Source of the DNA: an uncultured Ilumatobacter sp.
GTDB taxonomy: Bacteria; Actinomycetota; Acidimicrobiia; Acidimicrobiales; Ilumatobacteraceae
Reading direction: 5' to 3'
DNA length: 64,000 nucleotides
Assembly (NCBI GenBank): GCA_905480335.1
Contig: CAJQPY010000003.1
Coordinates: 97,457 to 161,456 of the forward strand
Position numbers and translations under genes: made by a program. The notes beneath the pieces are model-generated. The model was not told where the DNA came from and did not search any database. It saw only the letters and a program-made list of their open reading frames with translations. Below, in pieces: positions 1 to 64,000 of this stretch (positions are counted from its first letter, which is position 1; every line of letters starts with the position of its first letter).

Positions 1-477
1 TCGTCGCGTCGATCCGACGGCTCGTGTACATCAGTTCCTTCGCGGTCGAGCGTCCGACTCGCTCCGGCAGCCGAACCGACACGCCCCAGATCGGAACGAG
101 ACCCAACTGACCGTGGGTGTCGCCGAGTCGAGCACTCACGCCACCAACGAGGATGTCGCTGGCGAGTGCGAGACCACCCGTGTAGCAGTGGCCACGAATA
201 CGCGCGGTGGTCGGGATCGAAAGCACCTCGAGCATGTTCACGGTCTCGGGTTCGAAGCGCCGGCTCGGTGCGGACTCATGGTCGGCGATTGCCGTTCGAT
301 CATGACCAATACAGAACGATCGGCCCTCGCCCGCCGAGCACAACGCATCGGACCGTTATCAGCGAGTGCATCGAGATGGGCCCGTAGCTCCACGAACACC
401 AACGGGGTAGGCGCGTTGATCTTGTCGGGTTGGTTGAGGGTAAGCATGGCGATGCCGTTGCGGTTATCGCGCAGCAC
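1..477 (-). pseudogene. enoyl-CoA hydratase/isomerase (crotonase) family, frameshifted, truncated by window start
   Basis: Minus-strand translation gives RDNRNGIAMLTLNQPDKINAPTPLVFVELRAHLDALADNG in one frame, VRCVVLGGRG in a second, and RSFCIGHDRTAIADHES...TTARIRGHCYTGGLALASDILVGGVSARLGDTHGQLGLVPIWGVSVRLPERVGRSTAKELMYTSRRIDAT in the third. Together these form one crotonase split by two frameshifts near 320-355. Confidence 0.75.
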
Positions 478-626
478 GCGTGGTGCGGGCAAGCGGTGCC
501 TCCTCGGCAAGAGCGGCGGGATGGTGCTTCTCACACCTGGCGGGCGAGGTTCCGTCTCTGCTGTCGGACTTCGTTTCGACGAACCGCGAATGGGAAGGTT
601 GGGAGGTACGCGGGCCGACCACGACA

Positions 627-1892
627 ATGACCGAAATCAACGACAACGACATCTCCCGAAAAGTTCTCAAGTGGTTCGACCACGCCTGGGACCCCGAGCT
701 GTCGCTCATCGAGTGGCGCAACCGATTGGTTGACTCGGGCTGGGCGGTCCCATCGTGGTCGTCCAACTGGTTCGGGCTCGACTTCCCGGCGTGGGTCGAT
801 CGAGTTGCGCATGCGACCATCCGCGAGGCCGGGGGGGTCACCGTCCCGCTCGGCGCCGGTTTCGGGCTCGCTGCGCCGACGATGTACGACCACGCCTCAG
901 ACGAGCTGAAGCAGAAGTACCTGCGTCGCACCCTCACCGGGGAGCTTGCGTGGTGTCAACTGTTTTCCGAGCCCGGCGCAGGCTCAGATCTCGCCGGACT
1001 GACAACCACCGCCGTGCGCGATGGCGACGAATGGATCGTCAACGGTCAAAAGGTCTGGAATACCAGCGCTGACCATGCGGACATGGGCATTCTCGTCGCC
1101 CGCACCAACTGGGGAGCGATCAAGCACGCCGGATTGTCCTTCTTCCTCATCGACATGCGCCAGGAGGCCGTCGGAGCTCGACCCATCGAGCAGATGAATT
1201 ACCGAAGTTCGTTCAACGAGGTATTCATGACCGACGCCCGAATACCGTTGGAGAACATCGTCGGGGCCGAGGGTGAGGGGTGGAAAGTCGCCCGCGGGAC
1301 TCTTGCTCACGAGCGTTCGTTCGCGACGCAACGCACTGTTCGTTTCGCACATGACGCACACGGCCGAGTTATCGACGAAGCAAAACTCGAGGCCGCCGAG
1401 TATCTAAAAACTTACGAGTGGTATCCGCAGCGAATGGGCCGAGTCGATCTCGTCGCCGAGCGCGCAGCGGCGTTGGAGGTCACCGACGATCGTTTGCTGC
1501 GCCAGGAAATGGCGGACATGTTCAGTCTCCAACTGGCGTCCGAGTGGACTGCTGGCCGGGCGAAGGCGGGCCGCGAGCTGGGTCGCCCGCCGGGCTCGGA
1601 GGGATCGATCGGCAAACTTGCGCTGTCCGAGGTGGCCCGTCGCGCTCACCGCGTCCACACACGCATCGCCGGGGCGCGAGGGCTTCTGAAGGAGTCCGAC
1701 GATCCGGTCGACAGCGTCGTCGCCGAGGTGCTCGTGTCGACGCCGGCCCAGTCGATTGCGGGCGGTACCGACGAGATTCAGCACAACATCATCGGCGAAA
1801 ACGTGCTCGGCCTCCCGCGGGAGCCCGCCGTCGACCGGGGCGAACCATTCCGCAACGTCGGTAGGGACGCTGGAAGGATAGACCCGCCATGA
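627..1892 (+). CDS. acyl-CoA dehydrogenase family protein
   Basis: ORF with CQLFSEPGAGSDLAGLTTTAVRDGDEWIVNGQKVWNTSA and GGTDEIQHNIIGENVLGLPRE motifs. Start placed at ATG 627 (MTEINDND). Confidence 0.93.
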   Translation: MTEINDNDISRKVLKWFDHAWDPELSLIEWRNRLVDSGWAVPSWSSNWFGLDFPAWVDRVAHATIREAGGVTVPLGAGFGLAAPTMYDHASDELKQKYLRRTLTGELAWCQLFSEPGAGSDLAGLTTTAVRDGDEWIVNGQKVWNTSADHADMGILVARTNWGAIKHAGLSFFLIDMRQEAVGARPIEQMNYRSSFNEVFMTDARIPLENIVGAEGEGWKVARGTLAHERSFATQRTVRFAHDAHGRVIDEAKLEAAEYLKTYEWYPQRMGRVDLVAERAAALEVTDDRLLRQEMADMFSLQLASEWTAGRAKAGRELGRPPGSEGSIGKLALSEVARRAHRVHTRIAGARGLLKESDDPVDSVVAEVLVSTPAQSIAGGTDEIQHNIIGENVLGLPREPAVDRGEPFRNVGRDAGRIDPP

Positions 1893-2665
1893 ATAGGGTT
1901 GTCTTCAAGAATGATGCAATCGTCGCCGTGGTCGGGGCGGACCACGTCGCAACGATCGAGCTGAGCAATCCGCCCAACAACTTCTTCTCGTTGGAGCAAA
2001 TCAGTGGTGTTGCCATTGCGCTCGAACTGCTCGATCAAGACGACGGGTGCCGCGCCGCCGTGCTGTGTGCGACAGGCAAGCACTTCTGCGCTGGGGCCGA
2101 CTTCTCCAAACGCGACCGTGCGTACACGACCGACGACTTGTACTCGGCGGCTGTCCGGATCTTCCGCACGAACACTCCGGTCGTCGCAGCGGTGCAAGGT
2201 GCTGCGATCGGAGGCGGGCTCGGGCTCGCACTGTCTGCCGACTTCCGCATCGCTGCGCCCGAGGCTCGCTTCAGCGCCAACTTCGCGCGACTGGGGTTCC
2301 ATCACGGATTCGGACTAAGCGTCACGCTCCCCCGCATCGTCGGTCAGCAGACGGCTGCCGAGCTGCTCTACACGGGGCGTCGAGTGAAGGGTGACGAGGC
2401 CGTCGAGCTCGGGCTTGCCGACCGTCGCGCCACGCTCGACTCGTTGCGCGCGACGGCCCACGCCTTCGCTTGCGAGATCGCCGCCTCGGCCCCACTCGCC
2501 GTCCGGTCCATTCGGTCGACACTCCGCGGTGACCTGGCCGACCGAGTCGAGGCGGCGACTGTGCACGAGGCGAGCGAGCAGGCGCGGCTCCAGCGGACCA
2601 CCGACTTTGCCGAAGGCAACGCTGCGATGGCTGAACGGCGCAGCCCGAACTTCACCGGTGACTGA
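1889..2665 (+). CDS. enoyl-CoA hydratase/isomerase family protein
   Basis: Crotonase motifs CATGKHFCAGADFSK and VQGAAIGGGLGLALSADFRIAAPEARF. ATGA overlap with the upstream gene. Confidence 0.93.
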   Translation: MNRVVFKNDAIVAVVGADHVATIELSNPPNNFFSLEQISGVAIALELLDQDDGCRAAVLCATGKHFCAGADFSKRDRAYTTDDLYSAAVRIFRTNTPVVAAVQGAAIGGGLGLALSADFRIAAPEARFSANFARLGFHHGFGLSVTLPRIVGQQTAAELLYTGRRVKGDEAVELGLADRRATLDSLRATAHAFACEIAASAPLAVRSIRSTLRGDLADRVEAATVHEASEQARLQRTTDFAEGNAAMAERRSPNFTGD

Positions 2666-2885
2666 CTGCCGACCTCAGCCCTCCCGAATCGACTTCCACA
2701 GCGCCCACCAAACCGGAATTTCGGGCGGATCCGACCCTCAAATCCAGGACCTTAGAAGGATCGTGACGGCCAGCATCACGGCTTACGCGAATTTCGAGAA
2801 GTGACGGGTGCTGGCATCAGAATCTGCCCGAGTTCAAGGCAGTGAATAAGTAATGTGGACAGCGGAGACGCGAGCAAGCGATGGG

Positions 2886-3524
2886 TCACGTGCGCAGGTC
2901 GCCCTGCCATCCGTCGAGGTGGACGACCTGGTCGTAGCCGACACGCTCAAGCGGACCGAATTTTCGGTCGGGCCATCCGAGCGGAATCATGCACCCAATG
3001 TGCACGTCCGTGGGGATGTCGAGCGTTTCGCGAATGACGGGCTCCGCGACGCCCTGGAACGTGGTGAACACGGTGCCGAGCCCTAGTGCGCGAGCGGCGA
3101 CGATCAAGTTCTGCGCAGCCGGGTAGATCGATGACCACACGAACGACTCGCGAGGAGCACCGTATGGATACACCGCCTTGCCGCACACAAAGATCAACGC
3201 AGGACACGTCGTGAGCGTCTCAATCAGGTGCGCAGTCCCGTCAAGCATCAGCCTGTGAGTTCGGTCCGGTCGGTCCATCGCAGCGACTCGGTCCCCCATT
3301 ACGGCCTGGACGGCGTCACCGATCTCCCGCTTCTTGTCCGGGTCGGTGACGACAATGAAGTCACGTCCTTGCGAGTTCCCGGGGCTCGGCGCCCAGGTTG
3401 CTGCGGTGATGACCCGTTCGATCAGTTGCTCATCGACCGGGTCAGGCTTCAGATAGCGCATCGCACGACACGTGCTCATTGCCTCAAAGACGTCCATGAC
3501 GCCCGGATCATCCATGGCGCTCAA
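2886..3524 (-). CDS. nitroreductase family protein
   Basis: MDVFEAMSTCRAMRYLKPDPVDEQLIERVITAATWAPSPGNSQGRDFIVV...GCMIPLGWPDRKFGPLER is typical of FMN nitroreductases. Confidence 0.88.
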   Translation of the reverse strand: MSAMDDPGVMDVFEAMSTCRAMRYLKPDPVDEQLIERVITAATWAPSPGNSQGRDFIVVTDPDKKREIGDAVQAVMGDRVAAMDRPDRTHRLMLDGTAHLIETLTTCPALIFVCGKAVYPYGAPRESFVWSSIYPAAQNLIVAARALGLGTVFTTFQGVAEPVIRETLDIPTDVHIGCMIPLGWPDRKFGPLERVGYDQVVHLDGWQGDLRT

Positions 3525-4294
3525 GCTGTGGATCCTCCGTCGACGACGAGGACGTGACCAGAGATGAACTCAGCAAGGCCCGACGCAAGGAACAAAGCGG
3601 CGCAGGCGATGTGGTCAGGCAGGCCGCGCAATCCCACGGGGTTTGCTGCGATGCGGGCATCAATGTCGATGCCACCTGCGCGCAGCGGCTCCATTTGGTC
3701 CTGTACCCCTGGGGTATCGATGACTCCGGGTGCGATTGCGTTGACACGGATGCCGGATCGCCCGAGTTCGTTGGCCGAGGCGCTGGTGAGCGCAATCACA
3801 GCTGCTTTTGACGCTGCGTAGGCCGAGATGTTTGCGCCACCGCCGAGTGCTGCGATCGACGCGAGGTTGATGATCGATCCACCGTTCGGCATCCGTACGG
3901 CAGCCTCCCTGGTGGCGCTGAACTGAGCCCGGACATTGATGTCAAGCATGCGGTGGACAAACTCGTCGGTCACCTGGGTAAGTGGACCGGTCGTCGGGAA
4001 GATGCCGGCGTTGTTGACGACGATGTCGAGTCCGGCATTATTGGCCGCCTGGTCCGCGGCGTTGCGGAGCTGGTCCGCTGCTGCGACGTCGCACACGACA
4101 AGCTCTGCCCCGATCCGCTCGACCTCTGGCGCCGCTGCTGGATCCAGGTCGGCAATCGTGACGATTGCACCGGCTTCGACCAGTCGGGCGGAGATCGCGG
4201 CCCCGATGCCTTTGCCTCCGCCAGTAACCAGGGCTCGTTTCCCGCGTAGGTCGATGAGGTCCCCGAGCGGGGCGTGCGTTTGCGAAGTGGCCAT
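3521..4294 (-). CDS. SDR family NAD(P)-dependent oxidoreductase
   Basis: LRGKRALVTGGGKGIGAAISARL, VVNNAGI, SAYAASKAAVIALTSASANELGRSGIRVNAIAPGVIDTP. Confidence 0.92.
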   Translation of the reverse strand: MATSQTHAPLGDLIDLRGKRALVTGGGKGIGAAISARLVEAGAIVTIADLDPAAAPEVERIGAELVVCDVAAADQLRNAADQAANNAGLDIVVNNAGIFPTTGPLTQVTDEFVHRMLDINVRAQFSATREAAVRMPNGGSIINLASIAALGGGANISAYAASKAAVIALTSASANELGRSGIRVNAIAPGVIDTPGVQDQMEPLRAGGIDIDARIAANPVGLRGLPDHIACAALFLASGLAEFISGHVLVVDGGSTA

Positions 4295-4339
4295 CTTTAA
4301 GAAACTATGCACGCGTCGACATCGTCCGACTACCGGAGT

Positions 4340-4885
4340 TCAGGCCTGCGGCGGGCGGAAAAACACTGCGAGGAGCAGGGTCGCCGATGCGGCTCCCCCG
4401 CCGGCAGCTATTGCAAGGCCGGCGTAGCCGTCGAGATCGCCAGCGATGCCCATCGCGTCATCCACCGAGATCTGCCCTGGTCCGAGCATCGCTACCGAGG
4501 TTGCGACTACTGCGAGAACCATCACGTATTCCCAACCCTGCTTGATGATGAAGAACCCGGTGGTGCGATGCGAGGTGTACCAGGCAACCGTCATCAGACC
4601 GACGAAGCCCAATGCCGCAAATGAGGTAAGGAGGCCGAGTGCCAAACACACACCTGCGAGGATCTCCCCGTTGGCCGCAAGTCGAGCATGCACGCGCCCG
4701 GGACGCATCCCGATCGAGTCGAACCACCCAGCCGTTCCGGCGAGACTCTGTGCCTTATTCCAGCCGTGCGCCACCAACGTCAACCCCAGTGCCACTCGTA
4801 CCATCAACAAGGCCACATCGGTCGCATCGGTCACGGGACCAACCTTTCGATACTGCGACCACACACCACAGTTTGCGACGTCCAT
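4340..4885 (-). CDS. DoxX family membrane protein
   Basis: VALLMVRVALGLTLVAHGWNKAQSLAGTAGWFDSIGM...ANGEILAGVCLALGLLT plus several transmembrane segments. Start uncertain. Confidence 0.8.
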   Translation of the reverse strand: MDVANCGVWSQYRKVGPVTDATDVALLMVRVALGLTLVAHGWNKAQSLAGTAGWFDSIGMRPGRVHARLAANGEILAGVCLALGLLTSFAALGFVGLMTVAWYTSHRTTGFFIIKQGWEYVMVLAVVATSVAMLGPGQISVDDAMGIAGDLDGYAGLAIAAGGGAASATLLLAVFFRPPQA

Positions 4886-5182
4886 ACCCGAGGGCTCACT
4901 AGGCTGGATGCTAGTCGGCTTGCTGCACACGGTTTCGACCGGTCCACCCTGCAGCTTGTGAATCGGGGATCCTGCATCAGCCCTGGTCCGCTCCAGCAAC
5001 AGAATCAAATTGGTGGGCGCCCGCTGCTTCACCGACCAGAGATAAACCAGGGGTTTCGTCGGTGTCGCTCATGGGGCAACTCGACTCGCCTCAAAGTCCC
5101 TAACGCTGGATCGCCTCCGGTTACTGCCCAGAATGCGTTCGTGCTGGCGATCCATAACCAGTGATCAGAACTCAAAGACCTG

Positions 5183-6346
5183 TCAGAGCAGACGCTTGGC
5201 AACTTCTTCGAGCATGACCTCGGTTGCGCCACCGCCGATTGGAAGGATTCGTGCATCTCGGGTCATTCGTTCGATCGTCGATTCACGCATGTAGCCCAAT
5301 CCGCCGTGAAATTGCAAGCAGTCGTACATCACGTCGTTGACGACTTCGCACCCCAACGCCTTTACGCCGGACATCTCGCGAACATTATCTTCGCCTTGGT
5401 CGCCGAGCCATGCGGCGTGGTACATCCCGGCCCGTACCGCGTCCACTCTGGCTTGGTTCATGGCCATGCGCTGGCGTATTGCCCCGAGATCGGAGAGTTG
5501 ACCGCCAAAGGCCGGTCGATTCCCGACGTAGTCACTGGTGAGGTCAATCGCAGCCTGCGCAGCTCCGACCCCCATCCCGACCAGCACCATCCTCTCGTTC
5601 TGGAAGTTCTTCATGGTTTCGTAGAAGCCGCGGTGCACGGTGCCAAGGACCGCCGAATCAGGAACCCAGACATCGTTGAGGACCAACTCGGCGGTATCGG
5701 AGCAACGCCAGCCGTGCTTGTCAAGCTTGTTCGCTACAGAGAATCCCTCGGTATCGGCTGGCACGATGAACATGGTGATGCCGTACTTATTGGCAGGGTC
5801 GGTCTTGGCGGCGATGATGGTCATGTCGCCGTACACAGCGTTGGTAATGAACGTTTTGGTGCCGCTGATCCGCCATCCGTCACCATCCTTCACCGCTACG
5901 GTGCGAATCCCGGCCACGTCCGATCCGGCGTCGGGCTCGCTGACACCGATCGAGAGGATCGTCTCGCCAGCCACCACGCCCGGCATCCATTGCTTGAGTT
6001 GCTCCGGAGATCCGGAATTGACCAGGTGGGGGCCGGCCATATCCGTATGCACCAGCACGGTCACGTCAAACCCGGCAAAAGTGGATTGCCCCAGCGCCTC
6101 ACTGAAAGTTGCGGAGGCGAGCATCCCCATGCCGAGCCCGCCGTGTTCCTCCGGCACGCGCAGCGCGAGCATTCCCAACTCGCCCATCTGGCGCAGGGTT
6201 TCGCGTGGCACCTTGCCCGCCGCTTCCCATGAGTCTCCGTGCGGCACAACCTCCTTCGCGACAAACTCAACGGTCTGGTCATAGATCGCCTGCAATTCAT
6301 CGGTCATGTAGATGTTGCGGTTTGGTTTCACGCTCGATTGAGACAT
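5183..6346 (-). CDS. acyl-CoA dehydrogenase
   Basis: VSEPDAGSDVAGIRTVAVKDGDGWRISGTKTFITNA and FHGGLGYMRESTIERMTRDARILPIGGGATEVMLEEVAKRL. Confidence 0.94.
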   Translation of the reverse strand: MSQSSVKPNRNIYMTDELQAIYDQTVEFVAKEVVPHGDSWEAAGKVPRETLRQMGELGMLALRVPEEHGGLGMGMLASATFSEALGQSTFAGFDVTVLVHTDMAGPHLVNSGSPEQLKQWMPGVVAGETILSIGVSEPDAGSDVAGIRTVAVKDGDGWRISGTKTFITNAVYGDMTIIAAKTDPANKYGITMFIVPADTEGFSVANKLDKHGWRCSDTAELVLNDVWVPDSAVLGTVHRGFYETMKNFQNERMVLVGMGVGAAQAAIDLTSDYVGNRPAFGGQLSDLGAIRQRMAMNQARVDAVRAGMYHAAWLGDQGEDNVREMSGVKALGCEVVNDVMYDCLQFHGGLGYMRESTIERMTRDARILPIGGGATEVMLEEVAKRLL

Positions 6347-6491
6347 CGATCTCAACCCTACAAAGAGCTTCGTCGTCGACTCCTCGACCAGGCTGGTCGC
6401 GACCCTAGGCAACCCATCGCGTACGGTTGTCTCCTGAAGGATCTGCCCGAGGGCTAACTGAACCGTCCGACGCGAGCGGCGAGACCATCTC

Positions 6492-8072
6492 ATGACCAAC
6501 CTGTATTCGACGCTTACCAATCGGTTTGCATCTCGCCTCGACGCGCCTTTTCTGCGAGTACCTGGCCAGTCGCCGTTGACCTATCGCGATATCGATCACC
6601 GTGCTGCGTGCATGGCGGGGGCGCTGAGCCGACTCGGCGTTGCGACAGGTGATCGCGTCGTAGTCCAGATCGACAAGTCGACCGACAACGTCGCGCTGTA
6701 TCTCGCTTGCCTCCGGATGGGCGCCGTTTTCCTCCCGCTGAACACGGCATACACGTCGAGCGAAGTCGCCTACTTCGTTGATGATGCCTCGCCCACTGTC
6801 GTGGTCGCACGGCCTGGAACGCTCAACGATCTCCCAACGGTCGTCGTCGCATTGGGCACCGAGGGTGACGGCTCGTTCGGCGCAGCGACTGATGCCGCCG
6901 CGCCATTTGTTGGCATTGCGGAGCGCGACCCCGACGACCTCGCTGCGATGCTTTACACATCAGGTACGACGGGGCGCTCCAAAGGCGCCATGCTCACGCA
7001 TGCGAACCTCGAGTCGAACGCGTTGGCTCTCCACGACTTTTGGGCGTTCAGGGCTGACGATGTCCTGCTACACACACTGCCGATCTTCCACGTGCACGGG
7101 CTGTTCGTTGCGCTGCACTGCGCAATGCTGTCCGGTAACGAGGTCATTTTTCTCCCGAAGTTCGAGGTCGCCCAGGTCATTGAACAACTTCCGAACGTCA
7201 CGGTGATGATGGGTGTTCCCACTCAGTACACGCGTCTCCTCGCCCAGCCCCGACCCCAAACCCAAGTTCGAATTCAGGTGGATCCTGGCGCGAACCGTCA
7301 TGATTCGCAGGGTTTTGAGGACTTGCATCAGGATCCACCGGCATTTGATGCCGGTACGTGCTCGTCAATTCGACTGTTCACCTCCGGGTCGGCGCCGATG
7401 ACTGAGGCCGTCCATACCGAGTTCACTTCGCGTACCGGCCACCAGATCCTCGAGCGCTACGGAATGACCGAAGCCGGCATGATCACGTCAAACCCATACA
7501 CCGGGGACCGCGTGCCCGGCACCGTCGGGTTCGCTCTCCCCGGTGTCGAGTTGCGGGTCTGCGACGGCGACGGCCTCTCGGTTCCGACGGGCGCGACCGG
7601 TGTGGTCGAGATCCGCTCCCCCGGGCTTTTCGCTGGCTACTGGCAAATGCCGGAGAGAACAACTGCGGAGCACCGCTGTGACGGCTGGTTCATTACGGGT
7701 GATGTCGGATCCGTTGACGCCCAGGGTCGACTCACGCTCGAAGGCCGCTCGAGCGACATGATCATCAGCGGTGGTTACAACATCTATCCCAAGGAAGTCG
7801 AAATGGTTCTTGATGATCTTCCGGGTGTTCTGGAGACCGGCGTTATCGGTGTCCCGCATCCCGACTTAGGTGAGGCCGTTGTTGCGGTGGTCGTGCGTGA
7901 CGGCACCACCGACATTACTAACGACGAGCTTGCGGCATCGCTCGACGGAGTGCTCGCCCGCTTCAAGCACCCCAAGCGCTACATCTCGGCCGAGGCACTT
8001 CCCCGCAACGCAATGTCAAAGGTGCAAAAGGCGGCCCTGCGCACCGACTACTCGGACCTCTTCACCACCTGA
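6492..8072 (+). CDS. AMP-dependent acyl-CoA synthetase/ligase (malonyl-CoA synthetase-like)
   Basis: AMLYTSGTTGRSKGAMLTHANLESNA, GYGMT-type motif ERYGMTEAGMITSNPY, GWFITGDVG, SDMIISGGYNIYPKEVE. Contains an atypical ~30-aa segment (see 7251-7340). Confidence 0.93.
   Translation: MTNLYSTLTNRFASRLDAPFLRVPGQSPLTYRDIDHRAACMAGALSRLGVATGDRVVVQIDKSTDNVALYLACLRMGAVFLPLNTAYTSSEVAYFVDDASPTVVVARPGTLNDLPTVVVALGTEGDGSFGAATDAAAPFVGIAERDPDDLAAMLYTSGTTGRSKGAMLTHANLESNALALHDFWAFRADDVLLHTLPIFHVHGLFVALHCAMLSGNEVIFLPKFEVAQVIEQLPNVTVMMGVPTQYTRLLAQPRPQTQVRIQVDPGANRHDSQGFEDLHQDPPAFDAGTCSSIRLFTSGSAPMTEAVHTEFTSRTGHQILERYGMTEAGMITSNPYTGDRVPGTVGFALPGVELRVCDGDGLSVPTGATGVVEIRSPGLFAGYWQMPERTTAEHRCDGWFITGDVGSVDAQGRLTLEGRSSDMIISGGYNIYPKEVEMVLDDLPGVLETGVIGVPHPDLGEAVVAVVVRDGTTDITNDELAASLDGVLARFKHPKRYISAEALPRNAMSKVQKAALRTDYSDLFTT
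7251..7340. repeat. 90-bp in-frame insertion with 11-bp internal inverted repeats (candidate palindromic mini-element)
   Basis: GGTGGATCCTG (7277-7287) and CAGGATCCACC (7329-7339) are perfect inverted repeats. The encoded RPQTQVRIQVDPGANRHDSQGFEDLHQDPP interrupts VPTQYTRLLAQP|AFDAGTCSSIRLFTSGSAPM. Confidence 0.55.
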
Positions 8073-8223
8073 GAGCGAGCAGTCGGCTTCCGAACGCTCA
8101 GCAAGGTCAGGAAGCCCGGCTTGCCCACCGAAATCCCTTCGATCTAAGGATGACCATGACGACCGTTGAGTATCCTGTGATCTGTTCGTAATTTTCGCCA
8201 AGGGGCCCGGGGGCGCCATCTCG

Positions 8224-8592
8224 TCAGGCGACGCGCCGCAGTTGGCGCGAGACCACGTTGAGCACCTTCTTGCGTGCAACGCGCTTGTCCACAAGCTTCT
8301 TGCGTGCCCGACGGTCGCCAGTGACGCGTTCGCGCAGCAGCCGACGATCACTCTTGCTCCGCAGCTTGCAGTACACATCGGGCGCGCTGTTGTCCAGATC
8401 TGTGACGACGACAGGGCCGTTGCACAATCCGACGCACTTCAACTCGATGACATCACAGTCGACCGCCAGCATCTTGCGGACTTTCGCGAACTCACACCGT
8501 TGTCGGCAGTCCTTACCGACGCAAAGCGCCACCGACGGTCGCTCGCTCAGGTCGCCCTCCGCAGCAACCGGGAGGCATCGTTGATCAGCCAA
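8224..8592 (-). CDS. thioredoxin-like [2Fe-2S] ferredoxin domain protein
   Basis: ALCVGKDCRQRCEFAKVRKMLAVDCDVIELKCVGLCNGPVVVTD has the Cys pattern of thioredoxin-like 2Fe-2S domains. Basic C-terminus. Confidence 0.7.
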   Translation of the reverse strand: MADQRCLPVAAEGDLSERPSVALCVGKDCRQRCEFAKVRKMLAVDCDVIELKCVGLCNGPVVVTDLDNSAPDVYCKLRSKSDRRLLRERVTGDRRARKKLVDKRVARKKVLNVVSRQLRRVA

Positions 8593-9028
8593 TGGTGTAA
8601 TCCCGCAGCAGCTTGTTCATTTCAATGACATGCAGCTCTTCGGCGCCGATTTGGCCGCGGGCGTACTCTTCGAGGTAGACCGAGTTGTTCTCAGCGAGCC
8701 CAAGGAGCTTGCGGTAAAGGTCGAGCGCACGTCGCTCGTGAGCCACTGACTCGTTGAGGATTGCTTCGACCGAATGGTCGTGCGTCTCCTCGATTGCACC
8801 GATCCCTTGGGTCGGGTGACCTCCGAGCCCGGTCAAAATCTCACCGGCTTGTCGGGCGTGCACCAGTGACTCATCGGCCTGTTCTTGCATGAACGCGACC
8901 AGCGGTAAACGGTTCGGTCCAGTGATCACGAGGGAGTAGTGCGTGTAGCGGATGACCCCAGCGAGCTCAGCCAACATGATGTCGTTAAGGACTGGGTTGA
9001 CTTCGCTGGTATCGATAAACGATTCCAC
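8585..9028 (-). CDS. bacterioferritin / ferritin-like protein
   Basis: LNDIMLAELAGVIRYTHYSLVITGPNRLPLVAFMQEQADESLVHARQAGEILTGLGGHP...AHERRALDLYRKLL...EEYARGQIGAEELHVIEM. GTG start assumed. Confidence 0.85.
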   Translation of the reverse strand: MESFIDTSEVNPVLNDIMLAELAGVIRYTHYSLVITGPNRLPLVAFMQEQADESLVHARQAGEILTGLGGHPTQGIGAIEETHDHSVEAILNESVAHERRALDLYRKLLGLAENNSVYLEEYARGQIGAEELHVIEMNKLLRDYTIG

Positions 9029-9080
9029 AGATCTTGCTCTCTTTCGCTGCTTTTCAGGTTCTTGTGGCGGCAGGTATTGC

Positions 9081-9740
9081 TCAGGTGCTGACCAGGATGC
9101 GTTCCCCCGTGAATGCAGCGACGCCAAGCGCGTTATTGCCGACTTGCACAGTGAGCGTTCCATCAGGGGCGGCTGAGGCGAGACAGACGGTCTCGCCGGG
9201 CCGAATCGAGGCCGCTTCAAGAAACTCGAGCAGACCCGGTTGAAATTCGAGCTCCTCAGTGATTCGACGGATGACCACCGGGGCACCGACTTCGGCTTCG
9301 CTGAGCGCAATCAGGTCGCGTTGCTTGAAGTCTGAGCCGGGAATGGGGTTGCCGTGTGGGCAGGTCGTGGGATGACCGAGCAGTTCGCTCATTGCCAGTT
9401 CGACGGCTTCGCTCATGACGTGCTCCCAGCGGCCGGCTTCGTGATGCGCTTCAGCCCATGAAAGTTTGAGTACGTCGGTAAGGAAGCGCTCGGCGAGCCG
9501 GTGTCGGCGAACCACGGTTTCGGCGAGCCGCTGGCCGGCCGCGGTGAGGCGTAGAGCGCCGTCGTGGGTCACGAGACCCTCTGCGGACATCTTCTTGATC
9601 ATCTCCGAAACTGCAGGTCGGCTGACGTCGAGGCGTTCGGCAATGCGCGCCTGGATCACATCGAGGTCGTCTTCACCAAGCTCGAAGATGCACTCGCAGT
9701 ACTCCTCGAACGCAGGATGAAACTCTCCAGAACGATCCAT
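9081..9740 (-). CDS. DtxR/MntR-family metal-dependent transcriptional regulator
   Basis: EEYCECIFELGEDDLDVIQARIAERLDVSRPAVSEMIKKMSAEGLV...LTAAGQRLAETVVRRHRLAERFLTDVL...CPHGNPIPG. Confidence 0.93.
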   Translation of the reverse strand: MDRSGEFHPAFEEYCECIFELGEDDLDVIQARIAERLDVSRPAVSEMIKKMSAEGLVTHDGALRLTAAGQRLAETVVRRHRLAERFLTDVLKLSWAEAHHEAGRWEHVMSEAVELAMSELLGHPTTCPHGNPIPGSDFKQRDLIALSEAEVGAPVVIRRITEELEFQPGLLEFLEAASIRPGETVCLASAAPDGTLTVQVGNNALGVAAFTGERILVST

Positions 9741-9808
9741 GCAGGAAGTGTACCGGTTGGCCTACAGTAATTGTAAAGGTAACTTAACCAATGGGGCCGG
9801 TGGTGAGG

Positions 9809-10051
9809 TCAGACGTCGACAGCCTGCCCGGCAAGCCACTGTCGCTACACCTCGTCGGTGTGATCACGTCGCCGATACAGCGAGACCGACAAGGTCTTCT
9901 TTGCGGCGTTGCACTCGGCGAACAGGCGCTTGCGAATCGCTTGAACCTCTTCTGCCTCGCCGTGGACGGATACATTGATGGATTCCGCAGACGTGAAATC
10001 AATTTCACAGTCGGCGCTCTCGCCGACGAATGCGACCGCTGGCGACTTGCG
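9809..10051 (-). pseudogene. C-terminal remnant of a siderophore-interacting protein (SIP/FAD-binding family)
   Basis: Minus-strand translation RKSPAVAFVGESADCEIDFTSAESINVSVHGEAEEVQAIRKRLFAECNAAKKTLSVSLYRRRDHTDEV*RQWLAGQAVDV*. HGEAEEVQAIRKRL...SVSLYRRRDHTDE resembles the SIP C-terminus. Contains an in-frame TAG and has no start codon. Confidence 0.55.
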
Positions 10052-10092
10052 TCACTCGCCATCAACCAGCATCGACGCGACGTCGGGATTGG

Positions 10093-10401
10093 CTAACGTC
10101 TGCCGGTTGCATAACCGAGGAATACGCAGAGGCCACTACCAGCCGCACCATCGGCCACGTCGTGAGCTGCGGCAAGAGTTGCTGTTTCGCGCAGAGTCAG
10201 CGGCTGGCGCTGACATATGTCTACTGCCCTGAGCTCCGAGGCGACAAGCCCATTTGAAGCGTCATTGCTTGCGGCCTCACCAGCTGAGGTTGCCGGGGTC
10301 TCTGGCGCTGCCGTCTCGACTGACGTAGTTCGTCCATCGTCGGAACCGCATACGGCGAGGACCACGGGTGGTGCTACCGCAACAGATGTGAAGCGCTTCA
10401 C
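10093..10401 (-). pseudogene. N-terminal remnant of a secreted or lipoprotein-like protein (possibly iron-siderophore/heme binding protein)
   Basis: MKRFTSVAVAPPVVLAVCGSDDGRTTSVETAAPETPATSAGEAASND looks like a lipoprotein leader (imperfect lipobox LAVC). The rest shows no coherent domain. Start overlaps the stop of the upstream gene. Confidence 0.4.
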
Positions 10402-10949
10402 GCTGCACCTTCCTTGCGATTGTTCGAGTGAGTGATCGCTATCGCGGAGCGGCGCAGTTCTTCGACAAAGAATGCGGCCGCTACCTGCGCCGCTATCTCA
10501 TCGAGTGCGTAGTGGTACCGAGCATCATTTACGCTGATGGCGAGGACAGTCACACCGAGACCCGAGTCGGGCTTAAGGGACGCGCGCATTGCGCTTTCGG
10601 GGACGGCCTCGAGACCAATATCTTCCATCACGTCGGCCGCGCGTTGAGGGTCGAGCAGGGTGACCACCCAGCGCCGTGCGACATCGTCGCGGAGCGACGA
10701 GAACACGCCACCGCCGAGGTCGATCAGGGTCCCGCCGAAGGTGATGTCAACGACTCGTTTGGAATAATCAGGCTGGGTCGGGCATGCACTTGCTGCAGCG
10801 ACGCGCCGCAGCGCGCACGGATCAATGTCGGCTGCTGGATGGTGACTGACGACGATTTGCTCACCGCGATCAGTCGACAAATGCAGCTCAGCGCCGCGTA
10901 CGGTGTGGGCGAGCGCAACCGCAAGGCGAAGGCGTTCCAGTGATGTCAT
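10398..10949 (-). CDS. hypothetical protein (possible heme/iron utilisation)
   Basis: ORF MTSLERLRLAVALAHTVRGAELHLSTDRGEQ... in a tandem minus-strand arrangement with the HugZ-like gene and the lipoprotein remnant. Confidence 0.6.
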   Translation of the reverse strand: MTSLERLRLAVALAHTVRGAELHLSTDRGEQIVVSHHPAADIDPCALRRVAAASACPTQPDYSKRVVDITFGGTLIDLGGGVFSSLRDDVARRWVVTLLDPQRAADVMEDIGLEAVPESAMRASLKPDSGLGVTVLAISVNDARYHYALDEIAAQVAAAFFVEELRRSAIAITHSNNRKEGAA

Positions 10950-11031
10950 TGTTGGCTCCTGGCAATTGGTGTACGGGTTGATGAGAGACGCGGAGTCCGG
11001 TTTGGCCTGATCGAGAGCAAATCTGAAGGGT

Positions 11032-11853
11032 TCAGCTGCTCTGTGCGGCTGTGGCGCGTCGAACAAGAGCGACCGACGCAGCGCGCACCGAGTCGGGGGC
11101 CTTGAGTGGCTCAGCGAATGCAACACGAGCCGTTGCGAGGTGGCTGCCATCGGACCGGTAAGCGTCGAAGGTCATGCCGTAGCGATCGATTGAGGACACC
11201 GGAGCACGGACCGCGTCACGAACACCTGCGAGCTGTTGGACGATAGAGACACAGGCCTCGGCGTGATCGGCATCGAGGTGCTCAATCATTGGTCCTGCGT
11301 GCGGCAGCACCGGGTCTGCCACAGCGTTGGCGTAGCTGCGACCAGTAGCCCAGCCCATCACACCGAACCCACCGACGTAGCGGAGAGTTGCAACGCCGAG
11401 CCGCCACCACGAAAAGTCGGGGAATTCGACGTAGTGCCGGGCAAACGGATGAAGATCGAGGTGTGCTTCGATCTCGTCTTCGGTGGGATCGACGGGCATG
11501 AACGATCCAATCGCTGTAACTCGGGCTAGCGAGAGTGGATCGATGCCTGGGGCGCTCGGCGCCTCAATGAGCACGCTCGCTCTGGGGTCGCCCTGCAGGT
11601 TGCGCGTGTGCTCAGCGAAAGATGACACGCAGACAAGTGGTGCCCCAGCAGTGAATGCAGAGTACGGAGCGATTGACGTGTAGGGATGCCCCGAATCAGT
11701 CAGCGTCGACAACGTCGCGATTCCGCCTGGTTCGATCAGGGTGCGCGACAGTTCCGCGTACGACGGGAACGTCGCAAGATCTCCAACGATGGGCGGCCCT
11801 GCAGACCTGTGGGGATCGACGGCGTTACCCGCCGCAGAGCTAGGTGTCGTCAT
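11032..11853 (-). CDS. HugZ-like / pyridoxamine 5'-phosphate oxidase-fold protein with DUF2470-like C-terminus
   Basis: RTLIEPGGIATLSTLTDSGHPYTSIAPYSAFTAGAPLVCVSSFAEHTRNLQGDPRASVLIE...HPFARHYVEFPDFSWWRLGVATLRYVGGFGVMGW...HLDADHAEACVSIVQ. Confidence 0.85.
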   Translation of the reverse strand: MTTPSSAAGNAVDPHRSAGPPIVGDLATFPSYAELSRTLIEPGGIATLSTLTDSGHPYTSIAPYSAFTAGAPLVCVSSFAEHTRNLQGDPRASVLIEAPSAPGIDPLSLARVTAIGSFMPVDPTEDEIEAHLDLHPFARHYVEFPDFSWWRLGVATLRYVGGFGVMGWATGRSYANAVADPVLPHAGPMIEHLDADHAEACVSIVQQLAGVRDAVRAPVSSIDRYGMTFDAYRSDGSHLATARVAFAEPLKAPDSVRAASVALVRRATAAQSS

Positions 11854-12024
11854 CACATGTCTCCTTGCGGGTCGGCAGTAGTCAGTCGGGGAACCCGCCA
11901 GCACGCGGGCCTCTGCAGGGCAGCACCTGCACACTGCTGCCCTGCAGGTTCAGGACACCAACAGAAGACGACGGTCACCACTAATAATCCGCCAGCAGTG
12001 CAGAGAGGGCCGGTGCGCTCCATT

Positions 12025-12056
12025 CGTTGTATGTTAGGTATACCTAACATGCAACG
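12025..12056. promoter_or_regulatory. palindromic operator candidate (DtxR-family-like half-sites TTAGG/CCTAA)
   Basis: CGTTGTATGTTAGGTATACCTAACATGCAACG: 20-bp perfect palindrome at the centre, 32 bp with one mismatched pair. Lies upstream of the minus-strand HugZ-like gene. Confidence 0.65.
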
Positions 12057-12394
12057 CAAACTACGCCTAGTAACCCGGGGGAACCGATAGATTGAGGGAC
12101 AGATGTTTGCGCTAGGTCGCAAGATTGCGTTCGTCGAAGACCCCGGCAAGTTCAGGTACGAACCCCTCGGTACCGGACCCACTGTCTCATGCTGGACGGC
12201 ACGTGCCACCTCATCGAGACCCTGGAGACCCGCCCACACTGCACATCGCGTGCGGCAAACGGTCCATCCGTTCCATTCGCCTCGCAAGTTCTTCGTCTGG
12301 TCCTCGATGGGATCCGGCGGCCTGAATCCTAATCGTCTCAGTGCTAGCGCTCGAACTCGGAACGATCTCGCACGTTTCCCCTGTTCAACGGTGG

Positions 12395-12480
12395 TGCCCG
12401 GGGCGGGACTTGAACCCGCACTCTCCCTGGGGAGAAGGGGGGTTTAAGCCCCCCGCGTCTGCCAATTTCGCCACCCGGGC
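12395..12480 (-). tRNA. tRNA-Leu (anticodon TAA)
   Basis: Reverse complement GCCCGGGTGGCGAAATTGGCAGACGCGGGGGGCTTAAACCCCCC...GCGGGTTCAAGTCCCGCCCCGGGCA followed by encoded CCA. Acceptor stem, long variable arm and T-arm are present. Confidence 0.95.
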
Positions 12481-12502
12481 GGGCAAGAGAAGACTACGCC
12501 GG

Positions 12503-12826
12503 TCATGAGGCGACGCACAGCTCTTGAGAGGCCATAACCTGCCAGAGCTCATTGCGAACCCGGTCGGCATCAGGTGTGGCCAGACCGTTGGCGATGACGA
12601 CCCCCTCGATCATGTCGGCGAGCACGGCTTCACGCTGGCGGCTCTTCACGCGAACGGAGACTACAGGGTCGGCACCTGAGGGACCGCCACGTCGACGAAT
12701 GCTGCGATCAACTCCGACAAGTCGGGGCGGGCAGCGGAAGCTCGGTGCGACAAGCGAACTCGCCACTGCTGCTCGGGTCAGTACCCGGGCGGCATGTGCG
12801 AATTCGACGGTCGAAGAAATCTCCAT
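12503..12826 (-). CDS. hypothetical protein
   Basis: ORF MEISSTVEFAHAARVLTRAAVASSLVAPSFRCPPRLVGVDRSIRR...; start chosen at an internal ATG. No family recognised. Confidence 0.5.
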   Translation of the reverse strand: MEISSTVEFAHAARVLTRAAVASSLVAPSFRCPPRLVGVDRSIRRRGGPSGADPVVSVRVKSRQREAVLADMIEGVVIANGLATPDADRVRNELWQVMASQELCVAS

Positions 12827-13276
12827 GGCCTTATGTTGGCGCACGGGTACTTCAGAGTTCACGAGATTGATATCGCTCTCGCACCCGCAACCACCGCCTT
12901 GGTCGCCGAATTGGTCGCCATAACCGCATCGATCGCCGTCAGGGTCCAAGCGGAGAGCCTGACGGTGTCCCGCTCGCAGTCTGTGCATCGGTGCGCAGCG
13001 CGAACAGGTCGGCTGCGTGCGGCGCCAGCCTGATCCGCGGCGATGAGATTTTGTTTTACCCACGGCGGCGAGGGTGAGCTCCTTGAGCAGGGTCATCGAA
13101 GACGTACAGATCGTCGATCGGCGCTGTCGAAGCGAAGAAGACGCCGCAATGTAAAGCGAGGCCGATCGGAGCATTCGGCATCGGGTCCCGTGCTCCTCAG
13201 AATCGGTAGTTGCAAAAACGGACCAAACACCGGAATCGCCGCGTTGAGTTGCAGGTCGCCACCTTGCAGGTGAGGG

Positions 13277-13852
13277 TTACTCGGCGGGCGACGGGTCGGT
13301 GATTGGTGGCGGTTCGGGCATGGCGCCTGGCCCGAGGTAAACGATCACTTTGGCCACACCAACACCCGACACCGGTGGCATCTCCGACACAGGAAGGATC
13401 TCGATGTCGTCGAGTTCGTATCCTAGGTCGAGCGCCGCGATTTCGGCCTCACCGAGGAACGGCTCGACGTAGTAGATCGTCGTTTCCCGGGCCTGCGTCG
13501 CGCCAACTACACCGCGTACGTCAAAGTATCCGCGATCGCTGAGCGTGTTGATGACCGGTTGGAGTCGCTCGCCGGCGCTCGTTCCGTTCACGACAAGCAC
13601 ACCGACGAAGAAGCGTTCGGTCGGCACCAGGGTGGTGGGCGGCACCGTTGAGGTAGTGGTCGTGGTCGTCGGCGGAATCGTGGTGGTCGTAGTCGTCGTA
13701 GTCGTCGTCGGCGGCATCGTCGTCGTCGTGGTCGTCGTCGTGGTCGTCGCAGGAACGGTACTTTCCTCGGTCACCTCAAGAAAGATGAACGTTGCTATCA
13801 GTCCGACAACGATCGTCGCCAGAATAATGTTCAGTGCGGCAGTGCGAGACAT
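13277..13852 (-). CDS. membrane-anchored LytR C-terminal-domain-like protein with Thr-rich linker
   Basis: Transmembrane N-terminus, poly-Thr linker, then VGVLVVNGTSAGERLQPVINTLSDRGYFDVRGVVGATQARETTIYY as in LytR_C domains. Confidence 0.75.
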   Translation of the reverse strand: MSRTAALNIILATIVVGLIATFIFLEVTEESTVPATTTTTTTTTTMPPTTTTTTTTTTIPPTTTTTTSTVPPTTLVPTERFFVGVLVVNGTSAGERLQPVINTLSDRGYFDVRGVVGATQARETTIYYVEPFLGEAEIAALDLGYELDDIEILPVSEMPPVSGVGVAKVIVYLGPGAMPEPPPITDPSPAE

Positions 13853-13977
13853 GAATCAGCGACGTGCAAGCTTTGAGTCGATCAGGCGTAGATCGCCGTT
13901 TGCACCATTCATGACGGCGAGAGGCTAGCGGACACTGTGTCTCCGAGCCGCGCACCCTCCGCCTACAGTCCAGGGCT

Positions 13978-14919
13978 ATGAACGATCCCCTTGAGGGCTG
14001 GAGTCCGGTACAGCAGCGCACGCTGAACGTACTGCGCCGGGGTGGCGATCCCGTAATATTCAACCCTGAATTCGTTGAGAATGTCAGAGCAGAAATGCGT
14101 GAAGCGCTCAACCATTTCGCGGCCCGACTAGACCCTGACGAGGAGATCTGGGTCTCGAAACATCGGATCGCCTCGGTGCTCGAATGCGAGGAGCATCATC
14201 TTCAGCCAGACGAGTTCGAGTGGACCACAGCAAACGCGAAGGGGACGATCGCTCACCGGGCGATCGAACTGCTGCTGTCATGGCCACCGCGGCTCGGCGA
14301 CCCGACACCGATCGACCTAGTTGATCAGGCGCTTGCTCGCCTGGCCGACGAAAGCCGGAGTATCGGACAGTGGATCAATGGCCTCTCCCCGGCCGAGGAC
14401 GCCGACGTGCGAGGCCAGACGGCTGTGCGAGTCACCCAGTTCGTCGAGAACTTTCCGCCGCTGAGCCCGAGGTGGGCGCCCGTCACGGAAGCGTCCGTGC
14501 GCTGGCCGAACATTGGCCCGATCACGTTGGCAGGCAAGGTCGATTTGCTGTTCGGGCGCCCTAACGGTCGCGAGAGCCGCAAGGTGATCATCGACCTCAA
14601 GACAGGTAGACCGAATGCTCGCCATCGACAGGACCTGGCCTTCTACGCTCTGCTTGAAACGCTCGTGCGCGAAGTTCCTCCCCGTAAAGTTGCGACGTTT
14701 TACCTGGACTCTGCTGAGGCGCACGCCGACGACGTTTCCGAGCGGATGCTCGAAACGGCCATGCGTCGTACGTTGGATGGCATCCATCGAATCATTGAAC
14801 TGGAGTCGGAAAACCGACCGCCGACCCGACAGCCTGGCGTCAGTTGTAGGTGGTGTCCGCTTGGCGAGTCGTGCCACGACGGACTTGCCTACCTAAGCGG
14901 CAGATTGGCAACAAACTGA
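13978..14919 (+). CDS. PD-(D/E)XK nuclease superfamily (RecB-like) protein
   Basis: KVDLLFGRPNGRESRKVIIDLKTGRPNARHRQDLAFYALLETL matches the core, plus C-terminal CRWCPLGESC Cys motif. Confidence 0.85.
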   Translation: MNDPLEGWSPVQQRTLNVLRRGGDPVIFNPEFVENVRAEMREALNHFAARLDPDEEIWVSKHRIASVLECEEHHLQPDEFEWTTANAKGTIAHRAIELLLSWPPRLGDPTPIDLVDQALARLADESRSIGQWINGLSPAEDADVRGQTAVRVTQFVENFPPLSPRWAPVTEASVRWPNIGPITLAGKVDLLFGRPNGRESRKVIIDLKTGRPNARHRQDLAFYALLETLVREVPPRKVATFYLDSAEAHADDVSERMLETAMRRTLDGIHRIIELESENRPPTRQPGVSCRWCPLGESCHDGLAYLSGRLATN

Positions 14920-14950
14920 CCCGTTCGTCGCATCTCGATAGCGTGGCGGC

Positions 14951-15910
14951 ATGGTGATTGATCGCGACAGCAGGGTGTTCGTGGCGGGCCATGGTGGCCT
15001 CGTCGGATCTGCGATCGTTCGTCGGCTCAAACGAGACGGATTCACGAACCTCTTCACCGCAACGCGGGCAGAACTTGATCTGCGCAATCAGTTGGAGGTC
15101 ACCCGCTGGTTCGAGGAAAACCGTCCCGACCACGTCTTCCTCGTTGCGGGAACGGTTGGCGGAATCATGGCCAACAGCACCCGACCCGCCGAATTCATCT
15201 ACGACAACATGATGATCCACGGCACGGTCGTTCATGCTGCTCATCTCTGCGGGGTGAGCAAGTTGCTGTACCTAGGTTCGTCGTGCATCTACCCGCGCAA
15301 TGCAGACCAGCCGATCAGCGAGAAGGCGCTGTTGACTGGCCCATTGGAGCCGACAAACGAGGCATACGCAATCGCCAAGATCGCAGGCATCAAACTGTGC
15401 CAATCGTATCGTGAGCAGTACGGGTCAGATTTCATTTCTGCGATGCCGACCAACTTGTACGGGCCGAACGACAACTTCGATCTGACGTCAAGCCATGTGC
15501 TGCCAGCTTTGATGCGAAAGTTTCACGATGCCCGCGCTTCCGACGACAAGGTGGTCGAGGTATGGGGCACGGGAGCGCCCCGGCGCGAATTTCTCCATGT
15601 CGACGATCTCGCCGATGCCTGCCTGTTCTTGATGGACAACTACAGCGATGTTGGCCACGTCAACATTGGCACCGGGGTCGATCTGCCGATCGGCAAGCTG
15701 GCAGCGAAGATCCGCGACATCGTGTGCCCAGATGCCACCGTGCAATTTGATGCGTCCAAGCCCAACGGAATGCCACGCAAGGTGCTCGATACGTCGAAAC
15801 TCAACAGGTTGGGCTGGGAGCCGACGATCGACCTGGAAGACGGGATCACCACAACTTACGCGTGGTTCCGCGAACAAATAGCCGCCGACCTGACAGTACG
15901 CGGCGCCTGA
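14951..15910 (+). CDS. fcl: GDP-L-fucose synthase
   Basis: FVAGHGGLVGSAIVRRL, YLGSSCIYPRNADQPISE, GPLEPTNEAYAIAKIAGIKLCQSYREQYG, TNLYGPNDNFDLTSSHVLPALMRKFHDA. Confidence 0.93.
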   Translation: MVIDRDSRVFVAGHGGLVGSAIVRRLKRDGFTNLFTATRAELDLRNQLEVTRWFEENRPDHVFLVAGTVGGIMANSTRPAEFIYDNMMIHGTVVHAAHLCGVSKLLYLGSSCIYPRNADQPISEKALLTGPLEPTNEAYAIAKIAGIKLCQSYREQYGSDFISAMPTNLYGPNDNFDLTSSHVLPALMRKFHDARASDDKVVEVWGTGAPRREFLHVDDLADACLFLMDNYSDVGHVNIGTGVDLPIGKLAAKIRDIVCPDATVQFDASKPNGMPRKVLDTSKLNRLGWEPTIDLEDGITTTYAWFREQIAADLTVRGA

Positions 15911-16362
15911 GGACGAACGGGGACCGGATGGCCGCTCGGAGAGTGCCTGGCCAGGGGGCGCTTCGTCGCTGCTGGGCGGGTTGAAAGGGATGGATGCGTA
16001 ACGGTCTTGTCTCATGCAGTGCGAACACCCGTGCGACAGCCGACCGTCCGTCCTCAGCTATCGATTCAACGAGGAGTGGAGCGCCACGGACGGACCCTTC
16101 GGGCGGCTAGTGGCCCGCAGAATGCGACTAATCGCCCTGTCCCGATCATGAAATTGGCTGACTCGCCGCTGGCGCATCGGTGGTGACCACCGCATCGGCA
16201 ATGATCGATCTTGTCCGCTGATGCCATCCTGATTGTCACGATCGCTTTGCAATGCCGAAGGTATCGATTCTTCCGGCCGATCCATGAGTGGCCTGGACGG
16301 GAAAACAGGCGATGGTCTGTCGACAACCTACCACCGAGCCAAATCGCTGTGAACACGGCAGG

Positions 16363-16989
16363 TCATGCGGTCATAAGAGCGACGGGCAAGCCGAGGCCGA
16401 CGGCAGCGCTGATCGTTGCGATGCGCCGACCCGGTTGCACGGCATCCTTCGGCAGGCTCACGCGATCCGCGCCAATGCGCGCGCACGCCATGTCTAGATC
16501 GTCGACGTTGAGAACCACGCCCCAAAAACGGGCTGGGCCCTCCGGAAGCTCGGGCAGCGACACAACCTCGACGATCAGCCCGCCCCGACCGAGCCGATGG
16601 AAACCCTGACGCATCTCACCCACCTCGCGCATCCGCTTCAACCCGCACCCGGTCGCCGACTCGATTGCGCCGGTCGTGCGTTCAAGGTCACATGTCATGA
16701 CCACCACGTGATCAAGTCCGCTCGCACCGACGTCATGCTGACCGAACATTGGGCTTGCCGCGCCCACGACCCTGGTCTGTAATCCGTCGATATCAGCGCC
16801 GTCGAGCGCTGCGTCGACACCGCTAAGCGCCCAGCCAGCGATCCCTATGTCGTCCGCAGCGGTAGGTGGGGTTATGCGCAGCGACGTGCCCATCAACGGG
16901 ACCAGACCGTCATCGGCTACCACCAGTCCCACCGATCGCCAGACCTCAGGGTCGCCGACGATGTCCAACCATTCCACTCGCGCCGACAT
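16363..16989 (-). CDS. VOC/glyoxalase-like family protein
   Basis: GLDHVVVMTCDLERTTGAIESATGCGLKRMREVGEMRQGFHRLGRGGLIVEVV. Confidence 0.75.
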   Translation of the reverse strand: MSARVEWLDIVGDPEVWRSVGLVVADDGLVPLMGTSLRITPPTAADDIGIAGWALSGVDAALDGADIDGLQTRVVGAASPMFGQHDVGASGLDHVVVMTCDLERTTGAIESATGCGLKRMREVGEMRQGFHRLGRGGLIVEVVSLPELPEGPARFWGVVLNVDDLDMACARIGADRVSLPKDAVQPGRRIATISAAVGLGLPVALMTA

Positions 16990-17120
16990 CGTAAGATCCT
17001 CGCAGACCACCACCGAACCTTCCTGATCCGGACCCAGACGCTACGAGGCGCCCGTGCCGTGATCTCGGAAGATCAAGTCGCGAGCGCCTGAGCGACAGTT
17101 CGATTCGGTGACGCCGGGCG

Positions 17121-17204
17121 TCAGCGGCCCATGTTGGGGCGCTTGCCGTGGTTCGCCTTTGAGCGGCGGAGCCGGGCCTTACGCTTCTTGGTCTTCTTCG
17201 ACAT
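17121..17204 (-). CDS. small basic protein, bL37-like ribosomal protein of actinobacteria
   Basis: Minus-strand translation MSKKTKKRKARLRRSKANHGKRPNMGR* (27 aa). The KANHGKRPN tail resembles actinobacterial bL37. Confidence 0.75.
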   Translation of the reverse strand: MSKKTKKRKARLRRSKANHGKRPNMGR

Positions 17205-17676
17205 AAGGCCTCAAGCTTACGACCGTTTGGACGCGTCACCAACGGCGGCGGGCCAGAACGAGACCGCGATGGTGACGACCACCGTCTCGCACATCTACGC
17301 GATGCCGGCAGTGTTCGCCTCTAACTTGCGCTTGGCCGACCCGGTGGAGTCGTCCTCCTCGACAACACCACTGAGAAGGTCGGCGCCTTATCGCCGCCCG
17401 TCGAATGCGGCGGTCGTCCACATCGCTGCATCGCGTCGACGGCAGCAGAGAGCATGGAGATCCTCCGGACCGAGCCCGAGCGAACACACCACAGACCGAG
17501 TCGGACCAAGATGCTGATTCGTGCCGGCTTGCAGCATCGCCATCGATATTATTGGGGTAGCCCAGTCGTGCGCCCAGACGGGGAAGGTCCCGCGCAAATC
17601 GGAGTCGGCAAACATCACCTCGTTATCTCGACTCGCCGAGTCGGAAGACGTATCAGCCGGCCACTAACTTCGTGCG

Positions 17677-18831
17677 ATGACCATCGAAATCCACGGAACC
17701 GTCGCCCCAGGGTTCGAAGCTGTTCGTGACGCCTTCGCTGCCAACTGGGAACAGAGCGGCGAAGTCGGCGCCTCGGTCAGCGCAACCGTGAACGGCGAGG
17801 TCGTGTTCGACTTGTGGGGCGGCACGGCTACTTACGACGACGGCGAACGCCCGTGGGAGAAAGACACGATCATCAACGTATGGTCAACCACTAAGACAAT
17901 GTCGTTCCTGTGTTGTCTTCTGCTCGCCGATCGCGGCGAACTCAACCTGTACGCACCGGTCGCAACGTACTGGCCCGAGTTTGCTGCCGGCGGCAAGGGG
18001 CAGGTGGCGACGCGCCACATCCTGGGCCATACAGCTGGCCTGTCGGGCTGGGATGAGCCGCTCACGATCAACGATCTACTCGACCACGACAAGCTCGTCG
18101 GGCTCCACGCGAACCAGGCGCCCTGGTGGGAGCCGGGATCCGGTTCGGGCTACCACGCCATCAGCCAGGGCTACCTGCTCGGCGAGATCGTTAAGCGCAT
18201 CTCGGGCCGCTCCCTCGGACAGTTCTTCGCCGACGAGATTGCGGGCCCACTCGGCGCCGACTTCCACATTGGTACCACCGCCGAACACGACTCACGTATT
18301 GCGCACGTCATCGCGCCGTCGTTGGGACTCGGGGAAGTTCCAAGCGCGTCGGACGTCGGTGAGTTGTCGATCGCCTGGCGCACGCTCAGCAACCCGATGG
18401 TGGACGCATCGTTCTCGTCCACACCGGCCTGGCGGCGCGCCGAGGTACCCGCCGCAGGCGGCCACGGAAACGCCCGCTCCGTCGCGGCGGTCCACACGCT
18501 CACAGCGAACGGTGGGTCAGCGAATGGGAAGCAGATCATCTCCGCCGAGGGCCTCGAACAGATCTTCGACGTCCAGGCCGAAGGGATGGACAAGGTGCTA
18601 CTTGGCACCGAACTGAAGCTCGGAATGGGCTTCGGCCTGCCAGGCCCGATGCTGCCGCTGCCCAACCCGCGCACCTGCTACTGGGGCGGCTGGGGCGGCT
18701 CGTTGGCGATCATCGACATGGACCTGAACCTCAGCTACAGCTACGTAATGAATAAAATGGAATCGTCGCTCACTGGCGATCCGCGCGGCGCCGGCCCCCT
18801 CCTTGCCGCCTACGGGATCCTCATGTCCTGA
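17677..18831 (+). CDS. serine hydrolase / class C beta-lactamase-like esterase
   Basis: INVWSTTKTMSFLCCLLLADRGELNLYAPVATYWPEFAAGGKGQVATRHILGHTAGL: SxxK (STTK) and downstream YHAISQGYLLGEIV. Confidence 0.92.
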   Translation: MTIEIHGTVAPGFEAVRDAFAANWEQSGEVGASVSATVNGEVVFDLWGGTATYDDGERPWEKDTIINVWSTTKTMSFLCCLLLADRGELNLYAPVATYWPEFAAGGKGQVATRHILGHTAGLSGWDEPLTINDLLDHDKLVGLHANQAPWWEPGSGSGYHAISQGYLLGEIVKRISGRSLGQFFADEIAGPLGADFHIGTTAEHDSRIAHVIAPSLGLGEVPSASDVGELSIAWRTLSNPMVDASFSSTPAWRRAEVPAAGGHGNARSVAAVHTLTANGGSANGKQIISAEGLEQIFDVQAEGMDKVLLGTELKLGMGFGLPGPMLPLPNPRTCYWGGWGGSLAIIDMDLNLSYSYVMNKMESSLTGDPRGAGPLLAAYGILMS

Positions 18832-18876
18832 TCCGACAGCTTCCGCGACGCCCGCAGGGCCAGGTAACAGCTTCAG

Positions 18877-19896
18877 TCAGGCGGCGATACCGGTCCAGGC
18901 AAGGAGTTCTTCGACCGGCTTGGTGTTGAGAATTCGTTCGATCGGCACACCGCAATCAGCGGCACGAGCGCACCCGAGCGCCTGCCATTCGAGCTGACCC
19001 GTCGCATGTGCGTCAGTATCGATCGTGAACCAGCAGCCATACTCGACTGCCATCCGCAACAACTCCCGCGGCGGGTCGAGACGCTCGGGCCGACAGTTGA
19101 TCTCGACCGCCGTGTCGAACTGCGCACAGGCGTCGAACACGCAGTCGGCATCGAAGTCGCTCGGTGGCCGCTTACCGATCATCCGCCCCGTGCAATGGCC
19201 GAGGATATCGACGTGAGGTGACGCGATGGCCCGCAGCATCCGCTCGGTCATCTGCTGGCGATCCATCCGCAACTTCGAGTGAACGCTTGCGACCACTACG
19301 TCGAGGCGGGCGAGCATCTCGTCAGACAGATCGAGCGCACCGTCTTCGAGGATGTCGACCTCCATCCCGGACAGAACCCGAAAGTCATGACCGGAGTCGG
19401 CGATCACCTCATTGACGACTTCGATCTGGCCGAGTTGCTCACTCAACCGCTCCTCATTCAACCCATGGGCGATCGTCAACCGGGCCGAGTGGTCGGTCTG
19501 CACCATGTACTCATGACCAATAGCGATAGCCGTGGCCGCCATCCGCTCGATCGGCGCTCCCCCGTCGCTCCAGGTCGAATGCATGTGGCAGTCGCCCCGC
19601 AACGCATCGCGATACGGGCGGGCCTGGTCGCTGACCTTGACCCGTGACGTGACCTCTAAATCAGTCAGGTACTCAACTGTGCGTCCAGCGAGCGCGTCGG
19701 CGATCACCTGCGCCGTCGCCGCACCGATTCCATCCAAGTGGATGAGCGTGTCATCATCGGCGCGCTGCGTGAGCTCGTCAGGATCGGTTGAACGCACGAC
19801 ATCGAGCGCCCGCACGAACGCCTTTGTTTTGAAACCCGACGCCTGCGCCCGGTCAAGGCAGTGAATCACGCGCAGCAAAGCGGCCTCGGGCGTCAT
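18877..19896 (-). CDS. PHP domain-containing protein (PolX/YcdX-like)
   Basis: HLDGIGAATAQVIADAL (HhH), DCHMHSTWSDGGAPIERMAATAIAIGHEYMVQTDHS, VDILGHCTGRMIGKR, FTIDTDAHATGQL. Confidence 0.9.
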   Translation of the reverse strand: MTPEAALLRVIHCLDRAQASGFKTKAFVRALDVVRSTDPDELTQRADDDTLIHLDGIGAATAQVIADALAGRTVEYLTDLEVTSRVKVSDQARPYRDALRGDCHMHSTWSDGGAPIERMAATAIAIGHEYMVQTDHSARLTIAHGLNEERLSEQLGQIEVVNEVIADSGHDFRVLSGMEVDILEDGALDLSDEMLARLDVVVASVHSKLRMDRQQMTERMLRAIASPHVDILGHCTGRMIGKRPPSDFDADCVFDACAQFDTAVEINCRPERLDPPRELLRMAVEYGCWFTIDTDAHATGQLEWQALGCARAADCGVPIERILNTKPVEELLAWTGIAA

Positions 19897-20059
19897 ACGA
19901 CGATCGTACCCCCGCCTGTCCGGGGGCTTCTGGGCCGATACGTTCCGGGCAGGCACCGCGGCTTTGGATTGAGCTCGGACTCGCCGTCACGTTGACCGCG
20001 CAAGTCTTTCTGGATCGGGTTCAACCCAGCCCAATGGGAACGCCAGGAGCGCTAGCCTC

Positions 20060-21157
20060 GTGAGCCGCATGGAACGCTTCGGTCTGGTCGGTCTCCCCAA
20101 CGCGGGCAAAAGCTCGTTGTACAACGCTCTAACCGGAGGTGGTGCGCTAGCTGCGCCGTATCCGTTCGCAACGAAGGACCCGAACATCGGTGTCGCCATG
20201 GTGCCCGACACCCGCCTTGACCAACTGTCTGAGATGTCGAAGTCGAAGAAGACCATTCACGCCCAGGTCGAAGTCGTCGACATCGGCGGACTCGTCGAGG
20301 GTGCCAGCACAGGCGAAGGTCTGGGCAACAAATTCCTCGCTAACATCCGCGAAGTTGACGCAATCGTGTTCGTTTTACGCGCGTTCGTCAACGACGACAT
20401 CGTCGGCCCCTGCGATCCCCTCGAGCACCTCCGTGTGGTCGAGATTGAACTTGCGCTCGCCGACCTCGAAACGATCGAGAAACGCCTCCACCAGACAAAG
20501 CGCGCCTCAAAACTCGACAAGTCATTGGTCGACGAGACCGAGGCACTGCAGGCCGCTCATGACGCGCTGGCCGATGGGCTGCCGCTCTATCGTGCCGGGC
20601 TCAGTGACGACGTCCGCGAAACGCTCCAGCCGTACTTCTTGCTAACCAACCGTCGTGTGCTGGTCGTCGTCAACGTCGGCGAGGACGACATTGAGGCCAT
20701 CCCAGAGCACGAGGCCCGCGTCGCTGCCGAGTTCAACAACGCCGGCGACAACGTCGAAATCATCGGCATGTGTGTCCAAATGGAAGCCGAAGCCGCTGCG
20801 ATCGACGACCCCGAGGAACGTGCCGAGATCCTCGAAGGCTTCGGGCTCGGCGAGGGTGCCCTGTTTCGAATGGTGCGCAGCGCGTACCACCTGCTCGGAC
20901 TACGGACGTACCTCACCACAGGTGACCAGGAATCACGCGCCTGGACATTTTACGAAGGCTCGACTGCGCCTGTGTGCGCCGGGCGGATCCACGGCGACTT
21001 CCAGCGCGGCTTCATTAAGGCCGAGGTCATCCAGTGGGACGAACTCCTCGAACTCGGCTCGTGGAACGCTGCCAAAGAAGTCGGCAAGATGCGCATGGAA
21101 GGCAAGGACTACATCGCGCAGGACGGCGACGTGATGGAGTTCCGCTTCAACGTTTGA
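20060..21157 (+). CDS. ychF: redox-regulated ATPase / GTP-binding protein YchF
   Basis: FGLVGLPNAGKSSLYNALTGGGALAAPYPFATKDPNIGVAMVPD; GRIHGDFQRGFIKAEVIQWDELLELGSWNAAKEVGKMRMEGKDYIAQDGDVMEFRFNV. Confidence 0.97.
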   Translation: MSRMERFGLVGLPNAGKSSLYNALTGGGALAAPYPFATKDPNIGVAMVPDTRLDQLSEMSKSKKTIHAQVEVVDIGGLVEGASTGEGLGNKFLANIREVDAIVFVLRAFVNDDIVGPCDPLEHLRVVEIELALADLETIEKRLHQTKRASKLDKSLVDETEALQAAHDALADGLPLYRAGLSDDVRETLQPYFLLTNRRVLVVVNVGEDDIEAIPEHEARVAAEFNNAGDNVEIIGMCVQMEAEAAAIDDPEERAEILEGFGLGEGALFRMVRSAYHLLGLRTYLTTGDQESRAWTFYEGSTAPVCAGRIHGDFQRGFIKAEVIQWDELLELGSWNAAKEVGKMRMEGKDYIAQDGDVMEFRFNV

Positions 21158-21198
21158 CGAGACCGCCCAACGCACCACCTGCGTGGCATGCTTAAGAG

Positions 21199-21537
21199 AT
21201 GCCCTGGCTCGTCAGCGACGCTCACGTGCTCGCATCGGCAAAACGCGCGACAACGCGCAGCGAACGCCGACACGGACTGCTGGGTCGCGATTCGTTCGAG
21301 GGGGCCCTAGTCATCGAGCCATGCCGGTGGGTCCACACCATCCGAATGCGCTTTCCGATCGACGTCGCCTTCCTCGACGCCGACGGGTTGGTCGTGCGCA
21401 CCGTGCAGATGCCGCGCCAGCGCATAGGGCTACCGGTGCCACGGGCGCAAATGGTGATCGAAGCCGAAGCCGGCGCGTTTGCACGCTGGGGGGTGCACGT
21501 CGGCGACGTCATCGAATTACGCGACGACGACCAATGA
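21199..21537 (+). CDS. DUF192 family protein
   Basis: RRHGLLGRDSFEGALVIEPCRWVHTIRMRFPIDVAFLDADGLVVRTVQMPRQRIGLPVPRAQMVIEAEAG. Confidence 0.87.
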   Translation: MPWLVSDAHVLASAKRATTRSERRHGLLGRDSFEGALVIEPCRWVHTIRMRFPIDVAFLDADGLVVRTVQMPRQRIGLPVPRAQMVIEAEAGAFARWGVHVGDVIELRDDDQ

Positions 21538-22391
21538 GCACTCTGTGGCTCGTTGCCACGCCGATCGGGAACCTCGGCGACTTAGCACCGCGGGCGGTCG
21601 ATGTGCTCGCCGCTGTGGAGCTCGTCTGCTGCGAGGACACACGCCGCACCGGAAACCTCCTCCGTCATGCAGGTATCCGTGCGAATCGACTGACGGTCTG
21701 CAACGAACACACCGAATTCGACCTCACCACCCAGGTCCTCGACGTCTTGTCGAGCGGGGCCAACGTGGCCGTTGTGAGCGATGCCGGGAGCCCAGGAATC
21801 TCCGACCCTGGCGAGCGCCTCGTCGCCGCAGCGATCGAGGCCGGCCACACCGTCAGCGCAGTTCCTGGTCCGAGTGCGGCAACGATGGCCGTAACCATCA
21901 GCGGGCTGCCGAGCGGCCGCCACGTAATGGAGGGTTTCCTTCCGCGTAAGGGCCGAGAACGAACCGAACGAATCGCCGAGATCGCCGCCGAGACCCGGAC
22001 GGTCGTGCTCTACGAAGCACCACACCGGATCGAACGCACCCTCAACGATCTGCTGAGTGCGTGTGGCACCGAGCGGACCGTGGCGGTCTCCCGCGAGCTC
22101 ACCAAACTGCATGAGCAGACCATTCGCGGGACCCTCGGATCGATCGAGGTGGACAAGCCGCGGGGTGAGTACGTCATCGTGCTCGGCGGCGTTTCGACCG
22201 AGCCCACCCCGATTCCCGATGATGACGTACGAGCCGCGTTGCGGTCATCGATCGCCGACGGTGCCTCCACCCGAGATGCCGCCGCATCAGTTGCTGCAAC
22301 AACCGGTCGGCGGCGCCGCGACGTGTACCAGATGGCACTAGGTCTGAATACGTCTCCGACGCCCGGACCTCTGACTGACCGGGCAAACTGA
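21534..22391 (+). CDS. rsmI: 16S rRNA (cytidine(1402)-2'-O)-methyltransferase
   Basis: MSTLWLVATPIGNLGDLAPRAVDVLAAVELVCCEDTRRTGNLL...VVSDAGSPGISDPGERLV...GFLPRKGRER. ATGA overlap with the DUF192 gene. Confidence 0.96.
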   Translation: MSTLWLVATPIGNLGDLAPRAVDVLAAVELVCCEDTRRTGNLLRHAGIRANRLTVCNEHTEFDLTTQVLDVLSSGANVAVVSDAGSPGISDPGERLVAAAIEAGHTVSAVPGPSAATMAVTISGLPSGRHVMEGFLPRKGRERTERIAEIAAETRTVVLYEAPHRIERTLNDLLSACGTERTVAVSRELTKLHEQTIRGTLGSIEVDKPRGEYVIVLGGVSTEPTPIPDDDVRAALRSSIADGASTRDAAASVAATTGRRRRDVYQMALGLNTSPTPGPLTDRAN

Positions 22392-22396
22392 AGGCT

Positions 22397-23212
22397 ATGA
22401 CAGAGTACGTTGCCGTCACTGGGAGTGGCCCCAGCGCGGCCTTCTTCGACCTCGACCGCACTCTGATCTCGGGCTCTTCAGCATTCACACTCGCCATCCA
22501 AGCGCGCAAGGCTGGCCTGGTCCCGACCCACCAGTTCGCCCGCGACGCCGGCAGCGCAGTGGCCTTCAAACTGTTTGGGGCGAGTGACGACACCAGCGAC
22601 CAGGTGCGCAAGCGAATTCTCGGCGCGGTCACCGGTCTACTCCAGGCCGACCTCCAGGCGCTCAACGCTGAAATCCTGCCCCGCCTCATCGAACGCGTGC
22701 GCCCCGAGGCGAAGCGGTTGCTCGAACGACACCGCCGTGCAGGCCGTGACACGTTCATCGTCTCCGCCGCGCCGCAGGAAATCGTCGAGCCGCTCGCCCA
22801 GGCGCTCGGTATGACCAGTGGTGTCGGAACTAGAAGTTGCGTCGACAACGGCGTCTACACGGGCGAGCTTGACGGGCCGTTCTGCTACGGCGAGGGCAAG
22901 GTCGAGGCAATGCAGGCGCTGGCATCGTGGAACAGCTACGACCTCGCCCAAAGCTACGCTTATAGCGACTCTGCAAGCGACCTGCCGATGCTTGAAGCAG
23001 TCGGTCACCCCGTCGCCGTCAACCCCGACTCGAAGCTCGAACGTCATGCCCGCCGCAACGGATGGCCGATTGTGATCTTCAGCCAGCGCACCAAGTCAGT
23101 GATCCGGCGCTCCCTCTCAGGAGTCGCCACAGCCGGTATCGGCGTCGGTGGTTTCGTAATCGGCACCCAAGTCGGCCGTCACCGTCGGTCGAACAGCATC
23201 TTTCGTCGATAA
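22397..23212 (+). CDS. HAD-IB family hydrolase (SerB-like)
   Basis: AAFFDLDRTLISGSSAF, FIVSAAPQEIVEPLAQALGM, YAYSDSASDLPMLEAVGHPVAVNPD. Confidence 0.93.
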   Translation: MTEYVAVTGSGPSAAFFDLDRTLISGSSAFTLAIQARKAGLVPTHQFARDAGSAVAFKLFGASDDTSDQVRKRILGAVTGLLQADLQALNAEILPRLIERVRPEAKRLLERHRRAGRDTFIVSAAPQEIVEPLAQALGMTSGVGTRSCVDNGVYTGELDGPFCYGEGKVEAMQALASWNSYDLAQSYAYSDSASDLPMLEAVGHPVAVNPDSKLERHARRNGWPIVIFSQRTKSVIRRSLSGVATAGIGVGGFVIGTQVGRHRRSNSIFRR

Positions 23213-23231
23213 GGCCCCGCTCTCCGTTCGT

Positions 23232-24071
23232 CTACGATCGCGGGGTGAGGGCCAATTGACGGGACTGGCACACAAGCGTTCCGGTCGAGTCCCACACCTC
23301 TCCTTCTGCGTCGAGGAGTCCGTCGTGAATGAAGCGGGACCGAAACGCGCAACGCAGCGGACCCGGCATCGGAACTCCCCGGATGTGCACGGTAAGTTCC
23401 ACCGTTGGCGCCCACGCAACGGGAAGACCGGCGTTAAACACCGGCGGTGGGAACGCGTCGGCCACGAGCAGCAACCCGATCACATCAACATGTTCGGCAT
23501 CGGCAAGCGCGAACCAGCCGGTCATCTCGGCACGTCCCGACGGCTCGCCACGGCGAAAACCTTCGTCACCCGGGCGCATCCGCACGTCGATCTGTTCCAT
23601 CAACGCCGGCTTGGGACCGTCGGTCGGCGACGGGGGCAATGCACAGTCATCCCAGTCAGGAAGGTCGATCGGCGCCTCCATCTGACGACTCGGGCCACCA
23701 GGCATCTGGTCACCGAACGTCCCAAGCAACTGGAGTGTTGGCTTCCCCGCGATCGACAACGTCGCTGTTGCCGTCGCCAGTCGCCGGCCCGACCGAACGA
23801 TCGAGACATCAATCTGACACTCGCCGGTCGGCGCCGGCCGCAGGTAATGTGCCGTCACGGTGAGCGGCGGTCGCCCGACCATATCGGTCATCGCCCGTCC
23901 GGCGATCGCCATCAGGTAGCCGCCGTTGGCATTCCCACCAATATCCCAACCTTCATGCACAGTTGCAGCGAAGCGGCCGCCGCCGCTCGGCGTCACAGCG
24001 GTTGCGTTGGAGAAGCGACTCACGCAGCGCACCGTAGGCAATGCGGCATCGGCGGTCCGAACCACGACCAT
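23232..24071 (-). CDS. thioesterase family protein (acyl-CoA thioesterase-like)
   Basis: GWDIGGNANGGYLMAIAGRAMTDMVGRPPLTVTAHYLRPAPTGECQIDVSIVRSGRRLATATATL. Confidence 0.82.
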   Translation of the reverse strand: MVVVRTADAALPTVRCVSRFSNATAVTPSGGGRFAATVHEGWDIGGNANGGYLMAIAGRAMTDMVGRPPLTVTAHYLRPAPTGECQIDVSIVRSGRRLATATATLSIAGKPTLQLLGTFGDQMPGGPSRQMEAPIDLPDWDDCALPPSPTDGPKPALMEQIDVRMRPGDEGFRRGEPSGRAEMTGWFALADAEHVDVIGLLLVADAFPPPVFNAGLPVAWAPTVELTVHIRGVPMPGPLRCAFRSRFIHDGLLDAEGEVWDSTGTLVCQSRQLALTPRS

Positions 24072-24184
24072 GTGACATCAGCTGCGTCCAGCGGTTGCCC
24101 TCGCAGACCCCACCGCGAACACCGACACGCAGCGGCATTGGAACATCGGGTCGGGCGGAGGAGTCCGGCAGTAACGTGCAGGCC

Positions 24185-25720
24185 GTGAGCCGGACGTACG
24201 TGACGACCCCGATCTACTACGTGAACGCGGAGCCCCACCTCGGGCATGCGTACACCACGATCATCGGTGATGCGATCACTCGTTGGAGCCGTCTGAACGG
24301 AAACCCCACCAAGTTCCTGACCGGCACCGATGAGCACGGCCTCAAGATCCAGCAGGCCGCCGAAGCCGCCGGTGTCACCCCACAGGCGTTTACTGACAAG
24401 ATCGCACCGAAGTTCGCCGCAGCCTGGGACAAGCTGAACATCGCGAACGACGACTTCATCCGAACGACCGAACGGCGCCACAAGGACGCTGTCGCCGAGT
24501 TGCTCCAACGCTGCTACGAAGCGGGCGACATTGAACTCGACACATTCGCTGGCAAGTACTGCGTCGCCTGCGAGGAGTACTACTCCGACGACGAACTGGT
24601 CTCAGTAAGCGGCGTCGTCGGTGAAGGCGAGTTATGTCCGATCCACCAGCGCCCGGTCGAGTACTTCGAGGAAGAGAACTACTTCTTCCGGCTCAGCCGC
24701 TTCCAGGACCTACTCCTCGATTGGTACGCCAAACACCCGAACGCGATGACCCCCGAACATCGCGGCAACGAAGCGCTCGGCCTAATCCGTAGCGGACTAC
24801 GCGACTTCTCGATCAGCCGCACCTCGCTCGAATGGGGCATCCCGCTCCCATGGGACCCGAAGCACGTCACCTATGTTTGGTTCGACGCGCTGACCAACTA
24901 TCTAGCCGCCGTCGGCTTCGGGTCGAGCGGCGCCGATGCAGCGGAGTACACCGACTGGTGGCCGCCAACCCATCTAATCGGCAAGGACATCGTCCGACAG
25001 CACTGCGTGTACTGGCCGGCGATGCTGATGTCGGCCGGCGTCGAACTTCCGAAGCGCTGGGCCATCGGCGGCTGGTTGCTCGTTGGCGGCGAGAAGATAT
25101 CGAAGACATCAGGCAACGTCGTAAACCCCCTCGACCTGATCGACGACGTCGGACTTGACGGCTTCCGATACTACGTCCTCGCCGAAACCCCGTACGGCAG
25201 CGACGGCGACTTCACGTACGAAGGCCTCGTCGGCCGTTACAACTCCGACCTTGCCAATAATCTGGGTAATCTCGCCGCCCGCATCGCCACCGTGGTTACC
25301 AAAAAGTGCGGCGGCGTCGGCACCGCCCCCGACCCGGACAGTCCGCTCGCTCCAGCTGCCGCAATAGCATTCACCAACTCCGCTGCGTGCTGGGACGAGA
25401 TCCAACCGAGCCGGGCGCTTGAGGCAACCTGGGGCCTCATTCGCGCCACCAACTCCCACCTCGAACAGAACGAACCGTGGAAAGCCGAACCAGGGCCCGA
25501 CGTCGACCGCGTGATGGGCGACGCCCTCGAAGCGCTACGGATCGTGGCCATTCTGTGCTCCCCGGCCATCCCCGAAACGGCCCAAGCGGTGTGGGAGCGG
25601 ATCGGCATGACCGGTCGAGTCGAGGAACAACGTTTACCCGGAGCAGTCGCATGGGGCGTCTATCCCGCTGGCAACGAGGTCACCAAGGGCGGCCCGCTGT
25701 TCCCCCGCATCAAGCTCTGA
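24185..25720 (+). CDS. metG: methionyl-tRNA synthetase
   Basis: TYVTTPIYYVNAEPHLGHAYTTIIGDAITRW...FLTGTDEHGLKIQQAA...GEKISKTSGNVV (KMSKS-like). Confidence 0.96.
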   Translation: MSRTYVTTPIYYVNAEPHLGHAYTTIIGDAITRWSRLNGNPTKFLTGTDEHGLKIQQAAEAAGVTPQAFTDKIAPKFAAAWDKLNIANDDFIRTTERRHKDAVAELLQRCYEAGDIELDTFAGKYCVACEEYYSDDELVSVSGVVGEGELCPIHQRPVEYFEEENYFFRLSRFQDLLLDWYAKHPNAMTPEHRGNEALGLIRSGLRDFSISRTSLEWGIPLPWDPKHVTYVWFDALTNYLAAVGFGSSGADAAEYTDWWPPTHLIGKDIVRQHCVYWPAMLMSAGVELPKRWAIGGWLLVGGEKISKTSGNVVNPLDLIDDVGLDGFRYYVLAETPYGSDGDFTYEGLVGRYNSDLANNLGNLAARIATVVTKKCGGVGTAPDPDSPLAPAAAIAFTNSAACWDEIQPSRALEATWGLIRATNSHLEQNEPWKAEPGPDVDRVMGDALEALRIVAILCSPAIPETAQAVWERIGMTGRVEEQRLPGAVAWGVYPAGNEVTKGGPLFPRIKL

Positions 25721-26502
25721 TGAACACGCCCCGCTACATTGATTCGCACTGCCACATCCACGACGAGCGGATCCCCGATGGGCCCGACGGTGCCGTCGCC
25801 GCCGCAGTCGAGATGGGTGTCGACATCCTCGTCACCGTCGGCTGCGACCGGGCGACGTCCCTTGCGGCGATCGACGTTGCGAACCGTCATAAGAATGTAT
25901 TCGCCACCGTCGGTTTACATCCCCACGATGCCATCAACGGCACTGCGTCGATCGTCGACCTACTTGGTACGCCAGGGATCGTCGCCGTCGGAGAAGCGGG
26001 TCTCGACTACTACTACGAACACTCGCCACGCAAGCAACAGCGCCAGGTGTTCGCCGAGCACATCGCGCTCGCCCACGAACACGACCTGACGCTCGTTGTC
26101 CACACCCGTGATGCATGGGACGAGACATTCGAAATCCTCGACGCCGAAGGTGTTCCCGAGCGCACGATCTTCCACTGCTTCACGGGCGGGCCCGATGCCG
26201 CAACACGGGGCCTCGAGCGCGGTATCCACCTGTCGTTCTCCGGCATCGTGACGTTCAACTCGGCCAGAGACGTGCAGGAAGCCGCATTCCTCTGCCCGTC
26301 TAATAGGCTTCTGGTCGAAACCGACAGCCCGTACCTCGCTCCGGTCCCGCACCGCGGCAAGCAGAATCGGCCCGCCTGGGTACCTCACGTCGGCCAATTC
26401 CTCGCCGATCTCCGTGACGAGTCGGTTGAGGAGTTCGCTGCGGCAACCGTCGCCGCCACGCACGCCGCGTTCGGTCAACAACTCACCGACGGCGGCGACT
26501 GA
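25720..26502 (+). CDS. TatD family DNase/hydrolase
   Basis: YIDSHCHIHDERI, AVGEAGLDYYYEHSPRKQQRQVFAEHIALA, FHCFTGG, LLVETDSPYLAPVPHRGKQNRPAWV. Confidence 0.96.
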   Translation: MNTPRYIDSHCHIHDERIPDGPDGAVAAAVEMGVDILVTVGCDRATSLAAIDVANRHKNVFATVGLHPHDAINGTASIVDLLGTPGIVAVGEAGLDYYYEHSPRKQQRQVFAEHIALAHEHDLTLVVHTRDAWDETFEILDAEGVPERTIFHCFTGGPDAATRGLERGIHLSFSGIVTFNSARDVQEAAFLCPSNRLLVETDSPYLAPVPHRGKQNRPAWVPHVGQFLADLRDESVEEFAAATVAATHAAFGQQLTDGGD

Positions 26503-26628
26503 GCAGTCGAGTTGCCGACACTCTCCGGACAGACCGAATCCAACGATCACACCTGACATGCTGGCCGCTCCATCGGGCCGACGGATCGTCGGCCAGCACG
26601 GCGGATACGCTCACTGGCGAGTAAAGCC

Positions 26629-27165
26629 ATGGCCTTCGAAGACACCGATCGACGACGCTCTCTACTTTTGGGGGTCCTCACCCTCATCGCGCTCCCATCG
26701 ATCTATCTCTACACTCAGTCGGACAGGTCGACCTACACCGACAGCGACGACATCGCCGCCGAAGTGGGATCCGCCATCGACGGTGAGCCGCCCATCACCG
26801 ACAACGCAACCAACCGCCCCCCGATCACAGTCTCCGACGCCGACCCGATCTTTCTGGCCGGCCCCGTTGGCGACGTCAACCCCGGCGTCAACAAAATCGC
26901 CATTCCATCTCGACCGGCTACCGCTCCGCTCGTTCTTTCCGCGAGTTACCGCAGCACGGTTGCTGGCCTTCGTTCCTGTCTCGTAAACGGCCTCGTCGGC
27001 GGGTTGACGGTGTCGATCAAGAACCTCGACAACGGACGTTCGATCTCATGCGTCACTCGAGTCGCACCCACTCTTCAGGTCGCCGACGTCGTGCTCCACA
27101 CCGACACGTTCTCCATCCTCGCCGATCCGACCGAAGCCCCAATCACCATCGAGCTGACCCGGTGA
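26629..27165 (+). CDS. membrane-anchored protein of unknown function, possible RlpA/DPBB-like C-terminal domain
   Basis: N-terminal TM (SLLLGVLTLIALPSIYLYT). C-terminal SASYRSTVAGLRSCLVNGLVGGLTVSIKNLDNGRSISCVTRV... resembles the RlpA V-T-N-L-x-N-G-R-S pattern. Confidence 0.6.
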   Translation: MAFEDTDRRRSLLLGVLTLIALPSIYLYTQSDRSTYTDSDDIAAEVGSAIDGEPPITDNATNRPPITVSDADPIFLAGPVGDVNPGVNKIAIPSRPATAPLVLSASYRSTVAGLRSCLVNGLVGGLTVSIKNLDNGRSISCVTRVAPTLQVADVVLHTDTFSILADPTEAPITIELTR

Positions 27166-27190
27166 ACGAAACAACGAGCGGATCAGCGAG

Positions 27191-28018
27191 TTGACGCACT
27201 CTCGCCCCGCCATTCGCGCCATGCTCAATGATCACGGCCTCGCACCGCGCCGCGACCTCGGCCAGAACTTCGTCACCGACCCGAACACAGTCCGCAGGAT
27301 CGCCGAGCTCGCACGCATCGGGCCCGGCGATCACGTGGTCGAGATCGGTGCTGGGTTGGGATCGCTCACGCTTGCGCTGGCTGAAACTGGGGCCGCAATC
27401 ACAGCGGTCGAAATCGACTGCGGCGTCGTCCCCGTCCTGTCGGCAGTCGTTAAGGAATCGAATGTGCACAACGTCGCCATCGTCCAGGCAGACGCGATGA
27501 CTACCGACTGGACGACCCTGATCGACCCGACAGTCGCGGGCGGCTGGACGCTCGTCGCCAATCTCCCGTACAACGTCGGCACGCCACTGGTCTGCGATGT
27601 CCTCGACGACGTTCCCCACGTCACCCGAGTCCTAGTCATGGTGCAGCGTGAGGTCGCGGAGCGCTTTGCGGCCGCTCCCGGCTCGAGTGCCTACGGGGCG
27701 ATCAGCGTCAAAGCCGCATACTGGGGGCGCGCCCGGATCGTCGGACACGTCCCCGCCGCAGTGTTTTTCCCAAAACCCAAGGTCGAGTCTGCGCTTGTCG
27801 AGATCATCCGACGAGATCCGCCCGACACCAACACGCCCGCACTGTTCGAACTCGTTAAGCAGGCCTTCAGCCAGCGCCGCAAGATGCTGCGCAAGTCTCT
27901 CTCAGGGATCGTGTCGCCCGAACAGTTCGAGGCCGCCGCAGTCGCACCGACGGCGCGACCCGAAGAACTCGACATCGACGCATGGGTTCGTTTGAGCAAC
28001 CTCGTCACAGGTCGCTGA
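27191..28018 (+). CDS. rsmA: 16S rRNA (adenine(1518)-N6/adenine(1519)-N6)-dimethyltransferase
   Basis: RRDLGQNFVTDPNTVRRIAELARIGPGDHVVEIGAGLGSLTLAL; NLPYNVGTPLV; FFPKPKVESALVEI. TTG start. Confidence 0.96.
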   Translation: MTHSRPAIRAMLNDHGLAPRRDLGQNFVTDPNTVRRIAELARIGPGDHVVEIGAGLGSLTLALAETGAAITAVEIDCGVVPVLSAVVKESNVHNVAIVQADAMTTDWTTLIDPTVAGGWTLVANLPYNVGTPLVCDVLDDVPHVTRVLVMVQREVAERFAAAPGSSAYGAISVKAAYWGRARIVGHVPAAVFFPKPKVESALVEIIRRDPPDTNTPALFELVKQAFSQRRKMLRKSLSGIVSPEQFEAAAVAPTARPEELDIDAWVRLSNLVTGR

Positions 28019-28023
28019 TCGCC

Positions 28024-28824
28024 GTGACGACACCATCGGACGGCTCCGCCAGCGTGTCATTGCGCGCCTGCGCGAAGCTCACTCGCTCATTGCAGGTGAC
28101 CGGCCGGCGCGACGACGGATACCACGTCATTGATGCCGAAATGGTCAGCATCGATCTCCACGACCGAATCACGATTACGCCCGGTCGAACCGGCATAAAC
28201 GTGACCGGCCCCTTCTCCGACGGGGTACCCGCCGACGGCTCCAACCTGGTCGCGCGAGCACTTGAACTCGCCGGTCGCCTCGCCCATGTCTCGATCGACA
28301 AGCGGATCCCCCACGGCGGCGGCCTCGGTGGCGGCTCGACAGACGCTGCAGCCGTTCTGCACTGGGCGGGGTTCGGCACCCACCCCCACGCGCTGGTCTC
28401 TGCATCGCTGCTCGGCGCCGACATCTCATTCTGTCTCGTGGGTGGACGGGCTCGCGTGAGCGGCATCGGCGAGATCGTCGAACCGCTTCCCCATATCGAC
28501 CGGGAAATCACGTTGGTAATTCCGCCGCTGTCCGTCGCGACACCCGCCGTGTACCGCGCCTGGGACGAAATGGGTGGACCGACCGGACGCGGGCCCAACG
28601 ACCTTGAGGTGGCCGCACTGACCGTAGAGCCTCGAATGCGATGGTGGCGCGACACGATCGCCGAGCGGATCGGCGAGGCGCCCATACTCGCCGGGAGCGG
28701 CGCAACGTGGTTCACCGAGCGAGCGTTCACCGGCTCTGAGCGCGACAACGCCCTCGGCGACTTGATCGACGAGGGCGCTCGAGTGGTTGTCACCTCGACG
28801 GCGGCAGCGCCGCTCGTAAGGTGA
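28024..28824 (+). CDS. ispE: 4-(cytidine 5'-diphospho)-2-C-methyl-D-erythritol kinase
   Basis: CAKLTRSLQVTGRRDDGYHVIDAEMVSIDLHD; KRIPHGGGLGGGSTDAAAVL; position after rsmA. Confidence 0.92.
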   Translation: MTTPSDGSASVSLRACAKLTRSLQVTGRRDDGYHVIDAEMVSIDLHDRITITPGRTGINVTGPFSDGVPADGSNLVARALELAGRLAHVSIDKRIPHGGGLGGGSTDAAAVLHWAGFGTHPHALVSASLLGADISFCLVGGRARVSGIGEIVEPLPHIDREITLVIPPLSVATPAVYRAWDEMGGPTGRGPNDLEVAALTVEPRMRWWRDTIAERIGEAPILAGSGATWFTERAFTGSERDNALGDLIDEGARVVVTSTAAAPLVR

Positions 28825-28839
28825 CGATTTTAATGCCTG

Positions 28840-28932
28840 CTATTTGCGACGCTGATGGCGCGTGCGGCGGAGCATCTTCTTGTGCTTCTTCTTGCGCATG
28901 CGCTTGCGACGCTTCTTAATCAGAGAACCCAT
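28840..28932 (-). CDS. 30S ribosomal protein bS22-like small basic protein (AURKAIP1/COX24 domain)
   Basis: Minus-strand translation MGSLIKKRRKRMRKKKHKKMLRRTRHQRRK* (30 aa) is characteristic of actinobacterial bS22. Confidence 0.9.
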   Translation of the reverse strand: MGSLIKKRRKRMRKKKHKKMLRRTRHQRRK

Positions 28933-28995
28933 AAGGCATGCAACACTATCGGGCGTGGCCAGTGGCGCAACGCGCCGCTACCGTTACCCCCTCCC

Positions 28996-29066
28996 TCCCG
29001 GGTCGTCTAACGGTAAGACAGCGGTTTTTGGTGCCGAGAATAGGGGTTCGATTCCTCTCCCGGGAA
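28996..29066 (+). tRNA. tRNA-Gln (anticodon TTG)
   Basis: TCCCGGGTCGTCTAACGGTAAGACAGCGGTTTTTGGTGCCGAGAATAGGGGTTCGATTCCTCTCCCGGGA: acceptor, D, anticodon and T arms all fold. Confidence 0.92.
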
Positions 29067-29272
29067 CGTTCGGTTCAGCGGCTGCCAGCGGTACGCCGGT
29101 AGCAAGCTGAGCCAGACAGAGGGCACGACCACGACCCTCACGGCGGTGATCAACGACGGTGGACACAGCGCCAAGGCCGGGCCGACCCTCGCCTCTCACC
29201 CCTCGCCAGCATGACTCCGACTGGGGCCTCACAGCCGGGCTCGCCCTCTTGCCACGCCAGTAGGCTCGCCCT

Positions 29273-30358
29273 ATGAGCGTTTCGGCGATCGTCCTGGCAG
29301 CTGGTGAGGGGACGCGGATGCGGTCAAGCCGGCCTAAACCACTGCACATGATTTGCGGCCGGGCAATGGTCCTGCATGTGATCCACGCGCTCGAGAAGCT
29401 GGCCCCGGAGCGTGCGGCCATCGTGGTGGGCCACGGCGCCGAACAGGTCACGAAGAAGGTCCAATCGATGGCCCCCACGTGGGCCAATGTCGCCTTCGTC
29501 GAGCAACTCGAGCAGAACGGCACCGGTGACGCCGCCTCGATCGGCATGACCGCCTTCGACGGTGACGACTACGACGACGAGTCGACCATTCTCATCCTCC
29601 CCGGCGACACCCCACTACTCCAAGCCAACACGCTCGATGAACTCGTCGCCACCCATGTCGCCAACGGCAACGCCGCCACACTCCTCACCTCCATCATGGA
29701 CGACCCCACTGGGTACGGGCGCGTCGTGCGCAGTCGTGACGGCCAGGTCCAGCGGATCGTCGAGCAGCGCGACGCATCGCCCGAAGAACTCGACATGAGC
29801 GAAGTCTGCACATCGATATACGCATTCCGGCGGGATCTACTCGGACCGGCACTACGCACGCTCACGACCGACAACGCACAGGGCGAGTATTATCTGACGG
29901 ACGTCATCGCCGCTCTCGCAGAAATGGGGCACCGAGTCGGCTGCGTTCAGGCTCCTGCCCCCGAGACGCAGGGCGTGAACGACCGTTGGCAGCTCGCTCT
30001 CGCCGAGCGCGAGCTTCGAGCGCGCACGAACCGAAAGTGGCTCCTCAACGGTGTGACCATGCTCGATCCCCGCCAGACCTTCATCGACGTGAACGTCACA
30101 ATCGGCCGCGACGTCACGATTTATCCCGGCACCATCCTTCAAGGCGCGACCACAGTCGGTGATGGCTGCGAGATAGGCCCCGGTGCCCAGTTAGTCGATT
30201 GTGCCGTCGGCGCCGGCGCAAAGATCGTTCACGCCGTGGGTCATGACGCCGAGGTCGGCACCGATGCCGTCGTTGGCCCCTACGCCCACTTACCTGCAGG
30301 ATCGTCAGTCACTTCGGAAAGCGTCACCGGCGCGTTCTACACTTCGCCCGTCGACTGA
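29273..30358 (+). CDS. glmU: UDP-N-acetylglucosamine pyrophosphorylase, GlmU-like with truncated left-handed beta-helix domain
   Basis: AIVLAAGEGTRMRSSRPKPLHMICGRAMVLHVI; VEQLEQNGTGDAA; LPGDTPLLQ; LNGVTMLDPRQTFIDVNVTIGRDVTIYPGTILQGATTVGDGCEIGPGAQL. Ends after 361 aa. Confidence 0.9.
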   Translation: MSVSAIVLAAGEGTRMRSSRPKPLHMICGRAMVLHVIHALEKLAPERAAIVVGHGAEQVTKKVQSMAPTWANVAFVEQLEQNGTGDAASIGMTAFDGDDYDDESTILILPGDTPLLQANTLDELVATHVANGNAATLLTSIMDDPTGYGRVVRSRDGQVQRIVEQRDASPEELDMSEVCTSIYAFRRDLLGPALRTLTTDNAQGEYYLTDVIAALAEMGHRVGCVQAPAPETQGVNDRWQLALAERELRARTNRKWLLNGVTMLDPRQTFIDVNVTIGRDVTIYPGTILQGATTVGDGCEIGPGAQLVDCAVGAGAKIVHAVGHDAEVGTDAVVGPYAHLPAGSSVTSESVTGAFYTSPVD

Positions 30359-30404
30359 CGTCGAACGACGCCAGTCGATTCGGGCTCGAGAGGATCACGC
30401 CATC

Positions 30405-31391
30405 ATGGAAAAGGTCACCACCAAGCGACTCGCGCTCTACACCGGGCGCACACATCCCGCGCTCGCACAGGAGGTGGCCACCCACCTGAACATCGAGTTG
30501 GGCAATGCCAACCTGGTCGAGTTTGCCAACGGCGAGGTCCGCTGCAGTTTCAACGAGTCCGTACGCGGCACCGACGTGTTCGTTATGCAGACGCATTTCG
30601 GCATCGACGGGCGGTCCGTGAACGACTCGATCATGGAACACTTGATTATGATCGACGCCGCCTCACGCGCCTCCGCCAAGCGCATCACTGCAGTCTGTCC
30701 GTTCTACGGCTACGCCCGCCAGGACCGCAAAGCCGCAGGGCGTGAGCCGATCACCGCACGTCTTATCGCCGATATGTTCAAAGAGGCAGGGGCAAAGCGG
30801 ATGATCTCGATCGACCTGCACTCCGGTCAGATCCAAGGCTTCTTCGATGGACCGGTCGATCACCTCACCGCTATGCCGGTGCTCGAACAGTACGTGCGTG
30901 ACAACGCCGAATCCCCGGTGATCGTTTCGCCCGACGCCGGACGGATCAAGGTCGCCGAGCGGATGGCACAGCATCTCGGCCCCGACGCTGATCTCGCCTT
31001 CATTTACAAGCGCCGTCCGAAGGGCACGACCAACGTGGCCGAGGCCGCCGAGGTCATGGGCGACGTCGCCGGTCGCACCTGTGTCCTAACCGACGACATG
31101 ATCGACACCGGCGGCACGATCGTGGCGGCCGCTGAACTTTTACGGAAGCGTGGCGCGAAAGAAGTCTGGGCAATGGCGACGCATGGCCTCCTGTCGGGAC
31201 CTGCTGTCGATCGCATGAAAAACGCACCAATTGAACGGCTCGTGTTAACCAATTCGTTGCCGCTCCCGGCGGAGAAACAACTCGCAAACGTCGAGATTCT
31301 CTCGGTTGCGCCGTTGATCGCTGAGGCACTCGGCGCCGTCTTCGACGACACAAGCGTGAGCGATATTTTCGACGGCGAGAACCTCGCCTGA
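30405..31391 (+). CDS. prs: ribose-phosphate pyrophosphokinase
   Basis: LALYTGRTHPALAQEVATHLNIELGNANLVEFANGEVRCSFNESVRGTDVFVMQ; RMISIDLHSGQIQGFFDGPVDHLTA; CVLTDDMIDTGGTIVAAAELL. Confidence 0.97.
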   Translation: MEKVTTKRLALYTGRTHPALAQEVATHLNIELGNANLVEFANGEVRCSFNESVRGTDVFVMQTHFGIDGRSVNDSIMEHLIMIDAASRASAKRITAVCPFYGYARQDRKAAGREPITARLIADMFKEAGAKRMISIDLHSGQIQGFFDGPVDHLTAMPVLEQYVRDNAESPVIVSPDAGRIKVAERMAQHLGPDADLAFIYKRRPKGTTNVAEAAEVMGDVAGRTCVLTDDMIDTGGTIVAAAELLRKRGAKEVWAMATHGLLSGPAVDRMKNAPIERLVLTNSLPLPAEKQLANVEILSVAPLIAEALGAVFDDTSVSDIFDGENLA

Positions 31392-31437
31392 ACAGGACAC
31401 CCTCGGCCCAGTCACCCCTTGCTTTCGGCCCTGCAAG

Positions 31438-31555
31438 CCAGGCGCCCATGGGCCTATCCGGCCTCCATTCGAACCCGCTGCGTCCGAAAGTTCGCGTGGA
31501 TGCGGACGCCCGGAGGCCTGGTGCGTCCGAATTCGACCGGCACGATCCGTCCGAA
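31438..31555 (+). other. structured intergenic region: nested hairpin plus three CGTCCGAA repeats upstream of rplY
   Basis: GGCCTCC(31460-31466)/GGAGGCC(31512-31518) encloses GCGTCCG(31480-31486)/CGGACGC(31503-31509). CCAGGC(31438-31443) could alternatively pair with GCCTGG(31516-31521). CGTCCGAA at 31481, 31524 and 31548. Confidence 0.5.
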
Positions 31556-31774
31556 TTTTCAGGTGTGTTGTCACGCCAGGGTAAAAACCAATCAAATCAC
31601 GACGCACAGCGACGCTATGCGCCCGAACTTGCAGGAGTGAGACCTGAGGTAGGTGCGACGGTTGAGGTCTGGGGCGGTGCCGATAGCTTTACGTGCTGCT
31701 GTATTTCGACCGGCGGCACTTGGCATTGATCTGATTCGCCAGGCACCCGTCGCACACGTTTGGACACCAACATC

Positions 31775-32449
31775 ATGACCGAGACCATTCTCAACGCAAC
31801 CACCGGCCGGGCCAAGGGAAGCTCCTCCTCACGGCGCCTTCGGAGCGAAGGTCGTATTCCCGCCGTTGTATATGGCCAGGGCATGGAGCCACTGAGCATT
31901 TCCGTCGACCGTCGCGAGTTGCGCATCGCCGTGTCCGGGAGCGCTGGGCTCAACACAATTCTCGACCTCACGATCAATGGCGAGATGTACCCGTCGATCA
32001 TCAAAGATGCCCAGCGCCACCCGGTGCGCCTGAACATTGAGCACCTCGACTTCATCCAAGTCGACCTCAACGCTCAGATCATCGTCAACGTGCCGATCAA
32101 CTTGACCGGCGAAGCTAAGGAAGTCAACGACAACAACGGCTTGATCGATCAGATCATGACTGAAGTCGAGGTCTCCACCACGCCGCGAAACATTCCCGAC
32201 GAGATCATCTTTGACGTGTCGGAAATGGACATGGACTCAACGATCACCGTCGCCGACCTTGCGATTCCCGCCGGCGTCACCGCCACATCCGACCCGGAGT
32301 CGGCCGTCATCACCGTATCGATCATGCGCACCCCCGTGCTCGACGAGGAAGCCGCCTTGGCCGAAGCCGCCGCCGCTGAGGGCGAGGGTGAGGGCGAGGG
32401 CGAGGGCGACGGTGGCGACGCCGCTGCCGCAGACGACTCAGGCGAGTGA
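31775..32449 (+). CDS. rplY: 50S ribosomal protein L25 / general stress protein Ctc
   Basis: SRRLRSEGRIPAVVYGQGMEPLSISVDRRELR...LNIEHLDFIQVDLNAQIIVNVPINLTGEA; acidic GE-repeat C-terminus. Confidence 0.94.
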   Translation: MTETILNATTGRAKGSSSSRRLRSEGRIPAVVYGQGMEPLSISVDRRELRIAVSGSAGLNTILDLTINGEMYPSIIKDAQRHPVRLNIEHLDFIQVDLNAQIIVNVPINLTGEAKEVNDNNGLIDQIMTEVEVSTTPRNIPDEIIFDVSEMDMDSTITVADLAIPAGVTATSDPESAVITVSIMRTPVLDEEAALAEAAAAEGEGEGEGEGDGGDAAAADDSGE

Positions 32450-32466
32450 ATCAAGCCAACGAATCC

Positions 32467-32507
32467 GCACGATCCGGCGCGTTGAGCGCGCCGGATCGTG
32501 CCGTTTT
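32467..32507 (+). terminator. rho-independent terminator downstream of rplY
   Basis: GCACGATCCGGCGC(32467-32480)/GCGCCGGATCGTGC(32488-32501) perfect 14-bp stem followed by CGTTTT. Confidence 0.88.
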
Positions 32508-32525
32508 CAACCCCGCTCCTCGCTG

Positions 32526-33149
32526 ATGGCGATATTCGGGCGCAATGGCAAGGGAGCACCCTTCGACTGGTTGATCATCGGGCTCGGAAATCCGGGCGAG
32601 AAATACGCCAACACCCGACACAACGTAGGCGAGGACGCGCTCCGCCTCCTCGCCGCACGGCGCGCCGTCAGCCTTAAGGGCGGCCGAGACAATGCACTGC
32701 TGGCCGAGACGCGCTTTGTTGGCCCCGACGGCGCCAACGAACGAACGGCGCTGGCGTTCCCGATCACCTACATGAACGAGTCGGGGCGCGCGGTCGGGGC
32801 ACTCGTGCGACGATTTCGCATAGAGTCACCCGAACAAATCATCGTGATTCATGACGAACTCGACCTCCCGCCAGGTGAGACGAAAGTCAAGGTCGGCGGC
32901 GGACTAGCCGGACACAATGGACTCCGCTCGATCACACAGCACCTTAAGACACAGGACTACCTCCGAATCCGGATCGGAGTCGGCAAGCCCGATAGCGCAC
33001 ACGTTGGCAAAGTTCATGTCTTGGCGAAGATCCCGAAACGTCAGCGCGAGGTCCTCGACAAGGCGATTGGCGAAGCAGCCGATGCCGCCGAGATGATCAT
33101 CGCGGATGGCGTCAATGCCGCTATGCAACGCTACAACTCCAAGCGTTGA
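32526..33149 (+). CDS. pth: peptidyl-tRNA hydrolase
   Basis: LIIGLGNPGEKYANTRHNVGEDALRLL; PITYMNESGRAVGAL; IVIHDELDLPPGETKVKVGGGLAGHNGLRSITQHL. Confidence 0.96.
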   Translation: MAIFGRNGKGAPFDWLIIGLGNPGEKYANTRHNVGEDALRLLAARRAVSLKGGRDNALLAETRFVGPDGANERTALAFPITYMNESGRAVGALVRRFRIESPEQIIVIHDELDLPPGETKVKVGGGLAGHNGLRSITQHLKTQDYLRIRIGVGKPDSAHVGKVHVLAKIPKRQREVLDKAIGEAADAAEMIIADGVNAAMQRYNSKR

Positions 33150-33301
33150 TCTCTGAACGCCCCTCGGGTGCCGGGCCAACTCCGATGTTCGTTGGGGCCG
33201 ACATCACGGAAGACAATCGGTACCGTGGTGACGGTCGAACACAGCGAGAACAGCGCCGGGCACGGGTGTCAGATTGGAGCCAGCGACGGTTCAATGGCGG
33301 G

Positions 33302-36300
33302 GTGACCGACCTGCGCCACGAGCAACTTCGATCGGCCACACAACTCGGCGGCCCCCCTGCCGCTGTCGATGAGGACCTGGACACCCCGAGCGGCGCACCC
33401 CTGCGTTCGCTTGCACCTCTTCTTCGCAACGAACCCGGACTGACCCGAGCATTCGGTGAACCCGACGCCCGCCTAGCCGTCGTCGAGGTTGCACGACCGA
33501 TCTCGATCGCCGCACTCGCCACGCTCTCGAATCGCCGACCGCTGCTCGTCGCCTGCCCAACCGGCACAATGGCGCGGCAACTCCACGGCGATCTCAGCCA
33601 GTTCCTCGACGAAGAAGAACTCGCACTTTTCCCCGGGTGGGAAACGCTCCCCTTTGAACGCGTCAGCCCCAACGTAGAGACGATGGGGCAGCGCCTCGAC
33701 GTGTTGTGGCGCCTCCGGGATACCGCCCGGGTGCCGAAAGTGATCGTTGCGGGCGTACGCGGCCTGCTGCAAAAGCTTGGCCCAGGAGCCCTCGACATCG
33801 AACCGGTGGTTGTGCGCCCCGGCGGCAACGTAGACCCTGACCACCTCGCTGAGACCCTCGTGGGTTTCGGGTACCGTCGCGAAGAAGTCGTCGAACACCG
33901 CGGCGAATTTGCCCGACGCGGGGCGATCGTCGATGTGTATCCGGCCCGCGCGGACGCCCCAATCCGCATCGACTTGTGGGGCGACGAGGTTGACCGACTC
34001 ACAAGGTTCAGCGTCAACGATCAACGCTCGACGGTCGACCTGGCCGAGGCGCGTATCTTTCCCGCCCGTGAACTCACCCCCACACCCGTAGTGCGTGAAC
34101 AGGCTGCTGAGCTCATCGCTACCGAGCCATGGGGCCGCGAACAGTGGGAGCGCCTCGCCGAAGGAAACCACTTCGATGGCATGGAGTCCTGGCTGCCGTG
34201 GCTCGTCGGCGACAGCCATGGCGACGGTGCTGCACTCATCACCGACGTCCTGCCCGAAGATGCCAAGATCGTTCTCATTGAGCCGCGTCGGATGCGCGAC
34301 CGCGCAACGGACCTGATCGCCGAGGAGGACGACCTCGCCCGCACACTCGCCTCCACCTGGGCTCGCGACCCCGACAAGACGTTCCCCCGACTACACGCGG
34401 AACCCGACGTCCTCTTGAGCGCCGCCGGCTCGTTCTGGTCGATTGACTCCACGCCCGACTCACCCGACACCCCATTCGTCGAGGCGATGGGGTGGGGGCC
34501 AGTGGTCGGTGACGGCTCCGGCCTGACCGATCGACTCCAGCAGCTCCTCACCGAGGGATACCGCGTCGTCGTCGCTGCCGACGGCGACGGCTCCGCCCGA
34601 CGCCTCAAGTCGCTACTCCTCGACCAAGGCCTTGATTTCGTTCTCGTTTCGGGCCACCTTGACGAACTGCCGCCAGGTGGGTCGATCGTGGTCGCGCCGC
34701 TCTACCGCGGCGTCACTCTCCCGAATGCCAAAGTGGCAATCGTCGCCGAGTCTGACCTAACCGGACGCCGACGCGCCCACCGGCGGGCGCGCGCTCGCAA
34801 GCGCGGCGAGACCACAAGCACCTTCGAGGATCTCAGCACCGGCAACTACGTCGTTCACCATCAGCACGGCGTCGGACAGTACGAAGGGATGGTCAAGCGC
34901 TCGATCGGCGGCGTTGAACGGGACTACCTACTCGTCGCTTACCGAGGTGGTGACAAGCTTTATATCCCTTCCGACCAGATTGACTCCATCCGCCAATACG
35001 TCGGCGGCGAGGCCCCCAAGCTGCACAAGCTCGGCGGCTCCGACTTCGCGAACACCAAAAGCCGAGTCAAGTCCGAGGTTCGCCAAGTCGCCCAGGAACT
35101 CGTGTTGCTCTACCAACAACGCGTCACCGCAGAGGGCCACCAGTTCGGACAGGACACCCCGTGGCAGGCGGAAATGGAAGACACATTTCCGTTCGTTGAG
35201 ACTCCCGACCAGCACACGGCCATCCTTGAGATCAAGTCCGACATGGAACGCAAGTTCCCGATGGACCGTCTGGTTTGCGGCGACGTTGGCTTCGGCAAAA
35301 CCGAAATCGCCATCCGAGCTGCGTTCAAGGCGATTCAAGACGGCAAACAAGTCGCAGTCCTCACACCCACGACACTCCTGGCAACGCAGCACGGAAATAC
35401 GTTCGCCGACCGATTCGCCGGCTATCCAATCCGGGTTGAAGTGCTGTCGCGGTTCCTCACCGCAACACAAGCCAAGCAGGTCATCGCGGGGGTTAAATCG
35501 GGCGAAATCGACTGCGTCATCGGGACCCACCGACTCCTTGCCGCCGACATCAACTTCAAGGACATCGGCCTCCTCGTGGTCGACGAGGAGCAGCGATTCG
35601 GCGTACAACACAAAGAGAAGATGAAGCGAATAAAAACGAACGTTGACGTCCTCACGCTCTCCGCAACACCGATCCCACGAACCCTTGAGATGAGCCTCGT
35701 CGGCATCCGCGACCTGTCGCTGCTCCAGACCCCACCGGCCGAACGCCAACCGATCCTGACCTATGTCGGGGAGTACGACGAGCGAGTTGCGGTCGAAGCA
35801 ATCCGTCGCGAACTCCTCCGCGAAGGGCAGGTCTTCTGGGTCCACAACCGCGTCCGCTCGATCGACACCAGCGCCCAGCGGCTGCGCCAACTCGTCCCCG
35901 AGGCACGCATTGCGATCGCCCACGGACAGATGGACGAGGGCTCGCTTGAGCAAGTCGTCCAAGATTTCTGGGATGGGAAGTTCGACGTGCTGGTCTGCAC
36001 GACGATCATCGAGTCCGGCATCGACATGCCCGCCGTGAACACAATGGTTGTCGAGCGCGCAGACCTGCTCGGGCTCGGCCAAATGCACCAGATCCGCGGC
36101 CGCGTCGGCCGATCCGGCCAGCGCGCCTACGCCTACCTGTTCCATCCCCAGGACAAGACGCTGACCGACGAGGCCTACGAGCGGCTCCGCACCATCGGCG
36201 AATCCACCGAACTCGGATCGGGCTTTAAGATCGCAATGCGCGACCTAGAGATCCGCGGAGCGGGGAGCCTGCTCGGCGAGTCACAATCCGGCCACATCGC

Positions 36301-36817
36301 TGCGGTGGGGTACGACCTCTACTGCCAGATGGTGACCGAGGCTGTCAGCGAGATGAAGGGCGAACCGCCCGCCAACCAGCCCACCGAGATCAAGCTTGAC
36401 GTACCGACCGATTCCTTTCTCCCCAGCGACTACGTCGAGAAAGAAGAGCTGCGACTCGAGGCGTACCGCCGATTGGCAGACGTCACGACCGATGCCCAGG
36501 TCGATGACATCCGGGCCGAATGGGAAGACCGCTACGGTCCACTGCCCGCCCCCGCCGAGTCCCTGCTGCAGGTCGGCTACCTTCGCGCTGAATGCCACCG
36601 AATCGGCATCCAGGACCTGCAAATCACCTCGAGCGATGCCCGGATTAGGCCGATCGATCTTGCGATCAGCGCAACGATCCGGCTCCGACGGCTTGCCAAA
36701 GGAGCCAAGTACAAAGAGGACCTCCTCCAACTCGTTGTCCCGCTCCCGAGTCGCAAGGATCCCTCCACCTACCTCGTGCAGTTCCTGCGCGACCTCGTTC
36801 CAGCTGACACCGTCTGA
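33302..36817 (+). CDS. mfd: transcription-repair coupling factor
   Basis: DRLVCGDVGFGKTEIAIRAAFKA, VVDEEQRFGVQHKEKMK, LTLSATPIPRTLEMSL, GLGQMHQIRGRVGRSGQRAYAYL. The ORF is open from 33146; start placed at GTG 33302 is uncertain. Confidence 0.96.
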   Translation: MTDLRHEQLRSATQLGGPPAAVDEDLDTPSGAPLRSLAPLLRNEPGLTRAFGEPDARLAVVEVARPISIAALATLSNRRPLLVACPTGTMARQLHGDLSQFLDEEELALFPGWETLPFERVSPNVETMGQRLDVLWRLRDTARVPKVIVAGVRGLLQKLGPGALDIEPVVVRPGGNVDPDHLAETLVGFGYRREEVVEHRGEFARRGAIVDVYPARADAPIRIDLWGDEVDRLTRFSVNDQRSTVDLAEARIFPARELTPTPVVREQAAELIATEPWGREQWERLAEGNHFDGMESWLPWLVGDSHGDGAALITDVLPEDAKIVLIEPRRMRDRATDLIAEEDDLARTLASTWARDPDKTFPRLHAEPDVLLSAAGSFWSIDSTPDSPDTPFVEAMGWGPVVGDGSGLTDRLQQLLTEGYRVVVAADGDGSARRLKSLLLDQGLDFVLVSGHLDELPPGGSIVVAPLYRGVTLPNAKVAIVAESDLTGRRRAHRRARARKRGETTSTFEDLSTGNYVVHHQHGVGQYEGMVKRSIGGVERDYLLVAYRGGDKLYIPSDQIDSIRQYVGGEAPKLHKLGGSDFANTKSRVKSEVRQVAQELVLLYQQRVTAEGHQFGQDTPWQAEMEDTFPFVETPDQHTAILEIKSDMERKFPMDRLVCGDVGFGKTEIAIRAAFKAIQDGKQVAVLTPTTLLATQHGNTFADRFAGYPIRVEVLSRFLTATQAKQVIAGVKSGEIDCVIGTHRLLAADINFKDIGLLVVDEEQRFGVQHKEKMKRIKTNVDVLTLSATPIPRTLEMSLVGIRDLSLLQTPPAERQPILTYVGEYDERVAVEAIRRELLREGQVFWVHNRVRSIDTSAQRLRQLVPEARIAIAHGQMDEGSLEQVVQDFWDGKFDVLVCTTIIESGIDMPAVNTMVVERADLLGLGQMHQIRGRVGRSGQRAYAYLFHPQDKTLTDEAYERLRTIGESTELGSGFKIAMRDLEIRGAGSLLGESQSGHIAAVGYDLYCQMVTEAVSEMKGEPPANQPTEIKLDVPTDSFLPSDYVEKEELRLEAYRRLADVTTDAQVDDIRAEWEDRYGPLPAPAESLLQVGYLRAECHRIGIQDLQITSSDARIRPIDLAISATIRLRRLAKGAKYKEDLLQLVVPLPSRKDPSTYLVQFLRDLVPADTV

Positions 36818-36895
36818 GCTGCTGACCTCCGGCCCGCCAACGAGAACTCCGTCCTTGGCAGCCACGGTGCCATCGTGGCGCCCCAGTGACACCGC

Positions 36896-37783
36896 ATGAC
36901 AGGTAGCGTGCTGCGAGTGAATCGCCGACTCCTGACGATCCTAGTCCCGCTCACTGCCATGGCCTTGGCGTCCTGCTCGACGCTCGCCACCGACGCAGTC
37001 GCCACAGTCGACGGCGCCGAGATGTCGCAGGCTGATCTTGATGAACTGCTCGCTGTCATCCCGAGTGCATCCGGGACGCCGAGCGATCCTGACGACGCGA
37101 ATGATGCGCGTCAGACGATCAGCATCTGGATACAGGGCCAGCTGATCAGCGGGACGCTCGAACGTTACGGCGTCGACGTGCCCGAAGCCATGACCGATGA
37201 AGCCACGCAAACTCTCGCGACGCAGTTGCCCGGCTTCACCGAACTGTCCGATGCCAACCGAGAGGTGCTCCTCGCCTTCGTGACCGGTGAAGCCGCAATC
37301 GCGCAGGATCCCCCGCCGGTTACCCAGGAACTCCTCGATTTGTACGCTCGCGGACCCGCTGAATCTGGACTGATCTGCGTTTCCCACATCCTCACCGCAG
37401 ACATCGCAACTGCGCTCGACACGAAGTCTCGCCTCGACGATGGTGCGGACTTCATCGAGATCGCCACGTCCGAATCGATTGATCCGGGGTCTGGCCAGGC
37501 AGGCGGTGACCTCGGTTGTTTCGAGATCGAAGCGTTCGGCACTACATTCATTCCCGAATTCGTCGACGGCGCATTGGCCGCCGAGGTGGGCCAGCCGACC
37601 GATCCGGTCGAGTCGCAATTCGGCGCGCACATCATCCTCGTGCGCACAGCTGAGGATTCCGTTGACGGTCTCGCGGCGCTCGGTTGGAACCCGCGGCTGA
37701 CCGTTGAGGACGCAGACATCACGGTAGCTTCCCGCTACGGAACCTTCGACCTCGCTGTCGGCAGCGTCGTCCCGCTCGGCTGA
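36896..37783 (+). CDS. SurA/PpiC-like peptidylprolyl isomerase lipoprotein
   Basis: Lipobox LASCS; VATVDGAEMSQADLDELL; LICVSHILTADIATALDTKSRLDDGADFIEIATSESIDPGSGQAGGDLGCFE...FGAHIILVRT. Confidence 0.85.
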   Translation: MTGSVLRVNRRLLTILVPLTAMALASCSTLATDAVATVDGAEMSQADLDELLAVIPSASGTPSDPDDANDARQTISIWIQGQLISGTLERYGVDVPEAMTDEATQTLATQLPGFTELSDANREVLLAFVTGEAAIAQDPPPVTQELLDLYARGPAESGLICVSHILTADIATALDTKSRLDDGADFIEIATSESIDPGSGQAGGDLGCFEIEAFGTTFIPEFVDGALAAEVGQPTDPVESQFGAHIILVRTAEDSVDGLAALGWNPRLTVEDADITVASRYGTFDLAVGSVVPLG

Positions 37784-37790
37784 CCCGAAC

Positions 37791-39287
37791 GTGCAGCCTT
37801 TCCCCAACGGGCACACCCCGTCGATCACCATCATCGGATTGGGCCCGGGCAACCCGGAACACGTCACAACCGACACGGTCACAACCATCGAACGCATCCA
37901 CCGACGCCATCTCCGCACTGCCGTTCACCCCTCAGCTCACCTGGTCACCGAAGCTGCCGGCGGGGCAACCGTGTACGATGACGTATACGAGGCGGCTGAA
38001 ACGTTCGACGAGGTCTACGCCCAGATCACCGACCATTTGATCGCCGACGCCCACGAGCGCGGCGACATTCTTTACGCCGTTCCCGGCTCGCCACTGATCC
38101 TGGAGCGAACCGTCCAGCTCCTTCGGCAACGCTGCATCAACGAAGCCATTCGACTCCACATCCTGCCCGCAATGTCGTTCCTCGACGTCGCGTGGGCCCG
38201 GCTCGGGATCGATCCGGTCGAAGATCGGGTCCGACTCATCGACGGGCACGACTTCGCCGCTGCTGCCGCCGGCGAGACCGGGCCACTGCTCGTCGCCCAT
38301 ACACACGCCAACTGGGTGCTCAGCAACATCAAGCTCACGGTCGAGGACGCCACCGGCGACGAACCGGTCGTGGTCCTACATGCGCTCGGCACGCCCGACG
38401 AGGAAATCGTCGAGACGACCTGGGCCAAGATGGACCAGACCATCGACGCCGACCACCTCACCTCGATCTACGTGCCGCGCCTCTCGGCGCCGGTCGGTCG
38501 TCATTACGTTCGCTTCCACGATCTCACGCGCACATTACGCGAGCAGTGCCCGTGGGACATTGAACAGACTCACCAGACGCTGATCCCGTACCTGCTTGAG
38601 GAGACATACGAGGTCGTCGATGCATTGCAGGCACTCGCTGACCCACAACGAGCGAACGACCCGAGCGTCGATGACGACCTAATTGAGGAGCTCGGTGATC
38701 TGCTCTACCAGATCGAATTCCATGCCGTCATTGCGGAAGAGCAGGGCCGCTTCACGGTCGCCGACGTCGCCGAGGGCATCCACGACAAGCTCGTGAGACG
38801 CCACCCACATGTCTTCGGCAACGTTGTCGCTGAAGACTCCGAAGAAGTGCTCTCAAACTGGGACGAGATCAAACGCGTCGAAAAGGGGCGCGCTTCGGTG
38901 TTCGACGGGATTCCCCGATCGTTGCCATCGCTGAGCTACGCAGCGAAAGTCGGTCACAAAGCATCAAAGCTCGGGTTCGACTGGCCGGATGTCTCGGGTG
39001 CACTCCCGAAGGTGACGGAGGAGACCGCCGAACTGATTGAGGCGATCGACGCAGGAGATTCGGACGAAACAACCGCCGAGCTCGGCGACCTCTTATTTGC
39101 CGTCGTTAACGTCGCTCGACACGTCGGCGTGGACCCGGAGCTGGCACTGCGCGCCGCGTCCGACAAGTTCCGCACTCGCTTCGAAGGTGTCGAGCGCCTC
39201 GCTATCGCGGATGAGATTGATCTCCGCTCCGCCAAACTGGAAGTCCTTGATGTGCTGTGGGATCGGGTCAAGGCGTCAGAGGACTGA
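37791..39287 (+). CDS. mazG: MazG nucleotide pyrophosphohydrolase with N-terminal tetrapyrrole-methylase-like domain
   Basis: TIIGLGPGNPEHVTTDTV...YAVPGSPLILERTVQLL (methylase-like) and LREQCPWDIEQTHQTLIPYLLEETYEVVDALQ...EELGDLLYQIEFHAVIAEE (MazG). Confidence 0.95.
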   Translation: MQPFPNGHTPSITIIGLGPGNPEHVTTDTVTTIERIHRRHLRTAVHPSAHLVTEAAGGATVYDDVYEAAETFDEVYAQITDHLIADAHERGDILYAVPGSPLILERTVQLLRQRCINEAIRLHILPAMSFLDVAWARLGIDPVEDRVRLIDGHDFAAAAAGETGPLLVAHTHANWVLSNIKLTVEDATGDEPVVVLHALGTPDEEIVETTWAKMDQTIDADHLTSIYVPRLSAPVGRHYVRFHDLTRTLREQCPWDIEQTHQTLIPYLLEETYEVVDALQALADPQRANDPSVDDDLIEELGDLLYQIEFHAVIAEEQGRFTVADVAEGIHDKLVRRHPHVFGNVVAEDSEEVLSNWDEIKRVEKGRASVFDGIPRSLPSLSYAAKVGHKASKLGFDWPDVSGALPKVTEETAELIEAIDAGDSDETTAELGDLLFAVVNVARHVGVDPELALRAASDKFRTRFEGVERLAIADEIDLRSAKLEVLDVLWDRVKASED

Positions 39288-39452
39288 CGTCTACTGCAGA
39301 CCTGTTTGTCAGGCCCGCGGATCTTTCTCACGAAGTTCTGCATCGCCTTCTAAGACATCACCGAAGCAGCGTTGCTCTGGCCCTCACACTGCCTACAGAC
39401 ACACATGATTCCTATTTCGACAATGTGCTCGCGTCAGTACCCGACGAGGTGA

Positions 39453-40790
<1,338 letters not shown>

Positions 40791-40950
40791 CCAACCATCA
40801 CAGGTCCGCCTCAACGATCCTCAAACGACGTTGATCCGCTGCCCCGTATCGCCCGGTTAGGCGCCCGGTTAGGTCGCCTCAACTTCGATGCAAGGTCGAA
40901 TGTCACGGAGATGACCCCCAAACGGCCGACGGCGCTGCCAGAATGAAGTC

Positions 40951-41427
40951 GTGTCGCGTTCGAAAACGACCTCGATCCCGCGACCTGCGGACGTCAAGGC
41001 GTCTGACCAGAGTCGATCACGTCTCGGCGACTTCACCCGACCAATCCCGATCGATAAGCGAATCTCTCGACGACCACGGGTGGCGCTCTTCACCGGACTC
41101 TTCGCACTCGGCATCGTTGCGGCGATTGCGTTCGCCGTGTTCGTGCTCCCGATCGGCACGTGGCGCGACCAGGACGTCGACATTGAGCAGCGCCAAGCAC
41201 AACTTGAGGAACTTCAACGCGTAAACAGCGAACTTCAGGCCGAGACCATTCGCCTCGATACCGCCGACGGAATTCGTGAAGCTGCCCGCGAGGATTATGG
41301 CTACGTGGAGCTCGGCGAGGAACGGGCGACGGTACTACCACTCCCGCCGCTCCCGACCGATCTCCCCGACGGCTGGCCGTACAACGTCGTGACCGAAATC
41401 ATCGACGCCCGCACCGTCGGCTCCTGA
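40951..41427 (+). CDS. FtsB/DivIC-type septum formation initiator family protein
   Basis: Single TM, coiled coil DVDIEQRQAQLEELQRVNSELQAETIRLDTADGIREAAREDYGYVELGE; located after eno. Confidence 0.85.
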   Translation: MSRSKTTSIPRPADVKASDQSRSRLGDFTRPIPIDKRISRRPRVALFTGLFALGIVAAIAFAVFVLPIGTWRDQDVDIEQRQAQLEELQRVNSELQAETIRLDTADGIREAAREDYGYVELGEERATVLPLPPLPTDLPDGWPYNVVTEIIDARTVGS

Positions 41428-41510
41428 GCCGCTGACCGCGCTCCTTACCCCATTCTTGGAGTTCACCACACGGCTCACCGATGAGCCATGTGCGGGGTTA
41501 AGGTCGCCGC

Positions 41511-42419
41511 GTGACGCCGAGCGATGTCAGCACCGCCCTCTCCGCCCAGGGCTACCTCCCCGACGACGGCATCTCGACGTCGGTATTCCTCGCCATGACC
41601 CTCGAGCGTCCGTTATTGCTTGAGGGCGAGGCCGGGGTCGGTAAGACCGAATTAGCCAAAGCCCTGAGCGCGGCCACTGGCGGCGAGCTGATTCGTCTCC
41701 AGTGCTACGAGGGGATCGACGTCGCCCAAGCCGTTTACGACTGGGATTACTCACGTCAACTCCTCCACCTGCGGGCGGCCGAGGCCACCGGCGAGTCAAC
41801 CTCAATGACCTCCGATGCTCTAGAGGCCGAGCTCTACGGCGAGAGGTTCATGATCAAGCGCGCACTGCTCCGATCGATCGAAACCATCGACGGTCCACCG
41901 CCGGTGCTCCTCATCGACGAGGTCGACCGCGCCGACGACGAATTCGAGGCCTACCTACTCGAGATCCTCTCCGACTTCCAGGTCACGGTCCCCGAGGTTG
42001 GCGTTTTCCGTGCTGAACGGCCGCCGCTGGTGGTGCTCACATCCAACCGCACCCGCGACGTTCACGACGCACTCAAGCGGCGGTGCCTCTACCACTGGGT
42101 GGAGCACCCCGACTTCGAACGCGAGGTTGCCATCGTTAAGCTGCGCGTCCCGGGTGTGGAGGACGGGTTGGCACGGCAGGTCGCCGCAGCGGTCGAAGCG
42201 CTACGTGGGCTAAACCTCTACAAGCCGCCAGGCGTCGCCGAGACCATCGACTGGGCCAGCGCACTCGGCCGCCTCGGCGCAACCCAACTCGATGAGGAAC
42301 TCGTGGCGAACACGCTCGGCTCGGTACTCAAGTACCGCGAAGACCACCAGCGCGTCGATCAGCACGGTGTTGCGGCGGTCGTGAAGCAAGCTTTTGAGAA
42401 GGGCCTGCTGCACGGGTGA
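41511..42419 (+). CDS. MoxR/CoxD-family AAA+ ATPase
   Basis: LEGEAGVGKTELAKALSAATGGELIRLQCYEGIDVAQAVYDWDYSRQLLHLRAAE; VLLIDEVDRADDEFEAYLLEIL; LTSNRTRDVHDALKRRCLYHWVEHP. Confidence 0.93.
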   Translation: MTPSDVSTALSAQGYLPDDGISTSVFLAMTLERPLLLEGEAGVGKTELAKALSAATGGELIRLQCYEGIDVAQAVYDWDYSRQLLHLRAAEATGESTSMTSDALEAELYGERFMIKRALLRSIETIDGPPPVLLIDEVDRADDEFEAYLLEILSDFQVTVPEVGVFRAERPPLVVLTSNRTRDVHDALKRRCLYHWVEHPDFEREVAIVKLRVPGVEDGLARQVAAAVEALRGLNLYKPPGVAETIDWASALGRLGATQLDEELVANTLGSVLKYREDHQRVDQHGVAAVVKQAFEKGLLHG

Positions 42420-43576
42420 GCTGGGCCCCGCCGTCAACCGACGATAGGGCTATGCCGCAGCGCTGCGACCCGGCCGAGATTGCCGTTGCGTTCACTCGCG
42501 TCCTGCGTGGCGCTGGGTTGCGTGTTCCGTCCAGTTCGACGCACATATTCGCTGAAGCACTTTGCACGGTCGGCCTACAAGAACGAGCCGGGGTCTACTG
42601 GTCCGGTCGAGCCACACTGGCACGCCACCCTGAAGACATCGAGATCTACGACCGAGCGTTCGCAGTTTTCTTCGAAGCTCGCCTCCCGTCTTCCGAGCCC
42701 GACGAAGATGAACCGCTGTCCATCACGATCGCCGTCGACGCCGATGACGACGGCACGGAGGACGACAACGGCAATGCTCGCGATGCGCGTGACGATCCAA
42801 CGATTGAGCTCCGCTTCTCGACCACCGAAGTCCTGCGTCACAAGGACTTCGCGCATTACAGCTCCGACGAACTCGTTCACGCTCAGGACCTCATGGCGAG
42901 CCTGCGCCTGGTCGGTTCTCCTCGATCGTCACTCCGGCTGGGTCGAGCACAACGGGCGACGCCACGCCCTGACATCCGCCGAACGATGCAGGCAACGATA
43001 CGTTCGGGCGGCGAGCCAATGGCACGTCACTTCCGCAAGCCGACCACTCGGTTGCGCAGACTGATACTGGTCTTAGACGTGAGCGGGTCGATGGAACCAT
43101 ATGCCCGCGCACTACTGCGATTCGTTCACGCCGCGGTCGCCGGCCGGACGAAGGTCGAGGCGTTCGCTCTGGGCACCCGACTGACACGGATCACCCGGGA
43201 ACTGGACAGCCGGGATCCCGATGTGGCTCTGGCCGCTGCATCGGAGCGCGTGATCGATTGGAGTGGTGGCACTCGTCTCGGCGATGGCCTCCGCCAATTC
43301 AACGACGAATGGGGTGTCCGCGGACTCGCCCGAAACTCAATCGTCGTGATTCTGTCCGACGGCTGGGACCGCGGCGACCCCGGAACTCTTGCGGCGCAAA
43401 TGGAGCGGCTCCACCGAGTCACCCATCGACTGGTGTGGGTTAATCCACTCAAGGTCACACCAGGATACGCGCCTCTTGCGCGCGGGATGGCGGCGGCGCT
43501 CCCGCATGTCGATGCGTTCGTCGAGGGGCATTCAATTGCAGCGATGGAAGAATTAATGCAAGTAATCAGCTCATGA
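42416..43576 (+). CDS. VWA domain-containing CoxE-like protein
   Basis: RLILVLDVSGSMEPYARALLRFVHAAVAGRTKVEAFALGTRLTRITRELDSRDPDVALAAASERVIDWSGGTRLGDGLRQFNDEWG. Confidence 0.92.
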   Translation: MSWAPPSTDDRAMPQRCDPAEIAVAFTRVLRGAGLRVPSSSTHIFAEALCTVGLQERAGVYWSGRATLARHPEDIEIYDRAFAVFFEARLPSSEPDEDEPLSITIAVDADDDGTEDDNGNARDARDDPTIELRFSTTEVLRHKDFAHYSSDELVHAQDLMASLRLVGSPRSSLRLGRAQRATPRPDIRRTMQATIRSGGEPMARHFRKPTTRLRRLILVLDVSGSMEPYARALLRFVHAAVAGRTKVEAFALGTRLTRITRELDSRDPDVALAAASERVIDWSGGTRLGDGLRQFNDEWGVRGLARNSIVVILSDGWDRGDPGTLAAQMERLHRVTHRLVWVNPLKVTPGYAPLARGMAAALPHVDAFVEGHSIAAMEELMQVISS

Positions 43577-43589
43577 GGAGCATAGAAAC

Positions 43590-43907
43590 ATGAAAGAGTT
43601 ACTCGACGACATCAACCGCTGGCGACTCAACGGTGAACGAATCGCTGTCGCACGCGTGGTCGATATCGAAGGGTCCGGCCCCCGCTTGCCCGGCGCCGCG
43701 ATGGCGGTCACCGAGTCGGGTGAAGTTGCAGGCAGCGTCAGCGGCGGGTGCGTGGAGGGCGCTGTCGTCGGCGAAGCACTGTCGATCCTCAAGGGCACCA
43801 CGGAGCCGCGCATCGTCACCTTCGGGTACTCCGACGACGAGGCATTCGCCGTCGGGCTCACCTGCGGCGGCACGATCCACCTGTTCATCGAGGAGTTGTC
43901 CTGGTGA
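43590..43907 (+). CDS. XdhC/CoxI family protein, short
   Basis: RIAVARVVDIEGSGPRLPGAAMAVTESGEVAGSVSGGCVEGAVVGEALSIL...FGYSDDEAFAVGLTCGGTIHLFIEE. Confidence 0.92.
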   Translation: MKELLDDINRWRLNGERIAVARVVDIEGSGPRLPGAAMAVTESGEVAGSVSGGCVEGAVVGEALSILKGTTEPRIVTFGYSDDEAFAVGLTCGGTIHLFIEELSW

Positions 43908-44716
43908 ACGAGATGCCGATCTTCGAGCGATACGCCGAACTGCTCGCAGCTGACGAACCTGTTGCCATGGCGACGGTGATCGAGGGCGAACGCGTGGGGG
44001 CAAAGCTGCTCATCACCGCCGACAACGCCGACACACTCGGATCACTCGGCCACCCTGAACTTGATCGGGTGGTGGCGCGTGACGCACGCGCCGAACTTGA
44101 AGCGGCACGGTCAGGCGTTCGGAACTACGGACCAGAGGGCCAAACGACGCCGGAGGACCTGATCGACCAGCCCACCATCCGCGTGTTCGTTGAATCCCAC
44201 GCACCCCCACCACAAATGTGGATTTTCGGTGCGGTCGATTTCACCGCAGCGCTCGCGCGTGTGGCCAAGGTCCTTGGGTACCGAGTAACGGTATGCGATG
44301 CACGCGAGGTATTCGCCACAAAACGTCGCTTCCCAATGGCCGACGCAGTCCGTGTCACGTGGCCCACACCAATCTTTGAAGAACTCGGCCACAACCTGAA
44401 TCCCCGCGACGCTGTGTGCATCCTTACGCACGACCCGAAGTTCGACGTTCCGGCGGTCCAAGGGGCGCTCGCCACCCGCGTTGGCTATATCGGCGTGATG
44501 GGAAGCCGCAAGACCCACAGCAAGCGAATGGAACGATTGGCTGACGTCAACGTCGCCGAGGCCGACATGAGCCGACTGATGTCGCCGATCGGACTCGACC
44601 TCGGTGCCCGCACACCAGAGGAAACGGCCGTGAGCATCTGCGCCGAGATCATCGCTCGACGGACCGGCAAGAGCGTGCCGAGCCTGCGCAATTCAAGCGG
44701 ACCCATCCACTCATGA
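43904..44716 (+). CDS. XdhC/CoxF family protein with XdhC Rossmann domain
   Basis: WIFGAVDFTAALARVAKVLGYRVTVCDAREVFATKRRFP...AVCILTHDPKFDVPAVQGALATRVGYIGVMGSRKTHSKRMERL...PIGLDLGARTPEETAVSICAEIIA. Confidence 0.93.
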   Translation: MNEMPIFERYAELLAADEPVAMATVIEGERVGAKLLITADNADTLGSLGHPELDRVVARDARAELEAARSGVRNYGPEGQTTPEDLIDQPTIRVFVESHAPPPQMWIFGAVDFTAALARVAKVLGYRVTVCDAREVFATKRRFPMADAVRVTWPTPIFEELGHNLNPRDAVCILTHDPKFDVPAVQGALATRVGYIGVMGSRKTHSKRMERLADVNVAEADMSRLMSPIGLDLGARTPEETAVSICAEIIARRTGKSVPSLRNSSGPIHS

Positions 44717-44765
44717 GCACCAGATTCTTGCCGACTCTCCGATGGGGTGGCCCGATTGCGCTCGA

Positions 44766-45455
44766 TCAGTCAGACCCGGTTGGGTCACCAAAGCTGACCT
44801 TGCCACTCCGGATCGTGTCGATCTCAACGGTGCGTCCAGAGCTGACTGAGTGCACGATGGCATCGCCGACTCCGAGGTACAGCATGACGTGTCCAGGGTA
44901 GTGCACCAGATCGCCGGCTCTTGCCGCATCGCTGTCAACGCGCTTGGCCTGAGAGATCTGCGACCCCGATTGGCGGTAGAGCTCAACGCCTGCGCCTGCC
45001 CAGGCGTACGTGGTGAGGCCTGAGCAATCGAAGCCCTCGTTCTCAACGCTGGTGTTGGTTCGGTAGGGCACACCGACCTGAGTGAGAGCGCCAAGGACCG
45101 CACGCTGATGGGAGATGGATGTGGAACTCCAGGCATCAACCATGGCGAGTTCGTCGTAGCCGAGCTGCTGCGCGGTGTAACGAGCGGCGATGGCCCGATG
45201 CCATGCAAGTGTTTGCTCATCCGCGACCGAGCCGGTTGCGACGTAGGTATCAAGCGCAGCAACAGCGGCGCTGGCCGCAGTGGTGATCTCAGGAGCCAAT
45301 TCGTTGACCGCCAGCTCTACCGACTGGGCAGAAGCGCTGCTGGCGTCAATGCCTGCCACCGCAACGACAGCGCCGACCGATGCCGCCACGACGGCGAGCT
45401 TGCGCAACAAGCGCCGCGCACACATGAAGAGAAGAGGTGGGGTGGTGTGAGTCAT
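44766..45455 (-). CDS. secreted C40 (NlpC/P60) family peptidase
   Basis: Signal peptide; GVPYRTNTSVENEGFDCSGLTTYAWAGAGVELYRQSGSQISQAKRVDSDAARAGDLVHYPGHVMLYLGVGDAIVHS. Confidence 0.9.
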   Translation of the reverse strand: MTHTTPPLLFMCARRLLRKLAVVAASVGAVVAVAGIDASSASAQSVELAVNELAPEITTAASAAVAALDTYVATGSVADEQTLAWHRAIAARYTAQQLGYDELAMVDAWSSTSISHQRAVLGALTQVGVPYRTNTSVENEGFDCSGLTTYAWAGAGVELYRQSGSQISQAKRVDSDAARAGDLVHYPGHVMLYLGVGDAIVHSVSSGRTVEIDTIRSGKVSFGDPTGSD

Positions 45456-45653
45456 ATGTCCGAAGAAATCCTGTTGCGCCCTGAGGCCGCCGGAGTTGTC
45501 ATACGTTCTGTGACGGAGCAGTAACATATCGTCATCAATTCGAAACACTCAAGTCGGAGAGACGCCGTTTCGTCATCTAACTGACATCCGGCGAGACCGA
45601 TTCGTCATGCAGACTGCCCACGTGATCCTTCGAAACAAGCGGAAATTCCCCTC

Positions 45654-46307
45654 GTGAGCAGGGGAAAGGGCGGCAATGCCGACACAACTGTGACGGCGAT
45701 CGTGCTTGCCGCGGGCGCCGGCACAAGATTTAGTGACGTCGGTCATAAGTTGACCGCGCTGCTTCCCCGGACCGCTTCACGGCCAGCCGAGCCCGTCGCA
45801 CGGCGAGCCATCGCCGCAGCAGTGGAGGCTCACGTCGGTCCGGTCATCGTCGTGACCGGTCGCCTTGTCCCGTCCGATCTTGACCTCCACGACAACTCCG
45901 ACGGCAACCTTGACAGCAACGGGCTCGAAACCGCTCACAACCCTGACTGGGCGCTGGGGCAAATGACATCAGTCCGTGTCGGTCTCGACATCGCTGACCG
46001 AAATGGCAGCACCGTCGCCGTCGTTGGACTCGCCGACCAGCCCGGCATAGAGCCGTCAGCGTGGCGCAACGTTGTTGATGCTGTGGCGGCCAATTCCTCT
46101 CCAATCACGGTTGCCACCTACGAGGGACGGCGGGGCAACCCGGTCGCACTCCACCGATCGGTGTGGAACCTGCTACCGACCGGAGGCGACGAGGGCGCCC
46201 GTAGCCTGATGCGGCTTCACCCCGAACTCGTCAGTGAAGTACCGTGCTCGGGTTCACCCACCGACATCGACACCGCAGAGGATCTCCGACGATGGCAGAA
46301 CAGCTAA
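45654..46307 (+). CDS. NTP transferase, MobA/MocA-like (molybdopterin cytidylyltransferase family)
   Basis: AIVLAAGAGTRFSDVGHKLTALL...NPDWALGQMTSVRVGLDIAD...VVGLADQPGIEPSAWRNVVDA...GRRGNPVALHRSVWNLL. Confidence 0.88.
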   Translation: MSRGKGGNADTTVTAIVLAAGAGTRFSDVGHKLTALLPRTASRPAEPVARRAIAAAVEAHVGPVIVVTGRLVPSDLDLHDNSDGNLDSNGLETAHNPDWALGQMTSVRVGLDIADRNGSTVAVVGLADQPGIEPSAWRNVVDAVAANSSPITVATYEGRRGNPVALHRSVWNLLPTGGDEGARSLMRLHPELVSEVPCSGSPTDIDTAEDLRRWQNS

Positions 46308-47005
46308 TCAACGAATTTACGGTCAACCGACCGATTGAAGAGGCCTGGCCGATCATCACCAACGTCGAGAAAATCGCTCCGTGTCTACCAGGCGCGGAAC
46401 TCCAGGAGGTCGCCCTCGACGACACGTTGGGCGAGGTTTATCGTGGCGTAGTCAAGGTCAAACTCGGCGCAATCTCGACACAGTTCAAAGGTGACGCTCA
46501 CTTCGTAGAGAAGGACGACGTGAACTACACCACCGAACTGAAGGGTAAAGGCCGCGACACAGGGGGCCGGGGCAATGCATCGGCTGACATCAAGGCCCAT
46601 GCCGAGAGCCTTTCGCCAACAAGCACGAGGGTCGTGGTAACGACCGACCTACACATCACCGGCAAAGTGGCGCAGTTCGGCCGCGGCATTCTCGGTGACG
46701 TCAGCGCCAAGCTGATCGATCAATTCGCAACAAACCTGAACACCATGATCGACGAAGACGGCGTCGACGCTGCCAGCGCCGACAGTACCCCGACATCAAC
46801 CACCGACGACACCGTCGCAGTCGAGCAACCGAGCGACAAAATCCCCACAGAAACAGCTGCCGTGCCGAAGGTACGCAAGATCAACGGTCCCGCCGCCGAG
46901 CCGATCGATCTCATGGACGTGAGCGGTAGCTCCATCCTCAAGCGGGCCGCACCTGCAATCGCGGCGCTGCTGATTATCTTGTTCTTCCTTCGACGTCGGA
47001 GCTGA
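46292..47005 (+). CDS. SRPBCC family / CO dehydrogenase subunit G (CoxG)-like protein with C-terminal TM
   Basis: INEFTVNRPIEEAWPIITNVEKIAPCLPGAELQEV...YRGVVKVKLGAISTQFKGDAHFVEKD...LHITGKVAQFGRGILGDVSAKLIDQFATNL; TM tail. Confidence 0.92.
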   Translation: MAEQLINEFTVNRPIEEAWPIITNVEKIAPCLPGAELQEVALDDTLGEVYRGVVKVKLGAISTQFKGDAHFVEKDDVNYTTELKGKGRDTGGRGNASADIKAHAESLSPTSTRVVVTTDLHITGKVAQFGRGILGDVSAKLIDQFATNLNTMIDEDGVDAASADSTPTSTTDDTVAVEQPSDKIPTETAAVPKVRKINGPAAEPIDLMDVSGSSILKRAAPAIAALLIILFFLRRRS

Positions 47006-47472
47006 TGGACGATCGAGCGCGGGTCGCCGAGTTGCTCGGACGCGTCCCGCGGGGCCAGTTCGACGTTGTTGTCCGCGACGTCACCGGAGACCCCGTTGTG
47101 GTCCGCAATGCGCCCTTCCTCCTCGACGGAACGCCGATGCCGACGCTTTACTATTTAGTCGGAGTGGAACTGGTCAAAGCAGTGAGCCGCATCGAAGCAA
47201 GCGGTGCCGTCGACGAGGTTGAGGCCGCGCTCGACGAGAATACAATCACCGAGATCCACCGGCGCTACGAACGCGAACGTGATGCCGAAATCGATCCCAG
47301 CCACGCCGGGCCTCGCCCGTCCGGCGGGGTCGGTGGCACCAGAGTCGGCGTGAAGTGCCTTCACGCCCATGTCGCTCACCATCTCGCAACCGGCGACGAC
47401 GCGATCGGACGCTGGACACTTGCGCGTGTGCCGACCGGCACGCTTGGAGTTCCCGTTGGTGATCAGCCGTGA
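47005..47472 (+). CDS. DUF501 domain-containing protein
   Basis: VAELLGRVPRGQFDVVVRDVTGDPVVVRNAPFLLDGTPMPTLYYLVGVELVKAVSRIEASGAVDEVE...HAHVAHHLATGDDAIGRW. Confidence 0.88.
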   Translation: MDDRARVAELLGRVPRGQFDVVVRDVTGDPVVVRNAPFLLDGTPMPTLYYLVGVELVKAVSRIEASGAVDEVEAALDENTITEIHRRYERERDAEIDPSHAGPRPSGGVGGTRVGVKCLHAHVAHHLATGDDAIGRWTLARVPTGTLGVPVGDQP

Positions 47473-47966
47473 CGCCCGGCTCACTCAACGTAGCCATGAA
47501 CGACCACGAGACCATGATCTCGATGGTCGCAGGCGGCGAATGGACCCTCCCCATCGGTCCGATGTCGCTCGTCGACCGCGAACTCGAGCACGCCGACCGA
47601 CCTACTCCGGCACAGCTCACCAACGCGTTGGGAATCGTTGCCGACCATCTCGACGACGTCGTTCGCGAATCGGCAATGGTGCTTGATGCGCCGGCCATCG
47701 TGTTCACGGGACGTCACGCAGTCGGGCTCGGCCGCGTCGAGGTCGGCGCCGACAAATTGCCTGCCGCCTACACCCTTGCGCGCGCCGATGCCGACGAAGT
47801 CTTTCGCACGCTCGTGGCCGAACGAATCGCCGATCGCCTCCACAATCCTGGGCTCAATCCGGCCGACGTCGAAACGGTGATCGGGTCGTGCTGCATTGTG
47901 CTCGCAGTCATGCGCAGACTTGAGCGATCCGAGATCAGGATCGTCGACGACAACAGGACAAGCTGA
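47469..47966 (+). CDS. Ppx/GppA-like protein reduced to the C-terminal half
   Basis: DRELEHADRPTPAQLTNALGIVADHL...LPAAYTLARADADEVFRTLVAERIADRLHNPGLNPADVETVIGSCCIVLAVMRRLERSEIRIVDD resembles the second Ppx domain. Adjacent to DUF501 as in other actinobacteria. Confidence 0.6.
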   Translation: MTPGSLNVAMNDHETMISMVAGGEWTLPIGPMSLVDRELEHADRPTPAQLTNALGIVADHLDDVVRESAMVLDAPAIVFTGRHAVGLGRVEVGADKLPAAYTLARADADEVFRTLVAERIADRLHNPGLNPADVETVIGSCCIVLAVMRRLERSEIRIVDDNRTS

Positions 47967-47967
47967 G

Positions 47968-48594
47968 ATGGCGCTTCGTCACCCATCACGAACACCGGCT
48001 CCCGCTCGGCTATTCGGCCGACGCATCACGATGCGCCCGCTGGCCGTCAACGACTTCCGTACTTGGAGCGAGGTTCGGCTGCGCAATGACGACTGGTTGA
48101 CGGTCTGGGAGCCGAGCCGGCTTGAGCGTCAGCCCGATCCGACCACCGACAAATCCGCCTTCGCCTCTCGCTGCCTCCAACGTGACCGGGACCGAGCAAA
48201 TGGAACGGCCTACCAATTCGGTCTCTTCATCGATCAACGCATCGCCGGCGAAGTCAACTTGAACAACGTGATCCGGGGCGCAATGCAATCGTGCACGGTC
48301 GGCTACTGGATCGACCAAGCTCACGCCGGGCACGGTTACACCGTTGAAGGTGTCGCCCTCGTGATGCAGTTTGCATTTGAGCAGCTCGGCCTGCACCGTG
48401 TCGAGATCTGCATCGTGCCACGAAATACTCGAAGTCGCCGGATCATGGAAAAGCTCGAAGTCCGAGATGAGGGTATTGCTCAGCGGTACCTCCAGATCAA
48501 CGGCACCTGGGAGGACCATGTGCGCTATGCGATGACGAGCGAGGAATGGCAAATTCGACGCGCCGACATCGTGCAGGACTGGCTCACTCGCTGA
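47968..48594 (+). CDS. GNAT family N-acetyltransferase (RimJ/RimL-like)
   Basis: RITMRPLAVNDFRTWSEVRLRNDDWL...VGYWIDQAHAGHGYTVEGVALVMQFAFEQLGLHRVEICIVPRNTRSRRIMEKLEVRDEGI. Confidence 0.93.
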   Translation: MALRHPSRTPAPARLFGRRITMRPLAVNDFRTWSEVRLRNDDWLTVWEPSRLERQPDPTTDKSAFASRCLQRDRDRANGTAYQFGLFIDQRIAGEVNLNNVIRGAMQSCTVGYWIDQAHAGHGYTVEGVALVMQFAFEQLGLHRVEICIVPRNTRSRRIMEKLEVRDEGIAQRYLQINGTWEDHVRYAMTSEEWQIRRADIVQDWLTR

Positions 48595-48786
48595 CCAGTT
48601 GCTGCACATATGCAGTTACCGGCACCTCAAGCGATGCCGTGTCGGCGGATACCGAGCCACCGCCATCCGCACCGCAACCTTCGACCCACGACTCCCATCA
48701 CGGATCAATTTCACGGGTCGGGCCATGAAGCGGGGCCCCGGTTTCCCGGAGCCCCGACGCGGGTGGTGTGAACGATCAAACGCCGA

Positions 48787-49122
48787 TCAGAAGGTTGCGA
48801 TGCCGTTCTCCCGGGTCAGCTGCAACATTTCGATCTTCGCTTCACGCAACTGCGTGCGTCGCTTCCACATTTTCGTCTTCCAATGGCGCTTCGTACGGTT
48901 CCGCTTGGCGAGCTTGCTCTTGGCAACCTCCGCGTCGTGATGATGCATCGGCTTCCACGCACTGCCCGGCTCATGCAGATCCTCGGGGGGCACCCCCGAC
49001 GACACTCCCTGGGCGACCGATTGCAGCTCTACGTGGATTCGGTGGCGCTCGCTGTGGGCGTGCGCTCGCCGCTCTTGTCTCGGCAGCATCGACATCTCGC
49101 TGTCGCGATGTCGCTGGCTCAT
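48787..49122 (-). CDS. hypothetical basic/His-rich protein
   Basis: ORF MSQRHRDSEMSMLPRQERR...MHHHDAEVAKSKLAKRNRTKRHWKTKMWKRRTQLREAKIEMLQLTRENGIATF. No family recognised. Confidence 0.45.
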   Translation of the reverse strand: MSQRHRDSEMSMLPRQERRAHAHSERHRIHVELQSVAQGVSSGVPPEDLHEPGSAWKPMHHHDAEVAKSKLAKRNRTKRHWKTKMWKRRTQLREAKIEMLQLTRENGIATF

Positions 49123-49493
49123 TGGTGACCTCCTACTTTGCGGCACAGGTTGATAACGCCGCGGTGGATTCGGTTCCTGTGAATGCAACATTACGACAGG
49201 GCGTGTTTCTCGCCTAGAGACTTTGTGTAACAGTCTCGCGCTCATTTTAATGACCATGTTCATGCCAAAGACATCAGATCTGAGCGAGGGTGAAACGCCC
49301 GACCGGGCGGTCAAGCATGAGCAGCGATCCGCCAATACGGTGCACGCTGTGCTCCCCCCCCCCCGATTCGCCAGGTCCAGAACACGTCAAATCGCTGGCG
49401 AAAGTCGAGCACCCCGGTTGAAGCACTGCACCGGTGACGTCGGTCTCTGACGACCATTCAACCCGATGATGAGTGTCCACCACCGACTGCCGG

Positions 49494-50246
49494 TCACTTG
49501 GAGGTGATCTTGGCCTGGAGGGCCGCAAGGCGCTCGGCGAACCACGGCTGCTGGGTGCTCCACAGTTGCGGTTCAAGTTCGCGTGCCACCGCCCCAGGAT
49601 GATTGTCGATGTCCGCCATCGCCTGAATCGTTGCCTTCGTCGCAATGGCCAAGTCGCGCGGAGTTGAGGCCGCACCCGAGGCGAACTCCTGGGCGGTGTC
49701 GGCAAGAGCCTCTCGTGGCACCGATCGGTACGCAAGACCGACACGCTCGCACTCCTTGCCGCCGAGCACTTGGCCGAACACGATCGCGGCCATCGCCGCT
49801 TGCGGCCCGGCAATGCGTCGGAACATCCACGTGTGGCCACCACCAGGATGAATGCCGAGGTTCAGGAACCGGGTGTCGATGCGTGCCTCGTCGGCGATGA
49901 GCCGCACGTCGCAGCCCAGCGCCAGGTTCGCACCTGCGCCGACTGCGGCACCGTTCACCGCCGCCAACGTCGGCAGCGGACTCCTGGCGATCCGAAGAAA
50001 TCCTTCGTAGATCCGCCCCAGACTTTCTCCCGTGGCTTCGGCGAGGTTCCCGAGATTCGCCCCGGCACAGAAAGCCGGTGCTGTCCCGGTCACGACGAGC
50101 GCTCCGACCGCTTCATCAGTTTCGAACGCGTCCATCGCCGCTGTGATCTCCTCGACCATCGGCGCCGTAAGCGTGTTCCGCTCGTCGGGGTTGTTGAGAG
50201 TGAGAGTTGCGACGCCGTCGCGGACATTGGTGAGCACGAGTGACAT
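49494..50246 (-). CDS. enoyl-CoA hydratase/isomerase family protein
   Basis: VATLTLNNPDERNTLTAPMVEEI, VVTGTAPAFCAGANLGNL, VNGAAVGAGANLALGCDVRLIADEARIDTRF. Confidence 0.93.
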   Translation of the reverse strand: MSLVLTNVRDGVATLTLNNPDERNTLTAPMVEEITAAMDAFETDEAVGALVVTGTAPAFCAGANLGNLAEATGESLGRIYEGFLRIARSPLPTLAAVNGAAVGAGANLALGCDVRLIADEARIDTRFLNLGIHPGGGHTWMFRRIAGPQAAMAAIVFGQVLGGKECERVGLAYRSVPREALADTAQEFASGAASTPRDLAIATKATIQAMADIDNHPGAVARELEPQLWSTQQPWFAERLAALQAKITSK

Positions 50247-50326
50247 CTCGCGATCATGCCATCCCCATGCGAGTACGCCCGCCCCGCAGCCGACGCAAAC
50301 TGGAGAGTCGGTAGAGTTGAGGGCGA

Positions 50327-50935
50327 ATGCTCGACCACGTCTTCACCGATGCGATCAGTGCGCTCCGGGATGCGTTCGAGTCGGCATATCTCGAACGACA
50401 GCCGTTCGACGAGCACTTCCAGTCCGATGTGCTCGTCGGCGACCTCACTTGGGAAACCAGCTATGGGCTTCCCGGCGAGGGCGAACCGCCCAGGATCGTC
50501 GCACACGTCACCATGAACTGGCCCGCCTGGAGTCAGGCCGCATATCGACAGTGGTACGTCGACGATGAACTCGAGATCCGCCCCGCGATCGAGATCGAAA
50601 TCGTGCTCAGGATGCAGCAACTGAGCGAGCCGGTCGGCGCCGAGCGGGTGTACCCGAGCGTTCCCGATCACAGCCCCTCGATCGGCGACGACCGGCTCGA
50701 ACGAGTCGGACTGACAACCGAAATCTCCCACCCAGATCCGGGCGATCCCCTTGACCTCACTCCCGAGTACGCAGTCGAGATCACCTACGAAGGTCTTTAT
50801 GAACTAGCGGAGGAGACCGTGGCCGACGGCCGGAGCACACTGCTAGACGATCATTTCGGGGCACTCGGCGGCTGGATCGCGGCGATTCTCGTCAAGCTCG
50901 GCGACCTCGGCCTGAGTTTTCTCCCCGCCGAGTGA
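50327..50935 (+). CDS. hypothetical protein
   Basis: Open frame with coherent codon usage: MLDHVFTDAISALRDAFESAYLERQPFDEHFQSDVLVGDLTWETSYGLPGEG...; no family recognised. Confidence 0.65.
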   Translation: MLDHVFTDAISALRDAFESAYLERQPFDEHFQSDVLVGDLTWETSYGLPGEGEPPRIVAHVTMNWPAWSQAAYRQWYVDDELEIRPAIEIEIVLRMQQLSEPVGAERVYPSVPDHSPSIGDDRLERVGLTTEISHPDPGDPLDLTPEYAVEITYEGLYELAEETVADGRSTLLDDHFGALGGWIAAILVKLGDLGLSFLPAE

Positions 50936-50952
50936 CCCGCCATCATGGGGAC

Positions 50953-51771
50953 ATGACCGAGCCGACGTGCCGCCCGACAAGCCTCACCGGCGACGATGTC
51001 GTGTTGCTCGACATATCTGAGCGAATTGCGACTATCACGCTAAACCGACCGGACGCACGCAACGCGCTGTCAAGCGAGGTGCTTCGAAAGATGCCTGAGG
51101 CAATGCGAATTGCCGAAGCCAGCGACGACGTCGACGTGCTGATCCTCACCGGCACCGACCCGGCGTTCACTGCAGGTCTCGACCTAAAGGAGCTCGGCTC
51201 CACCGGGGGCAACCTAGGCAACGACACGGGCGCCGACGCCAACCTCAACACCGACGGGGTACGCGGACCCTTTCCTCGGCTGACCAAGCCGCTAATCGGA
51301 TCTATCAACGGTGTCGCAGTCACCGGCGGCTTCGAACTCGCACTGAACTGCGACTTCCTTGTTGCCAGCGAACATGCGAAGTTCGGCGACACCCATGCCC
51401 GCGTCGGCGTGATGCCGGGCTGGGGGCTGACCATCCTGCTCCCCCAGGCAATCGGCATTCGGCGCGCTCGGGAGATGAGCTTCACCGGCAACTTCATGAG
51501 CGCCGATGAAGCGCTGCAGTTCGGACTCGTCAACCACGTCGTCCCCCATGACGATCTGATCGACTTCACACGTCGCCTTGCGACCGATATCGTCGGCAAC
51601 GAGCAGGACAGCGTCCGCCAGATCCGCGCCACGTACAACTCAATCGCGACGAACGACCACGACTGGGAAACCGAATCCCGCGACGGGCGGGCATGGCGGC
51701 GCGCTCAGTTCAGTCCCGAGAAGGTCGCTGCCCGACGCGAACGGATTCAGTCGCGTGGCAAAACACAATGA
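50953..51771 (+). CDS. enoyl-CoA hydratase
   Basis: IATITLNRPDARNALSSEVLRKMPEAM, LTGTDPAFTAGLDLKELG, INGVAVTGGFELALNCDFLVASEHAKFGDTHARVGVMPGWGLT. Confidence 0.93.
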   Translation: MTEPTCRPTSLTGDDVVLLDISERIATITLNRPDARNALSSEVLRKMPEAMRIAEASDDVDVLILTGTDPAFTAGLDLKELGSTGGNLGNDTGADANLNTDGVRGPFPRLTKPLIGSINGVAVTGGFELALNCDFLVASEHAKFGDTHARVGVMPGWGLTILLPQAIGIRRAREMSFTGNFMSADEALQFGLVNHVVPHDDLIDFTRRLATDIVGNEQDSVRQIRATYNSIATNDHDWETESRDGRAWRRAQFSPEKVAARRERIQSRGKTQ

Positions 51772-51849
51772 CGGGCAGTAAACCGGCCCGCCACTGCTCA
51801 CCAAGCTCTGAAATCAGATCACGCACACGCCTCAAGCTCGCTACCCCGG

Positions 51850-52923
51850 TCAGATCGGAGCGCCCATTGAACGGAGCGCCTTTTGGACCTCGATCGCGAT
51901 ATCGATAGCGAGGATCTCAGCGCCGTTCTGGTTCAGGTGAAACCCGTCATCGGCACGCACATCTTTACCTTCCTTGTCACGAGGATCGACGACGAACTCT
52001 GCCCAGCCACCGTCCCGCCCCGAGAAGCGGGCCCAGGTGTCGACGAACACGACATCGGGTCGAGCTGCTGCAGCTGCCTTGGCGGCTCGGTCCTGGATCG
52101 CCAGCTTTGCGGTGACGTCGGGATTGTCGTCGTTCGGGATCCCCACCCAAATCACATGCCGATCATTCTCCAGCAACAGGTCCATCACCTCGCCGGCCCG
52201 CCGCTCGTACTCATCCGACCATTCCGCCTCGTTGGCCAACGGATCACCGACAATGAACTCCAACTCGTCCTGCGGGAGCGACAGGCCCTGCGAATCGTTG
52301 CCCCCGAAAGTGACGACGACGATGTCAGGATCGACCTCAGGAATCTTTTGCTCGAGTTCGGTGGGCCAGTTGAAGAAGTCGGGGCGAGCGAGCCCGGACG
52401 AGACTTTGTAGTTGAGATCGGTCTCGGTGACCAGCGTTCCGTCGAGCAGTGTCTGAAGATACGGACCAAACGTGCCAGCATCAGAGTCGCCGACGATGTA
52501 GACCTTCGCCGGATTGTCAGACGTGGGCGGACCGGTCGAGTCCGAGTCGGCTTCGCCGCCGACCTCATCACTGTTCGTCGTCTCGACATCGCCCTCGGGC
52601 GTTGCGTCGCCCACGTCGAATGTCACGTTGTCGCCGAACCCGAGCTCGTCGCACAGCTCACGGTTGTCCGAATCGGCACAGTCGATCGCTGTGCTCTCCA
52701 CCTCCTCCACATTTGCCGCTCCGGTGGCACCCGAGGCGGAGACCGGCGAGGCGGACGGGCCATCAGCAACATCATCGTCGCTACCCAGAAATGCCCCGAC
52801 TGCGACCACGGCTGCGTATCCGATGATGCCGACGACAGCAAACACGCCCAACCGCCTTGCCCAGTAGTTGGGCGGGTTTGGGGGTGCCGAACGGCCGGCG
52901 GACGGTGGCGGTGAGGGTGCCAT
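51850..52923 (-). CDS. membrane-anchored SGNH/GDSL hydrolase (DUF459-like)
   Basis: KVYIVGDSDAGTFGPYLQTLL, VVVTFGGNDSQGL, DDGFHLNQNGAEILA: GDS, GGND and D-G-x-H motifs. Confidence 0.87.
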   Translation of the reverse strand: MAPSPPPSAGRSAPPNPPNYWARRLGVFAVVGIIGYAAVVAVGAFLGSDDDVADGPSASPVSASGATGAANVEEVESTAIDCADSDNRELCDELGFGDNVTFDVGDATPEGDVETTNSDEVGGEADSDSTGPPTSDNPAKVYIVGDSDAGTFGPYLQTLLDGTLVTETDLNYKVSSGLARPDFFNWPTELEQKIPEVDPDIVVVTFGGNDSQGLSLPQDELEFIVGDPLANEAEWSDEYERRAGEVMDLLLENDRHVIWVGIPNDDNPDVTAKLAIQDRAAKAAAAARPDVVFVDTWARFSGRDGGWAEFVVDPRDKEGKDVRADDGFHLNQNGAEILAIDIAIEVQKALRSMGAPI

Positions 52924-53066
52924 TCTTCCCCACAATATGGCGGAAAAGAGGCGCATAGACGGCAGCTCGACCGAGATTGCCTGCACGAAGGGCTGCCCGT
53001 TGGTATCTTTGTGCCTCTACGTGAACACTCGGGAAATCCCGGGGCACATCTCAGCAAGGGGAGAAC

Positions 53067-54197
53067 ATGATCAACAGCAAGAAGATGCTGGCGTTCGGTG
53101 CGGTAGCCGCACTCGGATTCGCGGCCTGTGGCAGCGATGACGACAGTGGGGACGAAACCGAAACCACCGAAGTCGCCACCACCGAAGCCGCCGAGGAGGA
53201 AGCCGAAGCTGCTTCAGATGGCGCACTGACGGCAGTCGGACTGACCTACGACATTGGTGGCCGTGGCGACCAGTCGTTTAACGACTCAGCCGCTGCGGGA
53301 ATTGAGCGTGCTGTCGCCGACCTCGGCATCAAGGCCAACGAACTCGTTCCCAACGAGGACGGATCCAACCGTGCTGAATTGCTGCAACTCCAGGCCGACG
53401 AAGCCGAACTTGTGATCGGCGTGGGCTTCCTGTTCGCCGATGACACTGTTGCCGCTGCGGGGAACAACCCCGACACGCTCTTTGCAGTCGTCGATGACGC
53501 GATGCTCGACTTTGAAGCCGAGGGTGGCCCTGCGCCGCGCTGCGAAAACTGCGTTGGACTGACCTTCGCCGAGGAGCAAGGATCATTCCTCGTCGGCGCG
53601 GCGGCCGCGCTCAAGAGTGAGACGGGCGTTATCGGTTTCATCGGCGGCGTTTCGGGCTTCGGTCTGATTGAGAAGTTTGAGGCCGGCTACCAGGCTGGCG
53701 CTCAGGCGGTCAACCCCGACATCGTGATCGAGAGCCAGTACATCACTGCAGCACCTGACTTCGACGGGTTCTTTGCGCCAGACCGCGCAAAGGAGATCGC
53801 TCTTACGATGTACGACGATGGCGCCGACATCGTCTATCACGCTGCAGGCGGCTCGGGTGCTGGCGTGTTCGAGGCAGCCAAGGAATTCTCGGAAGCAAAT
53901 GGCTCGAAGGTGTGGGGCATTGGCGTCGACTCCGACCAGTACAACACCGTTGACGCTGCGGTGCAGGAGTACGTGCTGACATCGATGCTCAAGCGTGTCG
54001 ACAATGCCGTCTACGAGATCACCAAGGCCGCCAACGATGGCGCTGCCGAAGTCGGCAACGTCGTTTACGACCTCTCGACTGATGGCGTGGGCTACTCCAC
54101 CTCGGGCGGGTACCTCGACGACATTGTCGATCAGCTCGAAGAATTCAAAGCGCAAATCCAGGATGGAACCATCACAGTTCCGACTGAGCCGTCCTGA
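53067..54197 (+). CDS. BMP family nucleoside ABC transporter substrate-binding lipoprotein
   Basis: Lipobox FAACGSDDDS; TYDIGGRGDQSFNDSAAAGIERA...GVIGFIGGVSGFGLIEKFEAGYQAGAQAVNPDIVIESQYI...VYHAAGGSGAGVFEAAKE...WGIGVDSDQYNT. Confidence 0.94.
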   Translation: MINSKKMLAFGAVAALGFAACGSDDDSGDETETTEVATTEAAEEEAEAASDGALTAVGLTYDIGGRGDQSFNDSAAAGIERAVADLGIKANELVPNEDGSNRAELLQLQADEAELVIGVGFLFADDTVAAAGNNPDTLFAVVDDAMLDFEAEGGPAPRCENCVGLTFAEEQGSFLVGAAAALKSETGVIGFIGGVSGFGLIEKFEAGYQAGAQAVNPDIVIESQYITAAPDFDGFFAPDRAKEIALTMYDDGADIVYHAAGGSGAGVFEAAKEFSEANGSKVWGIGVDSDQYNTVDAAVQEYVLTSMLKRVDNAVYEITKAANDGAAEVGNVVYDLSTDGVGYSTSGGYLDDIVDQLEEFKAQIQDGTITVPTEPS

Positions 54198-54248
54198 TCA
54201 CAAGCTGACCGAATTCCGGCGACGCCGGACAAATCACTAACCTGCGCT

Positions 54249-54285
54249 GAGCGGGGCCGGTCTCCGGTCCCGCTCTTCGTTTTTT
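54249..54285 (+). terminator. rho-independent terminator between BMP lipoprotein and ABC ATPase genes
   Basis: GAGCGGGGCCGG-TCT-CCGGTCCCGCTC then TTCGTTTTTT. Confidence 0.85.
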
Positions 54286-54336
54286 CACCACGACATCTTT
54301 CACGGCTGGGTAGGCCCGCCGCCAGAAGGGACACCT

Positions 54337-55887
54337 GTGACCGCCGCAATAGAGTTGATCGGAATCACAAAGCGATTTCCCGGGGTAATCGCAAATGATG
54401 ATGTCAATCTCACTGTAAAGCGCGGCGAGATCCATGCGATCTGCGGCGAGAACGGGGCTGGTAAGTCGACCCTCATGAAGATTCTCTACGGCATGCAGGC
54501 ACCTGACAAAGGGCGCATGCTGATCGACGGTGAGGAAGTCAAACTTTCATCACCGGGCGATGCCATCGAGCGCGGGATCGGGATGGTGCACCAGCACTTC
54601 ATGCTCGCCGACCAACTCACAGTTCTCGAGAACGTAATCCTGGGTTCCGAGCCCACGTCACGTGGCTTTGTCGACTTCACAGCTGCCCGGACACACTTCG
54701 ATGAAGTCGGAGAGGCCTACGGGCTAACCATCGACCCCGATGATCTAGTCGAAACGCTTGAAGTGGGCGAGCGCCAACGAGTGGAGATCATCAAGGTGCT
54801 CTTTCGCGGCGCCGAGATCCTGATCCTTGACGAGCCAACTGCAGTGCTCGTTCCGCAGGAGGTCGAAGAGCTGTTTCGGAACATGCGCGGCCTGAGGGCC
54901 GACGGTGCGACGATCTTGTTCATCGATCACAAGCTCCAGGAAGTGCTCGAGATTGCCGACACGATCACCGTGCTGCGACAGGGGCGCACGGTTGCAACAG
55001 TTGACCCGAACGAGGTCAACGCCGGCGACCTGGCCGAGTTAATGGTCGGATCAGAACTGCCGACTCCGGCCACCGGTGCGTCCACTGTGACCGATGAGGT
55101 GGCGTTGCATGTCAAGGGCGTCACCGTTCTGGACGTCGATGACCGACCCGTCGTCGACGACGTCAGCCTCAAGATTCGCCGTGGGGAGATCGTCGGTATC
55201 GCAGGCGTTGAGGGAAATGGTCAGCACGAACTGGTATCGGCGATCATCGGAACGCTCGACCCGAGCGCTGGAGCCATCAGTTTGAACGGCGAGAACATCG
55301 CCCACTGGTCAGTGCGCGACCGCCGCGAAGCCGGGGTGGCCTACGTCCCCCAAGACCGCCAATCTGAGGGTCTACTCCTTACGGCACCATTGTGGGAGAA
55401 CGCCGCACTCGGCCATCAAACCCGTCCACCTTTTTCGAAAGGTGTCTGGGTGGATCGTGCCGGATCCAAGGAGCGCACCGAGGAGATTCGTTCGAGCTTC
55501 GACGTTCGCACACCAAACATTGACGTATCGGCCCACGCCCTTTCCGGCGGGAACCAGCAAAAGCTGATCCTTGGTCGCGAGGTCACCTCCGAACCCAAAT
55601 TGCTGATCGCCTCCCACCCAACACGTGGCATCGATGTCGGTGCGCAGGCCGCCGTTTGGGATCACCTGCGGCGATCAAGATCCGACGGGCTGGCGACACT
55701 GCTCATATCAGCCGACCTTGACGAACTGATCGGTCTGTCCGACACGATCGTCGTCATGTTTCGAGGCAAGCTCGTCGCCACGCTCGATCCCAATGATGTC
55801 ACTCCGAGAGATCTCGGCGCCTTCATGACCGGCGCTCATCTCGGAGACGAACACACACCCACAATCAATCAGGCGGTGCAACAATGA
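54337..55887 (+). CDS. nucleoside ABC transporter ATP-binding protein (double ABC)
   Basis: CGENGAGKSTLMKILYGMQAPDKG, VGERQRVEIIKVLFRGAEILILDEPTAVLVPQE, second half VEGNGQHELVSAIIG and LSGGNQQKLILGREV. Confidence 0.96.
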   Translation: MTAAIELIGITKRFPGVIANDDVNLTVKRGEIHAICGENGAGKSTLMKILYGMQAPDKGRMLIDGEEVKLSSPGDAIERGIGMVHQHFMLADQLTVLENVILGSEPTSRGFVDFTAARTHFDEVGEAYGLTIDPDDLVETLEVGERQRVEIIKVLFRGAEILILDEPTAVLVPQEVEELFRNMRGLRADGATILFIDHKLQEVLEIADTITVLRQGRTVATVDPNEVNAGDLAELMVGSELPTPATGASTVTDEVALHVKGVTVLDVDDRPVVDDVSLKIRRGEIVGIAGVEGNGQHELVSAIIGTLDPSAGAISLNGENIAHWSVRDRREAGVAYVPQDRQSEGLLLTAPLWENAALGHQTRPPFSKGVWVDRAGSKERTEEIRSSFDVRTPNIDVSAHALSGGNQQKLILGREVTSEPKLLIASHPTRGIDVGAQAAVWDHLRRSRSDGLATLLISADLDELIGLSDTIVVMFRGKLVATLDPNDVTPRDLGAFMTGAHLGDEHTPTINQAVQQ

Positions 55888-57020
55888 CGCACCCCACCAT
55901 TCGTCGAATCGTGCTCACGGTCGGCGCCCCGATCTCGGCTGTGTTTTTCGCTGTCCTCCTCTCGTCGCTCTTCCTGCTGATCTCCGGCAGCAGCCCATTT
56001 CAGGCATACATCGATATGATCGAGAACGCCAGTCGGCTCGAGACTTTCGTCGACATCTTGAACGAGGCGACGCCGCTCTACATCTCGGCAATCGCAGCCG
56101 CAATCGGATTCCGGATGAACCTGTTCAACATCGGGGTCGAAGGCCAGTACCTGCTCGCCGCATTCTTCGCCGCCGCAGTCGGCGGTTATTTTGCAGGACT
56201 TCCACCGGTTCTGCATGTAACACTGATCCTGATTGTGTCGGTCCTTGTCGGTGCCGCCTACGCAGGTCTCGCTGGCGCTCTCAAGGTGACGCGCGGCATC
56301 AACGAAGTGATCAGCACGATCATGCTGAACTTCATAGCTGTCGGCGGCATCATCGCCTGGCTCATTCGCGAATGGGCCGACGACACGGGTGCCACCAACT
56401 CCGGCACCACCCCGATAGACGAGTCGGGTCGGATGCCAAGTCTCAACGGGCTGCTTGAAGTCTTCACACGAGAGATCAGTAAGGGTCGCGAGCTGACCGG
56501 TGTCCTACTCATCGCGATTCTCGTGGGTATCACGTACCACTTATTCATCAACAGAACCCGCATCGGATTCGACTTCCGCGCCAGCGGCTACAACCCAATG
56601 GCCGCTCGCGCCGGCGGTATCCCCCCCAAGCGGATGGTGATGTATGCGATGCTGCTGTCCGGCGGAGTGGCGGGCCTAGTCGGAATGAGCGAGGTCCTCA
56701 GCCAGCGCTACAAGTACGACCAGAGTTTCATCCAGGGGCTCGGTTTCAATGGAATCGCCATCGCCCTTCTCGGGCGCAATAATCCAGTAGGCATTGCGAT
56801 CGGTGCGCTGCTGTTCGGGTTTCTAAATGCCTCGTCCGGAATCCTCCAAATCACGGGCTCCGCTACCCCCGAAATCGTTCAGATCATGAAAGGCATTATC
56901 GTGCTCAGCGCCGTGATCGCCTACGAGGCAGTTCGTCGAGTCAAGCTGCGCGACGAGGCACGCAGCGCCGCCGAGGCGACGGAGCGAATGTCGACCGAGC
57001 CAGAGGAGGCGCTGGCGTGA
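55884..57020 (+). CDS. nucleoside ABC transporter permease
   Basis: Multi-TM; ATPLYISAIAAAIGFRMNLFNIGVEGQYLLAAFFAAAVG...GGIPPKRMVMYAMLLSGGVAGLVGMSEVL. ATGA overlap with the ATPase gene. Confidence 0.95.
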   Translation: MTHPTIRRIVLTVGAPISAVFFAVLLSSLFLLISGSSPFQAYIDMIENASRLETFVDILNEATPLYISAIAAAIGFRMNLFNIGVEGQYLLAAFFAAAVGGYFAGLPPVLHVTLILIVSVLVGAAYAGLAGALKVTRGINEVISTIMLNFIAVGGIIAWLIREWADDTGATNSGTTPIDESGRMPSLNGLLEVFTREISKGRELTGVLLIAILVGITYHLFINRTRIGFDFRASGYNPMAARAGGIPPKRMVMYAMLLSGGVAGLVGMSEVLSQRYKYDQSFIQGLGFNGIAIALLGRNNPVGIAIGALLFGFLNASSGILQITGSATPEIVQIMKGIIVLSAVIAYEAVRRVKLRDEARSAAEATERMSTEPEEALA

Positions 57021-58402
57021 GTGACGAACCACGCCTGACGTCTTGGACAACTCTTCCGGACTCCGAAAGAGCACCGGCAGACAACATGAGCCCTGTTGAT
57101 CCGGTCGCACCCGATTTGAAGCCGACTCTCTTCGAGCGGTACGCAGCGCTTTCGGCTCCGGTTCGATGGATGACCTCGGCGGCAATCGGAATTTTCGTGC
57201 TTTCGCTGGTCCAGACGGTAGGTCGAGACGACACAACGGTACTGACCGAACCTGGCACTGCCGGTGCGATGCTCCGCTTCGCTGTGCCGATCCTTCTCGC
57301 CGGACTTGGCGGCCTTTTCTCCGAACGGGCCGGTGTGGTCAACATCGGCCTTGAGGGCATGATGATCCTCGGCACATGGTTTGGGGCTTGGGGAACGGTC
57401 AACTTCGGTTCTCCCTGGGCCGGTCTCGTTTGCGGTCTCGTCGGTGGCGCGCTGGGTGGACTCCTGCACGCCATTGCCACGGTGAGCTTTGGGGTTGATC
57501 ACATCATCTCCGGCGTTGCGATCAACATCTTGACCCCGGGTCTTGCTCGTTTTGCCTCCGACCGTCTCTCTGAGGCCGACCGAAACTCCTTCCCCACAAA
57601 ATGGGAGGGGGGGTCAATTACCCAGTCACCGCGCGCCGGCGGACTCCCCAAGATCAATGTTCCGTACCTGGCTGGAGGTAACGATACATACAACCTGCTC
57701 GGCGAAATCGATGACGCAAATATCTTCTTCGTGTCCGACGTGGCGGGCGTTCTAGAGGGCTTCATGACCCAACTGTCGCTGTTCACGGTGATTGCGTTCG
57801 CTCTCGTCCCGGTGAGCGCAGTCCTATTGTGGAAGACAAGAATGGGACTACGGATTCGGATCTGCGGCGAACGCCCCGAAGCTGGCGAAAGCCTCGGAGT
57901 GAACATCTATCTATACAAATACGTCGGTGTGATCATGAGCGGAGCGATGGCCGGGCTGGCCGGCGCATTCATTGTGATGGAGTTGTCCAACGTCTACCGC
58001 GAGGGTCAAACGCAGGGACGTGGCTTCATCGGTCTTGCCGCACTCATCTTCGGCAACTGGCGACCTGTTGGAATCATGCTCGGCTCTTTGCTTTTCGGCT
58101 ATCCATTCGTGCTGGCGCTCCGGGACGGAGACGGTGTTGGCACCCACGCCCTCCTGCTGGTTATCGCCATCGCACTCACGGCGGTTATGGCGTGGTCGAT
58201 CAGACAAGCAAATCGAACCGACGCGACTATTGCCGGCGGACTTGCCGCAACGGTGCTGCTCTGGTGGGCGATGACGGACGTCGCTCCGGATTGGCTTCCG
58301 AACACGATGCCGTACGCAACGGTACTGCTCGTCTTGGTCTTTATGAGCCAACGCCTTCGGATGCCAGCCGCGGACGGGCAGATCTACCGCAAGGGCGAGT
58401 GA
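57017..58402 (+). CDS. nucleoside ABC transporter permease
   Basis: GGLFSERAGVVNIGLEGMMILGTWFGAWGTVNFGSPWAGLVCGLVGGALGGLLHA...VDHIISGVAINILTPGLARF. GTGA overlap with the preceding gene. Confidence 0.95.
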   Translation: MSDEPRLTSWTTLPDSERAPADNMSPVDPVAPDLKPTLFERYAALSAPVRWMTSAAIGIFVLSLVQTVGRDDTTVLTEPGTAGAMLRFAVPILLAGLGGLFSERAGVVNIGLEGMMILGTWFGAWGTVNFGSPWAGLVCGLVGGALGGLLHAIATVSFGVDHIISGVAINILTPGLARFASDRLSEADRNSFPTKWEGGSITQSPRAGGLPKINVPYLAGGNDTYNLLGEIDDANIFFVSDVAGVLEGFMTQLSLFTVIAFALVPVSAVLLWKTRMGLRIRICGERPEAGESLGVNIYLYKYVGVIMSGAMAGLAGAFIVMELSNVYREGQTQGRGFIGLAALIFGNWRPVGIMLGSLLFGYPFVLALRDGDGVGTHALLLVIAIALTAVMAWSIRQANRTDATIAGGLAATVLLWWAMTDVAPDWLPNTMPYATVLLVLVFMSQRLRMPAADGQIYRKGE

Positions 58403-58404
58403 AC

Positions 58405-59463
58405 ATGGTGGCGGCCGATCGCGCCCTGGATCTCCCGAAGGTTCTGCTGCACGACCACCTCGACGGGGGCCTTCGTGTGTCGACGGTCATCGACCTTGCG
58501 GCCGAGATCGGCTGGAACCTTCCATCGACCGACCAGGACGATCTACAGGCGTGGTTCACCGCAGGCGCTGCAACTCGCAGCCTTGAAATGTACCTTGCGA
58601 CTTTCGAGCACACATGTGCTGTGATGCAACACGCCGAACACATCGAACGAGTTGCCGCCGAAGCCGCTGTCGACCTTGCAGCTGACGGCGTGGTGTACGC
58701 AGAAATTCGCTTCGCACCCGAACTGCACCAGCAGCACGGCCTCGAACTTGATGTAATTGTCGGCGCCGTGACATCGGGATTACGTCGGGGCGAAGCAGAG
58801 GCGACGTCACCAATCATCGTGAACGTGATTCTGTGCGCGATGCGAACCGAACACCGCTCGCTCGAAATCGCCCAACTTGTCGACCGACTTCGGGCATGGG
58901 ACGACAAGGTCGTCGCCTTTGACCTCGCCGGGGCCGAGACAGGGTTCCCGCCCTCTCTTCACGCTGACGCCCTCGCGTTCGCCCGGCGTTCACATCAGAA
59001 CATCACAATCCACTCCAGTGAACCGCCTGACCTCGAATTGATCTCCGATGCACTGCAACATGGCGCACATCGCATTGGTCACGGAGTACGCCTCCAACGC
59101 GATATCGACGTTGGACCTGACGGAGAGATGGTCCTCGGGCCGCTTGCACGCTACGTGCTTGATCATCAGGTTCATCTCGAGATGGCACCGACCTGCCACG
59201 TCCACGTCGGTGCGGTCGATAGCATCGAGGCTCACCCTCTCGCCCCGATGCTGCGAGCTGGCTTCAACGTCGGCATTAATACCGACAACCGGCTGATGAG
59301 TAACGTCACGCCATCGTCGGAGTTGACTGCCGTCGCCGCGGCACATCACCTGTCGCGAACAGAGATGGGGCGTCTGGCGACGAACGCGATGATGTCGGCA
59401 TTTTGTCCAATTGAGGAACGCCAACGGATCATCACCGAAGTGCTGCGCCCTGCGTACAACTAA
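58405..59463 (+). CDS. adenosine deaminase family protein (divergent)
   Basis: LPKVLLHDHLDGGLRVSTVIDLA, VVYAEIRFAPELH, FDLAGAETGFPP, HSSEPPDLELISDALQHGAHRIGHGVRL, NVGINTDNRLMSN. Confidence 0.92.
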   Translation: MVAADRALDLPKVLLHDHLDGGLRVSTVIDLAAEIGWNLPSTDQDDLQAWFTAGAATRSLEMYLATFEHTCAVMQHAEHIERVAAEAAVDLAADGVVYAEIRFAPELHQQHGLELDVIVGAVTSGLRRGEAEATSPIIVNVILCAMRTEHRSLEIAQLVDRLRAWDDKVVAFDLAGAETGFPPSLHADALAFARRSHQNITIHSSEPPDLELISDALQHGAHRIGHGVRLQRDIDVGPDGEMVLGPLARYVLDHQVHLEMAPTCHVHVGAVDSIEAHPLAPMLRAGFNVGINTDNRLMSNVTPSSELTAVAAAHHLSRTEMGRLATNAMMSAFCPIEERQRIITEVLRPAYN

Positions 59464-59486
59464 CGAATTGAACGCCCGAACAGCGT

Positions 59487-59876
59487 TCAGCGGGTTAGCG
59501 TCGTTACCGCTTCGACTTCGATGCCACCGCGCGGACGCTGCGTCAAGGTGACCGTGACCCGTTCAGGCTGCGCAGTGGTCATCACTTCCGATGCGATCTC
59601 CGCCGACAATGCCTCAGCGAACACGGCACGATCTCGGAACCCCCACAGATACAGCTTCAGACTCTTCGACTCGATGCACCACCCGTTGGGCACGTACTCA
59701 ATCACCACACTCGAGAGGTCGGGCTGCTCGGTGACCGGACACATTGAGGCCAACTCATCGTTGGCGAGGGTCACGATCGAGATCCCTGCCGGCGCCGGAA
59801 ACACCTCAACGTGTTCGACCGCGTGGCGCACGGTGTTGCCGAGGATTGTCAGTTCCATAAAGTCGAGGCTATCCAA
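59487..59876 (-). CDS. queF: NADPH-dependent 7-cyano-7-deazaguanine reductase (preQ1 synthase)
   Basis: LASMCPVTEQPDLSSVVIEYVPNGWCIESKSLKLYLWGFRDRAVFAE is the QueF signature with the catalytic Cys. Confidence 0.93.
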   Translation of the reverse strand: MDSLDFMELTILGNTVRHAVEHVEVFPAPAGISIVTLANDELASMCPVTEQPDLSSVVIEYVPNGWCIESKSLKLYLWGFRDRAVFAEALSAEIASEVMTTAQPERVTVTLTQRPRGGIEVEAVTTLTR

Positions 59877-59984
59877 AGCTGGCCCAACGATCAGCCGGGA
59901 CGCAACCCGTGCGCTTGGTCGGGCGCCACGATCGAACCCGCGCTAACATCTTACCTGTCGCTCTAATGCTCCGGGGAGAATTCC

Positions 59985-61349
59985 GTGCGTAAACCGATCG
60001 TTACTGTCGCCATCGCTGCTGCGATCGGCGTTGCCGCCTGCTCGGGCTCCAATTCGACCTCCCCGGAAATCGAGAGCACCAAAGCCGACGAAGTGGCTCC
60101 GGTCTCGGAACCAGCCGCGCCCGCCACCGATGCGGCCGTGGCGGGCGAGCCCGCTGTCGACGACACCACGACGACAATTGACCCCGCCGAGGCGCAAACG
60201 ATTGAGCAGATCAACGCCTACATCGACGAGGCTGCAGCATTCGATCAGGCCGCAGCCGACGCGCAGTTCCCGGAAGGGCTGACCTTTGCTGCGGGCGGGG
60301 CGCCGGGGTACTCCAGGTACGTGTTCCGAGAGAGCTCGGCCGGTGTCGTTCCAACGCTGGTAGAGGGCCCACTCGACGACACAGTCCGCTGTCAGTCGGT
60401 TGAACTCCCATGCTCCTATCTCGAGCTAAAGGAACTGCACGAATCCGGTGCCGGGATCCCCCTCGAGCTCGAAATGTCGGCCGACGAACTCGCAACTTTG
60501 GTCGGCCAACTCGACGAGCTCAGCGCATTCGCCGAAGAGCATCGGGACATCAATGTCGCCTGTGCGAACGGTTTCGTGAGCGATCGCATCCAGACAGCGA
60601 ACATGGGCACGCACCTCTACAAGGGCGAATTCATCGCCAACGGCTTCGATCCGGGCGAGCCGGAGATCCTGCTCTACGCGCTCGCCGATAACACTGTGCC
60701 GGATGGCGCTGTCGGACAATGTCGTGATGGCGCGTGGAGGGGCGAGCCGATGCAGCTGATTGGGACGTCGTTCATCATCCCACCGCAGGTCATCGGCAAC
60801 GAACACCCCGAAACCTTTGCTGGCCCGCTCGACAACTGGCACATCCACTACAACCTCTGTCGTGGTGCAAGCGAAGGACGGGATTCCTTTCTTCCGCTCA
60901 GCGAATGCCAGGCCGCAGGTGGCCGCTTCAGCGCGTCCCTGGGGTGGATGATCCATGCCTGGGTCGACCCTCAGCATGACAACCAACTTGGTGTCTTCTC
61001 AATGTGGAACCCGACAGTTGCTCCAATCTCTGACCCGAACGCGATCTTCGAGACCCGCGAGGTGCGCGGCAGCGACTTCCCTGACGGTGCCGAGCAGTCA
61101 CTGATCACCGATTTCGACTACACCGGCGAACTGTCGGTCAGCGTCGGCCAGTCGTTGTTCTTCAACAACGTCGACGCTGTTCCACACACGGTGAGCGCCG
61201 GCACATTCGACACGCCAATGTTCGACCAATTCGACTCGGGTCTGCTCGACCCAGGGACAAACTTCGAACTCTCATTCGACGAAGCCGGCGTCTACAGCCT
61301 GTTTTGCACCCTTCACCCCGACATGCAGGCCACCGTCACCGTCAAGTAA
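59985..61349 (+). CDS. lipoprotein with uncharacterised N-terminal domain and C-terminal cupredoxin (plastocyanin-like) domain
   Basis: Lipobox GVAACSGS; C-terminal QSLFFNNVDAVPHTVSAGTFDTPMFDQFDSGLLDPGTNFELSFDEAGVYSLFCTLHPDMQATVTVK retains H...C-x2-H-x2-M type-1 Cu ligands. Confidence 0.85.
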   Translation: MRKPIVTVAIAAAIGVAACSGSNSTSPEIESTKADEVAPVSEPAAPATDAAVAGEPAVDDTTTTIDPAEAQTIEQINAYIDEAAAFDQAAADAQFPEGLTFAAGGAPGYSRYVFRESSAGVVPTLVEGPLDDTVRCQSVELPCSYLELKELHESGAGIPLELEMSADELATLVGQLDELSAFAEEHRDINVACANGFVSDRIQTANMGTHLYKGEFIANGFDPGEPEILLYALADNTVPDGAVGQCRDGAWRGEPMQLIGTSFIIPPQVIGNEHPETFAGPLDNWHIHYNLCRGASEGRDSFLPLSECQAAGGRFSASLGWMIHAWVDPQHDNQLGVFSMWNPTVAPISDPNAIFETREVRGSDFPDGAEQSLITDFDYTGELSVSVGQSLFFNNVDAVPHTVSAGTFDTPMFDQFDSGLLDPGTNFELSFDEAGVYSLFCTLHPDMQATVTVK

Positions 61350-61381
61350 CACGCAGAGGGCGACCGGTCAGGGCCGTTGCG

Positions 61382-62017
61382 TCACGCGGGAGCACCAAAC
61401 TGACGGTCACCCGCATCACCCAACCCCGGCACGATGAATGCGTCGTCGTTCAGTTCGTCGTCCACTGCAGCAGTAAACAGCGTGACGTCAATTCCGCACG
61501 CATCGACAGCAGCGATCCCCTCCGGGGCGCACAGTGCACACACGACGGTCAGTGGCTGTGCCGCTCCGCGATTGATAAGGAGCCGCAGCGTATGGATCAA
61601 CGATCCACCCGTGGCGAGCATCGGGTCCACGACAATGACCGGACGGCTCGCCATGTCGTCGGGCAACTTGTTGACGTAGGGCTCCGGCTCGTGCGTCTCT
61701 TCGTTGCGCGCTATGCCGATGAACCCGATATCGGCGTTAGGCAGCAGGTGCTGAGCAGGGCTCAGGAATCCCAACCCTGCCCGCAGGATCGGGATGATCA
61801 CCGGCTGTGACGCCAACCGCACGGCAGATGCCTCGGTCAGCGGGGTCGTGACCGTGCCTTCGAGCGTCGGCAACGTCCGTGTCGCCTCGGCGATCAGCAA
61901 CATACCGATCCGCTCAAGGTTCGTCCGAAAGAGCGCATTGGGCGTTTCGGCATCTCGGATCCGAGCCAGCGCCTCGAGAGCGAGCGGGTGATCAACTACG
62001 ACGATTTCGACTGTCAT
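61382..62017 (-). CDS. upp: uracil phosphoribosyltransferase
   Basis: VDHPLALEALARIRDAETPNALFRTNLERIGMLLIAEATRTLPT; ILRAGLGFL; VIVVDPMLATGGSLIHTLRLL; VCALCAPEGI. Confidence 0.96.
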   Translation of the reverse strand: MTVEIVVVDHPLALEALARIRDAETPNALFRTNLERIGMLLIAEATRTLPTLEGTVTTPLTEASAVRLASQPVIIPILRAGLGFLSPAQHLLPNADIGFIGIARNEETHEPEPYVNKLPDDMASRPVIVVDPMLATGGSLIHTLRLLINRGAAQPLTVVCALCAPEGIAAVDACGIDVTLFTAAVDDELNDDAFIVPGLGDAGDRQFGAPA

Positions 62018-62030
62018 GGTTCGCAGCCTG

Positions 62031-63119
62031 TCAGACTCCGAGCTGCTCCTCCGCTTTAAGCATCGCATAACGCGGCTTCACGATCCCATCGATGATCTTG
62101 ATCCGCTCAGGAAATGGCACGAAAGCCGACTTCAATGCGTTGACCGTAAGCCACTGCATGTCGTCGAGTCCCCACCCAAACGCGTCGCGGCAACCGAGCA
62201 TCTCCTTGGTCATGGACGTATCACTCATGAGACGGTTGTCGGTGTTGATCGTCACGCGGAACCGTAGGCGCCGGAACATCCCAATCGGATGTTCGGCGAT
62301 CGACGGGGCTATACCCGTATTGACGTTGGAGGTCGGGCACACCTCAAGTGGGATGCGTCGATCGCGGATGTAGTTCGCTAATTGACCCAGCGTTGCGTCA
62401 CCGTCCCGGCTGATTTCGATGTCATCGACAAGACGAACGCCGTGGCCCAGCCGCTCGGCCCCACATAATTGGACAGCCTCCCAAATCGACGGCAGTCCGA
62501 ATGCTTCGCCGGCATGAATCGTGGCGTGGAAATTCTCGCGGTTGACGAGCTGAAAGGCGTCGAGGTGGCGAGTCGGCGGAAACCCGGCCTCCGGCCCGGC
62601 GATGTCGAATCCTATGACACCAGCGTCACGGTGCCGAACGGCGAGTTCAGCGATCTCGTAGCTTCGGGCAGCCTGGCGCATGGCGGAGAGGATCGAATAA
62701 ATAGTGAGATCGGTGCCATCCGAGCCGCGCCGAAAGCCGTCCGTGACCGCTGTGACGACTTCGTCGAGCGTAAGCCTGGCTTCAAGGTGCAACTCGGGTG
62801 CGAAGCGGACCTCGGCGTAAACAATGCCGTCGGCAGCGAGATCCTGCGCGCACTCGAATGCAACACGCTCGATGGCGTCACGGTGCTGCATCACACCGCC
62901 AGTGTGCGCGAACGTTTCAAGGTAGAGCACAAGATCGTTGCGCTTGGCCCCGCGGTTGAACCACTGAGCCAATTCGTCCGCATCTGTCGTCGGAAGATCG
63001 GCGTAGCCGTACTCCGACGCCAACTCGATCACCGTCTGGGGGCGCAGCCCGCCGTCGAGATGGTCATGAAGTAGCGCCTTGGGTGCCCGTGCGATCAGAT
63101 CAGCGGTCGCCATGGCCAC
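62031..63119 (-). CDS. add: adenosine deaminase
   Basis: APKALLHDHLDGGLRPQTVIELA, IVYAEVRFAPELH, FDIAGPEAGFPP, ATIHAGEAFGLPSIWEAVQLCGAERLGHGVRL, VTINTDNRLMSDT. Confidence 0.95.
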   Translation of the reverse strand: MAMATADLIARAPKALLHDHLDGGLRPQTVIELASEYGYADLPTTDADELAQWFNRGAKRNDLVLYLETFAHTGGVMQHRDAIERVAFECAQDLAADGIVYAEVRFAPELHLEARLTLDEVVTAVTDGFRRGSDGTDLTIYSILSAMRQAARSYEIAELAVRHRDAGVIGFDIAGPEAGFPPTRHLDAFQLVNRENFHATIHAGEAFGLPSIWEAVQLCGAERLGHGVRLVDDIEISRDGDATLGQLANYIRDRRIPLEVCPTSNVNTGIAPSIAEHPIGMFRRLRFRVTINTDNRLMSDTSMTKEMLGCRDAFGWGLDDMQWLTVNALKSAFVPFPERIKIIDGIVKPRYAMLKAEEQLGV

Positions 63120-63180
63120 ACGCTATCGATCTCAGAGATCTGGCCAAGCCGAACGGCAGCCGGTTCACAGGTGGGCTCAA

Positions 63181-64000
63181 TCACATTGAACGACGTTGGT
63201 CGCTGGGGACGGCAGCGACGCGGAAACCCATGTTGCCCGTCGACGAGTCGACCGCATTCGAACTCCGTGCCGAGACGCGGTACCGATCGCAGTAGGAGTC
63301 GTGACAGAGGTACGACCCACCACGAATCACGCGTGCCTCGCCGGCCGGCGGACCAGTAGGGTCGGTAGTGGGACCAGTGCGGTGAAAATCGGAGTGAAAC
63401 CAGTCTGCACACCACTCCCACACATTTCCGGCGACGTTGTAAAGGCCAAATCCATTCGGCGGGAACGCATCGACAGGGGCAGTGCCGACGTATCCATCGT
63501 CGGCGGTGTTCTCGACGGGAAAGCTCCCCTCCCATATGTTGCACATTGTTGCGCCATCAGGCGCCAACTCGTCGCCCCACGCAAAACGTCGCAACTCGAG
63601 TCCGCCGCGCGCAGCGCGTTCCCACTCCGCTTCCGTCGGAAGCCTCACTCCCGCCCATTCGCAATACGCCATCGCATCGTTCCACGAGACGTGCACGACG
63701 GGATGGTCGAGTAGGCCCTCAAGATCAGACTGTGGTCCAGCCGGATGAGCCCAGTCCGCCCCAAACACCTGCCGCCACCACGGTGTGGCCGCTACCGCGC
63801 GAGTTTCGGGAAAGTCATCCGGAAGAAACATGTGGAATACGAACGACCACTCAAACCGTTCTGCGTCCGTGCCGAAGCCGGTGTCATCGACAAAGTTCCT
63901 GAACTCTCGGTTACTGACTGCGTACGGAGCGATCTGGTACTCACCGAGCTCGATCTCGCGGGCCGGACTCTCACCATCGCCTTTCCAGCGGTAGTCCTCG
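63181..64000 (-). CDS. formylglycine-generating enzyme family (SUMF1/FGE), 5' end beyond window
   Basis: [71 protein letters not shown] retains both FGE cysteines. The frame stays open upstream to the window edge ([37 protein letters not shown]). Confidence 0.93.

Follow-up and report, generated by a model that had tools for sequence, protein, structure and literature searches.

An in-frame insert in an Ilumatobacter MatB-like gene is very probably a copy of a REP-like palindromic repeat

RESULTS

An insert in a MatB-like synthetase gene

The window, that is, the whole 64-kb stretch of Ilumatobacter DNA analyzed here, carries an intact gene for an acyl-CoA synthetase (Table 1) with the domains AMP-binding and AMP-binding_C; an acyl-CoA dehydrogenase gene on the opposite strand adjoins it. 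The closest solved relative of its product by structural match is RpMatB of Rhodopseudomonas palustris (4fuq; 45% identity), which has the same enzyme family and fold but lacks a 30-residue loop found in the window protein.

The initial annotation had proposed that this loop is a 90-bp in-frame insertion at 7251-7340. Alignment with relatives bears out the insertion and its length, with exactly 90 extra bases, but not the coordinates; the most parsimonious boundary is 7254-7343, and even this can shift by about one codon because the flanks are not conserved. All 15 aligned relatives show the gap: two same-genus orthologues (G007, 77% identical, and G004, 75% identical) and 13 more distant proteins from the family and the order. 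The extra residues sit between YTRLLAQPR and FDAGTC, and the spacing from YTR to SGSAP is 57 residues here versus 27 in the relatives that match these motifs. Had orthologues shared the same 30 residues, a lineage-specific loop would have been indicated; both same-genus orthologues lack them.

Table 1. Positions of the synthetase gene, its insert and the repeat copies within the window
Feature	Position	Strand	Remarks
Compound intergenic copy of the repeat family	2712..2835	.	Between convergent ORFs 1889-2665 (+) and 2886-3524 (-)
Gene that hosts the insert: AMP-forming acyl-CoA synthetase, MatB-like (malonyl-CoA synthetase type)	6492..8072	+	526 aa, open through the insert
In-frame insert, 90 bp	7254..7343	+	Encodes PQTQVRIQVDPGANRHDSQGFEDLHQDPPA; missing from 15/15 aligned relatives
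Complete but degenerate palindrome of the repeat family	7270..7316	.	12/22 stem pairs left; model R1 scores 18.6 bits
Left arm of perfect 11-bp inverted repeat	7277..7287	+	GGTGGATCCTG
Second right half-arm of palindrome	7325..7346	.	30 bp from the first; last three bases are a host Phe codon
Right arm of perfect 11-bp inverted repeat	7329..7339	+	CAGGATCCACC
Degenerate intergenic copy of the repeat family	31484..31632	.	Between ORFs 30201-31391 (+) and 31760-32449 (+)

The gene was also said to have survived the insertion, and it has: the insert is a multiple of three long and free of stops, the frame is intact and the host gene is under normal purifying selection. Measured against the two orthologues without the insert, its dN/dS comes to 0.13 and 0.18, compared with 0.14 between those orthologues, all with synonymous sites near saturation. 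At 177 outgroup-conserved sites we count one unique change in the window lineage versus three and four in the others. AlphaFold2 (16 sequences) keeps the fold at a mean pLDDT of 85 but gives residues 257-280, between helix 243-250 and strand 294-297, a pLDDT below 50, with the insert at about 40. The insert is thus predicted to be a disordered loop within a confident fold, as far as the suggested structure prediction goes in supporting a surface loop; surface exposure itself would follow from the disorder and the position.

Membership in a dispersed palindrome family

The perfect 11-bp inverted repeat described in the initial annotation is present as stated. By itself it is only mildly unusual and not compelling: about 3% of random sequences of gene length contain a comparable inverted repeat, and the 64-kb window has eight such repeats where 1.7 are expected. 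The insert is significant because it is homologous to other repeat copies, not because of this inverted repeat.

A BLAST search of its own genome with the insert, of the kind that had been recommended for finding other copies, gave one weak second match, on contig C37 (E 0.01); this and a second match on C8 exposed a 47-bp near-palindrome, and a search with the 47-bp pattern then found four clear intergenic copies in the same genome and two in the congener G002. A covariance model trained on those six copies, with the window copy left out, scores the insert at 18.6 bits on the forward strand and 30.2 bits (E 8.9e-6) on the reverse strand; it also finds many more loci in the window genome (G000), G002 and a further congener, G009. 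Since a covariance model rewards any hairpin, we then used sequence-only models, also built without the insert. The PWM gives 34.8 bits, versus 16.4 for the best random site in 3 Mb, and model R2 gives an E value of 1.1e-4 across the whole genome, with 23.6 bits at the full unit. Detection by three models that had never seen the insert supports the idea of a mobile palindromic element, and the proviso that no second copy might exist has fallen away, with dispersed copies found in the genome and in relatives. We discounted one further count: GGTGGATCC occurs 32 times against once in a reversed control, which might suggest a large family, but almost all matches are ordinary coding sequence, and the reversed control contains CTAG, so the ratio is misleading.

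The insert is laid out as a complete palindrome with a half-arm at a distance of 30 bp. This half-arm has the top half-site score of the whole 64-kb window (R2 14.4 bits at 7321-7347), and its last three bases are a Phe codon of the host. With the full unit's left arm it forms 17/22 pairs; the inverted repeat first noticed in the DNA was this outer one because the inner hairpin has decayed further, to 12/22. The palindrome does not cover the first 16 bp at the left end of the insert (7254-7269), and the family consensus does not account for them. We detect no target-site duplication (no repeat at a 90-bp offset across the insert); such a duplication could be eroded.

Anatomy and distribution of the family

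The family consensus in the window genome is AAATTCCGGCGGATCGTGACGGCTGCCGTCACGATCCGCCGGAATTT. Its core, GGATCGTGACG / CGTCACGATCC, is common to the species, while the outer arms differ: TTCCGGC in the window genome, TTTCGTG or TTTCGAG in G002, ATGTGGA in G009 and CTGGGGC in Desertimonas flava. Over 54 copies, both partners vary in 18 of the 22 stem pairs, and 163 cells are compensated versus 71 in shuffles. This covariation needed the 54 copies to emerge, nothing being seen in the six alone, and it is partly shared descent within subfamilies; it is evidence that symmetry was maintained but does not give the number of restorations.

Compound copies occur: in G002 two palindromes often lie exactly 72 bp apart, and D. 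flava has a half-arm exactly 28 bp away in 7/7 copies checked, beside the 30 bp of the insert (orientation means little for near-perfect palindromes). At one G009 locus (L181, about position 2130 of contig C260) a third palindrome with an internal deletion (CAATGTGGAGGGACTGGCGCACGCACTCCTCCACATTCG) lies between two full ones. D. flava loci such as L201 and L208 have a long conserved flank 3' of the palindrome (CGAAACATCCCCACGAGCCGCGCCGGCGTCGAGACCCCG), which suggests a longer composite element in that species.

The window genome has at least about 20 loci, one congener more than 20, another at least about eight, and D. flava 36 near-perfect copies; the counts are lower bounds, with 150 candidates scored in each genome. 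Among 222 genomes from the family, four contain the core with up to two mismatches: the window genome, G002, G009 and G017, the last being D. flava SYSU D60003 (identical sequence around the copies), which is placed in the Ilumatobacteraceae. Mean Watson-Crick pairing, out of 22, is 15.4 in the window genome, 16.9 in G002, 17.2 in G009 and 19.3 in D. flava, the last figure biased upward because that set was chosen by exact core match. From these averages the family looks old and decaying in the window genome and fresh in D. flava. No Rfam family matches the repeat, and in the open-licence literature we found no paper on such repeats in Ilumatobacter or Desertimonas; the family and the actinobacterial in-frame example appear to be new.

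Gene context of the copies

Most copies are extragenic, chiefly near the 3' ends of genes; by approximate gene calls, 26 are convergent, 23 co-directional and four divergent in context. The additional loci in the window genome are intergenic. Five further copies appeared to be in genes, but in four cases (L150, L159, L165, L182) the copy precedes the conserved domains, close to the 5' end of the called gene, with the true start probably downstream of it, and we do not count these as in-gene copies; the fifth (L157) is in a frame with no domain match. The matB-like copy is thus the only one of about 60 examined for which interruption of a conserved protein is demonstrated; with nearly all copies extragenic, it is an exception.

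Of the reading frames in family units, 48/72 are open, and the frame used by the matB-like insert is open in 12/12 units tested, where it encodes a recurrent (V/A)DxDxxRxDPPEF-like peptide. The 30-residue loop appears to be tolerated by the enzyme, and we take the in-gene copy to be a tolerated one in decay, not an adaptation.

DISCUSSION

All aligned relatives have an empty site, and the insert shares homology with the palindrome family as well as its compound layout. We consider it very probable that these 90 bp represent an old copy of a non-autonomous, REP-like repeat of the Ilumatobacteraceae that entered the matB-like gene after the split from the sequenced congeners. The repeat would have moved by a transposition-like process, as its dispersion and the one empty site suggest, and the palindrome would most plausibly have been handled as a single-strand hairpin by an enzyme. 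Three circumstances together may account for the survival of the gene: the length of the insert is a multiple of three, about two-thirds of the frames of the unit are open, and the landing site is apparently a linker of invariant length that joins the helix to the strand preceding SGSAP and in which a disordered loop would do no evident harm.

The family works like a REP or a MITE; membership in either is not established, and it is set apart from the GTAG REPs and from the Rickettsia palindromic elements (RPEs). Like GTAG-type REPs with their RAYTs, BIMEs and REPINs, it consists of dispersed, mainly extragenic short palindromes near gene 3' ends, often paired, with species-specific subfamilies and occasional in-frame copies in ORFs (PMC3733652). 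REPs are 20-40 nt long, however, whereas this is a 47-bp palindrome with a fixed central core; its hairpin end has no GTAG tag, the consensus ending in AAATTC / GAATTT or species variants. MITEs such as QMITE2, ERIC and CIR are likewise short, non-coding, non-autonomous and mostly intergenic, often 3' of ORFs (PMC10969869), but the target-site duplication of MITEs was not found at the matB-like insert. We call the family REP-like, and not an RPE, because it is without terminal GTAG or CGTC, a RAYT link or target-site duplication. REPs inserted in frame have been described before in other bacteria. What this locus adds, backed by a comparison with empty sites, is an actinobacterial example in which a palindromic repeat has been built into an enzyme still under selection, and also a repeat family with a constant core, covarying arms and no known mobilizing enzyme.

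RAYT-like genes are present in most congeners and in D. flava. Among the RAYT-like loci examined in the genus and in D. flava, none links a transposase to the GGATCGTGACG palindrome or is flanked by it; where palindromes flank these Y1_Tnp genes they are of another family, the GGTGTCAGACACC or GGTGCCTGGCACC type, as seen beside L134, L139, L143, L146, L209 and L210, and these are apparently the genes' own REPs. The only trace of a Y1 transposase in the window genome (L092, G000:C43:26372-26539) lies near a contig end; it is a weak 137-aa open frame with THFHVVV, below the Pfam cut-off, and a relic. With a different palindrome at the RAYT-like genes and only a relic here, a RAYT serving resident REPs is not demonstrably the mobilizer. 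Action in trans or a lost enzyme is possible, as has been proposed for CGTC repeats (PMC3733652). A more specific version, that an untagged family of mobile palindromes in a few Ilumatobacteraceae is moved by a non-RAYT enzyme, with the arms and the GGATCGTGACG core reflecting recognition by a protein, and can extend proteins in frame, is one we hold tentatively, as the less probable form of the idea. D. flava, with dozens of nearly perfect copies, would allow a test of how untagged palindromes spread.

A possible objection is that the palindrome is a bidirectional terminator or a protein-binding site that spread by recombination or gene conversion rather than transposition, with the in-gene copy a stray. 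The position of copies near 3' ends, in the convergent and co-directional contexts counted above, would fit this, as would a core conserved between genera while the arms covary. Gene conversion, however, requires a pre-existing site, and the matB-like site was empty; moreover, compound layouts that differ between species point to whole units having been amplified. We regard this explanation as unlikely.

Less credible still is the resemblance to RPEs drawn in the initial annotation, if taken to mean an actinobacterial counterpart in which protein-coding palindromes enter genes regularly and in frame, possibly under selection, as a mode of protein evolution. The likeness is real at this one locus: like an RPE (reviewed in PMC10969869), the repeat lies in frame in a housekeeping-type gene, adds about 30 aa and has no dedicated transposase known, and the insert, a predicted disordered loop in a host gene kept under selection, is compatible with a folded protein; the frame that is open in all tested copies, with its recurrent peptide, points the same way. 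RPE insertions in genes are frequent, however, with nearly half of 44 in genes in R. conorii (PMC10969869), whereas here there is one clear in-gene copy among about 60 examined, nearly all the others being extragenic or upstream of a conserved domain. RPE-4/RPE-6-type repeats also carry a terminal CGTC tag (PMC3733652), while the CGTC of this family is beside the loop, inside the 22-bp stem. Nor does an in-frame palindrome alone make an RPE, because REP-like repeats encoding about 20-30 aa occur in ORFs outside Rickettsia, in O. terrae, Thauera and others as well as in R. conorii (PMC3733652). The resemblance therefore does not extend to kind, and we give this reading very little weight.

The least probable explanation, that the 30 residues arose by ordinary indels or local duplication unconnected with any mobile repeat, could appeal to the missing target-site duplication, the single in-gene copy and the weak significance of the 11-bp inverted repeat, but the searches made with the insert left out already refute it, provided that their matches are not due to chance, and the half-arm layout agrees with the family.

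Returning to the REP-like family, any role of its extragenic copies is probably that of hairpins at 3' ends, serving either as terminators or as stabilizers of mRNA, as in other REPs. A separate terminator-like hairpin of the window (32462-32506, GCACGATCCGG...CCGGATCGTGC), just 3' of the ORF ending at 32449, carries the CACGATCC half-core of the family.
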